The position numbers were made by a program, and so were the translations under genes. Below the pieces are notes generated by a model. The model saw only the letters and a program-made list of their open reading frames with translations. It ran no database searches and was not told the origin of the DNA. A stretch of DNA of 64,000 bases from Mycolicibacterium sp. (GTDB lineage Bacteria > Actinomycetota > Actinomycetes > Mycobacteriales > Mycobacteriaceae), in contig JACJWN010000003.1 of the NCBI GenBank assembly GCA_020637165.1, positions 124,001 through 188,000 on the forward strand, in the 5' to 3' direction. Positions 1 to 64,000 of the stretch are shown here, piece after piece (positions within the stretch are counted from its first letter, which is position 1; each line of letters starts with the position of its first letter).

Positions 1-393
1 CGGGTGGACGGCAGTGTCGTCGGCGCCGTGCGGCCGGATACCCAGGGCTTGCTCGCGCTGGTCGGTGTGACCCACGGGGATGACCCCGGCGTCGCCCGCC
101 GGATGGCCGAAAAGCTCTGGCAGCTCAGGATTCTCGACAACGAGAAGTCCGCCTCCGACATCGGCGCTCCGATCCTGGTGGTGAGCCAGTTCACGCTCTA
201 TGCCAATACCGTCAAGGGCCGGCGACCGTCCTGGAATGCGGCCGCGCCGGCCGCGGTGGCCGAGCCCCTGGTCGAACGCTTCGCCGAGGCGCTGCGCGCA
301 CTGGGCGCGGTGGTCGAGACCGGGGTGTTCGGCGCGCACATGCAGGTGGAACTCGTCAACGACGGCCCGGTGACGGTGCTGCTGGAGCTGTGA
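1..393 (+). CDS. dtd: D-aminoacyl-tRNA deacylase (5' end outside window)
   Basis: The protein hydrolyses D-aminoacyl-tRNAs, and Gly-tRNA-Ala, in the cytoplasm to proofread chirality in translation. The reading frame is open from base 1, so the start codon and roughly the first 15 residues lie to the left; the GTG at position 4 is an internal Val. Seen in the sequence are the family motifs SQFTLYA near residue 65 and NDGPVT near the C-terminus, the Gly-Pro of which forms the cross-subunit active site in this family. The length beyond the missing start fits the roughly 145-residue family. The product is recognised with high confidence; only the N-terminus is missing. Confidence 0.95.
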
Positions 394-460
394 GAGTCCG
401 GTGAACTTGTTACCGTTCCGCGCCCCGGCGGGCGCCCTCGGCATGAGAAAGTGAACGCTT

Positions 461-1021
461 ATGCACACGCACAATTACGTCACCTATGAGGAATTCGGTC
501 GTCGGTTCTTCGAGGAGGCGGTGACCGAGGAGCGTGTGGCCGCGGCGTTCGCCGAGATCGCCGGGGGAGACATCCAGATGGGCCCGATGGCCCAGGGGCC
601 GGCCGGGCTGGCGAAGGTTACCGCCAAGGTCAACATCCAACAGCCGCATGTTCGCCGCAGCCTCGGGGACACCATCACCTTCGCCGTGCGCATCCCGCTG
701 CTCATCGAGCTCACCGTGGACCTGCGACTGGACAAACAACGCTTCGTCGTCGACGGCGATATCGCGTTGCGGGCCACCGCACGGGCCGCTGAGCCGCTGC
801 TCATCGTCATCGACGTGGCCAAACCTCGGCCGTCGGACATCGCGGTGCACGTGACATCCAAGTCGCTGCGGGGGGAGATCGTGCGGTTGATCGGCGGGAT
901 CGACACCGAGATCAGGCGGTTCGTCGCCGCCTACGTCGCCGAGGAGATCGACAGCCCGGCCTCCCAGCAGGCCAAGATCATCGACGTCGCCAACCAGGTG
1001 GAAAGCTCGTGGGACGCTTGA
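461..1021 (+). CDS. Conserved hypothetical protein, 186 aa
   Basis: I do not recognise a named family. The predicted protein is soluble, with no signal peptide or membrane segment. It is rich in alternating hydrophobic residues in the middle (about residues 60-140), which suggests a beta-rich fold, and ends in a charged helix. Codon third positions are strongly G/C, as expected for a real gene here. It lies 68 bases after dtd on the same strand and ends 19 bases before a convergent oxidoreductase gene. It resembles uncharacterised proteins I associate with mycobacteria, but I infer no function. Confidence 0.75.
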   Translation: MHTHNYVTYEEFGRRFFEEAVTEERVAAAFAEIAGGDIQMGPMAQGPAGLAKVTAKVNIQQPHVRRSLGDTITFAVRIPLLIELTVDLRLDKQRFVVDGDIALRATARAAEPLLIVIDVAKPRPSDIAVHVTSKSLRGEIVRLIGGIDTEIRRFVAAYVAEEIDSPASQQAKIIDVANQVESSWDA

Positions 1022-1039
1022 GCCCGAGGTGTTGCGGCC

Positions 1040-2137
1040 TCAGGTGAGGTCCAGCCTCAGGTGCCCGCCCCCCGGCGCCCGGGATACGCAGACCAGCATC
1101 ATCCCGGCTTCCCGTTCGGTGTCGGTGAGCAACGTGTCCCGGTGCTCGACGACGCCGTCGAGAACGCGGGTGCGGCAGGTGCCGCAGAATCCCTGCTGAC
1201 ATGAGTAGGGCACCGGGATCCCCTCGCGTTGCAGCGCGCCCAGCAGAGTCTCGTCGGCGGCCACGCTCACCTCGACGGACCCGACGCCGACGGTGAACGG
1301 CTCGCCGTCGATCACCGGTGCCGCCGCGAATCGCTCGAAATGCAGTTCGACATCGTCGCGGCCGATCAGCCGCTCCCGGATCGCGCTGATCATGTCGGCA
1401 GGCCCACACGCGTAAACGGTTGTCCCATCCGGACATTGGCCTAGGAGGTCATCTGCGGTGGGAACGCCCCGGACGTCGTCGGTGCGGATCTCGATGCGAT
1501 CGCCGAACCGGCGCACCTCGTCGAGAAACGGAATGGAGTCCTCGCTGCGGCCGACGTAGATCATCGACCAGTCCACGCCCAGGCGCTCGGCCAGTGCCAG
1601 CATCGGCAGGATCGGGGTGATGCCGATACCGCCGGCGATGAACCGCACCCGCCGGGTGGGCGAGCCGTAGCCGGGGACACTGAACGGAAAGGCGTTGCGG
1701 GGTCCGCTGGTGGTCACTGTCGCCCCCACCGGCAGTGCGTCGTGGATCTCGATCGAGCCCCCGCCGCCGTCGGGAATGCGCCGGACCGCGATCCGGTAGC
1801 GGTCGGTGCGCCCGGGATCTCCGCACAGCGAATACTGACGCACCCGCCCGCTGGGCAGATGAACGTCCAGATGCGAACCGGGGTGCCACCCAGGCAGCCG
1901 GGCGCCGTCGGGCGCGGCCAGGGTCAGCGCCACCACGTTCTCGTCATGGGCGACCACCTCCCGGCCCATCACGGAGAGAGTCAGCGTGTGGAGATGCTCG
2001 CGGGGCGGGACCGGGCGCCGCAGCCCGGTGAGGGCCCACAAGCCGGTGACCGTGGCGTCGGCCAGGGCGAGAAGCGGGGTCGGGGCGGAGCGCAGGCGGC
2101 GCAGGTGGTCAAGTGGACCGTTCAGGCTGGGTGCCAT
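1040..2137 (-). CDS. Ferredoxin reductase with C-terminal [2Fe-2S] domain (phthalate dioxygenase reductase type)
   Basis: This 365-residue flavoprotein should pass electrons from NAD(P)H through flavin and a [2Fe-2S] cluster to a partner oxygenase. The order is a short N-terminal extension, a flavin-binding barrel containing RQYSL (about residue 118), a nucleotide-binding domain with GGIGITPILPML, and a plant-type ferredoxin domain with the C-x4-C-x2-C set in CQQGFCGTC plus a last Cys in MMLVC. Its ATG directly follows the TGA of the upstream gene at 2138, so the two are almost certainly co-translated. That neighbour carries a diiron ligand pattern, which makes it the likely electron acceptor. 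Substrate unknown. Confidence 0.9.
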   Translation of the reverse strand: MAPSLNGPLDHLRRLRSAPTPLLALADATVTGLWALTGLRRPVPPREHLHTLTLSVMGREVVAHDENVVALTLAAPDGARLPGWHPGSHLDVHLPSGRVRQYSLCGDPGRTDRYRIAVRRIPDGGGGSIEIHDALPVGATVTTSGPRNAFPFSVPGYGSPTRRVRFIAGGIGITPILPMLALAERLGVDWSMIYVGRSEDSIPFLDEVRRFGDRIEIRTDDVRGVPTADDLLGQCPDGTTVYACGPADMISAIRERLIGRDDVELHFERFAAAPVIDGEPFTVGVGSVEVSVAADETLLGALQREGIPVPYSCQQGFCGTCRTRVLDGVVEHRDTLLTDTEREAGMMLVCVSRAPGGGHLRLDLT

Positions 2138-3037
2138 TCAGACGTGCGCGGCGCGGGCGGCCGGTGAGCTGGCTAGATAGGCCACCGCCTGCGCCGTGGA
2201 GCCGACCTCCAGCGGTGAGTAGTCGCGGCGGAAGTAGGCCAGCGTCGTTCTGCCGAACACCTTGCGGAACTCCGGGAGCAGCCCGAGTTTCGCATCGCGC
2301 ATCCGCGACCGCTCCATCCGCCACCAGCTCATCCGGGCGTCGGGATCGGTGCGGCACAAGTAGTAGGTAGCCCGCTCGAAGAACGAGTACATCAGCGTCG
2401 CGGCCATCACCATGGCCCGGATGCGGGCCGGGTAGCTGTCGTGGAAGTAGGTAGCCACGTCGTGGGCGACGCAGCGGTGCTCGACCTCCTCGGCGCCGTG
2501 CCAGCGGAACAGGTCGACCAGGGTCGGATCGGCGCCGAAGTCGTCCCATGCGGAGTTCAGCGCGAAGTCACCCAGCACGGCGGTGTAGTGCTCGATCGCC
2601 GCGATCACCCACAGGCGTTCGCACAATTGGTTGTAGCGGCGCCGGGGGTCTTCTGACGTGCTGGGCGCCAGAATCTTCGCGACGACGTAGTCGACCTGTT
2701 TGAGGATCGGCTTCGGGTCCACGCCCTGGCGCTCCATGAACTCGTGCAACGCCCGTTCATGGGTGTCGGCGTGCACCGCCTCCTGCCCGATGAAACCGCG
2801 CATGTCCTCGGCCAGGCGCTCGTCCTTGACCAGGGGCAGCGCCTCGTTGTAGGTGGCGACGAACCACCGCTCGGCGGCCGGCAGCACGACGTTGAGCAGG
2901 CTGACCATGTGGGAGGCCACCGGATGGCCGGGAATCCAGTGCAACGGGGACTGCGAGACGTCGAAACCGACCTTGCGGGCCTGGATCTGCACCGGCCCGG
3001 GATCGACCTCCTGGGCGAAACGACGTGGTCGCAACAT
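2138..3037 (-). CDS. Ferritin-like diiron protein of the 'metal-dependent hydrolase' family (probable oxygenase)
   Basis: This 299-residue soluble protein matches the family usually labelled predicted metal-dependent hydrolase (PF10118/COG3687, from memory). The sequence shows a ligand pattern typical of four-helix diiron carboxylate enzymes: Glu56, E86-x-x-H89, Glu149 and E184-x-x-H187. A GGGAGG ribosome site lies six bases before the ATG. The gene is followed without a gap by a reductase with flavin and [2Fe-2S] domains, the standard partner of a diiron mono-oxygenase. I therefore infer oxygenase or desaturase activity rather than hydrolysis, with unknown substrate. A non-catalytic ferritin-like role is the alternative. 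Confidence 0.8.
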   Translation of the reverse strand: MLRPRRFAQEVDPGPVQIQARKVGFDVSQSPLHWIPGHPVASHMVSLLNVVLPAAERWFVATYNEALPLVKDERLAEDMRGFIGQEAVHADTHERALHEFMERQGVDPKPILKQVDYVVAKILAPSTSEDPRRRYNQLCERLWVIAAIEHYTAVLGDFALNSAWDDFGADPTLVDLFRWHGAEEVEHRCVAHDVATYFHDSYPARIRAMVMAATLMYSFFERATYYLCRTDPDARMSWWRMERSRMRDAKLGLLPEFRKVFGRTTLAYFRRDYSPLEVGSTAQAVAYLASSPAARAAHV

Positions 3038-3098
3038 TGGACACCTCCCGTTCGGGCCTGCCCCGAAGTCTAGCGGCCGGGCGGTCGGAAGCCGACCG

Positions 3099-3512
3099 TC
3101 AGCCGACCGGGGTCGGGATGACGGTGACCACGCCCGGGGCTCCCGCGGTGGGCCGGCCGCCGCCGCCGTCGCCGCTCGGGGCGCCGGGAGTCCGGGCCAC
3201 CGCGGTGGGTGCCGCCGCTTCCGGCTGAGCCTCCTCGGAGCAGTCCAGCATCAGCTGCATCTTGCCGGTGCCGAGCACCTTCTGGCTGCTCACGATGCAC
3301 CGTGCCTGCGGGACGTCGCTGCCCACCGAACCGCCGAATGTGGACGGGATGCCCTGGGCGCGCAGGATCGCCACGGCCTTGGCGTAGGGCTCCCCGACGA
3401 CGTTGTAGATGCTGTTGGAGGCCGGATCGGCGGAGCTGACGGCCATTCCGAGCGCTGCGGCCGCCGAGACGGCCGCAGTCGCGCCGCTGAGCGCCATCAT
3501 TAGCTTTTTCAC
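3099..3512 (-). CDS. Small exported protein with a PASTA-like segment
   Basis: I chose the GTG at 3512 because the product then starts MKKLMMALSG, a classic Sec signal peptide, and GGAAGG lies at suitable spacing; a GTG at 3518 would add two residues. The hydrophobic stretch ends near an alanine-rich cleavage region around residue 28. The segment with VVGEPYAKAVAIL resembles one PASTA repeat, which in other proteins binds peptidoglycan or muropeptides. Two cysteines (in ARCIV and MLDCS) could form a disulphide. The tail is low-complexity Ala/Pro/Gly. A -10-like TAGGTT lies at 3545-3540. The cell-envelope role is inferred. Confidence 0.75.
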   Translation of the reverse strand: MKKLMMALSGATAAVSAAAALGMAVSSADPASNSIYNVVGEPYAKAVAILRAQGIPSTFGGSVGSDVPQARCIVSSQKVLGTGKMQLMLDCSEEAQPEAAAPTAVARTPGAPSGDGGGGRPTAGAPGVVTVIPTPVG

Positions 3513-3618
3513 GTCCACGAACCTTCCCGTACCGGTTCGAACCTAGCGCAGCGCGAGGCCACGGGCCCGTCGCAGGTGTATCGCCGGGGGAGCAGCGGAT
3601 GTTTCAGCAGGGGATGTT

Positions 3619-5106
3619 TCAGAAATGTTCCCGGCACCGCTCCTGCTCGACGACGGCGTCAAGATCGGACAGGCGTCGCATCGAGGAGACCGCGCGGGCG
3701 GTGCGCATGTTGGCGGCCAGCAGGTCCCGGTGGCGATGAACGAAGGCCCAGTAACCGGCGGTGAACGGGCAGGCATCCTCACCCAGACGTTTGCGGGGGT
3801 CGAACGGGCAGTGCCGGCAGTGGTCGCTCATCCGGTTGATGTAGGCGCCTCCCGACGCATACGGCTTGGTGGCCACCCGGCCGCCGTCGGCGTGCTGGCT
3901 CATCCCGATCACGTTGGTCGGCATCACCCAGGCGAAGCCGTCGACGAAGGAGCTGGCGAACCAGTCCGACAGCGCGCGCGGGTGGTAGCCGCGCTGCAGG
4001 GCGTGGTTGCCCAGCACCATCAGGCGCTGGATGTGGTGGGTCCAGCCGCGGTCACGGACCCCGGCCATCGCCTGTCGCAGGCATTCGGCGCTGACCGCGT
4101 CGGGGTTCGGATCGGCCCACCACTCTGGCAGCGCGGTGTGCGCGTCGAGTTGGTTGCTGTCCAGATACTTCGGGCCGAAATGCCAGTAGAGCTGCCACAT
4201 GTACTCGCGCCAGCCGAGGACCTGGCGGATGAAACCCTCCACCGCCGCCAGCGGGGCCGCGCCGCCCCGATACGCGCGCTCAGCGGCCCGCACCGCTTCC
4301 AGTGGGTGCAGGACGCCGAGGTTCAACGGCACCGACAGCAGCGAGTGCGTCATGGCCCAGTCGCCACTGAGCATGGCATCTTCGTAGCGGCCGAAGAGCG
4401 GCAGCCGGTGTTCGACGAAGTGGTTCAGCGCGGATTGGGCCTCAACCGGTGTCACCGGGAACAACCGGGGGCCGTCGACCCCGACCGTGTCGAGGGCCAT
4501 CTCGTCGAGGTCGCGGCGGACGCCGGCGTCGATATCATCCTCGACCGGCACATAGGGCTGCGGGGCGTCGAGGGTGGCGCGGACCTTCGGGGGAGGTTCG
4601 CGGTTGTCGGCGTCGAAGTTCCACCGCCCCCCGGCGGGTCGGCCGTCAGCGTCCATCAAAATTCCGAAGTGCCGCCGCTGCTCTCGGTAGAAATCCTCCA
4701 TCCGGAACCGCGACCGCCCTCCCGCCCACCGGGCGAACTCGGATCGCGGCAGCGCGAAGGTGGGGGTCGGCAGGACATCGGCGACCAGGCCGGTCTTTCG
4801 CAGGCGGTGCACGAACCGCTCGGCCGCGTACGAGGTGGGCTGATGGACTAGAACCGGACGGCCGTACGTGCGCAGCGCCTCGGTGTAGGTGTCGGCGCGG
4901 AGCAGACTGGCCCGCTCACCCAGATCGGCCGCGGCGTGGCGCAGCGCCGAGAGCACCAGGTGCAGTTTCTGACGGTGGAACCGCCGTCGCCGCAGCGCGG
5001 AGGTGGCTTCGACGAGGAGCACCGGCCGGTGGGCGTGCTCACCGCCGTGGACGTGCGGGCCGAGCTGGTCGGCGAACAGCCACAGCGGGATGTCCGGTTG
5101 CGGCAT
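3619..5106 (-). CDS. Cryptochrome/photolyase-related flavoprotein (FeS-BCP / PhrB-like)
   Basis: The 495-residue protein matches the deoxyribodipyrimidine photolyase-related group (PF04244/COG3046), whose characterised members repair (6-4) photoproducts or act as light sensors, using FAD, a ribolumazine antenna and a [4Fe-4S] cluster. Seen here are the N-terminal LWLFADQLGPHV, the FAD-domain region with WREYMWQLYW and NHALQRGYHP, and a C-terminal cysteine set in HCRHCPFDP and DACPF, matching the cluster-binding region. The ATG at 5106 lies two bases after GGAG and eight bases after a TAGACT -10 candidate, so the leader is very short. Repair versus signalling cannot be told from sequence. Confidence 0.88.
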   Translation of the reverse strand: MPQPDIPLWLFADQLGPHVHGGEHAHRPVLLVEATSALRRRRFHRQKLHLVLSALRHAAADLGERASLLRADTYTEALRTYGRPVLVHQPTSYAAERFVHRLRKTGLVADVLPTPTFALPRSEFARWAGGRSRFRMEDFYREQRRHFGILMDADGRPAGGRWNFDADNREPPPKVRATLDAPQPYVPVEDDIDAGVRRDLDEMALDTVGVDGPRLFPVTPVEAQSALNHFVEHRLPLFGRYEDAMLSGDWAMTHSLLSVPLNLGVLHPLEAVRAAERAYRGGAAPLAAVEGFIRQVLGWREYMWQLYWHFGPKYLDSNQLDAHTALPEWWADPNPDAVSAECLRQAMAGVRDRGWTHHIQRLMVLGNHALQRGYHPRALSDWFASSFVDGFAWVMPTNVIGMSQHADGGRVATKPYASGGAYINRMSDHCRHCPFDPRKRLGEDACPFTAGYWAFVHRHRDLLAANMRTARAVSSMRRLSDLDAVVEQERCREHF

Positions 5107-5114
5107 ATCTCCGA

Positions 5115-5120
5115 AGTCTA
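5115..5120 (-). promoter_or_regulatory. Candidate -10 element (TAGACT) of the photolyase-like gene
   Basis: On the minus strand TAGACT matches the mycobacterial TANNNT -10 consensus and sits eight bases before the ATG at 5106. It predicts a leaderless or nearly leaderless transcript. No convincing -35 is seen. Confidence 0.4.
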
Positions 5121-5236
5121 GATCGGGTCGCCCGTTTCGGTTCCCCGGCCAAGAACCTCCCGACGGTCCACTACCATGCGCCTGACGGACGGATTGCCAC
5201 CGGTTCGGGACGGACCGGATTCAGGAGAACTCGCGC

Positions 5237-7381
5237 GTGGCTGTTGTCAAAGCCAGATCACACCGACGGCGGTCGCTGGGCTTCCAGTCCAAGCTGCTGA
5301 TCATGCTGCTCACCGTGAGCGCGGTGTCGGTGCTCGTCGCCGGGGCTATCGGCTACAGCTCCGGGACCAGCTCGCTGCGCGACGCCGAGTTCCAACGGCT
5401 GACCCAGCTCCGGGAGTCCCGGTACCGCGAGATGCACAACTATTTCGAGAACATCTCCGACGCCGCCACCGTTCTGACCCACTCGGCCGCCACCATCGAC
5501 GCGGTAAAGGACTTCGGCGTGGCGTTCGCCGAACTGCAGAAGACCCCGCTGCCGCCCGATGCGGCCAAGTCGGTGTCGAACTACTACGAAAACATCTTCG
5601 GCCCGCGGCTCTCGGAGGGCGTTGGCACCGAAGCGGCCCCCGAACTCTACAAACCCACCTCCAACGCCCAGACCTACCTGCAAAACCTCTACACCGTGCC
5701 GGCCAACGGCGATTTCAAACGCTCGATCGCCATCGTCGACACCGATGACTCCAGCGATTGGGCCAAGTTCAACGAGAAGTATCAGCCGTTCTTCGCCGAT
5801 TTCGTGGAGCGCTTCGCGTTCGAGGACGTCCTGCTGCTCGACACCAGCGGGAATATCGTCTACACCGCCTACAAGGGTGTCGACCTCGGCGCCAATGTTC
5901 TGAAGGCGCCCTACGCAACGACAGACCTGGCCGACGCGTACCGCAAGGTCGAGCGGGCCACGTCGGTCGACGAGGTGGTGTTCACCGATTACGAGTCCTA
6001 CGCCCCGTCCTACGGCGCCCCCACGCCGTGGGTGGTCACTCCGATCGGCGACTCCGAAGGCATTCACGGAGCGCTGGCCCTGCAACTCTCCGCCGACGGA
6101 ATCAACAAGGTCATGACCAGCGATCGAAACTGGGCGGACGAGGGACTGGGCAAGACCGGCGAAACCTACCTGGTCGGTCGCGATCACCTGATGCGCTCGA
6201 TCTCGCGAGAACTCATCGAGGACCCGGAACGCTTCGTCAAGGACGTCGTGGCCAACGGGACACCCCAGAAAGTCGCCGAACGTCAGGTCGAAGTCGGCGA
6301 CAGCGTGCTTTTGCAACCGGTTCGGAACGCCGGCGTCGATATGGCACTGGCCGGTGAGACCGGGGCGACCACCGACGAGAGTTACACCGGACAGGTGTCG
6401 CTGGTCGCCTCCGAACCGCTGGGCATCCCGGGCCTGGATTGGGCCCTCATCGCTCGGATCGACCGAGCTGAGGCGCTGGCACCGTTGTCGGCCTTCGCGC
6501 GCAACATCGCACTGTCCACCGCGGCGATCGTCCTCACGGTGTGCTTGCTGGCCCTGATCTTCAGCCGGATCCTGACTCGTCCGGTCAGGGCCCTGGCCGA
6601 CGCGGTGCGGCGGGTCAGCAGTGGGCAAACCGGCGTGAACGTCGCGGTCAACTCCAGGGACGAGTTCGGGGAACTGGCCTCGGCGTTCAACGATATGAGC
6701 GCCAGCCTGCAGACCAAGCAGCAACTCATCGAAGAGCAGCGCAAGGAGAACGACAAGCTGCTGGCCAGCCTGATGCCCGAGACCGTGGCCGACCGCTACC
6801 GCGAGGGCGAGTCGAACATCAGCACCCAGCACCGCGACGTCTCGGTGATCTACGCCCAGTTGATCGGGTTCGACGAGTTCTCCCGCTCGATGCCGAGCGA
6901 GCAGTCGGTGTCGATGCTGAACGCCCTGGTGGAGGCATTCGATGACGCCGCCGACCGCCATGGTGTCGAGAAGGTGCGCAGCATGCAGGACAACGGCCTG
7001 CTGGCCACATGCGGTCTGGTGGTGCCGCGGGTTGACCACTCCAGTCGGACCATCGCGTTCGCCAAGGAGTTGACCGAGACGGTCCGGCGCTTTAACGAGC
7101 GGAACGGGGCGCGGCTGACGGTACGGGTGGGCATCGACAGCGGCGCGGTCACCAGCGGCCTGTTGGGGGAGCGATCGACGGTCTACGCGTTATGGGGTGA
7201 GGCCGTCGACCTGGCCCACCGGGTGCACTCCGCCACAGTGTCCGACGGGGTTTTCGTCAGCGACCGGGTTCATCGTGCAGTCGAGGGCATCTACCCGTTC
7301 AGCCGCGCCGGCACCATCACCGGCGAGCATGGCACCGAGACGGTCTGGCGGCTGGAGACCGGCGGGGGGCAGCCGCAATGA
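5237..7381 (+). CDS. Membrane class III cyclase-like protein (Rv2435c type) with degenerate active site
   Basis: The 714-residue protein has a basic N-terminus, a transmembrane helix (about 20-45), a large extracytoplasmic sensor domain (about 46-415), a second helix (about 420-445), a HAMP segment (about 446-500) and a class III cyclase domain (about 530-705). Compared with Rv1625c, the first metal Asp is Gln (YAQLIGF), the adenine-selecting Lys is Arg (EKVRSMQD), the adenine-selecting Asp is Ala (YALWG) and the transition-state Asn is Asp (AVDLAHR); only the second metal Asp and the Arg remain. It may be a pseudo-cyclase or make another product. GTG start behind AGGAG; its stop overlaps the channel gene (ATGA). 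Confidence 0.88.
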   Translation: MAVVKARSHRRRSLGFQSKLLIMLLTVSAVSVLVAGAIGYSSGTSSLRDAEFQRLTQLRESRYREMHNYFENISDAATVLTHSAATIDAVKDFGVAFAELQKTPLPPDAAKSVSNYYENIFGPRLSEGVGTEAAPELYKPTSNAQTYLQNLYTVPANGDFKRSIAIVDTDDSSDWAKFNEKYQPFFADFVERFAFEDVLLLDTSGNIVYTAYKGVDLGANVLKAPYATTDLADAYRKVERATSVDEVVFTDYESYAPSYGAPTPWVVTPIGDSEGIHGALALQLSADGINKVMTSDRNWADEGLGKTGETYLVGRDHLMRSISRELIEDPERFVKDVVANGTPQKVAERQVEVGDSVLLQPVRNAGVDMALAGETGATTDESYTGQVSLVASEPLGIPGLDWALIARIDRAEALAPLSAFARNIALSTAAIVLTVCLLALIFSRILTRPVRALADAVRRVSSGQTGVNVAVNSRDEFGELASAFNDMSASLQTKQQLIEEQRKENDKLLASLMPETVADRYREGESNISTQHRDVSVIYAQLIGFDEFSRSMPSEQSVSMLNALVEAFDDAADRHGVEKVRSMQDNGLLATCGLVVPRVDHSSRTIAFAKELTETVRRFNERNGARLTVRVGIDSGAVTSGLLGERSTVYALWGEAVDLAHRVHSATVSDGVFVSDRVHRAVEGIYPFSRAGTITGEHGTETVWRLETGGGQPQ

Positions 7382-8787
7382 GCGCCGTCACCGGCCAGCC
7401 CTGGTTCTGGCCGGCGCTGACCGTCGTCGTCGGCCTGCCGGTGGCCCTGCTTGTCCTGCACGAGTTGCACGCCTCGCTGGTTCGCCGAGGCAGCGCCTAC
7501 GCGAAACCCGTTCTGCTGTTGCGCAACTGGGTCTTCCCCATTTTTGCCGTGTATCTGCTGGTCGACCAACTGGAATACAGCGACGTCAACGCGACGTGGT
7601 CGAAGATCTCGGCCACGGTGGTCGGCTTCCTGGTGATCCTCCTGCTGCTGTCGAGCGCCAACGCGGCGCTGTTCGGGGAGGCGCGATCGGGTACCTGGCG
7701 GGACCGGTTGCCGTCCATATTCATCGACCTGGGCCAGTTCGTACTGATCATCATCGGTATCGGTCTGCTGTTGTCGTGGGTATGGGGCGCCAACATCGGC
7801 GGTCTGGTGACCGCGGTGGGTGTCACCTCGGTGGTCATCGGTCTGGCCGTGCAGGGCGCCGTCGGCCCGGTGATCGCAGGCCTGCTGCTGCTGTTCGAGC
7901 AACCGTTCAAGATCGGCGACTGGCTCGAAACCCCGACCGTGAAAGGCCGGGTGGTGGAGGTGAACTGGCGGGCGATCCACATCGACACCTTCAACGGCAT
8001 CCAGGTGGTGCCCAACGCCACGCTGGCGGCCGGCTCGTTCACCAATCTGTCCCGGGCAGTCGGGCCGGCCTTCAACTCCATCGCCGTACTGAAATTCGCA
8101 GCGGCCGATCCGCCGGGGGTGGTCGCTAAGGCTTTGCTGTCGGTCGCCGATTCGCTGCCGGCCAAGCTCGCCGACCAACCCGCGAAAGTCGTCCCGCTGG
8201 GGGTGGGGCAGTACAAGGTGTACGTGCCGGTGGACTCCCCGGCCGACGATTTCTCCACTAGGACGCTCCTGCTGCATCGTGCCTGGTACGCCGCTCAGCG
8301 CGCCGGGTTGCACATTGACCGCGCGATCCTCAAGCCGACCCACGACTACGTCGAGGCCGAACTGCGCTTGGTTGGTGAACACTTCGGGCTTGACGCCGAC
8401 GCGGTCGACACCATGATCGGCGGTGGCCGCCTGTTGCTGTTCGCCGAGGGTGAGATCGTCCAGTCGGTGAACAGCATCCCCAGCGCGGTAGGTTTCATCA
8501 CCGAGGGCCGGGTGGGCATGTTCGTCATGGCCGATGACGGACGACAACTCGACCTCGGTGAGGTCGGGGCGGGCGATTTCCTCGGGGCGACGGCCCTGAC
8601 CCGGCAGCGGATGATCACCGGGGCCGTCGCGCTGGAGGACACCAGTATCGTGGCGGTCTCGCGCAAGGCGATGGACTCCGTCGTCCAGCGGAACGCGCGC
8701 CTCGCCCGGCAGATCGGGGACTCCATCGAGATGCGCCGGCGTGCGGCGCGGGAGGCTCTGGCCGAGGCCGCGCAGGGGATGCGCTAG
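7378..8787 (+). CDS. MscS-family channel with C-terminal cyclic-nucleotide-binding-like domain (Rv2434c type)
   Basis: The 469-residue protein has about five N-terminal membrane helices (residues 5-165) with an MscS pore-and-beta region containing VIGLAVQGAVGPVIAGLLLL and FKIGDWLE, then a cytoplasmic domain, then a CAP_ED-like domain (about 345-440). The phosphate-binding cassette reads GDFLGATAL: the usual ribose-contacting Glu is Ala, and the Arg expected a few residues later is Ile in a gapless alignment. Its ATG overlaps the cyclase-like gene stop, so sensor and channel are coupled. I infer that the extracytoplasmic sensor controls channel gating, possibly through a non-canonical ligand or direct contact. 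Its TAG shares CTAG with the convergent Nudix gene. Confidence 0.88.
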   Translation: MSAVTGQPWFWPALTVVVGLPVALLVLHELHASLVRRGSAYAKPVLLLRNWVFPIFAVYLLVDQLEYSDVNATWSKISATVVGFLVILLLLSSANAALFGEARSGTWRDRLPSIFIDLGQFVLIIIGIGLLLSWVWGANIGGLVTAVGVTSVVIGLAVQGAVGPVIAGLLLLFEQPFKIGDWLETPTVKGRVVEVNWRAIHIDTFNGIQVVPNATLAAGSFTNLSRAVGPAFNSIAVLKFAAADPPGVVAKALLSVADSLPAKLADQPAKVVPLGVGQYKVYVPVDSPADDFSTRTLLLHRAWYAAQRAGLHIDRAILKPTHDYVEAELRLVGEHFGLDADAVDTMIGGGRLLLFAEGEIVQSVNSIPSAVGFITEGRVGMFVMADDGRQLDLGEVGAGDFLGATALTRQRMITGAVALEDTSIVAVSRKAMDSVVQRNARLARQIGDSIEMRRRAAREALAEAAQGMR

Positions 8788-9260
8788 GGGCGCCTCGCTC
8801 GCAGGGGAAACGCCTGTAACCGGTCCAGAAAAACCTGCTGTCCCTTGAGCAGCTTGAGCCGGGCCGACCCGAGCGGCAGCCAGGCCACCTGATCCAACTC
8901 TGGGAACTCCCGGAACCGCCCGGATCCCTTCGGCCATTCCAGGGTGAAGTTGTTGCTGCGGAACCCGGACAGGTCGAGGTCGGCCCAGAGGGCGAACACC
9001 GTGACCACCTTGCCGCCGGCCTGGCGGACGGTTCCGAGTTCGAACGGTGTTCCGGCCGGAGCCGGGCACCCGAGTTCCTCAGCGAACTCCCGCCTCGCGG
9101 CCTGCCAGGGATCCTCACCCTCGGTGTACTCGCCCTTCGGGATCGACCAGGCGCCCTCGTCCCTGCCTGCCCAGAACGGCCCACCGGGATGGCCGATCAG
9201 CACCTCCGTCACATCGCCGCGGGTGCGAACCAGCAGCAGGCCCGCGCTGCGAACCGGCAC
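8784..9260 (-). CDS. Nudix hydrolase
   Basis: The 158-residue protein contains a complete Nudix box, starting at GEYTEGED and ending REFAEELG, which binds divalent metal and hydrolyses a nucleoside diphosphate linked to another group. The N-terminal strand (SAGLLLVR) and the helix after the box fit the fold. The start is GTG at 9260, immediately after the malQ stop at 9261, so it is translated with malQ. Its stop overlaps the convergent channel gene stop by the palindrome CTAG. The substrate is not evident; housekeeping of damaged nucleotides or sugar nucleotides is possible given malQ next door. Confidence 0.9.
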   Translation of the reverse strand: MPVRSAGLLLVRTRGDVTEVLIGHPGGPFWAGRDEGAWSIPKGEYTEGEDPWQAARREFAEELGCPAPAGTPFELGTVRQAGGKVVTVFALWADLDLSGFRSNNFTLEWPKGSGRFREFPELDQVAWLPLGSARLKLLKGQQVFLDRLQAFPLRARRP

Positions 9261-11411
9261 CTATCCGGCTTCCGGATCGGTTGCGGTCCGCAGCGCCTCG
9301 GCCAGCGCCGCCGCGCGGCGGTCGGTGAAGACGTCCTCCAGCCACATCGGCCGGCCGTCCGGCCCGCCGAGAGGCACCCGCCAGTTCGGATACTCGTCGG
9401 TGGTGCCGGGCTGGTTTTGGGTGCGCCGCTCGCCCACCGCGTCGGTCAGCGCCAGGGCCAGCAGCCGCGACGGTGTGCGGCCGAGGTAGCGGTAGAGGGC
9501 TGTCGTGATGTCCTCTTCGTCCTCTTCATCGCCATCGCTGCCCAGCAGGCCGACCCTGCGCAACTCGGCCATCCACGCCGTCCGTTGCGCGTGGTCGTCC
9601 GCGAGTTCGTCCTCGGCCGGGCGGGTGAGCAACCCGAGCTCGTCGCGGAGTCGGACGTGTTCACCGTCGAGATACCCCGGTGTCGGGGGCAGATCGTGGG
9701 TGGTCACCGAGGACAGGCATAGTCCCCGCCAGCGATCCGCGGCCAGCGGACCGCCGTTGCCGTGGTGGTCCAACTCGAACCACAGGATCGAGGTTCCCAG
9801 CAGGCCCCGGTCGCGCAGATAGTCTCGTACCCACGGCTCTACGGTGCCGAGATCCTCACCGATCACCGCCGCGCCGGACCGGTGCGCCTCCAGCGCGACG
9901 ATGCCGATCATCGCCTCGTGGTCATAGCGCACGTAGGTGCCCTTGGTCGGCGGGAGCCCCTCGGGAATCCACCACAGCCGGAACAAGCCGATGATGTGGT
10001 CGATGCGCACCCCGCCGGCGTGGCGCAGGATTGTCGAGATGAGAGCCCGGAACGGCTCGTAGCCCAACTCCTCGAGTCGATCCGGGCGCCAGGGCGGCTG
10101 GGACCAGTCCTGCCCGAGTTGGTTGAACTCATCCGGCGGGGCTCCCGCGGTGACGCCCAGCGCGAGGACGTCCTGCATCGACCAGGCATCCGCCCCGGTG
10201 GGATGAACACCGACGGCGAGGTCGTGAACGATGCCCAGCGCCATCCCGGTGCGCAGGGCCTGGGATTGCGCCTGGGCGAGCTGGTCGTCGAGTTGCCACT
10301 GCAGCCAGCAATGGAAATCCACCGCGCGCCGGTGGCGCTCGACGAACTCAGCCACCGGAGGGCCGCCCGGGTGCTGCAGTTCGGGCGGCCACCCCCGCCA
10401 GTCACCGCCGTGTTTCTCGGCCAGCGCGCACCAGGTGGCGAACCTATCCAGTGCGGCCCCCTCCCGGCGCTTGTAGGCCTGGAAGGCCAACTCCCGGCCC
10501 GCCGAACGCCGCACCCGGTAGACGCATTTGAGCGCCTTCCGCTTGGCCGCCCACGCGGCGTCGCGGTCGATGGTCTCGGATTTCCCCGACCGGGACACGA
10601 TCGCGGCCCGCAGCTTGTCCACCTTGGCGCGCTTGGATACCCGGGCGAACTCCGGTATCGCCTCCACCCGCAGGTAAAGCGGACTGGCGAAGCGCCGCGA
10701 GGTCGGCAGGTAGGGCGAGGGTTCCATGGGTGTGGTGGGCGCGGCGGCATGCAGCGGGTTGACCAGAGCGAAGTCCGCGCGATGCTGCGCGCCCGCCCAC
10801 ACGGCCAAATCGGTGAGGTCTGTCAGATCGCCGATACCCCACGAGCCTTCCGACCGGACGCTGTAGATCTGGGCAGCCAGTCCCCAGGCCTGCCGGTTGC
10901 CCAGCCGGTCCGGCAGGCCCAGCCAGGCCGGCGTGACGATCAGCCGGGTGTCGAACTCCGTGGTCCCCGACCGCAGGTGCACCCGGTGATACCCCAGCGG
11001 GAGGTCAGCCGGCAGCACGAAGGTGGCCTCACCGACGAGACGGCCGTCCAGATCGAACGGAGGGGTGAAATTGTCGGCCTGCCGGATCCCGCCGCGTATG
11101 GTGCCATCCTCCAGCCGCACCCACACCTCCGCGGGAGCTCCGTGGATGACATGCACCCAGAAGCTCGCCTCGACTCCGGAGCGGGTGACGATCACCGGCG
11201 CCAGGGCGCGCGACCAATAGCGGCGATCGTGCTCCAGAAGCGCTGCCGCACAGTCCTCTTCGCTGCTCGCGTGCACTCCGAGCGCGGCCAGAGCCGCGAT
11301 CACCGTCTCGTCGTCGACGGCCACCGGGTTGCCGACCCAGTCATGGAACGTGGTGGCCACTCCGAAGCGATGGGCGAGCGCGGCCAGGGACGGATCGGTC
11401 ATAGCCGTCAT
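9261..11411 (-). CDS. malQ: 4-alpha-glucanotransferase (amylomaltase, GH77)
   Basis: The cytoplasmic 716-residue enzyme transfers alpha-1,4-glucan segments between maltooligosaccharides in glycogen and maltose metabolism. GH77 motifs are present: VRIDHIIGLFRLWWIP with the nucleophile Asp (about residue 470), GEDLG with the acid/base Glu (about 523) and VTTHDLPPT with the conserved His-Asp (about 575). An N-terminal beta-rich extension of about 170 residues is typical of the bacterial MalQ type with extra modules. The ATG at 11411 is used here; an in-frame ATG three codons later is possible. The Nudix gene follows directly. Confidence 0.95.
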   Translation of the reverse strand: MTAMTDPSLAALAHRFGVATTFHDWVGNPVAVDDETVIAALAALGVHASSEEDCAAALLEHDRRYWSRALAPVIVTRSGVEASFWVHVIHGAPAEVWVRLEDGTIRGGIRQADNFTPPFDLDGRLVGEATFVLPADLPLGYHRVHLRSGTTEFDTRLIVTPAWLGLPDRLGNRQAWGLAAQIYSVRSEGSWGIGDLTDLTDLAVWAGAQHRADFALVNPLHAAAPTTPMEPSPYLPTSRRFASPLYLRVEAIPEFARVSKRAKVDKLRAAIVSRSGKSETIDRDAAWAAKRKALKCVYRVRRSAGRELAFQAYKRREGAALDRFATWCALAEKHGGDWRGWPPELQHPGGPPVAEFVERHRRAVDFHCWLQWQLDDQLAQAQSQALRTGMALGIVHDLAVGVHPTGADAWSMQDVLALGVTAGAPPDEFNQLGQDWSQPPWRPDRLEELGYEPFRALISTILRHAGGVRIDHIIGLFRLWWIPEGLPPTKGTYVRYDHEAMIGIVALEAHRSGAAVIGEDLGTVEPWVRDYLRDRGLLGTSILWFELDHHGNGGPLAADRWRGLCLSSVTTHDLPPTPGYLDGEHVRLRDELGLLTRPAEDELADDHAQRTAWMAELRRVGLLGSDGDEEDEEDITTALYRYLGRTPSRLLALALTDAVGERRTQNQPGTTDEYPNWRVPLGGPDGRPMWLEDVFTDRRAAALAEALRTATDPEAG

Positions 11412-11461
11412 CTTGCTCTGTCACCCGCGGAGGCGGGGTCTATCGGCATGACGCGCTCAGC

Positions 11462-11785
11462 TCAGCCTGCCGAGTCGGACAACTCGATCGTCAGCACACC
11501 GCCGATGATCAACGCGATACCGGCCGTCATCATCGGCGTCAGCGGTTCGGCGAACAACACCCGGGCGATCACCGCGACGAGGGCTACCCCGCATGCGGAC
11601 CAGACGCCGTAGGCGATGCCGACCGGCATGCCCAGCGACAGCGTCAGTGACAGCAGCACGAAAGAGATCAGGTAGCCCACGACCACCGGTGCGATCCACA
11701 CTCGTTTCCGGAAGCCGTCGGAGGCGCGCAAGGCGAGGGTCGCGAACACCTCGATGACGATGGCGCCGGCGAGCGTCAGCCACAT
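11462..11785 (-). CDS. SMR-family transporter subunit B
   Basis: The 107-residue protein has four transmembrane helices and the SMR-defining Glu in helix 1 (residue 12, in IVIEVFAT). Helix 2 carries the family's LGMPVGIAYGVW-like segment. The start ATG at 11785 overlaps the stop of the upstream SMR gene by one base (TGATG). Paired SMR genes usually encode opposite-topology subunits of a heterodimeric drug or guanidinium/quaternary ammonium exporter, as in EbrAB or YkkCD. I infer the same here. The in-frame extension upstream of 11785 lies over the partner gene and is not likely to be real. Confidence 0.9.
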   Translation of the reverse strand: MWLTLAGAIVIEVFATLALRASDGFRKRVWIAPVVVGYLISFVLLSLTLSLGMPVGIAYGVWSACGVALVAVIARVLFAEPLTPMMTAGIALIIGGVLTIELSDSAG

Positions 11786-12123
11786 CACGTCTCGACTCTT
11801 TTCCTCGGATGTGAGCCGAATTCGACGAGCAGAACCCCGGCGATGATCAACGCGATGCCCGTCACGATGGGCCTGGTAAAGGGATCGCCGAAGATCACCG
11901 AGGCGAGCACCGCGGTCACGGCGGTGCCCAACGCGCCCCAGATGCCGTAGGCGACGCCAACCGGCATGCCTGCTCGCAGCACCATGGTCAGGAGGACGAA
12001 CGAGGCCACGTAACCAACGAGGACCAGCACCAGCCAGCCTCGGTGGTCCTGAAACGCCCGCAAGGACAGCGTGCCGGTCACCTCGGTGCCGATCGCGCCG
12101 AGCAACAGCGCCCATCTCCGCAT
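11785..12123 (-). CDS. SMR-family transporter subunit A
   Basis: The 112-residue four-helix protein has the SMR Glu at residue 14 (GAIGTEVTG), the conserved segment AGMPVGVAYGIWGALG in helix 2, and a charged C-terminal tail (HPRKRVET). It is the first gene of a two-gene operon whose second gene starts in its stop codon. The tail charge differs from subunit B, as expected for a pair with opposite membrane orientation. The start is 36 bases from the divergent desaturase gene, so the promoters must face each other in a very short region. Confidence 0.9.
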   Translation of the reverse strand: MRRWALLLGAIGTEVTGTLSLRAFQDHRGWLVLVLVGYVASFVLLTMVLRAGMPVGVAYGIWGALGTAVTAVLASVIFGDPFTRPIVTGIALIIAGVLLVEFGSHPRKRVET

Positions 12124-12159
12124 GGGTGAGGACGATATCGCCGGACTAAACTCGCGGAG

Positions 12160-13128
<969 letters not shown>

Positions 13129-13132
13129 CTGC

Positions 13133-13615
13133 ATGGACGTCAAGGAAACCCTGTTGCCCGGCGTCGGGCTGCGCTACGAGTTCGAGAACTCCGACGGTGA
13201 CCGCGTCGGGGTGGTGGCGCACCGAGGTGGCGACTTCGAGGTCTTCCTGTGCAACTCTTCGGACCCCGACACCGCCAAACGGGTGTTCCGGCTCAAGGAC
13301 CGCGAGGCCGAGGCGCTGGCCCAGATCCTGGGCGCACCCAGAATCGTGGAGAGCTACGCCGACCTGACCAAAGAGGTGCCCGGATTGAGTGCCGGTCAGG
13401 TCGCTATTCGGGAGGGCTCCCGCTATGCGGGCCGTCTTCTCGGGGACACCAAGGCGCGTACCCGAACCGGCGCCTCCATCGTGGCAATCGTTCGCGACGA
13501 GCAGGTGCTGGCCTCGCCCGGTCCGGACGAGGAATTGCGCCCCCATGACGTGCTCGTCGTGATCGGCACCGCGGACGGGATCGCCGCCGTCCGCCACCTG
13601 GTCGACCGGAGCTGA
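13133..13615 (+). CDS. TrkA-C domain regulatory subunit of a cation/proton antiporter (KhtT-like)
   Basis: The 160-residue soluble protein has an N-terminal module (about 1-65, with a short hinge) and a C-terminal RCK/TrkA-C domain (about 75-158). The arrangement is like KhtT, which binds a cytoplasmic ligand and gates a CPA2 antiporter. The stop is four bases before the start of the antiporter gene and a GGAG near its end serves that gene, so the pair is translationally linked. It follows the desaturase-like gene by only four bases, so all three may be one operon. The ligand is not predictable; c-di-AMP is one known for this family. Confidence 0.88.
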   Translation: MDVKETLLPGVGLRYEFENSDGDRVGVVAHRGGDFEVFLCNSSDPDTAKRVFRLKDREAEALAQILGAPRIVESYADLTKEVPGLSAGQVAIREGSRYAGRLLGDTKARTRTGASIVAIVRDEQVLASPGPDEELRPHDVLVVIGTADGIAAVRHLVDRS

Positions 13616-13619
13616 CCCG

Positions 13620-14744
13620 TTGGCCATTTCGGCGCCGCTGCTCCTCGAGCTCGGTGCCATCCTGGTCGCGCTCACCATCCTCGGTTCGGCGGCAAGGCGA
13701 TTCGGGCTCTCGCCCATCCCGCTCTATCTGCTGACCGGCCTGTTCCTCGGAACCGGCGGGCTCGCCCCGGTTCCGGCCGCCGCCGACTTCGTCGGAACCG
13801 GCGCCTCGATCGGGGTGGTCCTGCTGTTGCTGACCCTCGGCCTGGAGTTCTCGATCGGGGAGTTCTCCGAATCGCTGCGCCGGCATCTGCCGTCGGCGGG
13901 AGTTGACCTGCTGCTCAACTCGATCCCGGGCGCCGTCGCGGGTTGGCTGCTCGGTCTCGACGTCGTCGGGATAGTCGCAATGGCAGGCATCACCTACATT
14001 TCCTCCTCAGGTGTTATCGCCCGGTTGCTGAGCGACCTGGACCGGCTCGGAAACCGGGAGACCCCGGCGGTGCTGTCGGTGCTGGTGCTCGAGGACTTCG
14101 CCATGGCCGCCTACCTGCCGGTGCTGACGGTGCTGGCGTCCGGGGGCACGGTCTTTCAAGCGCTGATCTGGACGGCGGTGGCACTCGGGGCGCTCGGGTT
14201 GGCATTCCTGGTGTCCTTGCGCTGGGGTCACCACGTCGGGCGGGTGTTGGGACACCCGGAGGACGAGCAGTTGCTGCTGCGGATCCTCGGCCTGACCCTG
14301 ATCACCGCCGCAGTCGCCGAACATCTGCACGCCTCGGCGGCCGTTGGAGCGTTCCTGGTCGGGTTGACCCTCACCGGGCCGACCGCTGACCGGGCCCGAA
14401 CCGTGCTCAGCCCGCTGCGTGATCTGTTCGCGGCAGTGTTCTTCGTGGCCATCGGACTCACCGTGAATCCCGCCGATCTGCTCCCCATGCTGCCGTTCGC
14501 GCTGGCGTTGGCAGCGATCACCGCCGTCACCAAGGTGATCACCGGCGCCTACGCGGCCCGGCGCGAGGGCGCGGCCCGGCGTGGTCAACGCAGGGCGGGC
14601 ACCGCGCTCATCGCGCGCGGGGAATTCTCGCTGGTGATCATTGGTCTGGCCGGAACCAGCGTGCAGGCACTGAGTGCGGTCGCGACCCCTTACGTCTTCA
14701 TCCTGGCGATCGTCGGACCGATACTGACTCGCTTTGCCAAGTAG
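13620..14744 (+). CDS. CPA2 cation/proton antiporter (KefB/KhtU-like)
   Basis: The 374-residue protein has about 11-12 hydrophobic helices and lacks a C-terminal nucleotide-binding domain, which agrees with a separate TrkA-C subunit just upstream. It should exchange K+ (or Na+) for H+ across the cytoplasmic membrane. The start is TTG at 13620, eight bases after GGAG; no better start is in frame nearby. Conserved features include the N-terminal segment GLSPIPLYLLTGLFLG and a polar LDRLGNRETPAVLSVLVLED region in the core helices. Function is well supported at family level; ion preference is not. Confidence 0.9.
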   Translation: MAISAPLLLELGAILVALTILGSAARRFGLSPIPLYLLTGLFLGTGGLAPVPAAADFVGTGASIGVVLLLLTLGLEFSIGEFSESLRRHLPSAGVDLLLNSIPGAVAGWLLGLDVVGIVAMAGITYISSSGVIARLLSDLDRLGNRETPAVLSVLVLEDFAMAAYLPVLTVLASGGTVFQALIWTAVALGALGLAFLVSLRWGHHVGRVLGHPEDEQLLLRILGLTLITAAVAEHLHASAAVGAFLVGLTLTGPTADRARTVLSPLRDLFAAVFFVAIGLTVNPADLLPMLPFALALAAITAVTKVITGAYAARREGAARRGQRRAGTALIARGEFSLVIIGLAGTSVQALSAVATPYVFILAIVGPILTRFAK

Positions 14745-14774
14745 TCGCGTCCGGCCCGTGGCACTATTCCCGAT

Positions 14775-16193
14775 ATGCGGACCGTTTTCGACCGTGAGGT
14801 CGACCAGCGTCTGATCACCACCGCCCTCGCGCCTGCGGTCTTCGGATCGGTGTGGCTTGATCCCGAGGTCGTGGGCGAGGTGCCGGAGTATCCGCGTCTG
14901 GCCGGTGAGGTGGCGTGTGACCTTGTGGTCGTCGGCGGCGGGTACACCGGGTTGTGGACGGCATTGCACGCCGCCGAACGCAATCCCGGCGCGCGCATCG
15001 TGCTCGTCGAGGCCGAGCGGATCGGATGGGCGGCCTCGGGTCGCAACGGCGGCTTCGTCGATGCCAGCCTGACCCACGGCGCTGAGAACGGAAAATCCCG
15101 CTGGCCAGGGGAATTCGATGAGCTTGAGCGCCTCGGAGCGGCCAACCTTGACGGCATGCAGGCCGATATCGAGGCCTACGGCATGCAGGTCGACTGGGAG
15201 CGCACCGGCATGCTCAGCGTCGCGACCGAACCCCACCAGGTGGGGTGGTTACGCGACGCGGCGCGGCAGGACGGGGGAGTGTTCCTCGATGAGTCGGCGG
15301 TGCGGGCCCAGGTCAACTCGCCGACCTACCTCGGCGGCCTGTTCGCGCCGGACACCTGCGCGATCGTCCAGCCGGCGCGGTTGGTCTTCGAGCTGGCGCG
15401 CGCCTGCACCGAACAGGGTGTGCGGATCTTCGAGCACACCGCGGCGCTGAGCATCGCGAGGGATTCCGGCGCCGTGCGTGTCGCGACCGCGTCGGGAACC
15501 GTCACCGCCGAGCGTGCTGTGCTGGCCACCAACGTCTTTCCCAGTCTGCTGCGGCGCAACCGGCCGTTCACCGTTCCGGTCTACGACTATGTTCTGGCGA
15601 CCGAACCGCTGAGCGCGGAGCAGTTGGACAGCATCGGATGGCGCGCGCGCCAGGGCATCAGCGATTCCGGTAACCAGTTCCACTATTACCGGCTCTCGGC
15701 CGACAACCGGATTCTCTGGGGTGGCTACGACGCGATGTACTACTACGGTCGTCGGGTCGACCCGCGCTACGAGGACCGGCCGGAGTCGTTCCGGCGGATC
15801 GCCGCGCATTTCTTCATCACCTTCCCGCAGCTCGCGGAGGTCCGGTTCAGCCACCGGTGGGCCGGTGCGATCGACACCAACACCCGTTTCTGCGCGCACT
15901 GGGGGCTGGCCGGCCGGGGACGGATCGCTTACGTCAACGGGTTCACCGGCCTCGGCGTGGGCGCCGCCCGCTTTGCGGCCGACGTCTGCCTGGATCTGCT
16001 CGACGGCCGGCCCACCGAGCGCACCCAACTGCGGATGGTCCGCCGTCGCCCGCTGCCGTTTCCGCCCGAACCGCTGGCCAGTATCGGGATCCAAACCACG
16101 CGATGGGCACTGGACCGCGCCGACCACAACGCGGGACGGCGCAACCTGTTTCTGCGGACCCTGGACCGGCTGGGGCTGGGGTTCGACTCCTGA
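14775..16193 (+). CDS. FAD-dependent amine/amino-acid oxidase family protein (DAO fold, PuuB-like)
   Basis: The 472-residue flavoprotein has a Rossmann dinucleotide motif VVVGGGYTGLW (about residues 52-62), followed by an acidic strand end in VLVEAE and SGRNGGF, a combination typical of the DadA/PuuB group of oxidases that act on gamma-glutamylputrescine, D-amino acids or N-methyl amino acids. A C-terminal GFTGLGVG region closes the FAD site. No signal peptide. It stands 30 bases after the antiporter gene with no obvious metabolic partner around it. The exact substrate is unknown; I keep the family-level name. Confidence 0.85.
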   Translation: MRTVFDREVDQRLITTALAPAVFGSVWLDPEVVGEVPEYPRLAGEVACDLVVVGGGYTGLWTALHAAERNPGARIVLVEAERIGWAASGRNGGFVDASLTHGAENGKSRWPGEFDELERLGAANLDGMQADIEAYGMQVDWERTGMLSVATEPHQVGWLRDAARQDGGVFLDESAVRAQVNSPTYLGGLFAPDTCAIVQPARLVFELARACTEQGVRIFEHTAALSIARDSGAVRVATASGTVTAERAVLATNVFPSLLRRNRPFTVPVYDYVLATEPLSAEQLDSIGWRARQGISDSGNQFHYYRLSADNRILWGGYDAMYYYGRRVDPRYEDRPESFRRIAAHFFITFPQLAEVRFSHRWAGAIDTNTRFCAHWGLAGRGRIAYVNGFTGLGVGAARFAADVCLDLLDGRPTERTQLRMVRRRPLPFPPEPLASIGIQTTRWALDRADHNAGRRNLFLRTLDRLGLGFDS

Positions 16194-16238
16194 CCATCGT
16201 TGTTTGCCACCCGCCCCCGGCGGCGGCGGATTTTCCAG

Positions 16239-16244
16239 TAGGCT
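16239..16244 (+). promoter_or_regulatory. Candidate -10 element (TAGGCT) for the lectin-LysM gene
   Basis: TAGGCT fits the mycobacterial -10 consensus and lies 50 bases before the GTG start. This gives a short leader that includes a very strong AGAGGAGG ribosome site at 16278-16285. No convincing -35 was found. Confidence 0.35.
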
Positions 16245-16294
16245 CGGCGTCGCCCGCCCGAGTAGGAGGGCGGCTTAGAGGAGGTAAATCAGTA

Positions 16295-16852
16295 GTGGGA
16301 GACACACTCACCGCAGGACAGAAGCTGGGTCGGGGCGATTCGCTCACATCCAACAACGGGGCGTACACCCTGACTCTGCAGGAGGACGGCAACCTGGTCC
16401 TGGCGGTGCGCGGGGAGGCCGTGTGGGCCACCGGTACCAACGGGCAGGGCGTGGACCGTGCCGAGGTGCAGAAGGACGGCAACTTCGTGCTGTACGCGGG
16501 TGACAAGCCGCTGTGGCACAGCGACACCAAGGGCAAGAAGGACGTCAAGCTGGTCATCCAGGACGACCGCAATGTCGTGCTGTACGCGGCCGACGGCGCG
16601 GCCTGGTCCTCGCGAACCGAGACCGACGCCCCCCCGCCGCCCGTCGAGGTCGTCGAGGTCGAGGTCGCTCCGGTGGCCAACGAGGTTCCGGCTCCCGAGC
16701 CGCGCACCCACACCGTGGTGGCCGGCGACACCCTGTTCAACATCGCCAAGCAGTATCTGGGCGACGGCAACCGCTACATGGAACTCGCGGCGGCCAACAA
16801 CATCCCCAACCCCGATCACATCGAGGTCGGCCAGGTCATTACCATCCCCTGA
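16295..16852 (+). CDS. Bulb-type mannose-lectin domain plus LysM protein (MSMEG_3662-like lectin)
   Basis: The 185-residue protein has a monocot-type B-lectin domain (about 1-110) with three QxDxNxVxY sites. The second (QKDGNFVLY) and third (QDDRNVVLY) are complete; the first (QEDGNLVLA) ends in Ala instead of Tyr. After a Pro/Val/Glu linker comes one LysM domain (about 135-185, THTVVAGDTL to VGQVITIP), expected to bind peptidoglycan. It resembles the characterised M. smegmatis mannose-specific lectin, from memory. The GTG start at 16295 has AGAGGAGG ten bases upstream. No signal peptide is visible, so how it reaches the wall, if it does, is unclear. Confidence 0.9.
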   Translation: MGDTLTAGQKLGRGDSLTSNNGAYTLTLQEDGNLVLAVRGEAVWATGTNGQGVDRAEVQKDGNFVLYAGDKPLWHSDTKGKKDVKLVIQDDRNVVLYAADGAAWSSRTETDAPPPPVEVVEVEVAPVANEVPAPEPRTHTVVAGDTLFNIAKQYLGDGNRYMELAAANNIPNPDHIEVGQVITIP

Positions 16853-16990
16853 CCCGAAATTCGGGGAGGATCGCCGCAGCGGCGCAGATTCGCGATAAAG
16901 AGTCGGTAACGATCGGCCATCGAGGCCGATACATAATCGACACGCTATTGCGATCCGCGTCGTTGACGGGTCGCCGACAGATCGAGGTGT

Positions 16991-17698
16991 ATGGTGGCCC
17001 GTTTTCCGCGATCCCTTGTCCTCGCTGTGGCGGCCGGTGCTGCGCTCATCGCTGTGGCGCCGGCCGCCACGGCAGACCAGGGCGTTCAAGTTTTTCCCGG
17101 GATGGAGATCCGTCAGGGCGTCACGGTCTGCACCCTGGGCTTCGTCGATCCAGTCGCCCGGATCGCGTTCTCCGCAGGCCACTGCCGCAGCGCCGAGGCG
17201 GTCACCGATCGCAACGGCCGGTTCATCGGCACGGTCGCCATCGCTCGCGATAACACACCCAACGGCACCGTCGTGCGAACCGACCAGGTGATCTCGGACT
17301 ACGAAACCATCACCCTGGCCCCCGAGGTTCTGGTCAGCACCGTTCTGCCCGGTGGCCGGCAGCTGGTCGTGAACCCGGCTGTGCAAGTCGGCCAGGGCCA
17401 GCCGATCTGTCACTTCGGTGTGGTGACCGGGGAGAGTTGCGGCACCGTCGAGCGGGTCAACAACGGCTGGTTCACCATGGCCAATGGCGTCGTCAGTGGA
17501 AAGGGCGACTCAGGCGGTCCGGTGTACATGCCGGCTGAGGACGGCACGGCCGTGCTGGTGGGACTGTTCAACAGCACTTGGGGCAACCTGCCCGCGGCGG
17601 TGTCCTGGAGGGCCACCCGGCAGCAGGTGAGCGAGGACGGCGGCGCTCCCGGTGCCGTGCTCAACGTCGCGGCCACCGCAGAGGCATCAGCAAACTAG
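16991..17698 (+). CDS. Secreted chymotrypsin-like serine protease (Rv1815 type)
   Basis: The 235-residue protein has an N-terminal signal peptide ending around Ala28 (PAATADQG). The catalytic triad of an S1-like protease can be read as His64 (SAGHC), Asp103 (SDYETI) and Ser174 (GDSGGP). Cys47 with Cys65 and Cys140 with Cys150 could form disulphides, as in secreted trypsin-like proteins. It is encoded just upstream of the KstD-like flavoprotein, and its TAG stop lies inside that gene's operator. M. tuberculosis Rv1815 is the positional counterpart. Substrate unknown; probably acts outside the cytoplasm. Confidence 0.87.
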   Translation: MVARFPRSLVLAVAAGAALIAVAPAATADQGVQVFPGMEIRQGVTVCTLGFVDPVARIAFSAGHCRSAEAVTDRNGRFIGTVAIARDNTPNGTVVRTDQVISDYETITLAPEVLVSTVLPGGRQLVVNPAVQVGQGQPICHFGVVTGESCGTVERVNNGWFTMANGVVSGKGDSGGPVYMPAEDGTAVLVGLFNSTWGNLPAAVSWRATRQQVSEDGGAPGAVLNVAATAEASAN

Positions 17699-17709
17699 AA
17701 CACGTTCTA
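17696..17709. promoter_or_regulatory. KstR-type operator
   Basis: TAGAACACGTTCTA is a perfect match to TNNAACNNGTTNNA, the operator known for the cholesterol-catabolism repressor KstR, and is extended by C and G to 7-bp arms (CTAGAAC/GTTCTAG, 17695-17710). It overlaps the protease stop codon and the expected -35 region of the flavoprotein gene, whose TATTCT -10 lies at 17731-17736. Repression by blocking RNA polymerase is inferred. Confidence 0.7.
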
Positions 17710-17730
17710 GCCACGGGGGTTCGCCGCCGA

Positions 17731-17736
17731 TATTCT
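17731..17736 (+). promoter_or_regulatory. -10 element (TATTCT) of the KstD-like flavoprotein gene
   Basis: TATTCT is seven bases before the ATG at 17744, predicting a leaderless or nearly leaderless transcript. The KstR-type site is centred 29 bases upstream of its middle, where the -35 box would be. Confidence 0.5.
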
Positions 17737-17743
17737 CGGGGAG

Positions 17744-19222
17744 ATGAGCGGACTGGAACTTCCCGCAACCCTCGACGCTGCCGAGGTGTCCGACTGGTCC
17801 GACGACGCCGACGTCGTGGTGATCGGATTCGGGATCGCCGGCGGGTGCGCGGCGGTTAGCGCGGCCGCCGCCGGCGCCCGGGTTCTCGTGCTCGAAAGAT
17901 CCGCCGCGGCTGGCGGAACGACCTCATTGGCCGGTGGCCACTTTTATCTCGGCGGGGGTACCGCGGTGCAGCAGGCCACCGGGCATCCCGACAGCGCCGA
18001 GCAGATGTACGCCTACCTGGTGGCGATGTCGCGGGAACCCGAGTACGACAAGATCCGCGCCTACTGCGAAGGCAGTGTCGAGCATTTCAACTGGCTCGAG
18101 GATCTCGGTGTCCATTTCGAGCGCAGCTATTACCCGGAGAAGGCGGTGATTCAGCCCGGCACCGAGGGGCTGATGTACACCGGCAACGAAAAGGTTTGGC
18201 CCTTCAAGGATTTGGCCGTTCCCGCGCCGCGCGGTCACAAGGTCCCAGTGCAGGGTGACACCGGAGGCGCGGCCATGGTCATAGACCTGCTGCTGCGGCG
18301 CGCCGCCGACCTCGGTGTCCGGATCCACTACGAGACCGGTGCGACCAACCTGGTGATCAGCGACCCGGGGACCTCCGACGCGGCGCTGGCGGGCGTGCGC
18401 TGGCGGCGTTTCGGCGAGACCGGCACGGTGCGGGCGAAGGCCGTCGTCATCGCAGCGGGCGGATTCGTGATGAACGCGGACATGGTCGCCAGGTATACCC
18501 CCCAACTCGCCGAGAAGCTGTTCGTGCTCGGCAACAGCTACGACGACGGCCTCGGGATCAGGCTGGGGATGTCGGTCGGCGCAGCCGCCAAGCATATGGG
18601 CCAGGCCTTCATCACCGCACCGGTCTACCCGCCGGCGATCTTGCTGACCGGGATCATCGTCAACAAGCGCGGCGAGCGCTTCGTCGCCGAGGACTCCTAC
18701 CACTCCCGAACGTCCGGCTTCGTGATGGATCAACCGGACCGGGCCGCCTTCCTGATCGTCGACGAGCGGCACCTCCAGCGCCCGGAGTTCCCACTGATCA
18801 AGTTCATCGACGGATGGGAGACGGTCGAGGAGATGGAGTCCGCCCTGGGCTTGCCGGCGGGCAATCTGCGGGCCACGCTGGACCGCTACAACCGGCACGC
18901 GGCCCTGGGGCGGGATCCGGACTTCCACAAGCAACCGGAATTCCTTGCGCCCCAGGACACGGGGCCCTGGGCCGCATTCGATCTGTCGCTGGGCAAGGCG
19001 ATGTACTCGGGGTTCACCGTCGGGGGCCTGGCCACCGACGTCGACGGGCGGGTGCTTCGGCAGGACGCGACCGCCATCCCCGGGCTCTACGCGGCTGGGG
19101 CGTGCTCGTCGACCCTCGCCCAAGACGGCAAGGGGTACTCGAGTGGGACGCAGTTGGGCTCGGGGTCGTTCTTCGGCCGCCGCGCGGGCACGCACGCGGC
19201 GACGTGCCTGGGCCGGGTCTGA
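17744..19222 (+). CDS. FAD-binding dehydrogenase of the fumarate reductase / 3-ketosteroid dehydrogenase superfamily (Rv1817 type)
   Basis: The 492-residue flavoprotein has a Rossmann motif VVVIGFGIAGGCAA (about 26-39), LVLERSAAAGGTTSLAGG for FAD binding, a central substrate-binding cap domain, and a C-terminal FAD motif PGLYAAGACSS. This layout is shared by 3-ketosteroid delta-1- and delta-4-dehydrogenases and fumarate reductase-like enzymes. A perfect KstR-type operator 34-48 bases upstream of the start points to a role in sterol catabolism, which I infer. The exact reaction is not fixed by sequence. Positional counterpart of Rv1817. Confidence 0.88.
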   Translation: MSGLELPATLDAAEVSDWSDDADVVVIGFGIAGGCAAVSAAAAGARVLVLERSAAAGGTTSLAGGHFYLGGGTAVQQATGHPDSAEQMYAYLVAMSREPEYDKIRAYCEGSVEHFNWLEDLGVHFERSYYPEKAVIQPGTEGLMYTGNEKVWPFKDLAVPAPRGHKVPVQGDTGGAAMVIDLLLRRAADLGVRIHYETGATNLVISDPGTSDAALAGVRWRRFGETGTVRAKAVVIAAGGFVMNADMVARYTPQLAEKLFVLGNSYDDGLGIRLGMSVGAAAKHMGQAFITAPVYPPAILLTGIIVNKRGERFVAEDSYHSRTSGFVMDQPDRAAFLIVDERHLQRPEFPLIKFIDGWETVEEMESALGLPAGNLRATLDRYNRHAALGRDPDFHKQPEFLAPQDTGPWAAFDLSLGKAMYSGFTVGGLATDVDGRVLRQDATAIPGLYAAGACSSTLAQDGKGYSSGTQLGSGSFFGRRAGTHAATCLGRV

Positions 19223-19232
19223 GCGTCGGGCC

Positions 19233-21143
19233 TCACACCCCGGCCGGCTCGGGGCGGCGGTCCAATTTCCATCGACCGTCGCCGATCAGCCGCAGGTGAT
19301 GCCGGTGGTGCTGTTCGACCGTCCCGCGGTGGGTCACCGACACGATGATGCTCTCCGGCAGCCGGGACCGCAGCAGCCGATAGATGGCGTACTCCTGTCC
19401 CTCGTCGATCGCGGCGGTGGACTCGTCGAGGAAGATCACCTTCGGCTTCTGCAACAGCACGCGGGCGAAGGCGATACGTTGCTGCTCGCCCGGGGAGAGC
19501 ACCTTGGCCCAGTCCTGATCCTCGTCGAGGCGGCCGCCCAGGTGCCCCAGTGTGACCGCGTCGAGCGCGGCGACGAGGTCACCGTCGGGGATGGCCGACT
19601 CGGTTCGCGGATAGGACAGCACCGCTCGCAGGTCGCCGAGCGGCAGGTAGGGCGTCTGGGACAGGAACATCGCCTCGCCGTCCCCGTCGGGTCGGCTCAT
19701 GCTTCCGCTGGCGTAGGGCCAGAGCCGGGCGATGCTGCGCAGCAGGCTGGTTCGGCCGCACCCGGAGGGCCCGGTGATCACCAGGGAGTCCCCGGGCTCC
19801 AATCGCAGGTTCAGCCCGGCGAGCAGCGTCTTGCCCGCGGGATTGCGAATCTCGATGTCGCGCAGCTCGATTGCGCCGTCGGTGCTGGGCTCGGCGGTGA
19901 GACGGGGCAGGGCGCGGGCCTGCTCGTCGGCCTCGACGAGGCCGACGAGACGGATGATCGTGGCCCGGTAGGCGGCGAAATAGTCATAGACCGCCCGGAA
20001 GAACGACAGCGAGTCGTGGACGCTGTTGAAGGCGCTGGCCGACTGCGTGACGTCCCCGAAGGTGATGCTTCCGGAGAACAACCTCTGCGCCTGCACCACC
20101 AGGGGCAGCGGGTTGATGGCCTGGGTGATGGACTGGTTCCAGCCCAGCAGCGCCAGGGTCCGCACCACATAGCCGCGATAGTTGGCGATAACCGCGCTGA
20201 AACGTTTGCCCAGTACCGACTTCTCGGCGGCCTCACCGCGATAGAAGCTGATCGACTCCGCGGCGTCACGCATCCGGACCAGTGCGTAGCGGAACGCGGC
20301 GTTGGTCAGTTCGTTGCGGAAGCTGAACCGGATCAGCGGGCGGCCGATCCAGAACGCGATCACCGTCGTGGCGAACACATAGACCAGTGCGATCCAGAAC
20401 AGCGCGTGATCCAGTGTCACATCGAAGAACGTCAGGGGCCCGGACAGGTTCCACAGGATCGGGGTGAAGGCCACCACCGACACCATGGCGTTGATGGCGC
20501 CGAACAACAGTGTCGTGGTGGTGCCGACGGTCGGGGTGTTCGGACCGGTCCCGGTGCACGCGGTGAAGGCGTCGATGTCGAGTTGGATGCGCTGGTCGGG
20601 GTTGTCGACCGGGTTGTCGATGAACCGCCCGCGGTAGAAGGATTCGCCATCGAGCCAGTCCCCGGTGAGTCGGTCGGTCAGCCAGACCCGCCAGCGGATG
20701 ATGAAGTTCTGGGTGAGATAGATGTCGATCAACTGACGGCTCACATAGAGCGCTGCGATGAGCACGAAGGTCAGGATCGCCGTCCAGAATCCCCGCACAC
20801 CGGAGTCGCGGACCGCGTCGTTGCCGGCCCCGGCGCCCTCGAAGGCCACCTGCAGCGAGGAGTAGAGGTCATTGACGAAGTAGCTGAGCAGCACCTCCAG
20901 CCGCACCGCGATCAGGGTGGAGAACAGCAGCACGCCCAGCCACAACCACACCCCGATACTCGTGCGGCCCCGGAAGTAGCCGCCGCTGACCCGCCAGAAC
21001 TGGCGACCCCAGCTCGTGTAGCGGGCCAGCAACACCAGTACGACCACCGTTGCCGCCGCCGTGATCAGCCAGGCCTTGCCCGCCCACAGCAGCGAGGTCG
21101 GAAGTTCGTTCGCCCAGTCCAGCGAGGGCGCGTACATCTCCAC
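19233..21143 (-). CDS. BacA/SbmA-like ABC transporter paralogue with Walker A Lys to Arg change
   Basis: The 636-residue protein joins an SbmA/BacA-type membrane domain (about 1-350, six helices) to one ATPase domain (about 410-636), like Rv1819c, an importer of vitamin B12 and hydrophilic peptides. The Walker A reads GPSGCGRTS, with Arg (codon CGA) where nearly all ABC proteins have Lys. The signature LSPGEQQR, Walker B VIFLDES with catalytic Glu, and the switch His (VTHR) are intact. It lies 75 bases after a close paralogue with a normal Walker A. It may be the regulatory half of a heterodimer, a slow homodimer, or decaying. Confidence 0.9.
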   Translation of the reverse strand: MEMYAPSLDWANELPTSLLWAGKAWLITAAATVVVLVLLARYTSWGRQFWRVSGGYFRGRTSIGVWLWLGVLLFSTLIAVRLEVLLSYFVNDLYSSLQVAFEGAGAGNDAVRDSGVRGFWTAILTFVLIAALYVSRQLIDIYLTQNFIIRWRVWLTDRLTGDWLDGESFYRGRFIDNPVDNPDQRIQLDIDAFTACTGTGPNTPTVGTTTTLLFGAINAMVSVVAFTPILWNLSGPLTFFDVTLDHALFWIALVYVFATTVIAFWIGRPLIRFSFRNELTNAAFRYALVRMRDAAESISFYRGEAAEKSVLGKRFSAVIANYRGYVVRTLALLGWNQSITQAINPLPLVVQAQRLFSGSITFGDVTQSASAFNSVHDSLSFFRAVYDYFAAYRATIIRLVGLVEADEQARALPRLTAEPSTDGAIELRDIEIRNPAGKTLLAGLNLRLEPGDSLVITGPSGCGRTSLLRSIARLWPYASGSMSRPDGDGEAMFLSQTPYLPLGDLRAVLSYPRTESAIPDGDLVAALDAVTLGHLGGRLDEDQDWAKVLSPGEQQRIAFARVLLQKPKVIFLDESTAAIDEGQEYAIYRLLRSRLPESIIVSVTHRGTVEQHHRHHLRLIGDGRWKLDRRPEPAGV

Positions 21144-21218
21144 GGGGCCCAGTTTTTCAGCTGGCCGGCGACAGGCGGGGCGATTGGTGGATGTCCGCGC
21201 ACCTCGCCGGCCGGGGCG

Positions 21219-23126
21219 TTACACCGGAGCTCCGGCAGCCCGTCCTAACCGCCACGCACCTTCGCCGAGCAGTTCCAGCTCCTGCTCGTGATAGCGGTTG
21301 ACGGTCGGCCGGTGGCTCACACTGACCAGGATGGTGCGGGGCAATTCGGTGCGCACCAGGTCATAGACCGCGAATTCCAGCCCCTCGTCGAGCGCGGAGG
21401 TTGCTTCGTCGAGGAACACCACCTTTGGTCTGGTGAGCATGATCCGGGCGAAGGCCACCCGCTGCTGTTCGCCGGGGGAGAGCACCTTGGCCCAGTCCTC
21501 CTCCTCGTTCAGCCGGGGGATCAGGTGTGACAGGGCCACCTTGGCCAGCACCGTCTGAAGGTCGCGGTCGGCGATCTCGCCGGCGTGGGCCGGATAGGAC
21601 AGCACGGTGCGCAGGTCGCCCAGCGGGACGTAGGGCATCTGGGACAGAAACATGGTCTCGTGCCCTTCCAGTGGACGCCGGACGAGGCCGGTGGTGTAGG
21701 GCCACATCTGAGCCAGGCTGCGCAGCAGCGAGGTTTTGCCGGTTCCGGAGCGGCCCGTCACGACCATGGTGTCGCCGGGTTCCAGCCGCAGGTCCAGGGG
21801 GTCAACCAGCTGGCTGCCGCCGGGGGTGCGGACCTCGACTCGGCGCAACTCCAATGAGCCGTCGTGGCTGGCAGTGGTCTCCAGGCTGGGCATTTCCCCG
21901 GCGATGCGATTGGCTTCGACGAGTCCGTGCAGACGGATGATCGAGGCCCGGTAGCCGGCGAACTGGTCGTAGGCGTTGCGGAAGAACGACAGCGCGTCGC
22001 TGATATTGGAGAAGGCGCTCGCGGACTGGGTGACGTCGCCGAAGTCCATTTTGCCGCTGAAAAGGTTGGGCGCCTGCACGACCAGCGGCAGCGGTGTGAT
22101 GATCTGGCTCATCGCCAGGTTCCAGCCGGTGAACTCCAGGGTGCGGCGCACGTATCGTCGGTAGTTGCTGATGATGTTGTCGAACCTGGTCCGCAGCAGC
22201 CCGCGTTCGGTGTCCTCGCCCCGGTAGAAACCCACCGCCTCGGCGGAGTCGCGAAGCCGGATCAGCCCGTAGCGGAACGCCGCGTTGGTCAACTCGTTGC
22301 GGAAGTTCAGCCGGATCAGCGGGCGGCCGATCCAGAACGCCACCACGGTGGCGAAGAACACGTAGACGAATGCCACCCAGAACAGAGCCTTGGGAAGGGT
22401 CAGGCCGAACAGCGATACATCGAAGGACAAGTTCCACAGGATCGGGGTGAAGGCGATCACCGTCGACACCGAGTCGATCGCGCCGAACAGCAGCACCGAC
22501 CCGGTTCCGATCGTCGGGGAGTTTGGGGATGAGCCGACCCCGGTGGTGAAGATATCGACGTCCTGCTGGATGCGCTGGTCGGGGTTGTCGGTGTGGGCGT
22601 TGGTGAATCGGCCGCGGTAGTAGGCGCGGTCGCCGAGCCAGTCCGCGGTGAGCCGGTAGGTCAGCCAGGTCCGCCAGCGGATGATGAATCGCTGGGTCAG
22701 GTAGATGTCCGCCATCACCTGGCTGATGTAGATGGTCGCCAGGATGGCGAAGATGATCAGCGAGTTCCAGAAGCCGCGGATGGCGTCCGCGCGCATGGCG
22801 TTCTCTTTGGCGCTGGTGGCCTCGAAGGCGACCTGCAGCGAGGTGTACAGGTCGTTGCTGAAGAAGCTGATCAGCACGTTGATCCGCACCGAGATCATTA
22901 CCGAGAGCAACAGCACGCCCAGCCAGATCCACACCTTGATCGATGATCGGCCCCTGAAGTAATCGCCGGTGATCTGCCAGTATTGGCGGCCCCACACGGT
23001 GAAGCGGGCCATCAGGAACAGAGCGATCAGCGTCAGGGGGGCGGCGATCGCCCACGCCTTGAGAACCCACATCAGCGACGGGAGGAGTTCATGGCCCCAG
23101 TCCATCGACGGTTTATACGGCTCCAA
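21219..23126 (-). CDS. bacA: BacA-like ABC transporter (Rv1819c type) with canonical ATPase motifs
   Basis: The 635-residue protein has an SbmA/BacA-type membrane domain (about 1-350) fused to an ATPase domain (about 410-635). Walker A GRSGTGKTS, signature LSPGEQQR, Walker B VVFLDEA and switch His (VSHR) are all canonical. It should energise uptake of cobalamin, bleomycin and other hydrophilic compounds through a large membrane cavity, as known for Rv1819c. Membrane domain sequence is closely similar to the next gene (for example both contain AFWIGRPLIR and FGDVTQSASAF), so the pair arose by tandem duplication. Shares a 93-base region with divergent ilvG. Confidence 0.92.
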   Translation of the reverse strand: MEPYKPSMDWGHELLPSLMWVLKAWAIAAPLTLIALFLMARFTVWGRQYWQITGDYFRGRSSIKVWIWLGVLLLSVMISVRINVLISFFSNDLYTSLQVAFEATSAKENAMRADAIRGFWNSLIIFAILATIYISQVMADIYLTQRFIIRWRTWLTYRLTADWLGDRAYYRGRFTNAHTDNPDQRIQQDVDIFTTGVGSSPNSPTIGTGSVLLFGAIDSVSTVIAFTPILWNLSFDVSLFGLTLPKALFWVAFVYVFFATVVAFWIGRPLIRLNFRNELTNAAFRYGLIRLRDSAEAVGFYRGEDTERGLLRTRFDNIISNYRRYVRRTLEFTGWNLAMSQIITPLPLVVQAPNLFSGKMDFGDVTQSASAFSNISDALSFFRNAYDQFAGYRASIIRLHGLVEANRIAGEMPSLETTASHDGSLELRRVEVRTPGGSQLVDPLDLRLEPGDTMVVTGRSGTGKTSLLRSLAQMWPYTTGLVRRPLEGHETMFLSQMPYVPLGDLRTVLSYPAHAGEIADRDLQTVLAKVALSHLIPRLNEEEDWAKVLSPGEQQRVAFARIMLTRPKVVFLDEATSALDEGLEFAVYDLVRTELPRTILVSVSHRPTVNRYHEQELELLGEGAWRLGRAAGAPV

Positions 23127-23207
23127 CGCGCTCTCCCTTCCCGCGGCGGGAACTCTCCGGCGAAAGCTACCTCAGCATCGGGGCGCGGAGGTTAACGCGG
23201 CGCTGGT

Positions 23208-23213
23208 TAGGCT
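23208..23213 (+). promoter_or_regulatory. -10 element (TAGGCT) of ilvG
   Basis: TAGGCT is six bases before the ATG at 23220 and predicts a leaderless transcript. No ribosome-binding sequence is seen between it and the start. Confidence 0.55.
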
Positions 23214-23219
23214 CAGCAG

Positions 23220-24863
23220 ATGGGGACCGACGCCGATGCCGCCGACACCGTTCATGCCGGCCGGCTGATCGCCCGGCGGCTGCGGGCCAGCGGCATCGAC
23301 ACCGTGTTCACTCTGTCCGGCGGGCATCTGTTCTCCATTTACGACGGCTGCCGCAGCGAGGGCATCCGGCTGATCGACACCCGCCACGAGCAGACCGCGG
23401 CCTTCGCCGCCGAGGGCTGGTCGAAGGTCACCCGGATTCCCGGCGTGGTGGCGCTGACGGCCGGCCCCGGAGTCACCAACGGGATGAGCGCGATGGCCGC
23501 GGCGAGCCAGAACCAGTCCCCGCTGGTCGTGCTCGGCGGGCGGGCACCTGCGCTGCGGTGGGGCATGGGCTCGCTGCAGGAGATCGACCACGTACCGTTC
23601 GTGACCCCGCTGGCCCGCTACGCCGCCACCGCACAATCCGCCGCGGCGGTGGGCGACCGGGTCGACGACGCCCTGCGCGCAGCCGTGGGTGCGCCGTCGG
23701 GGGTCGCCTTCGTCGACTTCCCGATGGACCACGTGTTCGGCGAGGCCGTCGACCACGGCCGACCGGGTGCGCTGATGGAACTTCCGGCCGCCCCCCAGGC
23801 CGACCCCGACCTGCTGGACCGCGCGGTGGCACTGCTCTCGGCAGCTCAGCGTCCGGTCATCATGGCCGGAACCAACGTGTGGTGGGGGCACGCCGAACAC
23901 GAGCTGCTGCGTCTGGCCGAGCGGCTGCGAATTCCGGTCCTGGCCAACGGAATGGCCCGGGGAATCGTCGGAGCCGACCGCGACCTGGCGTTCTCGTGGG
24001 CACGTTCGGCGGCGTTGTCCCAGGCCGACGTGGCGCTGGTGATCGGCGTGCCGATGGACTTCCGGCTCGGATTCGGCGGCGTGTTCGGCGCGAACACCCA
24101 GCTGATCGTGGCCGACCGCTGTGAACCAGACCGCGAGCACCCCCGGGCGGTGGCGGCCGGCCTGTACGGCGACCTCCCGGCCACCCTGACCGCGCTTGCC
24201 TCGGCCGTTCCGAACCACCACGAGGAGTGGATCGGCGCGCTACGCACCGTGGAAACCGAGGCCCGGGCCGCCGAAGTCGCCGAACTGGCCGACGACCGCA
24301 CCCCGCTGCACCCGATGCGGGTCTATGCCGAACTGATGCCGTTGCTGGACCACGACGCCATCATCGTCATCGACGCCGGGGATTTCGGTTCCTACGCGGG
24401 CCGGGTCATCGACAGCTACACCCCCGGGTCGTGGCTGGACAGCGGGCCGTTCGGCTGCCTGGGGTCGGGTCCCGGCTACGCACTGGCGGCCAAGCTGGCC
24501 CGCCCGGACCGCCAGGTGGTGCTGCTGCAGGGCGACGGGGCGTTCGGGTTCTCCGGGATGGAGTGGGACACCCTGGTGCGCCACGGTGTGCACGTGGTTT
24601 CAGTGGTGGGCAACAACGGCATCTGGGGGCTGGAGAAGCACCCGATGGAGATGGTCTACGGCTACTCGGTGGTGGCCGATCTGCGCCCCGGGACCCGCTA
24701 TGACGACGTGGTCCGAGCCCTCGGCGGTCATGGCGAACTCGTCAGCACCCCGGCCGAACTGCAGCCGGCGCTGCGCCGCGCCTTCGACAGCGGCCTGCCG
24801 GCCGTGGTCAACGCCCTGACCGATCCCGGCGTCGCCTACCCGCGACGCTCGAACCTGGCCTGA
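23220..24863 (+). CDS. ilvG: Thiamine-diphosphate enzyme annotated acetolactate synthase-like (Rv1820 type)
   Basis: The 547-residue enzyme has the three domains of the ThDP decarboxylase/carboligase family. The N-terminal pyrimidine-binding domain contains the catalytic Glu in RHEQTAAFA (about residue 58). The central domain is about 190-330. The C-terminal diphosphate-binding domain has GDGAFGFSG followed about 25 residues later by NN (VVGNNG). It corresponds to ilvG of M. tuberculosis, whose role in branched-chain amino acid synthesis is not certain; oxalyl-CoA decarboxylase-like or other carboligase activity remains possible. The ATG follows a TAGGCT -10 by six bases. Confidence 0.9.
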
Positions 24864-24886
24864 ATCTGATCGGCGTTAGTCGCCGG

Positions 24887-24892
24887 TACCGT
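24887..24892 (+). promoter_or_regulatory. -10 element (TACCGT) of secA2
   Basis: TACCGT lies seven bases before the GTG at 24900, with no ribosome site between, so a leaderless transcript is likely. It begins 23 bases after the ilvG stop, so secA2 can be transcribed independently of ilvG. Confidence 0.5.
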
Positions 24893-24899
24893 TGACGCC

Positions 24900-27263
24900 G
24901 TGGCGAAGACTACGAAGAGTTCCCGGAGCGCCGCCTCCGGCCAGGGCCGGATCAGCCGCGGTTTCTGGCGGATGCTCGGCGCGAGCACCGAGAAGGTCAA
25001 GGCCCAGTCGATGGCCGAGGTCGAGGCCTCGGCCGCCTTCGACGCCAAGGCCAAGGACCTCGACGACGAGCAACTGGCGAAGGCCGCCCGCCTGCTGAAC
25101 CTGGAGGAACTGGCCGTTTCGGCCGATATGCCGCAGTTCCTGGCCATCGCCCGGGAGGCCGCCGAGCGCACCACCGGGCTGCGGCCGTTCGACGTGCAGC
25201 TGCTCGGGGCGCTGCGGATGCTGGCCGGGGACGTCATCGAGATGGCTACCGGCGAGGGCAAGACGCTGTCCGGGGCGATCGCCGCGGCCGGGTACGCGCT
25301 GGCCGGGCGCAACGTGCATGTGGTGACGATCAACGATTACCTGGCCCGGCGCGATGCCGAGTGGATGGGGCCGCTCATCGAGGCGATGGGCCTGACGGTC
25401 GGCTGGATCACCGGGGAATCCAGCCGCGAGGAACGCAAGGCCGCCTACCAATGCGACGTGACCTACGCGTCGGTCAACGAAATCGGCTTCGATGTGCTGC
25501 GGGATCAGCTGGTCACCGATGTGGCGGACCTGGTCTCGCCCAATCCCGAAGTGGCGCTGATCGACGAGGCCGACTCGGTGCTGGTGGATGAGGCCCTGGT
25601 TCCGCTGGTGCTGGCGGGCACCACGCACCGGGAGACTCCCAAACTGGAGATCGTGCGCCTCGTCGGCGAGCTCAACCCCGGTGAGGACTACGCGACCGAC
25701 GCCGACAGCCGCAACGTGCATCTGACCGAAAGCGGCGCGCAGAAACTGGAAAAGGCGCTCGGTGGTATCGACCTGTACGCAGAGGAGCATGTCGGCACCA
25801 CCCTGACCGAGGTCAACGTGGCGTTGCACGCCCACGTCCTGCTGCAGCGCGATGTGCACTACATCGTCCGCGACGGCGCAGTGCAGCTGATCAACGCCTC
25901 CCGTGGCCGCATCGCGGCGCTGCAGCGCTGGCCGGACGGCCTGCAGGCCGCCGTCGAGGTCAAGGAGGGCATCGAGACCACCGAGACCGGTGAGGTCCTC
26001 GACACCATCACGGTGCAGGCCCTGATCAACCGGTATCCCACCGTGTGCGGGATGACCGGCACCGCGCTGGCCGCCGGCGAGCAGCTACGGCAGTTCTACA
26101 AGCTCGGTGTTTCGCCGATCCCGCCGAACAAGCCCAATGTCCGCGAGGACGAGCCCGACCGGGTGTACGTCACCGCCGCGGCCAAGAACGACGGCATCGT
26201 CGACCACATCATCGAGGTGCACGCCACCGGTCAGCCGATCCTGGTCGGCACCCAGGACGTCGCCGAATCCGAGGACCTCCATTCCCGGCTACTGCGCCGC
26301 GGGGTGCCTGCGGTGGTGCTCAACGCCAAGAACGACGAGGAGGAGGCCCGGGTCATCGCCGAGGCCGGCAAACTCGGGGCGGTCACAGTGTCGACTCAGA
26401 TGGCCGGCCGGGGCACCGACATCAGGCTCGGCGGCTCGGCGGCCGCCGACGACTCCGAGGACAAGAAGAGCGTCGCCGAGCTGGGCGGGCTGCATGTGAT
26501 CGGAACCGGTCGGCACCCCACCGAGCGGCTGGACAACCAGTTGCGCGGCCGCACCGGTCGCCAGGGTGATCCGGGCTCGTCGGTGTTCTTCTCCAGCTGG
26601 GAGGACGACGTCGTCACCGCCCACCTGGACCCGACCAAGCTGCCGACCGAATGCGATGAGACCGGACGGGTCACCAGCCCCAAGGCCACCGCCCTGCTCG
26701 ACCACGCCCAGCGGGTGGCCGAGGGGCGTCTGCTCGACGTACACGCCAACACCTGGCGGTACAACCAGCTGATCGCCCAGCAGCGCACGATCATCGTCGA
26801 GCGCCGCAACACCCTGTTGAGCACCGCGACCGCCCGCGAGGAACTCCAGGAGCTTTCCCCGGAGCGCTACGACGAGCTGACCGAGGCCCTGGGCGAGGAC
26901 GCCGAGGAGAACATGGAGCGTATCTGTCGCAACATCATGCTCTATCACCTCGACCGCGGCTGGGCCGACCACCTGGCCTACCTGTCGGACATCCGGGAGA
27001 GCATCCACCTGCGAGCGCTAGGCCGGCAGAACCCGCTCGACGAGTTCCACCGGCTGGCCGTCGACGCGTTCGCCCACCTGGCCGCCGACGCCATCGAGGC
27101 GTCCCAGCAAACCTTCGACACGGCCAATGTCCTGGAGGAGGAGCCGGGTCTGGACCTGTCCAAGCTGGCCCGCCCGACGTCGACGTGGACCTATATGGTC
27201 CACGACAATCCGATGCGCGACGACACCATGTCGGCGCTGAGCCTGCCCGGGGTGTTCCGCTGA
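24900..27263 (+). CDS. secA2: Accessory preprotein translocase ATPase SecA2
   Basis: The 787-residue ATPase powers export of a subset of proteins through SecYEG, including virulence and solute-binding proteins in mycobacteria. It has nucleotide-binding domain 1 with MATGEGKTL (about residue 116) and the DEAD-type LIDEADSV (about 220), a preprotein cross-linking region, nucleotide-binding domain 2 with QMAGRGTDI (about 500) and [12 protein letters not shown], and a helical wing. It is shorter than housekeeping SecA and lacks the C-terminal zinc-binding tail, as SecA2 does. The GTG start behind a -10 suggests leaderless translation. Confidence 0.96.
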
Positions 27264-27292
27264 CCGGAGAGGCGCCGTCGGCGCCGGGCCGG

Positions 27293-27868
27293 GTGCTGAC
27301 GATCCCGAACGTCCTCAGCGTGATCCGGCTGGTCCTGGTGCCGGTGTTCCTGTACCTGCTGCTCGTGCGGCACGCCTACGGCCCGGCCACCGGAATCCTG
27401 ATGTTCAGCGGGGTCTCCGATTGGGCCGACGGCAAGATCGCCCGCCTGGTGGACAACCAGTCCTCGCGGCTGGGGGAGTTGCTCGACCCGCTCGTCGATC
27501 GCGTCTACATGGTGACCGTCCCGGTCGGCCTTGCGCTGGCCGGCGTGGTGCCGTGGTGGCTGGTCGGGGTTCTGCTCGGTCGCGACGCCGTGCTCGCGGC
27601 CACCCTTCCGCTGGTGCGCGGCCGAGGAGTGACGGCCCTGCCGGTCACCTACGTCGGCAAAGCCGCGACGTTCGCGCTGATGTCCGGCTTCCCGCTGGTC
27701 CTGCTCGGGCAGTGGGATTCCGACTGGAGCCGGGTAGTGGGGGCCCTCGGCTGGGGGTTCGTGATCTGGGGCACCGGGATGTACCTGTGGTCGGCGGTGC
27801 TGTACCTGCTCCAGGTGCGTCTGGTGGTGCGGACGCTGCCGAGGGTGCACCATGACGCCCCCCGATAA
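27293..27868 (+). CDS. pgsA2: CDP-alcohol phosphatidyltransferase
   Basis: The integral membrane enzyme transfers a phosphatidyl group from CDP-diacylglycerol to an alcohol. The family signature is present: [10 protein letters not shown] followed by G-x3-D-x3-D in [11 protein letters not shown], giving the metal-binding Asp residues. There are about six hydrophobic helices. The start is uncertain: GTG at 27293 gives 191 residues beginning at [12 protein letters not shown]; a GTG at 27185 would overlap secA2 by 79 bases; homologues suggest about ten residues before this point, but the only suitably placed codon is CTG at 27260. Corresponds to Rv1822. Exact product not fixed by sequence. Confidence 0.88.
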
Positions 27869-28718
27869 CGGGGCGCCGCCCGCGGTCAGGATGCCGTCGC
27901 TGCTGCGGTCATTGCTCTCCGAGCACCTCGATCCCGGCTACGCCGCGGCGGCCGACCGGCGACGGCTGACCGGTCGGGTCCGCCGCCCGGCCGCCGAGCG
28001 GCTCTGGCAGGCACTGGCGGCGCTGCTGGTCGCGGTGGTGTTCGCCGCCGCGGCCGCCCAGGCGCGATCCACCGCGCCGGGTGTCAGCGCGGCCCGAGAC
28101 GTGCTCGCCGAGAGTGTGGCCGACACCCAGGCCCGCGTCGAGCGGCTCACCGGGGAGCGGGCCACGCTGGCCGCCGAAACGGACCGGGTCCAGCGCCGCG
28201 AACTGGCCGATGACGCGACCGGCCGCGCGCTGCTGGCCGGGCTGGACGACCTGGCGCTCAGCGGCGCGACCACCCCGGTCAGCGGACCCGGGCTGAATCT
28301 CGTCGTCACCGATCCCGGTGCCGGCCCGGATCTCACCGACGTGGCAGGCGAGCGGATCGCGGGTCGCCGCCAGGTGATTCTGGACCGCGACCTGCAGCTC
28401 GTGGTCAATGCGCTGTGGGCCAGCGGCGCCGAGGCCATCTCCGTGGGCGGTGTACGGATGGGCCCCGGCGTCACCATCCGGCAGGCCGGCGGTTCGATCC
28501 TGGTCGACAACCAGCCGATCGCCAGTCCGTACGCGGTACTGGCCGCCGGGCCGCCGGAGTCGATGGCCGAGACTTTCGACAGCAGCCGCGGACTGCAGCG
28601 GTTGCGGTTGCTCGAGGCCGCCTACGGCGCCGGGGTGCGCGTCAGCGTCGCCGACAGTCTGTCGCTGCCCGCCGCCCCGGCCCGGGGGGTTACCTTTGCC
28701 CGGCGGGCCGAATCATGA
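27852..28718 (+). CDS. DUF881 membrane-anchored protein (Rv1823 type)
   Basis: The 288-residue protein starts 17 bases inside the end of pgsA2. It has a cytoplasmic N-terminus with ERLW, one transmembrane helix (about residues 53-72), an external coiled-coil region (about 80-120, rich in Arg/Glu/Ala heptads) and a DUF881 domain (about 135-285, with the segment [12 protein letters not shown]). DUF881 proteins are YlxW/YlxX-like and are encoded with sbp near cell-division or envelope genes. This is the first of a DUF881-sbp-DUF881 trio. A role at the divisome or envelope is inferred only from context. Confidence 0.88.
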
Positions 28719-28728
28719 GGGGGCGCCG

Positions 28729-29061
28729 ATGATCGGCATCGCGGCCCTGGTCGCCGGCATCGTCATCGGCCTGGTGTTGCGGCCCAGCGTGCCCGATGTC
28801 GTCCAGCCCTACCTGCCGATCGCCGTGGTGGCGGCACTGGACGCGGTGTTCGGAGGGCTGCGTGCCTATCTGGAGGGCATCTTCGACGCCAAGGTCTTCG
28901 TCATCTCCTTCGTCTTCAACGTCCTGGTCGCGGCACTCATCGTCTACCTGGGCGATCAGCTGGGGGTCGGGACCCAGTTGTCGACGGCGATCATCGTGGT
29001 GCTCGGTATCCGGATCTTCGGCAACGCCGCCGCCCTACGTCGCCGGCTTTTCGGGGCCTGA
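28729..29061 (+). CDS. sbp: Small basic protein Sbp, DUF1290
   Basis: The 110-residue protein has three hydrophobic helices (about 1-18, 28-45, 60-95) and matches the small basic protein family (Rv1824). Start ATG at 28729 has GAGGGGG six bases upstream. In Gram-positive bacteria sbp is found with DUF881 genes and cell-division loci; its biochemical role is unknown. Its stop abuts the start of the second DUF881 gene, so the three are probably made together, possibly as one membrane complex. Confidence 0.88.
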   Translation: MIGIAALVAGIVIGLVLRPSVPDVVQPYLPIAVVAALDAVFGGLRAYLEGIFDAKVFVISFVFNVLVAALIVYLGDQLGVGTQLSTAIIVVLGIRIFGNAAALRRRLFGA

Positions 29062-29832
29062 ATGGGCGCCCCAGACGCTCACGACGACGGCATCCGGCAC
29101 GGCCGCCACGAGATGCCCCCGGGTGCCCCCTCCCGTGGCCGGGGCGCCAGGTCGGTGTTCGGCGTGCTGGCCGCGCTGCTGTGTCTGCTGCTCGGGGTCG
29201 CGATTGCCACCCAGGTTCGCCAGACCAGGTCCGGTGACGCCCTGGAGCATGCCCGGCCGGCGGATCTGCTGGTGCTGCTGGATTCGCTGCAGCAGCGGGA
29301 GGCGGCGCTGAACTCCGAGGTCTCCGAACTCCGGCGCAACCTGACGGCCATGGAGGAGGCGGGCAGCACCGACCAGGCCGCGATCGCCAACGCCCGGGCC
29401 CGGTTGGCCGCGCTGTCGATCCTGACCGGCACCGTGGCGGCCACTGGTCCCGGAGTGCAGATCACCGTCGATGACCCCGGTCCCGGCGTGGCGGCGGAGA
29501 CCATGGTGGAGGTCATCAACGAATTGCGTGCGGCCGGGGCCGAGACCATGCAAATCCGGGCCGGCAGCGAGGCGGTCCGCGTCGGCCTCGACACCTGGAT
29601 ACTCGGCAGCCCGGGCGCGCTGGTCGTCGACTCGCTGACTCTGCGTCCCCCGTACTCGATTGATGCGATCGGTGATCCCCCCACGCTGGCCGCCGCGATG
29701 AAGATTCCCGGGGGAGCGGTGGACAGTGTGGAGCGGGTCGGCGGCTCGATGACGGTGCGGCAGTCCGACCGAGTGGACGTCAGCGCCTTGCGGCAACCGA
29801 AACCTCGCCAATACGCTCAGCCCGTCAAATGA
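29062..29832 (+). CDS. Second DUF881 membrane-anchored protein (Rv1825 type)
   Basis: The 256-residue protein begins directly after the sbp stop. It has a short cytoplasmic tail, a transmembrane helix (about residues 32-50), a heptad-rich stretch (about 65-110, with [19 protein letters not shown]-like spacing) and a DUF881 domain (about 120-240). It is a paralogue of the DUF881 gene at 27852. Two DUF881 proteins around a small multispanning protein suggest a hetero-oligomeric envelope complex. No enzymatic motif is visible. Confidence 0.88.
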
Positions 29833-29869
29833 CCTTCAGCCACAGCCCGACCGCCAACCGAGGAGCATC

Positions 29870-30262
29870 GTGAGCGAGATACCCGCCGACCTGCGCTACA
29901 CCGCCGAGCACGAGTGGGTCCGCCGGACCGGCGAGGACACCGTCCGGGTGGGCATCACCGACTTCGCCCAGTCTTCCCTCGGCGACGTGGTCTACGTGCA
30001 GCTACCCGAGGCCGATACCCAGGTGACCGCGGGCGAGACCTTCGGCGAGGTGGAATCCACCAAATCCGTCTCCGACCTCTACGCGCCGGTGTCGGCCACC
30101 GTGGTCGGGGTCAACGCAGCGCTCCAGGACAGCCCGCAGCTGATCAACTCCGACCCCTACGGCCAGGGCTGGTTGCTCGAGCTGCGCGCCGACCCCGATG
30201 CGCTCGAGCAGGGGCTGGGCGGGTTGCTGGACGCCGACGCCTATCGAGACACCCTGGACTGA
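29870..30262 (+). CDS. gcvH: Glycine cleavage system H protein
   Basis: The 130-residue lipoyl carrier shuttles the aminomethyl group of glycine between the P, T and L proteins. The lipoylated Lys is residue 65 in VESTKSVSD. Length and the N-terminal [10 protein letters not shown] motif are typical. The GTG start is four bases after AGGAG. gcvB lies 3 kb downstream in the same orientation but has its own glycine riboswitch; none was seen in front of gcvH. Confidence 0.97.
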
Positions 30263-30274
30263 CAATGCCGTTTT

Positions 30275-30302
30275 TTGGGCTGCTCTTGGGCTGCTCTTGG
30301 GC
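30275..30302 (+). repeat. 11-bp tandem repeat between gcvH and garA
   Basis: The unit TTGGGCTGCTC occurs twice in full (30275-30285 and 30286-30296) and a third time as TTGGGC (30297-30302), following a run of Ts. The unit is one helical turn long. A TATGGT -10 candidate for garA follows at 30324-30329. Confidence 0.7.
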
Positions 30303-30323
30303 GGGTCTGCGGACTTCTGTTGC

Positions 30324-30329
30324 TATGGT
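30324..30329 (+). promoter_or_regulatory. Candidate -10 element (TATGGT) of garA
   Basis: TATGGT matches TANNNT and lies about 90 bases before the garA start, giving a leader of roughly 80 bases. The TTGGGC of the last tandem repeat unit ends 21 bases upstream, rather far for a normal -35. Confidence 0.35.
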
Positions 30330-30417
30330 TCCTTCGACAACGGGCTATCCCGCCGTGGTGGGATACGCCGTCGACCGCCGGACGGTACGGTCGAGTGCAA
30401 CGACGGAGGAGTGACGG

Positions 30418-30903
30418 GTGACGGACATGGACCGGCAATCGGGGGCCGACGAGACCTCTGACGAGGTCACCGTAGAGACGACCTCGGTTTTCCGGGCCGA
30501 TTTCCTCAACGATCTCGAGGCGCCCGCCAGCCCCGCCGGCGATAAGGCGGTGTCCGGCGTCGAGGGCCTGCCGGTGGGCGCGGCACTGCTGGTCGTCAAA
30601 CGCGGCCCCAACGCGGGCTCCCGGTTCCTGCTCGATCAGCCGACAACTTCGGCGGGTCGGCATCCCGACTCCGACATCTTCCTCGACGACGTCACCGTGA
30701 GCCGCCGTCATGCAGAGTTCCGCCTCGACGGCAACGATTTTCAGGTCGTCGACGTCGGCAGCCTCAACGGCACCTACGTGAACCGGGAACCGGTGGACTC
30801 CGCGACGCTGGCCAACGGCGACGAGGTGCAGATCGGCAAGTTCCGACTGGTGTTCCTGACCGGACCGCGGCCGGCACAGACCCCGGGCGGTGCCGAGGGC
30901 TAG
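30418..30903 (+). CDS. garA: FHA-domain metabolic regulator GarA
   Basis: The 161-residue protein is a phospho-switch controlling 2-oxoglutarate and glutamate metabolism; in mycobacteria the unphosphorylated form binds and inhibits 2-oxoglutarate dehydrogenase (KGD) and glutamate dehydrogenase and activates glutamate synthase. The N-terminal phosphorylation motif VTVETTS places the PknG/PknB target threonines at 21 and 22, as in M. tuberculosis. The FHA domain (about 55-145) has the [12 protein letters not shown] and GSLNGTYV signature residues. GTG start at 30418 is seven bases after GGAGGA. Its TAG overlaps the next gene by one base (TAGTG). Confidence 0.96.
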
Positions 30904-31640
30904 TGACCGCTCCCGATAGTCCTGCACCGGCCGGGATGTCGATCGGAGCGGTGCTGGATCTGCTGCGGCCGGACTTCCCGGATGTGACGATCTCCAAGAT
31001 CCGCTTCCTCGAAGCCGAGGGTCTGGTCACCCCGGCCCGCAGTCCATCGGGATATCGACGGTTCACCGCCTACGACTGCGCGCGGCTGCGATTCATCCTC
31101 ACCGCGCAACGCGAGCAGTACCTGCCGCTGAAGGTCATCAAGGCCCAGTTGGACGCCCAGCCGGACGGTGAACTACCGGAACGGAATTCGTCCTACCCCG
31201 CTCCGCGGCTGGTCGCCGCCGACTCCGGCCGGGGCGCCGACCGCGAGGACGGGCCTCGGATGCCGGCCACGGTGCGGCTCAGCCGGGAGGACCTGCTGGA
31301 GCGTTCCGGGGTGGCCGACGACCTGATCACCGCGCTGTGTCGCGCCGGCGTCATCACCACCGGCCCCGGCGGATTCTTCGATGAGCACTCGGTGGTGATC
31401 GCGCAGTGCGCCGCGGCTCTGGGGGACTACGGCGTGGAGCCGCGTCATCTGCGGGCCTTCCGGTCGGCCGCGGACCGGCAGTCCGATCTGATCGCGCAGA
31501 TCGCCGGGCCGGTGGGCAAGGCCGGCCGAACCGGTGCCCGCGATCGCGCCGACGACCTCGCCCGCGAGGTCGCGGCGCTGGCGATCACCTTGCACACCTC
31601 GTTGATCAAGTCGGCGGTGCGAGACGTACTCGACCGCTGA
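30903..31640 (+). CDS. MerR-family regulator (Rv1828 type)
   Basis: The 245-residue protein has an N-terminal MerR winged helix (about 10-80) with [15 protein letters not shown] and SPSGYRRF, and a C-terminal region with a second predicted helical effector module (about 115-240). GTG start overlaps the garA stop, so it is co-translated with garA. It lacks the cysteines of metal-sensing MerR proteins in the dimer helix region, so the signal is unlikely to be a thiol-bound metal. M. tuberculosis Rv1828 is the counterpart and binds its own promoter region. Confidence 0.9.
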
Positions 31641-31685
31641 GGACTAGACTGTGGTGACCGAGAAGGAGTGGGCGGAGATCAGCGT

Positions 31686-32180
31686 ATGGCCGAGGTTCGA
31701 GTGGTCGGGATTCGAGTTGAACAGCCGGCCAACCAACCGGTGCTGATGCTGCGTGAAGAGGGCGGTGACCGCTACCTGCCCATCTGGATCGGCCCGAACG
31801 AGGCGAACGCGATCATCCTCGAACAGCAGGGCGTAGAACCGGCCCGTCCGCTCACCCACGACCTGTTCCGCGATGTCATCGGCGCTCTTGGCCACTCGCT
31901 CAAGGAAGTTCGCATCGTCGACCTGCAGGAGGGCACCTTCTACGCGGACATGATCTTCGATCATGACGTGCGGGTGTCGGCCCGGCCGTCCGACTCGGTG
32001 GCCATCGCCCTGCGCATGGGCGTGCCCATCCACGTCGAGGAGGCTGTCCTCGCCGAGGCCGGTCTGCTGATCCCCGACGACAGGGACGAGGAGTCCGCCG
32101 GCACCGTCCGAGAGGACGAGGTGGAGAAGTTCAAGGAATTCCTCGACACCATCTCGCCGGACGATTTCAAGGCCACCTGA
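31686..32180 (+). CDS. Bifunctional nuclease (BFN/DUF151) domain protein (Rv1829 type)
   Basis: The 164-residue protein contains a BFN domain (about 5-130) with YLPIWIGPNEANAI and the RPSDSVAIALR segment conserved in the family, followed by an acidic tail. Plant and bacterial relatives have been reported with DNase/RNase activity, though most bacterial members are uncharacterised. The ATG at 31686 is nine bases after GGAG. A TAGACT -10 candidate lies at 31645-31650, so it may have its own promoter between the two MerR genes. Confidence 0.88.
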   Translation: MAEVRVVGIRVEQPANQPVLMLREEGGDRYLPIWIGPNEANAIILEQQGVEPARPLTHDLFRDVIGALGHSLKEVRIVDLQEGTFYADMIFDHDVRVSARPSDSVAIALRMGVPIHVEEAVLAEAGLLIPDDRDEESAGTVREDEVEKFKEFLDTISPDDFKAT

Positions 32181-32392
32181 AACCCGACGTCCGCCCCGAG
32201 ATCACGGATGCGTCTCATCTGGGGCATGCCTCTCCGACACGCCAATCGGATCCGTCGGCAGGCACCCGCCGACGGCCATACTGCGAGGGCGACTCCGGTT
32301 GCGGCAGAGCCACGACCGCCCGTCGACAGGCGTATGCTCAGATGGCTGTGCGCGGTCGGGGGCGGCTGGTTGGATCGGCGAGAGGAAACACC

Positions 32393-33025
32393 GTGGGTGA
32401 CGAGCCACGTCAGGAACAGCTGGATTTCGCTGTCACCAACGGCCGTTACGAGGATGCCCCGCCTTCCGTCGCCCCGGTGAGCACGCCCGTGCAGGGCGGA
32501 TTGTTCCCGGATGACTCGGTGCCCGACGAATTGGTCGGCTACCGCGGCCCCAGCGCGTGCCAGATCGCCGGGATCACCTACCGCCAACTCGACTACTGGG
32601 CCCGCACCTCGCTGGTGGTGCCGTCCATCCGGGGTGCTGCCGGCTCAGGTAGCCAACGCCTCTACTCGTTCAAGGACATCCTGGTCCTCAAGATCGTCAA
32701 GCGTCTGCTCGACACCGGGATCTCGCTGCACAACATCCGGGTGGCCGTCGACCACCTCCGCGAGCGTGGGGTGCAGGACCTGGCCAACATCACCCTGTTC
32801 TCCGACGGCACCACCGTCTACGAGTGCACCTCGGCCGAGGAGGTGGTCGACCTGCTGCAGGGCGGCCAGGGCGTCTTCGGTATCGCGGTCAGCGGCGCGA
32901 TGCGCGAACTGACCGGCGCCATCGCCGAGTTCCCGGGCGAGCGCGCGGACGGCGGGGAGTCGATCGCCACGCCCGAGGACGAGTTGGCCTCCCGGCGCAA
33001 GAACCGCGACCGCAAGATCGGCTGA
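32393..33025 (+). CDS. resR: MerR-family regulator ResR/McdR type (Rv1830)
   Basis: I chose the GTG at 32393 because AGAGGA lies six bases upstream; the product is then 210 residues. It has a MerR DNA-binding domain (about 55-125) with [20 protein letters not shown] and the wing [11 protein letters not shown], followed by a dimer helix and a C-terminal effector region. Rv1830 in M. tuberculosis regulates growth and division genes and is mutated in drug-resilient clinical strains, from memory. A TATGCT -10 candidate at 32333-32338 gives a leader of about 50 bases. The preceding 212 bases otherwise show nothing I can name. Confidence 0.9.
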
Positions 33026-33036
33026 CCCCCGCTTTT

Positions 33037-33107
33037 CTCGCGCGAGCAGACGTAAACGACCCCAAATTCCCCGGCGTGTCGGGGGCGTTTGCGTCTGCTC
33101 GCGCGAG
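33037..33107. repeat. Long hairpin, copy A of a dispersed palindromic element
   Basis: Arms 33037-33058 and 33086-33107 pair over 22 bp with one G-T pair, followed by a mismatch and four more G-C pairs. The left arm contains CGAGCAGACG and the loop contains CGGCGTGTCGGGG, both shared with the hairpin at 50779-50836. It begins 12 bases after the resR stop. There is no T-run after it, so it is not a classic intrinsic terminator, but 3'-end formation is a likely role. Confidence 0.85.
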
Positions 33108-33146
33108 GGGGCGGGCGCGGCTAGAATCAGACCCGCATCGACCGCG

Positions 33147-33345
33147 CGCGGGAGAGATCCGAGGCAGCCAGTCCCGGACGCCGAAGGAGCAACACCTCTC
33201 CGTCAACCTCTCAGGCACCCGGACCGCGCCCGGACGCGATGCCTCTGGAAAGCGGCGACCTGCAGAGTCGCCCGCCCATGGGGAAAGGCGCCCGGCGCGC
33301 CGAATCTCTCAGGCACCCACGACAGAGGGAGAGGACGCCAGAGTC
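33147..33345 (+). ncRNA. Tandem glycine riboswitch upstream of gcvB
   Basis: Two consecutive aptamer-like units are seen. Unit 1 (about 33147-33254) starts GCGGGAGAGATCCGAGGCAG and contains CCTCTCAGGCACCCGGACCG and GCCTCTGGAAAGC. Unit 2 (about 33255-33340) contains GGGGAAAGGCGCC, AATCTCTCAGGCACCCACG and ends CAGAGGGAGAGGACG. The repeated CTCTCAGGCACC is characteristic of this class. It lies directly before the gcvB ribosome site, and glycine binding should control expression of glycine decarboxylase. The expression platform may act on the AGGAG at 33346-33350. Unit boundaries are approximate. Confidence 0.92.
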
Positions 33346-33356
33346 AGGAGTGCTGA

Positions 33357-36208
<2,852 letters not shown>

Positions 36209-36209
<1 letters not shown>

Positions 36210-37099
36210 TGTCCCCGGCGCTGCCCACCGCGGTCCGCCAGTGGCGCGACGGCGGCCGCATGGTATGCACCCCGGCCGGAAGGGTGTTCGTCCGCTCCGG
36301 CCCCGGTGACGGCAGGGGCTCGACCGTGCTGATGCTGCACGGGTTTCCCTCCAGCTCCTACGATTTCCGCGGCGTCGCCGATCGGCTCGGCGGCGTGCCC
36401 TGGCTCACTCTGGACTTCCTCGGGTTCGGATTGTCCGACAAGCCCCGGCCGCACCGTTACAGCCTGATGGAGCAGGCCGATATCGTCGAGGCGGTGGTGG
36501 CCGACGCCGGCGTCGGACCGGTGGTGCTGATCGCCCACGACATGGGCACCTCGGTGGCCACCGAGCTGCTGGCCCGCGATCTGGCCGGCAAGCTGCCCTT
36601 CGACCTGCAACGCGCGGTGCTCACCAACGGCAGTGTGATCCTCGAGCGCGCCAGCCTGCGGCCCATCCAGAAGGTCCTGCGCGGGCCGCTCGGGCCGTTG
36701 GCCGCCCGGCTGACCAACCGGGTCGGCTTCCAGCGCGGGTTCGCCGAGTTGTTCGGTGACACTCACCCGTTGAGCAAGGACGAGGCGCGCGCGCAGTGGG
36801 CGTTGCTGGCCCGCGACGACGGCCATCGGATTCTGCACCTGTTGTGCTACTACCTCACAGAGCGGGTCGACTTCGCTTCCCGCTGGCACGGTGCGGTGCG
36901 CGACTGGCCCAAACCGCTGGCCTTCCTGTGGGCGATCGACGATCCGGTGGCCACTCCGGCGGTGCTGGCCGGGCTGCGCCAATTACGCCCCGGGGCCGAG
37001 ACTGTCGAGTTGCCCGGTATCGGGCACTATCCGCAGATCGAGATACCCATGGAGTTCACCGCGGTGGCCGCTCGGCTGTTGCGGCTGGGGCTTAACTGA
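36209..37099 (+). CDS. Alpha/beta hydrolase with Asp nucleophile (LipZ / epoxide hydrolase-haloalkane dehalogenase-like)
   Basis: The 296-residue protein begins in the gcvB stop codon. It has the oxyanion motif HGFPSSSYD (about 47-55), a nucleophile elbow AHDMGTS with Asp rather than Ser (about 112), and a C-terminal catalytic His in GIGHYPQIE (about 274). An Asp nucleophile is typical of epoxide hydrolases and haloalkane dehalogenases, not lipases. By position it matches Rv1834 (lipZ); the lipase name may mislead. The last eight bases overlap the convergent kinase-like gene at 37092. Confidence 0.87.
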
Positions 37100-37790
37100 C
37101 TGCGAAGCCCTCGGGCCCGAACTTCAGATGAAGTTCGATGACCGGCTCGGCCGTTTCGGACCGGTCGCCGATCGCGGTGAGCACGGTCCGGTTGATGTCC
37201 TCCGCCTGACGGGCAGATAACTTTGCCGTTGGGTTTTCAATCCCGAGGATCAATAACTTTCCCGAGCGGGCGGCGGCCTGATGCCACTTTTCCTCGTTGG
37301 CCGAGACGACATCATCCAGCAGTACCTCCGATCTCGAGTCCGACTCTGGTTCGCCGCCGCCGTCGCCGCCCGCAGCGGTCGACGCAGACCCTTGGGCATC
37401 CATGATGGCCTGCAATTTTGACAGCAGATCTGACAATTCGGTGAGTTGTTGTACACGCGGGGGTTGGTCCGGGGACAGCGAGCCGGCCAGAAAAAATAAG
37501 GCTGCCAAGGTGGTTCGGAAGTCGTGGGATACCGCCGAGGCGAAGCGCTCCTGCTCACTGAGCGCCCGAGCAGCGGTCCGCCGCGCCGCCTCCAGTTCCG
37601 AGGTCCGCAGGGCGAGTTTGTCCTGTAGCTGCTGACGGAGTTCCCAGCGATCGGAGGCCACCTGCTCTGCGATGGCCTCCGCTTCAAGGCGCGCCGCTTT
37701 CTCCCGGGCAAGCCGAGCCCGGAGGCGTGCAATCAACGCTGATTCGTCGGTTGGCTCGCTCAAGTCGTCGACTTGATTCTGATCGTGCAC
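37092..37790 (-). CDS. Truncated histidine kinase-like protein: HisKA dimerisation helix pair without ATPase core
   Basis: The 232-residue protein has an N-terminal coiled coil (about 18-80, Arg/Glu/Ala heptads) and a HisKA-like H-box with His89 in AVSHDFRTTLAAL. After an acidic/glycine-rich linker, a stretch from about 150 (EVLLDDVVSANEEKW) resembles the first third of a HATPase domain, but the N-box Asn is absent and the protein ends before the G1 and G2 ATP boxes. It cannot be an ordinary kinase; a phosphotransfer or adaptor role in the H-NOX operon is inferred, decay is the alternative. GTG start lies 31 bases inside the H-NOX gene. Confidence 0.75.
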   Translation of the reverse strand: MHDQNQVDDLSEPTDESALIARLRARLAREKAARLEAEAIAEQVASDRWELRQQLQDKLALRTSELEAARRTAARALSEQERFASAVSHDFRTTLAALFFLAGSLSPDQPPRVQQLTELSDLLSKLQAIMDAQGSASTAAGGDGGGEPESDSRSEVLLDDVVSANEEKWHQAAARSGKLLILGIENPTAKLSARQAEDINRTVLTAIGDRSETAEPVIELHLKFGPEGFAVS

Positions 37791-38296
37791 CGGGAGTCAC
37801 CACGGTTCTTGCAGCTCGGTTGGTCCACGACCACCGGCTCACCGTAATGGTCGGCTACCCCCAACACCAATCCCTCGGCGAGGGTGCACATGTTCCTCAC
37901 CGACAGGTAGTCCAACTCCAGATGGTCACCGGCGTCCCGCAGGACGAACCTCGGCACGGAAGCACCGGGGTAGAGCTTCAGCACCTCGGGGTGGATTATG
38001 TCGTTGACGGTAGGTAGGAATTCGCGCATCGACGGCGGTTCCTTGTGATGGCCCCGGTAGCGGGTCAGCAAGGATACGAAGGTGATCCTTCCGAGTGTCC
38101 GCAGAACGTCCTCGAACGGGGCGTTCAGACGTTCTGCCGCCGCCTCGGCCAGGGCGACGAGTTGTTCGTCGGGGTAATTTCCGAGTGCGGTGTAGGCCCC
38201 GTCCACATTGGCGGCGTCCAGCAGGTCATCCCACACATCCTCACCCCACTCGCGCGATACGGCTTCTTCGACGGCGTTGAACAAAACTCCCTTCAT
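37760..38296 (-). CDS. H-NOX (haem nitric oxide/oxygen binding) sensor protein
   Basis: The 178-residue stand-alone H-NOX protein binds haem and senses NO or O2. Diagnostic residues are at the canonical numbers: proximal His102 (NDIIHPEV), Pro115 (SVPRF) and the haem-propionate motif Tyr130-x-Ser132-x-Arg134 (YLSVR). Residue 140 is Ala, so there is no distal Tyr as in O2-binding members; NO selectivity is inferred. A C-terminal CKNRGDSRC pair of cysteines could bind zinc. Its ATG overlaps the kinase gene stop by four bases (ATGA), so it is the partner of that kinase. I know of no H-NOX in M. tuberculosis. Confidence 0.93.
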   Translation of the reverse strand: MKGVLFNAVEEAVSREWGEDVWDDLLDAANVDGAYTALGNYPDEQLVALAEAAAERLNAPFEDVLRTLGRITFVSLLTRYRGHHKEPPSMREFLPTVNDIIHPEVLKLYPGASVPRFVLRDAGDHLELDYLSVRNMCTLAEGLVLGVADHYGEPVVVDQPSCKNRGDSRCTIRIKSTT

Positions 38297-41172
38297 CGGG
38301 TGCCTTCCTGGTTCGCGCAGGGAAAGATTTTCGTGTGCAGCAGCCTCAGGGTGGTTTCTACGAGATCATCCAGTGGCGCTTCGGACAGACTCGCGACCGG
38401 GTCCGTCGCCTCCTCGACAGCTCTGAGCCGCTCTGCCAGCGCGACCGCTCCCAGCATCGCACTGGGTGAGCGCAAAACGTGTGCGCTGCGCCGCACCGCC
38501 TCGACGTCGGCGGCCTCTGCCACCCGATGCAGATCGGCCAGCCGTCGCGGAATTTCGTTGACGAATGTCAGCGCGACCTTCTGTAGAGGACCTGGACCGA
38601 GCTCCTCCAGAAGCCGATCGATTCGTGCGTCGTCGAGTATGGGTGCGACGGGCGTTTCCGGAGCGGAGCGGTTGGCTCCGGGCTCAGGACCGGAACCGGC
38701 GTCGAGACCGCAACCATGCCCCTCGACCCGGCCCAGGGTGCGGGTCAGTTGTTCGGAAAGTGCGGTGAGCAGCAGCGGCTTGGTGAGAAAACCGTCCATC
38801 CCGGCTCTCTTGCACGCTTCGCGGTTCGCCGCCGTCGCTGAGGCCGTGAGTGCGATGACCGGTGTGTGAACGCCGGTGCTGCGCTCGCCGGCCCGGATGT
38901 TGCGGGTCGCCGCATAGCCATCCATCACTGGCATGTTGCAGTCCATCAACACCGCCGCGAATCGTCGCGCCTCGAGCTGCTCCAAGGCTTCCGCGCCATT
39001 GGACGTGATCACGCAGCCGTATCCGAGCTTCTCAAGCTGCGCCTCGATGAGGAGTTGGTTGGTGGGATTGTCGTCTGCCACGAGGATGGTCAGCCCCGAC
39101 CCGGTCTCGTCGGCGACGTTGCGGGCGGGATTCGGCGACGGGTCCTGCGGTGCCGCCCCCGGCAGGGGGATCGTAAAGTGGAACGTCGATCCGTGACCTT
39201 CCAGGCTGGCGATGGCAAGCCCATCACCGCCGAGAGTTTTGACGATCCGGTCCGAAATCGCCAGTCCCAGGCCGCTGCCCCGGGTGGCGTCGGTGGCCGA
39301 CACCTGTGCGAACGGCTCTAGGATCTTTTCAACCTGATCGGCGGGAATTCCCGGGCCGGTATCGGTCACGGCGAACCGGACCAGATCTGCGGCCACGTCG
39401 GTGGTCGCCGGCGCGATCTCGACGTCGATGCGACCCTCGCGGGTGAACTTCACGGCGTTGGAGACGAGGTTCACCATCACCTGCTGCAACTTGTCGGGAT
39501 CGCCGCTGCGCCAGTCCGAGAGGCTCGGATCGACTGAACCGTTGAGTTCCAGACCCTTTTCCGCGGCCGTCACCCTCGAGATCTGAATCACCCCGTCGAG
39601 AATCCTGCGGAGCGCGAACGGCCGGGAGGCTACCTTGGCCTGACCCGCCTCCAGTCTCGACAGGTCCTGGAGATCTTCGATCAGACGGGTCAGACGTTCG
39701 GCTTCGGTGCGGATCAGCCTGGACCACTCCGCGGTCAGACTGCGGCCCTCGGAGGACAGCTGGTTATCCAGAAGTTCGGAGAACCCGAGTATGGCGTTGA
39801 GCGGAGCGCGGATCTCGTGGCTGACCGTCACCACGTAGTCGGCCATCGCTTGACTCATGACGTCGGCGTGGTCGCGCGCTTCCTGGAGCTCCTTCTCCAA
39901 CGCGACCTGATCGTCGATGACACGCAACGCGACGATTAACCCATTGGGGTTGCCCTCGGCGTCGATAAAGGGCTTTCCGTGGCCCTCGACCCAGTGATAT
40001 CCGCCGTCGGCCGTTAGGACCCGGAACCGCGCGACGGCGGCACCTGCTTCCCCGATCTCGGCTATTCCCGCAGCTACGACCTCGAGATCGTCGGGGTAGG
40101 TGGTGCGGGTCATGTCGTTTCCGAGCCACCATGAGATCGGCCATCCGAAGGCATCTTCGATCGACGGCGAGACCCAGACGAATTTGCCGTCCCGCAGGTG
40201 CACGACGACATCGACGGTGTTTTCGGTCAGGAGACTGACCAGATTCATAGTGGAGTCAATCACCGTCTCCTGCGTCGATTCCAACGCCTCGGCGCGTGTT
40301 CGGCTCTGTGTCAGCGCATCGGCCATCCGTAGTTGGAAACGGTGGCCGACAGTGAGGAGGACGAATCCGGCCGCTATACCGACCAGGATCAGCGACAGTC
40401 CCCAGGCCGCGTCTCCACGGGCACCCAAGGCCCTGATCACGAGCCGCGAAGCCGCGACACCGACGGGAAGGACGGCGAAGGTGCCGACTACCCAGAGCAG
40501 AATCTCATGGTCGCGCCGAGCGGCCAGCCAGGATGCCGGAGGATCATCCGGGCGAGCAAGTGCGGCCGCGACGATGAGCAGCGTCATGGCCCCGGAAGTC
40601 AGGGTGCTCATGCCCGTCGAGGCGGAAATGCTCGCCACGCTGGCGAGGTTGAAGAGATTGCCCATGATCGCGGCCGACGGGATCACCGCCGCAAGGGCCA
40701 GGATCGGCAGCCGGACCGGTGCGGCCCACTGGCGCTGAAATCTCAGAAGTACGAGCGCTCCCGCGAGCAGCGCGACCGACGACGCGGTCTGAGGGCTGGG
40801 TCGACCGGGAAAATCGGGCTGAACAACGGCCACCGCTTCGCGGAAAAAGACCTGATCCAAGCCGAATGATTTATCGGCCAGGTATTCGGCGATGAACACC
40901 AGCGCCAAGGCGCCGGTCGTCGCGGCCAGGATACGACCGGCGTTGACGCGCGCCGGGCGCGTAACCCCGGACTGCAGCAGGATCGCGATTCCCAATCCGG
41001 TCACCATGACCGCACTCCATGGCGTCATCGGGGGACCGCCCGTGACGAGCCTGGTCAGCGACAGGACCCCCGTCGCCCAGCCGAGCCAGTCAACCGCCGT
41101 CAAGATGAGCGCCACGACGACGGCCGCCCGACAACTGCGAACCATGGTCACTTTGGAACGGTTCATCCGCAC
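38293..41172 (-). CDS. Hybrid histidine kinase (multi-TM, PAS, HisKA, HATPase, receiver, HPt)
   Basis: The 959-residue protein has about eight N-terminal membrane helices (20-285), a PAS domain (about 315-430), HisKA with His452 (VSHEIRAPLNA), a HATPase with NLVSNAVKF, DTGPGIP and GSGLGLAI, a receiver domain with Asp744 (LMDCNMPVMDG) and Lys in LTKPL, and an HPt domain with His898 (SAHVLRSPSAMLG). This is a complete internal phosphorelay needing only a final response regulator, and none is encoded nearby. First gene of an operon with H-NOX; in other bacteria H-NOX inhibits such kinases. Start GTG 41172 or ATG 41166. Codon third positions look less G/C-rich than in neighbours. Confidence 0.93.
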   Translation of the reverse strand: MRMNRSKVTMVRSCRAAVVVALILTAVDWLGWATGVLSLTRLVTGGPPMTPWSAVMVTGLGIAILLQSGVTRPARVNAGRILAATTGALALVFIAEYLADKSFGLDQVFFREAVAVVQPDFPGRPSPQTASSVALLAGALVLLRFQRQWAAPVRLPILALAAVIPSAAIMGNLFNLASVASISASTGMSTLTSGAMTLLIVAAALARPDDPPASWLAARRDHEILLWVVGTFAVLPVGVAASRLVIRALGARGDAAWGLSLILVGIAAGFVLLTVGHRFQLRMADALTQSRTRAEALESTQETVIDSTMNLVSLLTENTVDVVVHLRDGKFVWVSPSIEDAFGWPISWWLGNDMTRTTYPDDLEVVAAGIAEIGEAGAAVARFRVLTADGGYHWVEGHGKPFIDAEGNPNGLIVALRVIDDQVALEKELQEARDHADVMSQAMADYVVTVSHEIRAPLNAILGFSELLDNQLSSEGRSLTAEWSRLIRTEAERLTRLIEDLQDLSRLEAGQAKVASRPFALRRILDGVIQISRVTAAEKGLELNGSVDPSLSDWRSGDPDKLQQVMVNLVSNAVKFTREGRIDVEIAPATTDVAADLVRFAVTDTGPGIPADQVEKILEPFAQVSATDATRGSGLGLAISDRIVKTLGGDGLAIASLEGHGSTFHFTIPLPGAAPQDPSPNPARNVADETGSGLTILVADDNPTNQLLIEAQLEKLGYGCVITSNGAEALEQLEARRFAAVLMDCNMPVMDGYAATRNIRAGERSTGVHTPVIALTASATAANREACKRAGMDGFLTKPLLLTALSEQLTRTLGRVEGHGCGLDAGSGPEPGANRSAPETPVAPILDDARIDRLLEELGPGPLQKVALTFVNEIPRRLADLHRVAEAADVEAVRRSAHVLRSPSAMLGAVALAERLRAVEEATDPVASLSEAPLDDLVETTLRLLHTKIFPCANQEGTR

Positions 41173-41282
41173 CCCGAATCAGCTCTCAGTGATCGCAGAG
41201 TAGCCCGCTGTCGGCAACGGGGACGCCGGATGACCCGGACCTTCGCCGTGTTCACCCGCGCGGGGCCGGTCGACGTGGCCGC

Positions 41283-43085
41283 CTAGCCCAGCAGCCGACC
41301 GACCGCGGAGATCAACTCGGGGGAGTCTGCGGCGGGCAGGTTCAGATATCCGCCGCCGGTGATCGCTGCCACCGATTCCCAGGTCTGCCGATCCGGGTCG
41401 TCGCCGATGTCGATGACGTTGATCGCGACCGGCCGCTCCGGATCGAGCGCGGAGCGGACATAGTCCTCCAGGCCCGGGCCGTCGAGGGTGCGGTCGGTGT
41501 GCGGCCCCGAAGTGACGACCAGAACCGAATTGGGTTGTCCGGGAAGGTAACCGGCGACCGCGTCGCCGTAGACCAGGCGCAGGGTGGTGAACGACACCGC
41601 CCCGCTTCCGGTGGGTGCCAGGCCGTCGAGCACACCGGCCAGCACCGCCGAACGCGGCTGCCCGCCGAGGTCCTCGCCGAGCGGTCCGGCCGGGACGGGC
41701 TCGGAGCCCTCGGTGCCGTCAAAGGTCCACAACCCGACTACCGCTCCGGGCGGCAGTGCGGCGATGCGGCCCTCCAGGGGCCCCGTCACGCCGGTGAGGT
41801 TCTGGTCGAGCATGACCGTCGTCACCGCGCCTGCCGCGGGGGCGACCGCCCCGGCCAGTGCGCTACGCAGCGCGTCGTCACCGACCGCCAACGAGTCACC
41901 CAGTTCCGGGAAGCCGACCACGTCGTTACCCTCCATGACCGCGCCCGGGGCGCGGAAACCCGCGTCGGTGAGCTTGGCGACTTGGTCGGGCTTGCGCAGG
42001 AAACGGGCGAACTGGCTGGCCGCGTCGACCTGCTCTTCGGTCAACCACGGCCCGGAGAGAAGGACGGTGGGGTAGTCGGCCTGGGCGACCGGCCCGGAGG
42101 GAAGCCAGGACGCGACGGGGCTGGCGTCATCGGGCATCGTGGTGGACCGGGCGAACACCTGCTGCTCGGTCATCACCACGCCATGTACCGGTGCCACGGC
42201 GGGGTCGCCGGGGGCGATCAGGGCGTTCCACGCCGTCCCGGCGGTGTTGTCGGCCAGTTGCGGCTGGCCGGACAGCAGGGTGCTGACCGCGCCCAGTCCT
42301 TCGGTCGGCGACCCGTCCGGGCCGGATGCGGTGGCTACGGCCTCTGCGGCCAGGTAGGTGGCGTCGGCGTCGCCCACCGTCGGAAGGGCCAGTCGCAGCG
42401 AGCCCCAGCCCGGCAGATCGCGGCCGTCCAGGGCGCTCGGGTCGGTCTGCAAGCCCGGCAGCGCCGCCCAGTCGTCCTGGCCCAGCGCATTCTTGACCTG
42501 CGGCGCGACGGCCAGCACCACCGGGGTGGTCACCAGGGAGCGGGCGTCGATCACCGCCTGCTTGCCGTTGGCGACCTGCAGCCGGGCCGGCTGAACCGAA
42601 CTGGCCGGAATCCACAGCGCCGGAATCGCACCCAGGTCGCCCGGCCAGGATCCGGTAAGTCCGTTGTACACCGCGTCCGAACCGGCTTCCCGCACCGCGA
42701 CCCTGACGCACACATCGCCCACCGGCGTGGTCTGGGAGTTGAACTCCTCGGCGAAGGACGCGATGTTCTCGACGATCGAGGGGTCCGCGACCACGGCGAC
42801 CTCCGCGGTGCCCTCCAGGCATTGCTGGGCGGCGTCGGCGGACCTTTTCGAGAGCACGCCGCCGAAGAACCGCCACAGGAAAACCCCGGCGACCAGGACC
42901 ACGACCGTGATCAGCGCCGCGATCACCCCGACGCTGACGCCGCGGCGGCCGCCGTCGGTGCGGCGGCGCCGACCCTGCCAGCCGCCGTCGGCCCGCGGGA
43001 TCCGGCCGGAGGGTTCGTCACTGCCGCCGTGGTCGGCGGGCCCGGACGTGGAGTCCCCGGAGCCGGGGAGGCTGTGCCTGCCCAT
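41283..43085 (-). CDS. Membrane-anchored substrate-binding-like / VWA-like protein (Rv1836c type)
   Basis: The 600-residue protein has a charged cytoplasmic N-terminus (about 1-48), one transmembrane helix (about 50-72) and a large external part. Residues about 90-390 resemble a periplasmic solute-binding fold (AEVAVVADPSIVENI, LAVAPQVKNALG), and about 400-600 resemble a von Willebrand factor A-like domain (VVTTVMLDQNLTG, VLVVTSGPHTD), though a full MIDAS motif is not evident. It ends three bases from glcB's end region and is transcribed in the same direction. M. tuberculosis Rv1836c is the counterpart; function unknown. Confidence 0.82.
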   Translation of the reverse strand: MGRHSLPGSGDSTSGPADHGGSDEPSGRIPRADGGWQGRRRRTDGGRRGVSVGVIAALITVVVLVAGVFLWRFFGGVLSKRSADAAQQCLEGTAEVAVVADPSIVENIASFAEEFNSQTTPVGDVCVRVAVREAGSDAVYNGLTGSWPGDLGAIPALWIPASSVQPARLQVANGKQAVIDARSLVTTPVVLAVAPQVKNALGQDDWAALPGLQTDPSALDGRDLPGWGSLRLALPTVGDADATYLAAEAVATASGPDGSPTEGLGAVSTLLSGQPQLADNTAGTAWNALIAPGDPAVAPVHGVVMTEQQVFARSTTMPDDASPVASWLPSGPVAQADYPTVLLSGPWLTEEQVDAASQFARFLRKPDQVAKLTDAGFRAPGAVMEGNDVVGFPELGDSLAVGDDALRSALAGAVAPAAGAVTTVMLDQNLTGVTGPLEGRIAALPPGAVVGLWTFDGTEGSEPVPAGPLGEDLGGQPRSAVLAGVLDGLAPTGSGAVSFTTLRLVYGDAVAGYLPGQPNSVLVVTSGPHTDRTLDGPGLEDYVRSALDPERPVAINVIDIGDDPDRQTWESVAAITGGGYLNLPAADSPELISAVGRLLG

Positions 43086-43088
43086 CGC

Positions 43089-45278
43089 TCAGAGCCCCAG
43101 ACTGGCCTTGTACTCGCGACGGCGGCGATGCAGGATCGGCTCGGTGTAGCCGCTGGGCTGGGTGGCTCCGGACAGGATCAGCTCCTGCGCGGCCTGGAAG
43201 GCGATGCTGGCATCCGGGTCCGGCGCCATCGGGCGATAGCCCGGATCGCCCGCGTTCTGCTCGTCGACGACCGCGGCCATCCGCCGCAGGCTGGTCTTCA
43301 CGTCGTCCTCGGTGATGACGCCGTGGTGCAGCCAGTTGGCCAGTAGCTGGCTGGAGATGCGCAGGGTGGCGCGGTCCTCCATCAACGCGACGTCGTGGAT
43401 GTCGGGCACCTTCGAACACCCCACTCCGGCGTCGATCCAGCGCACCACGTAGCCAAGGATCGACTGGCAGTTGTTGTCGACCTCCTCGTGGATCTCGCCC
43501 GTGGACCAGGCCAGCTCACCGGCCAGGGGGATGGTCAGCAGTTCATCGATGCTGGTGCGGCTCTTGCCGGCAAGCTCGTGGTGCACCGCGTAGACGTCGA
43601 CGTAGTGGTAGTGCATCGCGTGCAGGGTCGCCGCGGTCGGCGAGGGAACCCACGCCGTGGTGGCGCCGGCGCGGGGCTGGCCGATCTTCTGCTCCACCAT
43701 GTCGGCCATCAGCTCGGTCATCGCCCACATGCCCTTGCCGATCTGTGCCCGTCCGGAGAACCCGGTTGCCAGGCCCACGTCGACGTTCTGGTCCTCGTAG
43801 GCCAGGATCCACGGCTGGGTCTTCATCGCGCCTTTGCGGATCATCGGGCCCGCCTCCATCGAGGTGTGGATCTCGTCACCGGTGCGGTCGAGGAACCCGG
43901 TGTTGATGAAGACCACGCGGTCGGCGGCGGCCTTCACACAGGCCTTCAGATTCAGCGTGGTGCGCCGCTCCTCGTCCATGATGCCGACCTTGAGGGTGCC
44001 CTGGGGCAGGCCGAGGACGTCCTCGACGCGGCTGAACAACTCGCAGGTGAAGGCCACTTCGTCGGGGCCGTGCATCTTGGGTTTGACGATGTAGATCGAG
44101 CCGGTGCGGCTGTTCTGCCCGTTACGGCCGTGCAACGCGATCAGGCTGGTGAACAGTGCGTCCTGTATGCCTTCGAAGACTTCGCGGCCCTCGGACTCGC
44201 CCTTGCCGAAGACGATCGCGTCGTTGGTCATCAGGTGACCGACGTTGCGGACGAACAGCAGGCTGCGGCCGGGCAGGGTGATGGTCTGACCATCGGGTCC
44301 GGTGTAAGTGCGGTCGTCGTTGAGCACCCGGGTGAAGGTGGTGCCGCCCTTTTCAACCTCCTCGGCGAGGTCGCCCTTGTTCAGGCCCAGCCAGTTGCGG
44401 TAGCCCACGATCTTGTCCGCCGCGTCCACGGCGGCCACCGAATCTTCGAAGTCCATGATGGTGGTGACCGCCGATTCGAGCACGACGTCCTTGATGCCGG
44501 CCGGGTCGGTCGACCCGATCGGCGAATCGCGGTCGATGAGGATCTCGATGTGCAGTCCGTGGTGGACCAGCAGCACCGTTTCCGGGGCCTCCGGATCCCC
44601 CGTGTAGCCGGCGAACTGACCGGGGTCGGCCAGCCCGACCACGCTGGAGTCGCCCAGTTCGACCTGTAACTGCCCGTCTTCCACCCGGAAAGCGGTGGCG
44701 GCGTTGTAACTGCCGGAACTCAACGGGACCACCTCGTCGAGGAAACGCCGTGCGTAGGCGATGACTTTGTCACCGCGCACCCGGTTGTAACCGGAGCCCT
44801 TCTCGGCGCCGCCCTCCTCACTGATCACGTCGGTGCCGTACAGGGCGTCGTACAGCGAGCCCCAGCGGGCGTTGGCGGCGTTGAGGGCGAAGCGCGCATT
44901 GAGGATCGGCACGACCAGCTGCGGGCCGGCCGTGGAGGTGATCTCCGCATCGACGCCGGAGGTGGTGATGGTGAACTCGGCCGGCTCGGGCAGCAGATAA
45001 CCGATATCGGTCAGGAACTGCCGGTAGTCGGCGAGTTCGAAACCGCCGATGATGCGCTGGCGGTGCCACTTGTCGATCTGGGCCTGCAGGTCTGCGCGCC
45101 GCGCCAGCAACTCCTCGTTGCGCGGGGTCAGGTCGGCGACCACCTTGTCCACGCCGGACCAGAAACTATCGGGATCGACCCCGGTGCCGGGCAGGGCCTC
45201 GTCATTGATGAAGTTGTAAAGGCTGCGTGCCACCCGCAGATTGCCCACGGACACCCGATCGGATTTCGACTTCTTCAT
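43089..45278 (-). CDS. glcB: Malate synthase G
   Basis: The 729-residue enzyme condenses glyoxylate with acetyl-CoA to malate, the second step of the glyoxylate shunt. Family features include [12 protein letters not shown], the catalytic Arg-containing [15 protein letters not shown] region, Mg-binding acidic residues around EERRTTLN, and [15 protein letters not shown]. Length is the full G type. The ATG has a GGGAGG ribosome site. A -10 candidate TAGGAT lies at 45312-45307 on the minus strand, giving a short leader in the 42 bases after the upstream gene. Confidence 0.97.
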
Positions 45279-45306
45279 TGGTTCCTCCCTGCGGGAAAGT
45301 CGTCTG

Positions 45307-45312
45307 ATCCTA
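45307..45312 (-). promoter_or_regulatory. Candidate -10 element (TAGGAT) of glcB
   Basis: TAGGAT on the minus strand fits TANNNT and lies 28 bases before the glcB ATG, with GGGAGG between them. It allows glcB to be expressed apart from the preceding gene. Confidence 0.45.
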
Positions 45313-45320
45313 TCGGCCGT

Positions 45321-46220
45321 TCACCGCCGACCCGACGCCGCCGCTGTGTCATCGGCTTCGACCAGCAGGTTTTCGCAGCGCCGGAGCAGTACCGCGCGCA
45401 GCCCGGCGCCCCGCTCGGCGATCTCGCTCTGCCGGCGCACGTACTCGGCGCGGCCGCCGGGTTCCTCGACGGCGATCGGTGAGAACCCGTGCTCGCGCAG
45501 ATCGTAGGGACTGGCCCGCATGTCCAATTCCCGGGCGGTCGCGGCCAGGTCCAGGCAGTCCATCAGCAGTCCAGAGTCCACCAGCGGTCCGAGCTTGTAG
45601 GACCACTTGTAGAGATCCATGTTCGCGTGCAGACAGCCGGGCTGCTCCCACTGGGCCTGGGTGACACGGGTGGGGGTGCCCTCGTTGCGGGCGACGGCGG
45701 CCGGGGTGAAGAACCGGTAGGCGTCGACGTGGCTGCACCGCAGCGGTATCGACTCCAGCACGGCGTCGGTTCCGGCGGCACCCAGCCGTAGCGGAACCCC
45801 CGCGTGACGCACTTCGCCGGCGCGGTAGACCATGGCCCACTCGTGCATCCCGAAGCACCCGAACCGAGGCGGCCGAGATTCCGTCGACTTCAACAACCCC
45901 GCGACGAAACGCAGCGTCTCGCCGCGGGCGCGCAGGTAATCCTGGCTCACCGTGAACCCCGCGGCGACGCCTACGTAGCCGCTTCGGCTCTGGTACTCGC
46001 GGCCGGCGGGGCCTGCCAGCACCGTGCCGTACCCGGGATGGAAGACCCTCAGTTGGCGCGGGCGCAGGCTGTAGTAGCTGAACAGGAAGTCCCAGACCGG
46101 GTGCGTTTCACCGCGTCGGGCGCGCTCGCGATGCGCGGCGGTGAAACCGTCGGCGCGGGACCGGTGGGCCTGCGCCAGTGGCAGCCATTCGGACTGAGTC
46201 AGGGTCTGAGGTTCAGCCAC
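45321..46220 (-). CDS. Conserved actinobacterial protein usually labelled 3-methyladenine DNA glycosylase
   Basis: The 299-residue protein resembles a family that genome annotators commonly call 3-methyladenine DNA glycosylase. I see no helix-hairpin-helix glycosylase motif and cannot confirm that activity. Features include an Arg/His-rich N-terminus (AHRSRADGFTAAHRERARRG), a conserved GCFGMHEWAMVYR segment (about residue 120) and CLHANMDLYKWSYKL (about 196). Soluble, no signal peptide. The start overlaps the end of the CNNM gene at 46213 by eight bases, so it is co-translated with it; the link to metal transport is unclear. Confidence 0.7.
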   Translation of the reverse strand: MAEPQTLTQSEWLPLAQAHRSRADGFTAAHRERARRGETHPVWDFLFSYYSLRPRQLRVFHPGYGTVLAGPAGREYQSRSGYVGVAAGFTVSQDYLRARGETLRFVAGLLKSTESRPPRFGCFGMHEWAMVYRAGEVRHAGVPLRLGAAGTDAVLESIPLRCSHVDAYRFFTPAAVARNEGTPTRVTQAQWEQPGCLHANMDLYKWSYKLGPLVDSGLLMDCLDLAATARELDMRASPYDLREHGFSPIAVEEPGGRAEYVRRQSEIAERGAGLRAVLLRRCENLLVEADDTAAASGRR

Positions 46221-47265
46221 GGTGCATGCCGTCGCGGACCGTGCCCACCAGGTCCTCGACGAGATCCTCCATGGTCACCATCCCGCAGACGGTGCCGTCG
46301 GCGGCGGTCAGCAGCGCAAGGTGGCTGTTGTTCTGCCGCAACCGGGACAACGCCTCCGGCAGCGGCATGGTCGAGGTCAGCCGAGGCAGGTACCGCACCG
46401 TGGCGGCGCTGACCACCGCGGCGGGATCGTCGACCAGGTCGAGCATGTCCTTGATGTGCACGAAGCCGATGAACCTGCCCGCTGAGTCCACTACGGGAAA
46501 ACGCGAATAGCCGGTACTGGCCAGGGCCTGCTCGACGTCGGCCACCCGCGGGCCCTTCCCGGGCGCGGCGACCGGGACGGTGTGGATCGCCTCCAGCGGA
46601 ACCGCGACGTCGCCGGCCACCCGATTGCGGATCTGCAGTGCCCGGGCCAGCCGCAGGTGCTCCTCGGGGTCGAGCAGGCCCTCCGAGCGCGACTCGGCGA
46701 TCATTTCGGCCAACTCGACCATCGAGACCGTGTTCTCCAACTCGGTCTTCGGCTCAACGCCCAGCGCCCGGACGACGGTGCGGGCGCACCAGTCGTAGAC
46801 GGCGATGATCGGCCGGGTCGCCTTGACCCACAGCAGGTAGGGCGGCACCAACAGCATGGCGGCCTTCTCCGGGCCGGCCAGCGCGATGTTCTTGGGCACC
46901 ATCTCGCCGAGCAGCACGTGCAGGACGACCACGATGGTGATCGCCACGACGAACGACACGGTGTGCAGTACTGGCTCGGGCACCCCGAAGAGCTCGAAGA
47001 TCGGGCTGAGCAGATGGGCGACCGCCGGCTCACCGACCCGACCAAGTGCGATCGAGCCGACCGTGATGCCCAGCTGAGCGCCGGCCAGCATCATCGCGAG
47101 TTCCTCACCCGCGTGGATGACGGTGACCGCACTGCGTTTGCCCTGTTCGGCCAGCGCCTCCAGTCGGTCGCGGCGGGCCGAGATCAGCGCGAACTCCGCG
47201 CCGACGAAGAACGCATTGGCGGCGATCAGGAACAGCGTCAGCAGGACCCCGAAGAAATCACCCAT
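46213..47265 (-). CDS. CNNM/DUF21 and CBS domain membrane protein (Rv1841c type)
   Basis: The 350-residue protein has a DUF21/CNNM transmembrane domain (about 1-190, three to four helices, with [20 protein letters not shown]) and two CBS domains (about 205-335, ending VEDLVGTV). CNNM/CorC proteins export Mg2+ or Co2+. This copy lacks the C-terminal CorC/HlyC domain found in its upstream partner. The start overlaps the partner's end by eight bases. The two probably form a hetero-oligomer. Corresponds to Rv1841c. Confidence 0.9.
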
Positions 47266-48619
47266 CGGAGCCCGCCCCGGTCTTCTCGGCGACTTTCACC
47301 AGGTCGAGCAGGTCGATGCGGCGGCCGTCCATCCGGGCGACGGTGGCCCGCCAATGGGGTGCGTGATCGGGCAACGCGTCGGGGTGAAACGCGGTCAGGT
47401 CGACCGATTCGCCGGCGGCCGGGATGTGGCCCAGCGCGGCCATGACCAGTCCGCCGATGGTTTCGTAGTCCCCTTCCGGGGCGCGGAAGCCAGTCTGCTC
47501 GGCGACCTCGTCGATGCGCAGCAGACCCGACACCCGATGGCCGCCGTAGATTTTCACGACCTCGGGAGCCTGCTCGTCGTGTTCGTCGCGGATGTCGCCG
47601 ACGATCTCCTCGATCAGATCCTCCATGGTCACCATGCCGGCGATGCCGCCGTACTCGTCGGCCACCAGCGCCGTCTGAAGCCCGACGCTTCGGATCTGTT
47701 CCATCAGCGCGTCGCCGTCCAGTGTGGAGGGCACGACCGGCACTTTTCGGGCCAGCACGGCCAGAGCGGTACCGACCCGCTCGTTGAGCGGGATCTCGAA
47801 GACCTGCTTGACGTGCACCACTCCGATCGTCTCGTCCAGGTCGCCCCGGGTGACCGGAAACCGGGAGTGCCCGGTCTTGCGGACCTTCTCCAGCAGGTCG
47901 GCCACCGTGGCGTCGGCGTCCAGCGATTCAACTTTGGAACGCGGCGTCATGAACTCCTCGGCATTGCGGCCGCCGAACTGAAGGGAGCGGTCAACCAGGA
48001 TCGCCGTGGGCTGGTCCAGCGAGCCCTGCTGGGCCGACGTGCGTACCAGCGATATCAGCTCCTTGGGCGAGCGGGCTGAACTGAGTTCGTCGGCGGGTTC
48101 GATCCCGAATCTCTTGAGCATCCAGTTGGCCACCCCGTTGGTCAGCCGGATCAGCGGGGTGAACACCGCCGAGAACAGCACCTGCGGGCCCGCCACCAAC
48201 CGCGCGGTCGACAGCGGCACCGCCACGGCCAGGTACTGGGCGACCAGTTCCCCGAACACCATCGACACCGAGGTGGCGATGAACAGGGCCAGGGCGAGGG
48301 CGGAGCCCTCCACCCAAGCGGATGGCAGGCCCGCCGCGTCCAGGGCTGGGGCCAGCAGCCGTGCGATCACCGGTTCGGCCAGGTAGCCGGTGATCAGCGT
48401 GGTGATGGAGATGCCGATCTGGGCGCCGGAGAGCTGAAAGGACAAGGTGCGGTGGGCTCGTTGGACCATTCGGTCACGGGACCCGCCGGTGCGGGCGTTC
48501 GCGTCGACGGTGCTGCGCTCGAGGGCGGTCAGGGAAAACTCGGCGGCTACGAACACCGCGGTGCCGAGGGTGAGCAGGATGAAGCCGAGCAAGCTCAGCA
48601 CGATGGAGATGGTGCTCAT
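47258..48619 (-). CDS. CNNM/DUF21, CBS and CorC-HlyC domain membrane protein (Rv1842c type)
   Basis: The 453-residue protein has a CNNM membrane domain (about 1-200, with [18 protein letters not shown]), two CBS domains (about 220-345, with [15 protein letters not shown] and [15 protein letters not shown]) and a C-terminal CorC/HlyC domain (about 360-440). It is the probable Mg2+/Co2+ efflux partner of the downstream gene. Its ATG at 48619 overlaps the stop of a possible 34-codon proline-containing leader ORF (ATGA). Corresponds to Rv1842c. Confidence 0.9.
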
Positions 48620-48720
48620 CGCAGCGTTTGCGGCCGGGCGGTCCGGGGTCTTCGGGGTTCGCTGGTGTTCATGGGCGGCGGGGCGCGAACGTTCCTGTCT
48701 GCTAGCTCACGGCGGGTCAT
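48616..48720 (-). CDS. Possible leader ORF before the CNNM gene, 34 codons
   Basis: An ATG at 48720 opens a 34-codon frame whose TGA overlaps the ATG of the CNNM/CorC gene at 48619. The peptide is rich in Pro and Arg (contains APPP and EPRRPR, six prolines in all). An AGGAGA abuts the start, closer than ideal. In enteric bacteria proline-rich leader peptides sense low Mg2+ ahead of Mg transport genes; a similar coupling here is inference. It could also be a chance frame in GC-rich DNA. Confidence 0.3.
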
Positions 48721-49019
48721 TCTCCTGGGGATTGGTAGAACCCCGGGTGCTCTAGAAGAAGGGTAGCGCAGCCTTGCCGCCGCGGTTGCCGGCACGGTTT
48801 CTGGCTGTCCGACGGGGGTTCGGGGGAGCACGTTATCTGTTTGTCATCCGCCGGCCCCTAACCGGCCAGCAAAGCCAGGTCGGGGGAAGTAGGGGCCGAA
48901 GAACATCGTGCAGACCGACGGTGGGCAGATCATGGTGGACGAACCCGCGGATGGGTAAGTCGTCGAGAAGGAGAGGTCGTCGAGGATCGATATCTGCTCG
49001 GGGCGGCCGGGTGGCGAAT

Positions 49020-50749
<1,730 letters not shown>

Positions 50750-50753
50750 CTAG

Positions 50754-50759
50754 AGCCTA
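50754..50759 (-). promoter_or_regulatory. -10 element (TAGGCT) of guaB1
   Basis: On the minus strand TAGGCT is seven bases before the GTG at 50746 with no ribosome site between. It sits just beyond hairpin copy B, so guaB1 has its own promoter after gnd terminates. Confidence 0.55.
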
Positions 50760-50778
50760 GTGCCCCGCTTCCCCCTGC

Positions 50779-50836
50779 CGAGCAGACGCAAAAGTCCCCG
50801 ACACGCCGGGATTAGGGGGACTTTTGCGTCTGTTCG
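50779..50836. repeat. Long hairpin, copy B of a dispersed palindromic element
   Basis: Arms 50779-50799 and 50816-50836 pair over 21 bp with one G-T pair. Read on the minus strand, the direction of gnd transcription, it matches the hairpin at 33037-33107: both have CAGACG near the outer left arm, CGGCGTGTCGGGG in the loop-side, and TTTGCGTCTGCTCG in the right arm. It lies 12 bases after the gnd stop. No T-run follows. A terminator or RNA-end role is inferred. Confidence 0.85.
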
Positions 50837-50847
50837 CGCAGGAGACG

Positions 50848-52299
50848 CTAGAGGGCGACCTCGCTGTGGTCGCCGCTCCACAGGGTGTGGAACCGCGCGG
50901 CGGGGTCGGCGTCGATACGGCCGTAGGTGTGGGCGCCGAAGAAGTCGCGCTGACCCTGGATCAGCGCGGCCGGCAGTCGTTCGGTGCGCAGCCCGTCGTA
51001 GTAGGACAGTGCCGAGGAGAACCCGGGAATCGGGATGCCCAGTTCGGTGGCGGTCACCACCACCCGGCGCCAGCTGTCGATGGCCGACTCGATCGCGCTG
51101 CGGAAGTACGGCGCGGCGATCAGCGTCGGCAGGTCGGGGTCGGCGTCGAAGGCCTCCTTGATCCGGTTGAGGAACTTGGCCCGGATGATGCAGCCGCCGC
51201 GCCAGATGGTGGCCAGCACGCCGGGGGTGATGCCCCACCCGTATTCCTCCGAGCCGGCCTGGATCTGGTTGAAGCCCTGGGCGTAGGCGATGATCTTCGA
51301 GGCGTACAGCGCCCGGCGGACGTCGTCGATGAATTGCTCTGTGTCGGTGGGCCGTTGGCCCAGATGCCCGGAGGCCATCCCGGCAACGGCCCGCCGCTGG
51401 GGCACCGATCCGGACAGCGCGCGGGCGAACACCGCCTCGGCGATGCCGGTCACCGGGACACCCAAGTCGAGGGCGGACTTGACCGTCCAGCGGCCGGTGC
51501 CCTTCTGCTCGGCCTCGTCGAGGATGACGTCGACCAGGGGTTTGCCGGTCTTGGCGTCGATCTGGCCGAGCACTTCGGCGGTGATCTCGACCAGGAAGCT
51601 GTCCAGATCCCCGGAGTTCCAGTCGGTGAAGACGTCGGCGATCTGGCCGGCGCTTAGGCCAAGACCGTCGCGCAGCAGTTGGTAGGCCTCGCCGATGAGT
51701 TGCATGTCGGAGTACTCGATACCGTTGTGCACCATCTTGACGAAGTGACCGGCTCCGTCGGGGCCGATGTGCGCGCAACACGGCACCCCTTCGACGTGGG
51801 CGGAGATCTCCTCCAGCAGCGGGCCCAGCGACTCATACGACTCTGCGGGCCCGCCCGGCATGATCGAGGGCCCGTTGAGGGCTCCCTCCTCGCCGCCGGA
51901 GATGCCTGCGCCGACGAAGTGCAGACCACGCTCGCGCATCGCCTTCTCGCGGCGGATGGTGTCGGTGTAGAGGGCATTGCCGCCGTCGATGATGATGTCG
52001 CCCGGCTCCATGGCGTCGGCGAGTTCGTTGATCACCGCGTCGGTGGGCTCGCCTGCTTTGACCATGATCAGCACCCTGCGCGGCCGTTCCAGCGCGTCCA
52101 GGAACTCCCGGATGGTCTCCGAGCGCACGAAGTTGCCTTCCGATCCGTGGTCGGCCAGCAGGGCGTCTGTCTTGGCGATGGAGCGGTTGTGAACGGCGAC
52201 GGTGTAGCCGTGGTGGGCAAAATTCCGCGCGATATTTGACCCCATCACCGCCAGTCCGGTGACGCCGATCTGGGCGGTGGGTTGCTGCGAGGGGCTCAT
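50848..52299 (-). CDS. gnd: 6-phosphogluconate dehydrogenase (decarboxylating)
   Basis: The 483-residue enzyme oxidises 6-phosphogluconate to ribulose-5-phosphate in the pentose phosphate pathway, yielding NAD(P)H. Seen are the Rossmann motif GLAVMGSNIARN (about 14-25), the substrate-binding GGEEGALNGPSIMPGG (about 134), the catalytic Lys/Asn in FVKMVHNGIEY (about 190) and KGTGRWT (about 268). Length is that of the long, decarboxylating type. The gene is followed by hairpin copy B, then guaB1 on the same strand. Confidence 0.96.
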   Translation of the reverse strand: MSPSQQPTAQIGVTGLAVMGSNIARNFAHHGYTVAVHNRSIAKTDALLADHGSEGNFVRSETIREFLDALERPRRVLIMVKAGEPTDAVINELADAMEPGDIIIDGGNALYTDTIRREKAMRERGLHFVGAGISGGEEGALNGPSIMPGGPAESYESLGPLLEEISAHVEGVPCCAHIGPDGAGHFVKMVHNGIEYSDMQLIGEAYQLLRDGLGLSAGQIADVFTDWNSGDLDSFLVEITAEVLGQIDAKTGKPLVDVILDEAEQKGTGRWTVKSALDLGVPVTGIAEAVFARALSGSVPQRRAVAGMASGHLGQRPTDTEQFIDDVRRALYASKIIAYAQGFNQIQAGSEEYGWGITPGVLATIWRGGCIIRAKFLNRIKEAFDADPDLPTLIAAPYFRSAIESAIDSWRRVVVTATELGIPIPGFSSALSYYDGLRTERLPAALIQGQRDFFGAHTYGRIDADPAARFHTLWSGDHSEVAL

Positions 52300-52329
52300 C
52301 GGGGCGCCTTTCGGTTGTGCGGGGGAGTG

Positions 52330-53256
52330 TCAGGTCTGGAAGAGCCGCTGAAGTTCGGTCAGCCACGGAAGGGCGACGGCGATGGTGGGTATGACCAGCA
52401 CGGCCGCGGCAGCGCTGTAGGCCGCCAGGGACAGCGGAAGGCTATTGGGCGGCCCGGACAGCCGGCGCACCCGGATCACCGTCGTGGGGCCGCCGGCAGC
52501 CAGCGCACCCGCCGGGGTCGGCCCGCAGGCGCAGGTGACCAGTGCGCGGGCCAGCGGTCGGGGTCCGGCCGAGCGCACGGCCGCGTCGTCGGCCAGCAGT
52601 TCGACCAGCAATCGGACGGCGTTCAAGGCGCTGGCACTGCGCACGAATCGCGGGAAGGCGGTGTGCACGGCGGTGAAAGCCTCGAGCACCAGGTCGTGCC
52701 GGGCCCGAAGATGCGCCCGTTCGTGGCTCAGGATCGCGGCCAGTTCCTCGTCGGTGAGCGCCGAGAGCGCGCCGCGGCTGAGCACCACCCGGCTGCGCAT
52801 ACCGGGGAGGCAGTAGGCGAGGGGCTCCGCCAGGTCGAGCACCCTGGCCCCGCCTAGTTCCGCACGGCGTTCGCCGACCAGGTCGACCAGCATGCGGTGG
52901 CGCGCACGGCGCCGCCGGGTGCCGATCGCCACCTGACAGACGGTGACGCCGAGCCGGGCGCCGATCAGCAGCGTGAGGGCGAAGACGCCCACCGAGGCCA
53001 ACCACAGCGGCCAGCCGAGGGCGGCGATCTCCGCTCGGACGTCGGCGGTCGGTCGACCATCGGGCCCGGGGACGAACAATCGGGCCGCCAGGGCCAAGCC
53101 GGCGCTGAACGCCGACAGCACCGCCGCCACGGCGACGGCTTGCCACAGCACCACCGCGGCACGCGGAGCACGCATCGGCCAGGACGCTCGGGCAAGGAGA
53201 GCCGGTACCGGGCCGACGAGTGCGAGCGCGAGAAGCGTGAAGGCCAGCGCTGACAC
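52330..53256 (-). CDS. BlaR-like M56 membrane metalloprotease (Rv1845c type)
   Basis: The 308-residue protein has four to five hydrophobic helices and a zinc-protease motif HERAH (about residue 172, in ILSHERAHLRARHD), matching the M56/BlaR1 family but lacking the extracellular penicillin-binding sensor domain. It is expected to cleave and inactivate a BlaI-type repressor. The blaI gene ends 62 bases upstream of its start on the same strand, so the two form the regulator/protease pair Rv1846c-Rv1845c. The activating signal is unknown; it is linked to beta-lactam or respiratory stress in M. tuberculosis. Confidence 0.9.
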   Translation of the reverse strand: MSALAFTLLALALVGPVPALLARASWPMRAPRAAVVLWQAVAVAAVLSAFSAGLALAARLFVPGPDGRPTADVRAEIAALGWPLWLASVGVFALTLLIGARLGVTVCQVAIGTRRRRARHRMLVDLVGERRAELGGARVLDLAEPLAYCLPGMRSRVVLSRGALSALTDEELAAILSHERAHLRARHDLVLEAFTAVHTAFPRFVRSASALNAVRLLVELLADDAAVRSAGPRPLARALVTCACGPTPAGALAAGGPTTVIRVRRLSGPPNSLPLSLAAYSAAAAVLVIPTIAVALPWLTELQRLFQT

Positions 53257-53318
53257 GCCTGCCAGTCTCCCCTAGCCGACGGTGCGTCGCCAGCGGATCG
53301 GGAAGCGGATTTTCTCGG

Positions 53319-53708
53319 TCAGCCGAGGGCGTCCCGAGCTTCCAGGTCCGCCAGCGCCCGGCGCAAGGCGTCGGCCTCGTCGGCGCCCACCCGGCCGACG
53401 AAGTGCATCAGCGCTGCCTGCCGGTCAACGGAGTCGGCGGCCTGATCCAGTGCGTCGACCATCAGCCCGGCGACCAGTTCGTCGCGGCCGTGTGCCGGCG
53501 TGTACTGGTGGGCGCGGTCGGCGCGGATCTGGACGACCAGGGCCTTGCGGGCCAGGCGTTGCAACACGGTCATGACGGTGGTGTAGGCCAGTTCGCGGCG
53601 CGCGGCGAGGGCATCGTGGACCTGCCGCACCGTCTGCGGCTTGTCAGCGTCCCAAAGATGGTCCATGACGGCGCGCTCCAACTCGCCGAGGCCCGTCAGC
53701 TTGGCCAT
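53319..53708 (-). CDS. blaI: BlaI-family transcriptional repressor
   Basis: The 129-residue protein has a winged-helix DNA-binding domain (about 1-80, with LERAVMDHLWDADKPQTVRQ and TVMTVLQRLARKALV) and a C-terminal dimerisation helix bundle (about 85-125). It should repress its own operon, with blaR-like downstream, and distant targets such as beta-lactamase genes. An imperfect TACTAC/GTCGTA inverted repeat at 53745-53761 could be its operator. Strong similarity in layout to Rv1846c. Confidence 0.94.
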   Translation of the reverse strand: MAKLTGLGELERAVMDHLWDADKPQTVRQVHDALAARRELAYTTVMTVLQRLARKALVVQIRADRAHQYTPAHGRDELVAGLMVDALDQAADSVDRQAALMHFVGRVGADEADALRRALADLEARDALG

Positions 53709-53744
53709 GTCCCCATCTCCATTGCGATCAAGGCTACTCGCGGT

Positions 53745-53761
53745 TACTACCGAACGTCGTA
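53745..53761. promoter_or_regulatory. Candidate BlaI operator
   Basis: TACTAC and GTCGTA, separated by five bases, form an inverted repeat with one mismatch, 37 bases before the blaI ATG. BlaI-family sites are inverted repeats built on TAC/GTA triplets. The match is imperfect, so the call is tentative. Confidence 0.35.
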
Positions 53762-53898
53762 CCCGGGATTCGGTCTCTTAACTCCCAGCAGTGCCCGCGA
53801 AGTTCCGCGCTCCGCACGTTCGCGCCGCTTTTGTGGCCGTCCTCATCACGCCACCCCCCGGGCTGATCGGCACCGGCCGTGGGTGTAGACACGAATCC

Positions 53899-54306
53899 GT
53901 GCAACCAGATGCCACCCGTCCCGACCCGCTCACCGCGCCCTTCGACACCGAGATCGGCCTGACCTACACCGAGGTCACCCCCGACGGCGTCCGAGCGGAA
54001 CTGACCGTTAAGCCTACGCTGCTGCAGCCGATGGGCATCGTCCACGGCGGCGTCTGGTGTTCGGTGGTCGAGTCCCTGGCCAGCGTGTCGGCCTACGTAT
54101 GGCTTTCGGCCAACGGCGGCGGACACGTCGTGGGGGTGAACAACAGCACCGACTTCCTGCGCGCGGTCACCGAAGGCACCGTCTACGGCGTCTCCGAACC
54201 GGTGCACCGCGGCCGCCGCCAGCAGTTGTGGCAGGTGAGCATTCGTGACGATCGGGATCGGCTGGTCGCCCGGGGTCAGGTCCGGTTGCAGAACCTGGAG
54301 GCCTAG
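53899..54306 (+). CDS. Hotdog-fold acyl-CoA thioesterase (PaaI type, Rv1847 type)
   Basis: The 135-residue protein is a single hotdog domain that hydrolyses acyl-CoA. It has the family's MGIVHGGVWCSVVESLAS segment (about 50-67) with the conserved HGG and the active-site Glu on the following helix, and VGVNNSTDFLRAV. I chose the GTG at 53899; a TAGACA sequence ends seven bases before it, close to the leaderless pattern seen elsewhere, though it lacks the final T. Longer in-frame versions have an Arg/Pro-rich start unlike this family. Substrate unknown. Confidence 0.88.
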   Translation: MQPDATRPDPLTAPFDTEIGLTYTEVTPDGVRAELTVKPTLLQPMGIVHGGVWCSVVESLASVSAYVWLSANGGGHVVGVNNSTDFLRAVTEGTVYGVSEPVHRGRRQQLWQVSIRDDRDRLVARGQVRLQNLEA

Positions 54307-54311
54307 AGCCG

Positions 54312-54340
54312 GTGTAACACCAATTGCGTTGGTGTTACAC
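54312..54340. promoter_or_regulatory. VapBC operator: perfect 12-bp inverted repeat with nested half-sites
   Basis: GTGTAACACCAA (54312-54323) and TTGGTGTTACAC (54329-54340) are perfect inverted repeats around TTGCG. Each arm is nearly a small palindrome itself, GGTGTNACAC, with centres 20 bp apart, two helical turns. The right arm overlaps a TACACT -10 (54336-54341) placed five bases before the vapB ATG. Autorepression by the antitoxin or toxin-antitoxin complex is inferred. Confidence 0.75.
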
Positions 54341-54346
54341 TTTGGC

Positions 54347-54616
54347 ATGCCGACCGCCCATCGCCGCCACGCGGTTACCGAAACCGATGACATCGCGGCG
54401 GCCCTTGACGCCGCACGCGCGGTCTGGCCCGAGTTGGCCGACAAACCGGGCGCTTTGCTGCGCCGGCTCATCCTCACCGGTGAAGAAGCCCTCCAGGCGC
54501 GGCGCAGCAAGGCTGCCGAAGGCCGTCGTCGGGCCATCGATCGGACCTCCGGCATCCTCATCGGCGTGTACGAGCCCGGGTATCTGGATGATGTTCGCCA
54601 GGACTGGCCCGAGTGA
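54347..54616 (+). CDS. VapB-type antitoxin
   Basis: The 89-residue protein starts at ATG 54347, six bases after the inverted-repeat operator and five after a TACACT -10, so the mRNA is probably leaderless. The N-terminal part (about 8-50, HAVTETDDIAAALDAA to LLRRLILTG) is likely the DNA-binding ribbon-helix-helix-type or similar dimer domain; the C-terminal part is charged (RRSKAAEGRRRAIDR), as expected for toxin neutralisation. Its TGA overlaps the toxin start (GTGA). The antitoxin assignment rests on size, operator and partner more than on a family motif. Confidence 0.8.
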   Translation: MPTAHRRHAVTETDDIAAALDAARAVWPELADKPGALLRRLILTGEEALQARRSKAAEGRRRAIDRTSGILIGVYEPGYLDDVRQDWPE

Positions 54617-55002
54617 TCATCCTGGACGCGAGTGTCCTCATCGCGCACCTGGAGAAGACGGACGGCCACCACGCTCGAGCGACTGGCATCCTGAGGGACA
54701 ACTGCCATGACGAATTCGCAGCCAGCTCGGTCACACTTGCTGAGGTGCTGGTCGGGGCGATCCGGGCCGACCGCGGCGAACAAGTCCGAGAGGCACTGGC
54801 CGACCTGCAGGTCCAGTCACTAGGCCTGGGTGCCGAGGCGGCCTGGGAACTGGCCCGGTTGCGGGTCCGTACGGGCCTGAAACTTCCGGACTGCTGCGTG
54901 CTCCACACGGCGCGGATTCAGCCGGCCGCGCAGCTGGCCACCTTCGATGCCCGACTCGCCGCCGGCGCGGCCGCACTTGGCATGGGGGTCGTTCCCGGGT
55001 GA
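54613..55002 (+). CDS. vapC: VapC-type PIN-domain toxin ribonuclease
   Basis: The 129-residue PIN protein has the four acidic metal ligands of VapC: Asp5 (ILDAS), Glu44 (TLAEVL), Asp93 (KLPDCC) and Asp112 (TFDARL). VapC toxins cleave tRNA or rRNA and are held inactive by the antitoxin encoded just upstream. The GTG start overlaps the antitoxin stop. Its TGA faces the stop of the convergent kinase gene within the palindrome TGATCA. The module sits where M. tuberculosis carries urease genes, so it is an insertion or replacement. Confidence 0.93.
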   Translation: MIILDASVLIAHLEKTDGHHARATGILRDNCHDEFAASSVTLAEVLVGAIRADRGEQVREALADLQVQSLGLGAEAAWELARLRVRTGLKLPDCCVLHTARIQPAAQLATFDARLAAGAAALGMGVVPG

Positions 55003-56388
55003 TCAGACGGGCGGACCGGCCGGTCCTTGGCCACCCAGCCGCAGGACGAGTTGTGCCCCGCCCAGCGGGCTGGCCTCCAGCGATGCGGAGCCGCCGTGGA
55101 GTTCGGCCTGCTGGGCCACTAGGGCGAGTCCCAGGCCCGATCCGGAGCGGGCGGCGGTCGATCCGCGGGCGAACCGTTCGAACACGGCGGTGCGTTCCTC
55201 CTCGGGAACCCCGCTGCCGTTGTCGTCGACGGTGACCCGGATCTGGTCGGCGAAATTGCTGACGGACAGCCGGATGCGGGTGGCGCCCCCATGTTTGACG
55301 GCGTTGGCGATGGCGTTGTCGATCACCAGGCGCAGGCCGGCGGGCAGGCCCACCATGGGCACCGCAGGGGAGGGCACCAGCGAGACCCGCAGACCCGGAT
55401 ACGTGCGCTCGGCATCGTGGGCGGCGCGATCGAGCAGTTCGGTCATGTCGAACGGCACGAAGTCGTCGGTGGTGGTCAGTTCCCCCTGGGCCAGTCTCTC
55501 CAGCGCCGTCAAAGTCGCCTCGATCCGGGTCTGGGTCCGCATGGTGTCCCCGATGACCTCCTGGCGCTGTTCGGCGCCGAGGTCCAGCGTGGAGAGCACC
55601 TCGAGGTTGGTGCGCATGGCGGTCAGCGGTGTTCGCAGTTCGTGGGAGGCGACCGCTGCGAAGTCCCGAGCCGACTCCAGGGCAGCCTTGGTGCGCGCCT
55701 GTTCATTGCCGATCCGGGCCAGCATGCCCTCGACCGCCTCGCCGATCTCCACCGCCTCCCGCACCCCGCGGACCTGGACCTCCTCGGGTTTGGATTGGGC
55801 ATTGATGGCGCGAGCCTGCTGGGCCAGCAGCCGGAACGGGTCGATCATGATCAGCGAGAAGAACCAGCCGACGACGACGGTGCCGATGATCACCCCGCCG
55901 CAGATCAGCACCACCCGCCAGTGCAATTCGGAGATCCGACGCTGGGTCTCGGCCACCGGGGCGCCGAGGGCGATCGTGGCGCCGCCGACGGTGAAGGTCC
56001 GCACCCGGTACTCCACGCCCTCGATGGTGGTGTTGGCATAGCCGTCGGCCAGCTTCGGCAACACCACCCCGGGCGGCACCGACATGGCCATCGACCCGAC
56101 CCGGACGGTGCGAACCAGGTTCCCGTCCGGACTGGCGCTTTCGGTGGCCGGGGTGCTGGACAGCAGTGCGCTGAAATCGCCGAGGCTGCTCACCGAATCC
56201 AGTCGGCGGTCCAACTGGCTGTACTGGTCATTGGTGACGCCGATCCACACCCAGGTGCCCAGGGTGAGAACCAGGATCACCACCGACAGTGCGGCGGTGA
56301 TGACGATGGTGCGCAGCGACAGCATCCGGTTGGGCAGCCGTTGCAACAGCCGGTAGAAGACTTCGTCGGGTTTCACCGCCGTGAGCAC
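55003..56388 (-). CDS. PrrB-like sensor histidine kinase, orphan
   Basis: The 461-residue kinase has two membrane helices (about 28-50 and 160-182), an external sensor region, a HAMP-like segment (about 183-235), HisKA with His249 (ASHELRTPLTAMRTNLE) and a HATPase with AIANAVKHGG, DDNGSGVP and GSGLGLALVAQQ. From memory it is very similar to PrrB (Rv0902c), including DFAAVASHELRTPL and LERLAQGELTT. PrrB is normally encoded next to response regulator PrrA, but no regulator gene lies here. It may be a second PrrB acting on a distant PrrA or another regulator. Confidence 0.88.
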   Translation of the reverse strand: MLTAVKPDEVFYRLLQRLPNRMLSLRTIVITAALSVVILVLTLGTWVWIGVTNDQYSQLDRRLDSVSSLGDFSALLSSTPATESASPDGNLVRTVRVGSMAMSVPPGVVLPKLADGYANTTIEGVEYRVRTFTVGGATIALGAPVAETQRRISELHWRVVLICGGVIIGTVVVGWFFSLIMIDPFRLLAQQARAINAQSKPEEVQVRGVREAVEIGEAVEGMLARIGNEQARTKAALESARDFAAVASHELRTPLTAMRTNLEVLSTLDLGAEQRQEVIGDTMRTQTRIEATLTALERLAQGELTTTDDFVPFDMTELLDRAAHDAERTYPGLRVSLVPSPAVPMVGLPAGLRLVIDNAIANAVKHGGATRIRLSVSNFADQIRVTVDDNGSGVPEEERTAVFERFARGSTAARSGSGLGLALVAQQAELHGGSASLEASPLGGAQLVLRLGGQGPAGPPV

Positions 56389-56425
56389 CGGGTGTGCGGC
56401 ACGGCACCGGTCGGCGCCATGGCGG

Positions 56426-56800
56426 CTAGACCGCGTCGGCCAGGATCATGGCGCGCTGCGGGAGGTTGCAGCGATCGCGGAAGTCCCGGCCGGGCTGGCG
56501 GATCGCCTCCAGTTCGGCGCGGACGGTGGGGTTGGCGTCGAGGTAGACCTCGGTCTCGTCGCGGGCTTGGGTCTTGGGCAGCCCCTGCAGACCGGTGAAG
56601 AACGCGTTCACGTCGGGATGGGTGAACAGATAGGTCGCCATCGCGGCCGACACCCCCGACATCACCCCGGTCATATCGGCCGTTGTGCAGTTCGGAGGGG
56701 GGTCGTCGGCCCTGACCGGGCTTGCGACGGAGATCAGTATCGCGCCGGCGCCGAGTACCGCCCCCGCTGCGCGGAAAAGGGATCGACGTGCGGCTGGCAT
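56426..56800 (-). CDS. Secreted haemophore-like haem-binding protein (MHB family)
   Basis: I chose the ATG at 56800 because GGAGG lies five bases upstream; an ATG at 56812 would add four residues. The 124-residue product has a twin-Arg-adjacent basic start and a hydrophobic signal peptide (about 10-28, ending near SPVRADDPP). The mature part (about 35-115) has the mycobacterial haem-binding fold pattern of Rv0203 and relatives: two cysteines (NCTTADM and RDRCNL), FTHPDVNAFFTGLQGLP and acidic helices. Haem binding outside the cell is inferred. It sits between the PrrB-like kinase and ndh. Confidence 0.82.
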   Translation of the reverse strand: MPAARRSLFRAAGAVLGAGAILISVASPVRADDPPPNCTTADMTGVMSGVSAAMATYLFTHPDVNAFFTGLQGLPKTQARDETEVYLDANPTVRAELEAIRQPGRDFRDRCNLPQRAMILADAV

Positions 56801-56842
56801 GTTCCCCTCCATTATCGAGGTGACCCGACTCCCACGCTGGGG

Positions 56843-58216
56843 TCAGGACGCCGCGATCTCGGACTCCTCGGCCCGCTCGGCGATCTCCTCGAGTTGCTCG
56901 ATCCGGGTGCGGGCATAGGCCTGCTGCTCGGTGATGGTGAGCTGCCCGCGATGGCTGCCGATGAAGGTGCTGACCCAGGACATCGCCGTGGTGAGCCGGG
57001 CTTTGAAGCCCACCAGGTAGATCAGGTGCAGGAACAACCAGGCCAGCCAGCCGATGAACCCGCCGAACTCCAGCGGACCCACTTTGACCACCGCCGAGTA
57101 CCGCGCCACGGTGGCCATCGAGCCCTTGTCGAAGTACTTGAACGGCTCGCGGGCGGCCGGATCAGCGCCCTTGAGTTCGGCCTTGATCAGCTTGGCGGCG
57201 TAGCGGGCCCCCTGGATCGCGCCCTGGGCCTGGCCGGGAACGCCGTCGACGAATGCCATGTCGCCGACGACGAAGACGTTCGGATGACCCGGCACGGTCA
57301 GGTCGGGCAGCACCTTGACCCGGCCGGCCCGGTCGACCTCGGCGCCGGCCTGATCGGCGATGACCTTGCCCAGCGGGCTGGCCGCGACACCGGCCGACCA
57401 GACCTTGGTCTGGCACTCGATGCGCTCGGTGCGGCCGTCCCCGTACTTGACGTTGATGCCGTTGCGGTCGACGTTGGTGACCATTGCGCCGAGTTGGATC
57501 TCCACGCCCAGCTTCTCCAGCCGGGCCGCGGCCTTCTTGCCCAGCTTCTCGCCCATCGGCGGCAGCACGGCCGGGGCGGCGTCGAGCAGGATCACCCGGG
57601 CCTTGGTGGAGTCGATGTGCCGGAATGCCCCCTTGAGGGTGTGGTCGGCCAGCTCGGCGATCTGGCCGGCCATCTCGACACCGGTCGGACCCGCGCCCAC
57701 CACCACGAAGGTGAGCAGTTTGGCCCGGCGCTCCGGGGCGCTGGACCGCTCGGCCTGCTCGAATGCGCCGAGGATGCGTCCGCGCAGCTCGAGGGCATCG
57801 TCGATGGTCTTCATGCCGGGCGCCCACTCGGCGAAGTGGTCGTTGCCGAAGTATGACTGACCGGCTCCGGCGGCCACGATCAACGAGTCGTACGGGGTGC
57901 GGTAGGTGTGGCCCAACAGCACCGAGTCCACGGTCTTGTTGGCCAGATCGACGTTGGTGACCTCACCGAGCAGCACCTGGCAGTTCTTGTTCTTGCGCAG
58001 CACCACGCGGGTCAGCGGGGCGATCTCGCCCTCGGAGATGATCCCGGTCGCCACCTGGTACAGAAGTGGCTGGAACAGGTGGTGGGTGGTCTTGGCGATC
58101 ATCTTGATGTCGACGTCCGCCCGCTTGAGCTTCTTGGCCGCGGTGAGGCCGCCGAAGCCCGAGCCGATGATGACGACCTTGTGCTTATCCGACGGGGTCG
58201 CGCCGGGATGGGTCAT
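56843..58216 (-). CDS. ndh: Type II NADH dehydrogenase
   Basis: The 457-residue flavoprotein oxidises NADH and reduces menaquinone at the inner membrane face without pumping protons. It has two Rossmann motifs, VVIIGSGFGGL (FAD, about 14-24) and VVVGAGPTGVE (NADH, about 175-185), the quinone-site AGPTGVEMAGQIAEL helix and C-terminal amphipathic/hydrophobic helices (about 395-425) for membrane attachment. The ATG at 58216 has AGGAG five bases upstream; a longer in-frame extension beyond it is not supported. Corresponds to Rv1854c, the main NDH-2, and target of isoniazid-related mutations. Confidence 0.96.
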   Translation of the reverse strand: MTHPGATPSDKHKVVIIGSGFGGLTAAKKLKRADVDIKMIAKTTHHLFQPLLYQVATGIISEGEIAPLTRVVLRKNKNCQVLLGEVTNVDLANKTVDSVLLGHTYRTPYDSLIVAAGAGQSYFGNDHFAEWAPGMKTIDDALELRGRILGAFEQAERSSAPERRAKLLTFVVVGAGPTGVEMAGQIAELADHTLKGAFRHIDSTKARVILLDAAPAVLPPMGEKLGKKAAARLEKLGVEIQLGAMVTNVDRNGINVKYGDGRTERIECQTKVWSAGVAASPLGKVIADQAGAEVDRAGRVKVLPDLTVPGHPNVFVVGDMAFVDGVPGQAQGAIQGARYAAKLIKAELKGADPAAREPFKYFDKGSMATVARYSAVVKVGPLEFGGFIGWLAWLFLHLIYLVGFKARLTTAMSWVSTFIGSHRGQLTITEQQAYARTRIEQLEEIAERAEESEIAAS

Positions 58217-58317
58217 CTTCGCTCCTGAGTTTGCCGAACCGTAAAGACTGCAGCCAACGGTACTACGGGAGCCCCCCCGCAGCATTGGGAGAGGGCGGTC
58301 AGCGGGCCGGTGAAAAG

Positions 58318-59235
58318 TCAGCCCGCCAGCAGCGGAAGCAGAGCCTCGCCGAGTTGGGCGATCGAGCCCGGCACGTACCTGGGCATGTTGACGATCACGC
58401 CGTCGATCCCGGCGTCGAGCACCTGGGTTCGGACCGTCTCGGCGATCCGCGCCGGACTGCCGACCGCCAATCGGCCGCGCATGGCGGGCGGGATCATGTC
58501 GTCGGTGAAGTTCGGGTCCGGAATCGCGGTGAGCAGCACGCTGGTCTCCAGCGTCGCCGGGTCCCGGTCGGCCTCCTCGCAACGCCGGGTCAGCGCCTCG
58601 ACCTTGCCCGGCAACTCCGAAAATGCGGCGATGACGTTGAGATGGTCGAAGTAGCGGGCAGCGAGACCGAAGGTCTTCTTCTCGCCACTGCCACCGATCA
58701 TCAGCGGGATGTGGTCGCGGAAACGGGGCGCGGCCATTGCGTCCTCGGTGCGGTAGTACGTGCCGCTGAAGCTCACCCGCTCGCCGCGGATCATCGGCAT
58801 GATGATCTGCAGCGCTTCGTCGAGCTTGGCGAACCGTTCGGTGAACGTTCCGAACTCGAAGCCCAACTGGGTGTGCTCGAGCTCGAACCAGCCGGTGCCT
58901 ATACCCAGCACGGCCCTTCCCTGGCTGATCACGTCCAACGTGGTGATGGCTTTGGCCAGCAGGGTCGGGTTCCGGTAGGTGTTGCCGGTGACCAGGGTGC
59001 CCAGGGCGACTTTCTCGGTCGCGGTCGCCAGGGCTCCCAGTGCGGTGTAGGCCTCCAGCATCGGTTCCTCAGGGGCGCCGAGCATGGGCAGTTGGTAGAA
59101 GTGGTCCATTACGAAGACGGAGTCGAACCCGGCGTCCTCGGCCTCTCGTGCCTGGGCGACCACGGTTGGGAAGAGATCGGCGACCGGGGTGCCGTAGGAG
59201 AAATTCGGGATCTGCAGGCCGCATCGGATCGTCAC
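58318..59235 (-). CDS. LLM-class F420-dependent oxidoreductase (Rv1855c type)
   Basis: The 305-residue TIM-barrel protein matches the luciferase-like family that in mycobacteria usually uses coenzyme F420. Features include the N-terminal RCGLQIPNFSYG, DSVFVMDHFYQLP, GTLVTGNTYRNPTLLAK and GIGTGWFELEH segments. The family reduces or oxidises varied small molecules; the substrate cannot be predicted. It is encoded between ndh and an SDR gene on the same strand, 101 bases from ndh, with its own likely start ATG at 59235. Confidence 0.92.
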   Translation of the reverse strand: MTIRCGLQIPNFSYGTPVADLFPTVVAQAREAEDAGFDSVFVMDHFYQLPMLGAPEEPMLEAYTALGALATATEKVALGTLVTGNTYRNPTLLAKAITTLDVISQGRAVLGIGTGWFELEHTQLGFEFGTFTERFAKLDEALQIIMPMIRGERVSFSGTYYRTEDAMAAPRFRDHIPLMIGGSGEKKTFGLAARYFDHLNVIAAFSELPGKVEALTRRCEEADRDPATLETSVLLTAIPDPNFTDDMIPPAMRGRLAVGSPARIAETVRTQVLDAGIDGVIVNMPRYVPGSIAQLGEALLPLLAG

Positions 59236-59283
59236 GGCCCGACAGTAACTCTCCGCGGGACGGCTCCGACGAAGAAAGCGGCG

Positions 59284-59964
59284 TCAGCCCCGACCGATTG
59301 AGCCGGCAACGATGCCGGTGCTGCGCCCGACGTGCAGGGTCTGACCGGTGATGTGCCGGGCCGCCGGGGTGGCCAGAAAGACCGCCAGCCGGGCGATCTC
59401 GGCCGGACCCGAGGGTGCCGCGGCGGTCAGACCGTCGTAGCCGGGCTGCGCGAGGCGCCCGTAGGCGATGGTGTTGACGGTGATCCCGCGGGTTCCGAAA
59501 TGGGCGGCCTGCCCGGCCGTCCAGTCCGACAGCGCCGCCTTGGCGGCGGCTTCGGGACCGCGGTCGGGTGCGGGGGCGACGGCCACGATCGCTCCGCCGG
59601 AGCGCAGTTGGTCGCCGACGGCCTGCACGGTCAGAACCGCGGAGAGGACCGTGCGATCGAAGGCCGACCGCCAGGACAATGCGGTGTCGGGCACCGTGGA
59701 GTTCGACGGATCCGCGCCTGGCCACGACCGGCCCGGCACGGTGATGACGGCGTCGAGATGCTGGGGAAATCGCGGCTGAGACGCGGCGAGGCTGGCCGGA
59801 TCGGCGGGATCACAGAGGACGGCCTCGACACCAAGTTCGCCGGCAACCAGCTCCAGCTGCTCGGGTGCCAAGCCGGTGACCACCACCCGGTGGCCGGCAG
59901 CGCGGAAGCCCTCCGCGACCGCGCGGCCGAGATCGCCGTCGGCGCCGGTGACCAGCACGTCCAT
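59284..59964 (-). CDS. Short-chain dehydrogenase/reductase (Rv1856c type)
   Basis: The 226-residue protein has the Rossmann start [15 protein letters not shown] (about 3-17) of classical SDRs, but the usual Ser-Tyr-x-x-x-Lys catalytic group is not clear: the region around [14 protein letters not shown] (about 160-173) lacks the expected Tyr-x3-Lys. It may therefore be a non-catalytic or altered SDR. NAD(P) binding is likely. It is 48 bases upstream of the F420 oxidoreductase on the same strand and divergent from modB. Confidence 0.82.
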
Positions 59965-60017
59965 CGTCCACCTCCATCGTTGGCCAGTGCAGCGCGAAGG
60001 TTACTCGAACGCCGACC

Positions 60018-60023
60018 TAGGGT
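60018..60023 (+). promoter_or_regulatory. -10 element (TAGGGT) of modB
   Basis: TAGGGT lies seven bases before the modB ATG at 60031, with no ribosome site between them, predicting a leaderless transcript that starts at modB. This shows that modB is first in its operon here. Confidence 0.5.
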
Positions 60024-60030
60024 GAGGGCC

Positions 60031-60852
60031 ATGGGGCCGGTCGGGCAGCGTGGCGCGTCGCTGCCGCGCTGGGTCTACCTTCCCGCCACGGCGGGGGCGC
60101 TGTTAGTGGTACTGCCGCTGGCCGCGTTGGCGGTCAAGGTCGACTGGGGCGGCTTCGCGGGTCTGGTCAGCAGCCCGGCCTCGCGCTCGGCGCTGCTGCT
60201 GAGCCTGCGCACCGCCACCGCGAGCACCATGCTGTGTCTGCTCCTCGGCGTTCCGCTGGCTCTGGTGTTGGCACGGCATGACGGCGTGCTGGTCCGCGTC
60301 GTGCGCCCGCTGATCCTGCTACCGCTGGTGCTGCCCCCGGTGGTCGGTGGCCTCGCGCTGCTCTACGTGTTCGGCCGGATCGGGCTGCTCGGTCACTACC
60401 TGGAGGCCGCGGGTGTCCGGATCGCCTTCACCACCACGGCGGTGGTCCTGGCGCAGACGTTCGTGTCGCTGCCGTTCCTGGTGATCGCCATCGAGGGTGC
60501 CGCCCGCACCGCCGGCACCGCCTATGACACGGTGGCCGCCACCCTGGGCGCGCCCCCGGCCACCGTGTGGTGGCGGGTGACGCTGCCGTTGCTGGCGCCC
60601 GGACTGCTGTCCGGGGCGGTGCTGGCCTTCGCCCGCGCGCTGGGGGAGTTCGGCGCGACGCTGACTTTCGCCGGATCCCGGCAGGGCGTGACGCGCACCC
60701 TGCCACTGGAGATCTACCTGCAGCGGGAGGGCGACCCCGAGGCCGCCATCGCGCTGTCGATCCTGCTGATCGCCGTCGCGGCCTGCATCGTCGCGGGGCT
60801 GGGCTGGCGACGGCTGACCGGCTGGGCCGCAGCGGGGAAGTCCGATGGCTGA
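60031..60852 (+). CDS. modB: Molybdate ABC transporter permease
   Basis: The 273-residue permease has six hydrophobic helices and the BPD-transport cytoplasmic loop in [30 protein letters not shown] (about 175-205), which couples to the ATPase. It should carry molybdate into the cell for molybdenum cofactor enzymes. I chose ATG 60031, seven bases after TAGGGT; a GTG at 60022 is in frame. In M. tuberculosis the binding-protein gene modA lies directly before modB, but here an SDR gene on the other strand precedes it. modC overlaps its end by eight bases. Confidence 0.93.
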
Positions 60853-61942
60853 CCTGCATGTTGCTGCCACCGTCGCCGCCCGCGGCCTCCACGTGGACTT
60901 CACGGTGGCGGCCGGGGAGGTGCTCGCGCTGCTGGGGCCCAATGGGGCCGGCAAATCGACGACGGCGGCCGTGCTTGCCGGGCTGCTGCAGGCCGATCAC
61001 GCGGTGGTGCGGGTCGGTGAGCGCGTGTTGACCGACACCGAGCGGGGTGTGGCCGTGGCGGTGCACGCCCGCCGGGTCGGTCTGCTGGCGCAGGATCCGC
61101 TGCTGTTCCCGCACCTGACCGTGCTGGGCAACGTGGCGTTCGCGATCCGTGGCCGCTCCGACCGCGCCGAACGGGCCCGGGGTTGGCTGGACCGGGTGGG
61201 AGCCGCTGAACTCGCCGATCGCCGGCCCGGTGAACTCTCCGGCGGCCAGGCGCAACGGGTGGCGCTGGCGCGGGCGCTGGCGGCGGATCCGGACGCGCTG
61301 GTGCTCGACGAGCCGCTGGCCGGGCTGGACGTGGCCGGTGCGGCCGCGGTGCGCGCCTCGCTGCGACGGGTGCTGGCCGACGGCGTCCGCCCAGTGGTGC
61401 TGATCACCCACGACCTACTCGATGTGCTGGCACTGGCCGACCGGGTTCTGGTACTCGAAGACGGTCGCGTGGCGGAGAGCGGCCCGGTCGCCGGTGTGCT
61501 GGCCGCACCGCGGAGCCGGTTCGGCGCCAGGTTCGCCGGGGTGAACCTGGCGCGCGGGGCGGTGTCGGGACCGGGGGAGTTGCGCACCGGGACCGCTCGG
61601 GGATCGGGGCAGATATGGCACGGCGTCCCGGCTGACGACCTGCCCGTCGGGGCGGCCGCGGTGGCGGTGTTCGCCCCTGCCTCGGTGGCGGTCTATCCCG
61701 ATCGGCCGAACGGCAGCCCCCGCAACGCCGTCCTCGTGCGGATCGCGGGGCTGGAGGTGAACGGTGCGGTGGTCCGGGTCCGGGCTGAGGAACAGGGCGA
61801 CGGCAGCCCCGGACTGGCCGCCGACGTCACCCCCGAGGCGCTGGCCGAGCTCGCGTTGACCGTGGGCGACCGGGTGTGGTTCACAGTAAAGACCCAGGAA
61901 GTCGGTTTGCACGCCGCCTATCGGCCGCTGGCCGGGTTGTGA
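60845..61942 (+). CDS. modC: Molybdate ABC transporter ATP-binding protein
   Basis: The 365-residue protein has an ABC ATPase domain (about 1-230) with Walker [10 protein letters not shown] (residues 37-45), signature LSGGQAQR (about 133) and Walker [11 protein letters not shown], and a C-terminal molybdate-binding MOP/TOBE domain (about 290-355, with [17 protein letters not shown]). The MOP domain can bind molybdate and inhibit transport when internal levels are high. Overlap with modB implies a fixed subunit ratio. apa follows 68 bases later, with its own promoter. Confidence 0.95.
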
Positions 61943-61997
61943 CCAAAACGGCAACGGACACAGACGGGCGGACGCTTGCTTCGCGCGGGCGACACGG

Positions 61998-62003
61998 TAG
62001 GTT
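61998..62003 (+). promoter_or_regulatory. -10 element (TAGGTT) of apa
   Basis: TAGGTT is seven bases before the apa ATG at 62011 and there is no ribosome site between them, predicting a leaderless transcript. Spacing is identical to that at modB. Confidence 0.5.
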
Positions 62004-62010
62004 TTGCGCC

Positions 62011-63096
62011 ATGAAGCAGTCCTCACGACGCCCGGGCCGGTGGATGGCCGTGGCCGTCTCAGCAGTCGCGGGCGCCAGCGCCGTGGCGATCACCATACCG
62101 AACGCGGCCCTAGCAGACCCAGCGCCGCCACCGCCGCCGCCCAGCACCACCGCGGCTCCGGCCCCAGCCCCGGCTCCCGCGGATACTCCGGCTCCGGCTC
62201 CGGCTCCCGCGGATGCCCCGGCCCCAGCTCCGGCTCCCGCGGATGCCCCGGCTCCGGCTCCGGCTCCCGCGGATGCCCCGGCTCCGGCTCCGGCTCCCGC
62301 GGATGCCCCGGCCCCAGCCCCGGCTCCCGCGGATGCTCCCGCCCCCGCACCGGCGCCTGTGGATCCCAACGAACCGGCTCCGGCCCCAGCCGCGCCGGCT
62401 GATCCCAACGCACCGGCCCCTGCCCCGGCAGACCCGAACGCCGGCCGGGTCGAGAACGCCTCCGGCGGCTTCAGCTACGTCCTGCCCGCCGGCTGGGAGG
62501 TCGCCGACGCGTCCCGGCTGAGCTACGGCCAGGCGCTGCTGCTCAAGCAGACCGGCCCGGCGCCGCTGCCCGGCCAGCCCGCACCGACGGCCAACGACAC
62601 GAGCATCCTGCTGGGCCGGCTCGATCTGAAGCTGTTCGCCGGGGCCGAGGCGGACAACACCAAGGCCGCGATCCGACTGGCCTCGGACATGGGCGAGTTC
62701 TTCATGCCCTTCCCCGGATCCCGCATCAACCAGCAGACCACCCCGCTGCAGGCCGGCGACATGCCCGGGTCGGCGTCGTCCTACACCGTCAAGTTCACCG
62801 ACACGGCCAAGCCGAACGGCCAGATCTGGGCAGGTGTCGTGGGTACCCCGGGCACCCAGCGCAACCAACCCACCGACCGGTGGTTCGTGGTGTGGCTGGG
62901 AACCGCCAAGGATCCCGTCGACGCCGCTGCCGCCAAGGCGCTGGCCGAGTCGATCCGGCCTTACACGCCTCCGCCGCCGCCGCCCGCGCCGGAACCCGAC
63001 CCCAACGCCCCGGCGGTTCCGCCGCCTCCGGGTGACCGCGTCGGCGTTCCCATCCCGGTTGTGACACCGGTTCCGGAGATGATGCCGCCGGCCTGA
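62011..63096 (+). CDS. apa: Secreted alanine/proline-rich antigen Apa with tandem decapeptide repeats
   Basis: The 361-residue protein has a signal peptide (about 1-36, ending NAALA), then a low-complexity Ala/Pro region (about 37-140) holding a 10-residue tandem repeat [10 protein letters not shown], then a globular domain (about 145-320, [18 protein letters not shown] to LAESIRPY) and a Pro-rich tail. Apa is an O-mannosylated secreted adhesin and fibronectin-binding protein in pathogenic mycobacteria (Rv1860), sometimes called ModD from its position. The ATG at 62011 follows TAGGTT by seven bases. The regular repeat is more extensive than I recall for the M. tuberculosis protein. Confidence 0.92.
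62161..62370 (+). repeat. 30-bp tandem repeat within apa (seven units)
   Basis: Units of exactly 30 bp run from 62161 to 62370, one per codon decade, encoding [10 protein letters not shown]-like peptides. Units 2, 4 and 5 are identical; units 1, 3 and 6 differ by a few bases (GCCCCAG in place of GCTCCGG); unit 7 (62341-62370) is diverged. The identical copies point to recent slippage or unequal crossing-over. The period preserves the frame. Confidence 0.9.
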
Positions 63097-63209
63097 CCCG
63101 GATCACCGCCGGAACGTGGCCCTTTCGGCGTGCGAATCGTTACCATCGCGCGATATACCGGAAGGACACGGCCGGTGGTCGCCGGGCGTGAGGCACCGGA
63201 GGAGGTCCG

Positions 63210-63506
63210 ATGGACATCATGGCGGCAACCGAGTTACTGGCCCGTTCGTCCACGCTGACCAGCGTGGGCTGGATCGGCTACATCATCATCGGCGCGCTGG
63301 CGGGATGGATCGCCGGCAAGCTCGTCAAAGGCGGCGGCTCGGGCCTGCTGATGAACATCGTGATCGGGGTGATCGGCGCTCTGATCGGCGGATTCCTGCT
63401 GAGCTACTTCCTGGACACCGCGGCCGGCGGGTGGTGGTTCACCCTGTTCACCGCGATCCTGGGGTCGGTGATCCTCCTGTGGATCGTCGGAAAGGTTCGC
63501 AGCTAG
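63210..63506 (+). CDS. GlsB/YeaQ/YmgE-family small membrane protein (Rv1861 type)
   Basis: The 98-residue protein has three hydrophobic helices (about 17-37, 45-68, 74-95) with the family pattern [16 protein letters not shown] and a second [12 protein letters not shown] helix. Transglycosylase-associated/YeaQ proteins are general stress membrane proteins of unknown mechanism. The ATG at 63210 is four bases after GGAGG; an ATG three codons later is possible. Corresponds to Rv1861 between apa and adhA. Confidence 0.9.
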
Positions 63507-63564
63507 AACTCTCCGCCGAACCGTTGCGCTGGCCGCCGGTCCCCGGTCCCGGCACGATGGAGAC

Positions 63565-64000
63565 ATGACCGGTTCGATGCGTGCCTGGCGGGTCCGGCGT
63601 CCCGGGCCGGTTAGCGCTGGGCCGATGGAGTTCGACGATCAGGTGCCGGTCCCCGAACCCGGGCCGGGCGAACTGCTGGTCGCCGTTCGCGCCTGCGGCG
63701 TGTGCCGCACCGACCTGCACGTCGCCGAGGGGGATCTCCCGGTGCACCGGCGCGGGGTCATCCCCGGACATGAGGTGGTCGGCGACGTGGTCGCCCTCGG
63801 CCCGGGCGCGGGCGGCTTCGCGGTGGGCGATCGGGTGGGTGTCGCGTGGCTGCGGCACACCTGCGGGGAGTGCGTCTACTGCCGCCGAGGTGCAGAGAAC
63901 CTGTGCCCGCAGTCCCGCTACACCGGATGGGACGCCGACGGCGGATACGCCGACTTCGCGACCGTCGCCGCGGACTTCGCCTACCGGCTGCCAGGCGGGT
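63565..64000 (+). CDS. adhA: Zinc-dependent alcohol dehydrogenase, 3' end outside window
   Basis: The open frame runs from ATG 63565 past the window end (145 codons visible). It encodes an MDR-type zinc alcohol dehydrogenase: the first catalytic zinc ligand is in [11 protein letters not shown] (about residue 44), the conserved GHEVVGDV follows (His/Glu, about 66), and the four structural-zinc cysteines are in [15 protein letters not shown]. The NAD-binding domain lies beyond the window. Corresponds in position to Rv1862 (adhA). Start chosen as the first ATG; an internal ATG five codons on also fits. Confidence 0.92.

What the first reader, a model, noticed from the sequence alone, without database searches (positions are those of the whole stretch)
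37092..41172. H-NOX / hybrid histidine kinase operon inserted in a conserved mycobacterial gene block
Three overlapping minus-strand genes encode a multi-TM hybrid kinase with receiver and HPt domains, a stand-alone H-NOX protein with His102, Pro115 and YxSxR at canonical numbers, and a truncated HisKA protein. H-NOX proteins are known to control partner kinases in response to NO, mostly in proteobacteria. I know of none in M. tuberculosis, where NO sensing is attributed to DosS/DosT and others. The operon sits between lipZ-like and Rv1836c-like genes that are close neighbours in M. tuberculosis, and its codon use looks less G/C-rich than neighbours, suggesting acquisition. No response regulator is adjacent, so the HPt must feed an orphan regulator.
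Basis: partly seen in the sequence, partly recalled or inferred. Interest (0 to 1): 0.88.

Follow-up and report, generated by a model that had tools for sequence, protein, structure and literature searches.

The report
Gas sensor with kinase-dead partner
A few mycobacteria carry a three-gene switch in which a haem (nitric-oxide type) sensor protein appears to be paired not with an ordinary kinase but with a kinase that has lost its ATP-using half, next to a membrane relay kinase that in several relatives lies beside genes for a polysaccharide.

Summary
Window 37092-41172 (-) is a tight operon: membrane hybrid kinase (PAS-HisKA-HATPase-REC-HPt), stand-alone H-NOX (HNOB 2.3e-35) and a short HisKA protein (T3). 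It lies between lipZ-like and Rv1836c-like genes, which abut in six relatives. H-NOX occurs in 22 of 396 genomes of the genus, this operon in 7. T3 is no debris: found in 7 of 7, it keeps the phospho-His and H+4 Thr but ends just before the G1 box, descending from complete kinases behind H-NOX in Acidimicrobiia (HATPase 19 of 19 aligned). T3's N-terminal helix is shared by H-NOX partners with different outputs and tracks H-NOX genomes 22 of 22 versus 0 of 374. In 5 of 7 genomes a convergent OmpR-type regulator and a polysaccharide cluster follow; that regulator is in 6 of 396 genomes. The sixth keeps kinase and regulator without H-NOX, T3 or nearby polysaccharide genes. I infer that H-NOX acts through T3, a phosphatase or phosphotransferase arm of the relay. 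No regulator ortholog was found in this genome, so its output is open. A Mycobacterium H-NOX is already in print.

The parts
38293..41172 (-). membrane hybrid histidine kinase (959 aa), first gene of the operon
   Evidence: ORF; Pfam; H452, N572, D604, G634, D744, K798, H898 in 7 of 7 mycobacterial copies
40345..41121 (-). multi-transmembrane N-terminal part of the kinase (7 hydrophobic stretches between residues 18 and 276)
   Evidence: hydropathy; none in the 12 of 21 Acidimicrobiia-type kinases printed there, some of which are partial
39934..40179 (-). PAS domain of the kinase (residues 332-413)
   Evidence: PAS_3 5.2e-9
39643..39828 (-). HisKA domain with phospho-acceptor H452
39160..39504 (-). 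HATPase_c domain, catalytic motifs kept
38752..39087 (-). receiver domain with D744
38392..38568 (-). HPt domain with H898, the only Hpt match in this genome
37760..38296 (-). stand-alone H-NOX (178 aa); H102, P115, Y130xS132xR134; C137, C162, C170 and Q159 at the zinc-site positions
37092..37790 (-). T3: DHp protein without a complete ATP-binding domain (232 aa)
37575..37745 (-). T3 N-terminal helix (residues 16-72) shared by H-NOX partner proteins
37371..37574 (-). T3 DHp hairpin with H89 and T93
37095..37319 (-). T3 half CA domain, ending just before the G1 box
36179..37099 (+). lipZ-like alpha/beta hydrolase, one edge of the insertion site (overlaps T3 tail to tail by 8 bp)
41283..43085 (-). 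Rv1836c-like protein, other edge of the insertion site

Best explanation
A horizontally spread phosphorelay with a gas/redox input arm. Shown: the membrane hybrid kinase keeps the residues of a His-Asp-His relay; H-NOX keeps its haem and zinc ligands; T3 has lost the second half of its ATP-binding domain but keeps its phospho-His, the DHp hairpin and an N-terminal helix shared by H-NOX partners. Inferred: H-NOX docks on T3's N-terminal helix. T3, which should not be able to phosphorylate itself, works as a DHp-type phosphatase or phosphotransferase on a receiver of the relay (the kinase's own receiver or the regulator), switched by the state of H-NOX. The hybrid kinase passes phosphate through its receiver and HPt to an OmpR-family regulator which, in five relatives, lies next door beside a polysaccharide cluster. 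So NO or oxidant would change the regulator's phosphate load by adjusting a dedicated T3 arm, rather than by inhibiting a kinase's autophosphorylation as in known H-NOX/kinase pairs. In the window genome the operon lies elsewhere and no ortholog of the regulator was found, so the output there is another regulator or is lost.
For: Three-gene order conserved in 7 of 7 mycobacterial genomes. Kinase relay residues 7 of 7, and HPt His 21 of 21 in Acidimicrobiia-type relatives. T3: H89 7 of 7, T93 7 of 7, H+1 acid only 5 of 7 (D,G,D,D,E,E,T), no Asn at the N-box position in either of two alignments, end before the G1 box; HATPase 0 of 7 in T3 against 19 of 19 aligned full-length kinases behind H-NOX. 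In HisKA proteins the acid is needed only for kinase and the T/N only for phosphatase activity, and a DHp domain alone suffices for phosphatase in EnvZ and NtrB (PMC3510030, passages); degenerate kinases that became phosphotransferases are known: ChpT, Spo0B, PhyT (PMC3433190, PMC5898713, passages). T3's helix is its most conserved part (33 of 57 columns invariant); a profile of the seven T3 helices has its best hit at the start of the gene right behind H-NOX in 56 of 61 other H-NOX loci, and a wider profile marks H-NOX genomes 22 of 22 versus 0 of 374 at E<=1e-3. Regulator ortholog in 5 of 7 operon genomes and 1 of 389 others (Fisher 1.6e-9). That one other (G032) has the hybrid kinase core with a different N-terminus beside the regulator, without H-NOX and without T3.
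Against: No biochemistry. The kinase has its own HPt, so a second phosphotransferase is not needed for the chain to run; that favours phosphatase or adaptor over an obligatory relay step. Helix docking rests on gene-neighbour association, not on contact data; outside the close relatives the T3-only profile points to the next gene in just 4 of 8 plasmid loci, and the wider one in 8 of 8, six of them weakly. The wider profile contained rows from 10 of the 22 genomes. The polysaccharide link is not general: G032 has the regulator and two STAS genes but no hit to the polysaccharide genes in the 1.6 kb that remain of its contig, and G355 has a GGDEF gene where the regulator would be. In the window genome neither the regulator nor the pyruvyl transferase was found. 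G032 is a draft of about 400 contigs.
Confidence: 0.5

Rival explanations
1. T3 is a pure adaptor: it carries H-NOX to the hybrid kinase (for example by pairing its DHp hairpin with that of the kinase) and takes no phosphate itself.
For: T3 lacks the ATP-binding motifs; the kinase has a complete relay of its own; H-NOX and T3 are missing together in G032.
Against: The phospho-His and the H+4 Thr are kept 7 of 7 while the acid needed for kinase is lost in 2 of 7, which is odd for a mere spacer.
Confidence: 0.25
2. H-NOX acts directly on the hybrid kinase in the way known for HnoK and HqsK, and T3 is a fading remnant of the second kinase.
For: In known H-NOX/kinase pairs the sensor controls autophosphorylation of its neighbour kinase (PMC6759604, PMC12329717, passages); T3 is the least conserved of the three (48-65% identity between genomes; hybrid kinase 50-74%, H-NOX 71-85%).
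Against: T3 is kept with the same end point in 7 genomes, and its N-terminal helix is its most conserved part; the helix profile points to the gene behind H-NOX in 56 of 61 loci.
Confidence: 0.12
3. The physiological signal is oxidation of the zinc-site cysteines rather than NO.
For: C137, C162, C170 and Q159 kept 7 of 7. The Caulobacter H-NOX, placed in the same published group 3 as a 'Mycobacterium sp.' sequence, blocks its kinase only when its cysteines are oxidised, not when NO is bound (PMC12329717 and PMC7108781, passages); which mycobacterial lineage that sequence belongs to I could not tell.
Against: Haem ligand and YxSxR kept; closest solved structures are S. oneidensis H-NOX (best 1.1e-25), an NO sensor; Leu, not Tyr, five residues after R134 in 7 of 7 (that this is the O2-selecting position is recalled).
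Confidence: 0.35
4. In this genome the operon is a moved copy without a working output.
For: Lower GC3 than its neighbours; inserted at a site that is empty in six relatives; no regulator ortholog and no pyruvyl transferase match in the assembly.
Against: All three frames are open and the key residues are kept; the assembly is only 94% complete; seven receiver loci over the Pfam cut-off without a kinase-like frame found nearby could take over (a crude motif scan).
Confidence: 0.2

Closest known systems
H-NOX/HnoK-HnoB pathway (Shewanella oneidensis, Vibrio cholerae) and the Caulobacter H-NOX/HnoK pair
   Same: stand-alone H-NOX with the same ligands, gene next to its partner, zinc site of 3 Cys + Gln/His
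   Different: there the partner is a complete kinase whose autophosphorylation H-NOX inhibits; here the gene behind H-NOX has lost half its ATP-binding domain and a separate membrane hybrid kinase is present
HqsK-LuxU and HahK-SypF/LuxU-SypG (Vibrio)
   Same: H-NOX feeding a His-Asp-His-Asp relay that ends on a regulator; in V. fischeri that regulator controls a polysaccharide cluster (PMC12369376, passages)
   Different: the hybrid kinase there is itself the H-NOX partner and the HPt used is on another protein; no kinase-dead DHp protein was mentioned in the passages I read
ChpT, Spo0B, PhyT histidine phosphotransferases
   Same: kinase-like proteins with phospho-His and DHp hairpin but no working ATPase domain (PMC3433190, PMC5898713, passages)
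   Different: no H-NOX partner mentioned in what I read; T3 ends in the middle of the CA fold instead of having a full atypical one as ChpT has
Acidimicrobiia operons: hybrid kinase with HPt - H-NOX - small complete kinase (e.g. L042, L045, L051)
   Same: same gene order, related HPt-bearing hybrid kinase, same helix on the third gene
   Different: third gene is a complete kinase (HATPase in 19 of 19 aligned); no hydrophobic stretches in the 12 hybrid kinases printed; H-NOX mostly lacks the zinc cysteines

Membership tests
H-NOX (HNOB) family | HNOB domain by profile | tested here: met
   PF07700 2.3e-35, residues 2-158
H-NOX (HNOB) family | proximal His, Pro115, YxSxR | tested here: met
   H102, P115, Y130/S132/R134
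H-NOX (HNOB) family | haem and NO binding | not testable with these tools
   needs purified protein
zinc-site (3 Cys + His/Gln) H-NOX subgroup | three Cys and one His/Gln at the Shewanella positions | tested here: met
   C137, C162, C170, Q159, 7 of 7 (aligned to 2kii/4u99)
HnoK-type H-NOX-associated kinase (for T3) | position directly behind H-NOX with the partner-type N-terminal helix | tested here: met
HnoK-type H-NOX-associated kinase (for T3) | ATP-binding domain with N, G1 and G2 boxes | tested here: not met
   HATPase 0 of 7 at E<=0.1; protein ends before G1; no Asn at the N-box position
hybrid kinase with HPt (for the first gene) | HisKA, HATPase, REC and HPt with their phospho-residues | tested here: met
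ChpT/Spo0B/PhyT-like DHp phosphotransferase (for T3) | DHp hairpin with conserved His and no working ATP-binding motifs | tested here: met
ChpT/Spo0B/PhyT-like DHp phosphotransferase (for T3) | His-Asp phosphotransfer activity | not testable with these tools
   needs assay
ChpT/Spo0B/PhyT-like DHp phosphotransferase (for T3) | fold nearest to one of these proteins rather than to kinases | tested here: inconclusive

The most novel reading that the evidence does not exclude
A new class of H-NOX signalling: the sensor governs a kinase-dead DHp protein, a dedicated phosphatase or phosphotransferase arm of a separate membrane phosphorelay, and does so through an N-terminal helix that is the common docking element of H-NOX partners whatever their output (kinase, GGDEF-EAL, HisKA_3 kinase, SpoIIE phosphatase). 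In mycobacteria it would tie NO or oxidant to a polysaccharide.
Probability: 0.4. Interest if true: 0.85.

Novelty: new variant of a known kind. Interest (0 to 1): 0.7.

Why it matters
A 2022 review (PMC8738867, passages seen) says that its authors knew of no report of a putative NO-sensing H-NOX from Gram-positive species, although database hits in Mycobacteriaceae were known. Here is a defined operon with a traceable history (a complete kinase in Acidimicrobiia, half a kinase in mycobacteria), a candidate regulator and candidate output in relatives, and a natural case without the sensor arm. It makes testable how H-NOX talks to its partners: the shared N-terminal helix predicts the contact site. 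It also offers some mycobacteria an input for NO or oxidants besides DosS/DosT (recalled as known sensors).

Tried and rejected
Rejected: chance ORF or misassembly (three overlapping frames, 7 genomes). Rejected: T3 as a recent pseudogene (same end point, invariant His, 48-65% identity kept across 7 genomes). Rejected: 'the N-box Asn became Arg in all seven': R210 is invariant, but two alignments place the N-box column differently (205 or 209), so I claim only that no Asn stands at either. Rejected: the best regulator hits in the own genome (48-50% identity at C4 and twice at C31) as the missing regulator; the six orthologs form a 100/99 clade that excludes the 13 own OmpR-type regulators compared. 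Little gained: the fold search of T3 gives general kinase folds. Naming of the window's species was not attempted. The search of the own genome for the pyruvyl transferase had no positive control in that call, and only this gene of the cluster was sought there. The scan for kinases beside own-genome regulators is a motif scan and can miss kinases: the C4 regulator has an unclassified 409-residue frame behind it. Genome-wide searches scored only a part of the first-look candidates of each genome (7, up to 16). Helix profile: 5 of 61 loci failed (L030 is cut by its contig end; L125, L127, L129, L134 show nothing), and two further H-NOX loci (L130, L133) gave no tblastn match and were not examined. 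Its negative control was 52 loci fetched for other genes, five of them (L119-L123) from genomes not tested for H-NOX. Of 18 plasmid records with H-NOX I fetched 8. In the H-NOX tree one short row was dropped (67 of 68). The third genes aligned are 19 chosen from 36 named loci: those with a small kinase in the expected place; L033 and L048 also have one by tblastn but were left out, and the rest have other outputs or are cut.
Full report
What is there. On the minus strand at 37092-41172 three genes overlap: a 959-residue hybrid histidine kinase with a multi-transmembrane N-terminus, PAS, HisKA, HATPase, receiver and HPt domains; a 178-residue stand-alone H-NOX; and a 232-residue protein, here T3, with only a weak HisKA match. 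The assembly holding the window (3.85 Mb, 94.3% complete) has one H-NOX and one HPt match, both here. H-NOX carries the haem His102, Pro115 and Y130-S132-R134, and three Cys plus Gln aligned to the zinc ligands of Shewanella H-NOX (ligand positions from PMC7108781).

The site. Rv1836c-like genes were found in 24 of 24 same-genus relatives searched besides the own genome. In six of them a lipZ-like gene lies next door, tail to tail (L095, L097, L098, L108, L115, L118), with -9 to +6 bp between the two stop codons; the window has 4183 bp. Operon GC3 is 76% against 87% for its neighbours; in the six other operon genomes the difference is smaller or absent. I conclude that it was inserted here.

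Who has it. H-NOX occurs in 22 of 396 genomes drawn from the genus, in 10 of 396 from the phylum and in 6 of 348 from the order; these counts include the own genome. The 22 fall into two lineages: 7 with this three-gene operon and 15 with H-NOX of 39-46% identity to ours and no T3. In a tree of 67 H-NOX rows both are clades (100/100); the seven sit with Acidimicrobiia-type Actinomycetota (98/91) and the fifteen with ten proteobacterial rows, mostly sphingomonads and relatives (99/89). This suggests two separate gains by mycobacteria. A 'Mycobacterium sp.' H-NOX is in a published alignment (PMC7108781, passages seen), and Mycobacteriaceae are named in PMC8738867 (passages), so presence alone is not new.

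The helix. T3's most conserved part is its N-terminal helix (33 of 57 columns invariant). A profile built from the seven T3 helices alone was run over six-frame translations of 61 other H-NOX loci: in 56 the best hit lies at most 200 bases behind the H-NOX match, at the start of the next gene; 54 score at least 12 bits. The 52 control loci, fetched for other genes (3415 frames), reach at most 4.8 bits. Those next genes differ: small kinases, GAF-GGDEF-EAL, GAF-HisKA_3 kinase, GAF-PAS-SpoIIE. A 14-row profile over the 396 genus genomes finds the 22 H-NOX genomes (E 2e-15 or better, one match each directly behind H-NOX, plus a second match in G211) and none of 374 others at E<=1e-3; one weak match at 0.006 in G168. 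Ten of the 14 rows come from ten of these 22 genomes; the other 12 genomes are independent. On eight plasmid-borne H-NOX loci from alpha-, beta- and gammaproteobacteria and a bacteroidote, the best hit of the 14-row profile is again at the start of the next gene in 8 of 8, strong in two (58 and 71 bits) and weak in six (8-16 bits; control maximum 4.1); with the T3-only profile this holds in 4 of 8, two of them under 5 bits. I read the helix as the docking element for H-NOX. That is an inference from association. In nine paper searches and the passages read I saw no description of it, but most of this literature is not in the library; the H-NOX side of the contact was mapped by HDX (as told in PMC7108781). 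A coiled-coil 'S-helix' family that includes the sGC helix is described (PMC2828450, passages); how T3's helix relates to it was not tested.

The output in relatives. Behind T3, convergent, lies an OmpR-family regulator in 5 of 7 genomes, followed in all five by two STAS proteins, two glycosyltransferases, a flippase-like protein, a polysaccharide pyruvyl transferase and a large membrane protein. Orthologs of that regulator (E<=1e-85; 72-79% identity to the query from L078) are in 6 of 396 genomes: those five and G032; Fisher 1.6e-9 for 5 of 7 against 1 of 389. In G032 the hybrid kinase keeps HisKA-HATPase-REC-HPt (59% identity) but has another N-terminus, lies directly beside the regulator, and has neither H-NOX nor T3 (no H-NOX in that genome). 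It is a natural case without the sensor arm: H-NOX and T3 are absent together, while kinase and regulator remain. Against a fixed output, the G032 contig shows the two STAS genes but no hit to the polysaccharide genes in the 1.6 kb left. G355, the nearest relative of the window operon, has the end of a GGDEF gene where the regulator would be, at a contig end, and no ortholog of the regulator was found in it. In the window genome no ortholog of the regulator and no match to the pyruvyl transferase was found.

How it most likely works. Phosphate flows ATP - H452 - D744 - H898 - regulator (residues shown; flow inferred). H-NOX sits on T3 and switches it; T3 removes or passes phosphate at a receiver (inferred; phosphatase slightly ahead, because the kinase has its own HPt and T93 is invariant). 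H-NOX partner kinases described in what I read are complete kinases whose autophosphorylation is inhibited (PMC6759604 and PMC12329717, passages), and in V. fischeri the chain ends on a polysaccharide cluster (PMC12369376, passages). Degenerate kinases that became phosphotransferases are known (ChpT, PhyT, Spo0B; passages). The combination, an H-NOX arm resting on a kinase-dead partner, I saw nowhere in those nine searches. Whether the signal is NO or cysteine oxidation is open: the Caulobacter H-NOX, of the same published group as a 'Mycobacterium sp.' sequence, answers to oxidation, not NO.

Verdict. Real, well bounded, a new variant of a known kind. On checking, the facts mended were the G032 polysaccharide gap and the weaker plasmid control; I left the odds as they were, since they already allowed for an open output.

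Noticed in passing
L060-L068, L070-L074, L080: Second mycobacterial H-NOX lineage (15 genomes); partners checked by Pfam are GAF-HisKA_3 kinase (L060), GAF-GGDEF-EAL (L063, L064) and GAF-PAS-SpoIIE (L074): the same N-terminal helix with different outputs.
   Followed up: partly
L075:13169-13486: C-terminal part of a GGDEF diguanylate cyclase (9.5e-16), convergent behind T3, in the place where five other genomes have the OmpR-type regulator; the contig ends inside it.
   Followed up: partly
L075, L076, L077, upstream of the operon: A WhiB-family gene (Pfam in L076; 91% and 97% identical in L075 and L077; looks like WhiB3 by recall) and a conserved block lie upstream of the operon.
   Followed up: partly
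Acidimicrobiia-type H-NOX rows: The zinc-site cysteines are mostly missing in these rows (C137 in 2 of 26) but kept 7 of 7 in the mycobacterial operon clade.
   Followed up: no
G211:C303:2350-2493: A second match to the H-NOX partner helix (8.2e-15) in a genome with one H-NOX match, which lies on another contig.
   Followed up: no
L147 (own genome C27:168000-184000): Three kinase-like frames, each holding a receiver match, and a fourth receiver within 11 kb.
   Followed up: no
own genome C4:27612, C31:119457, C31:147178: Three close OmpR-type regulators that form one clade (100/98), apparently recent duplicates.
   Followed up: partly
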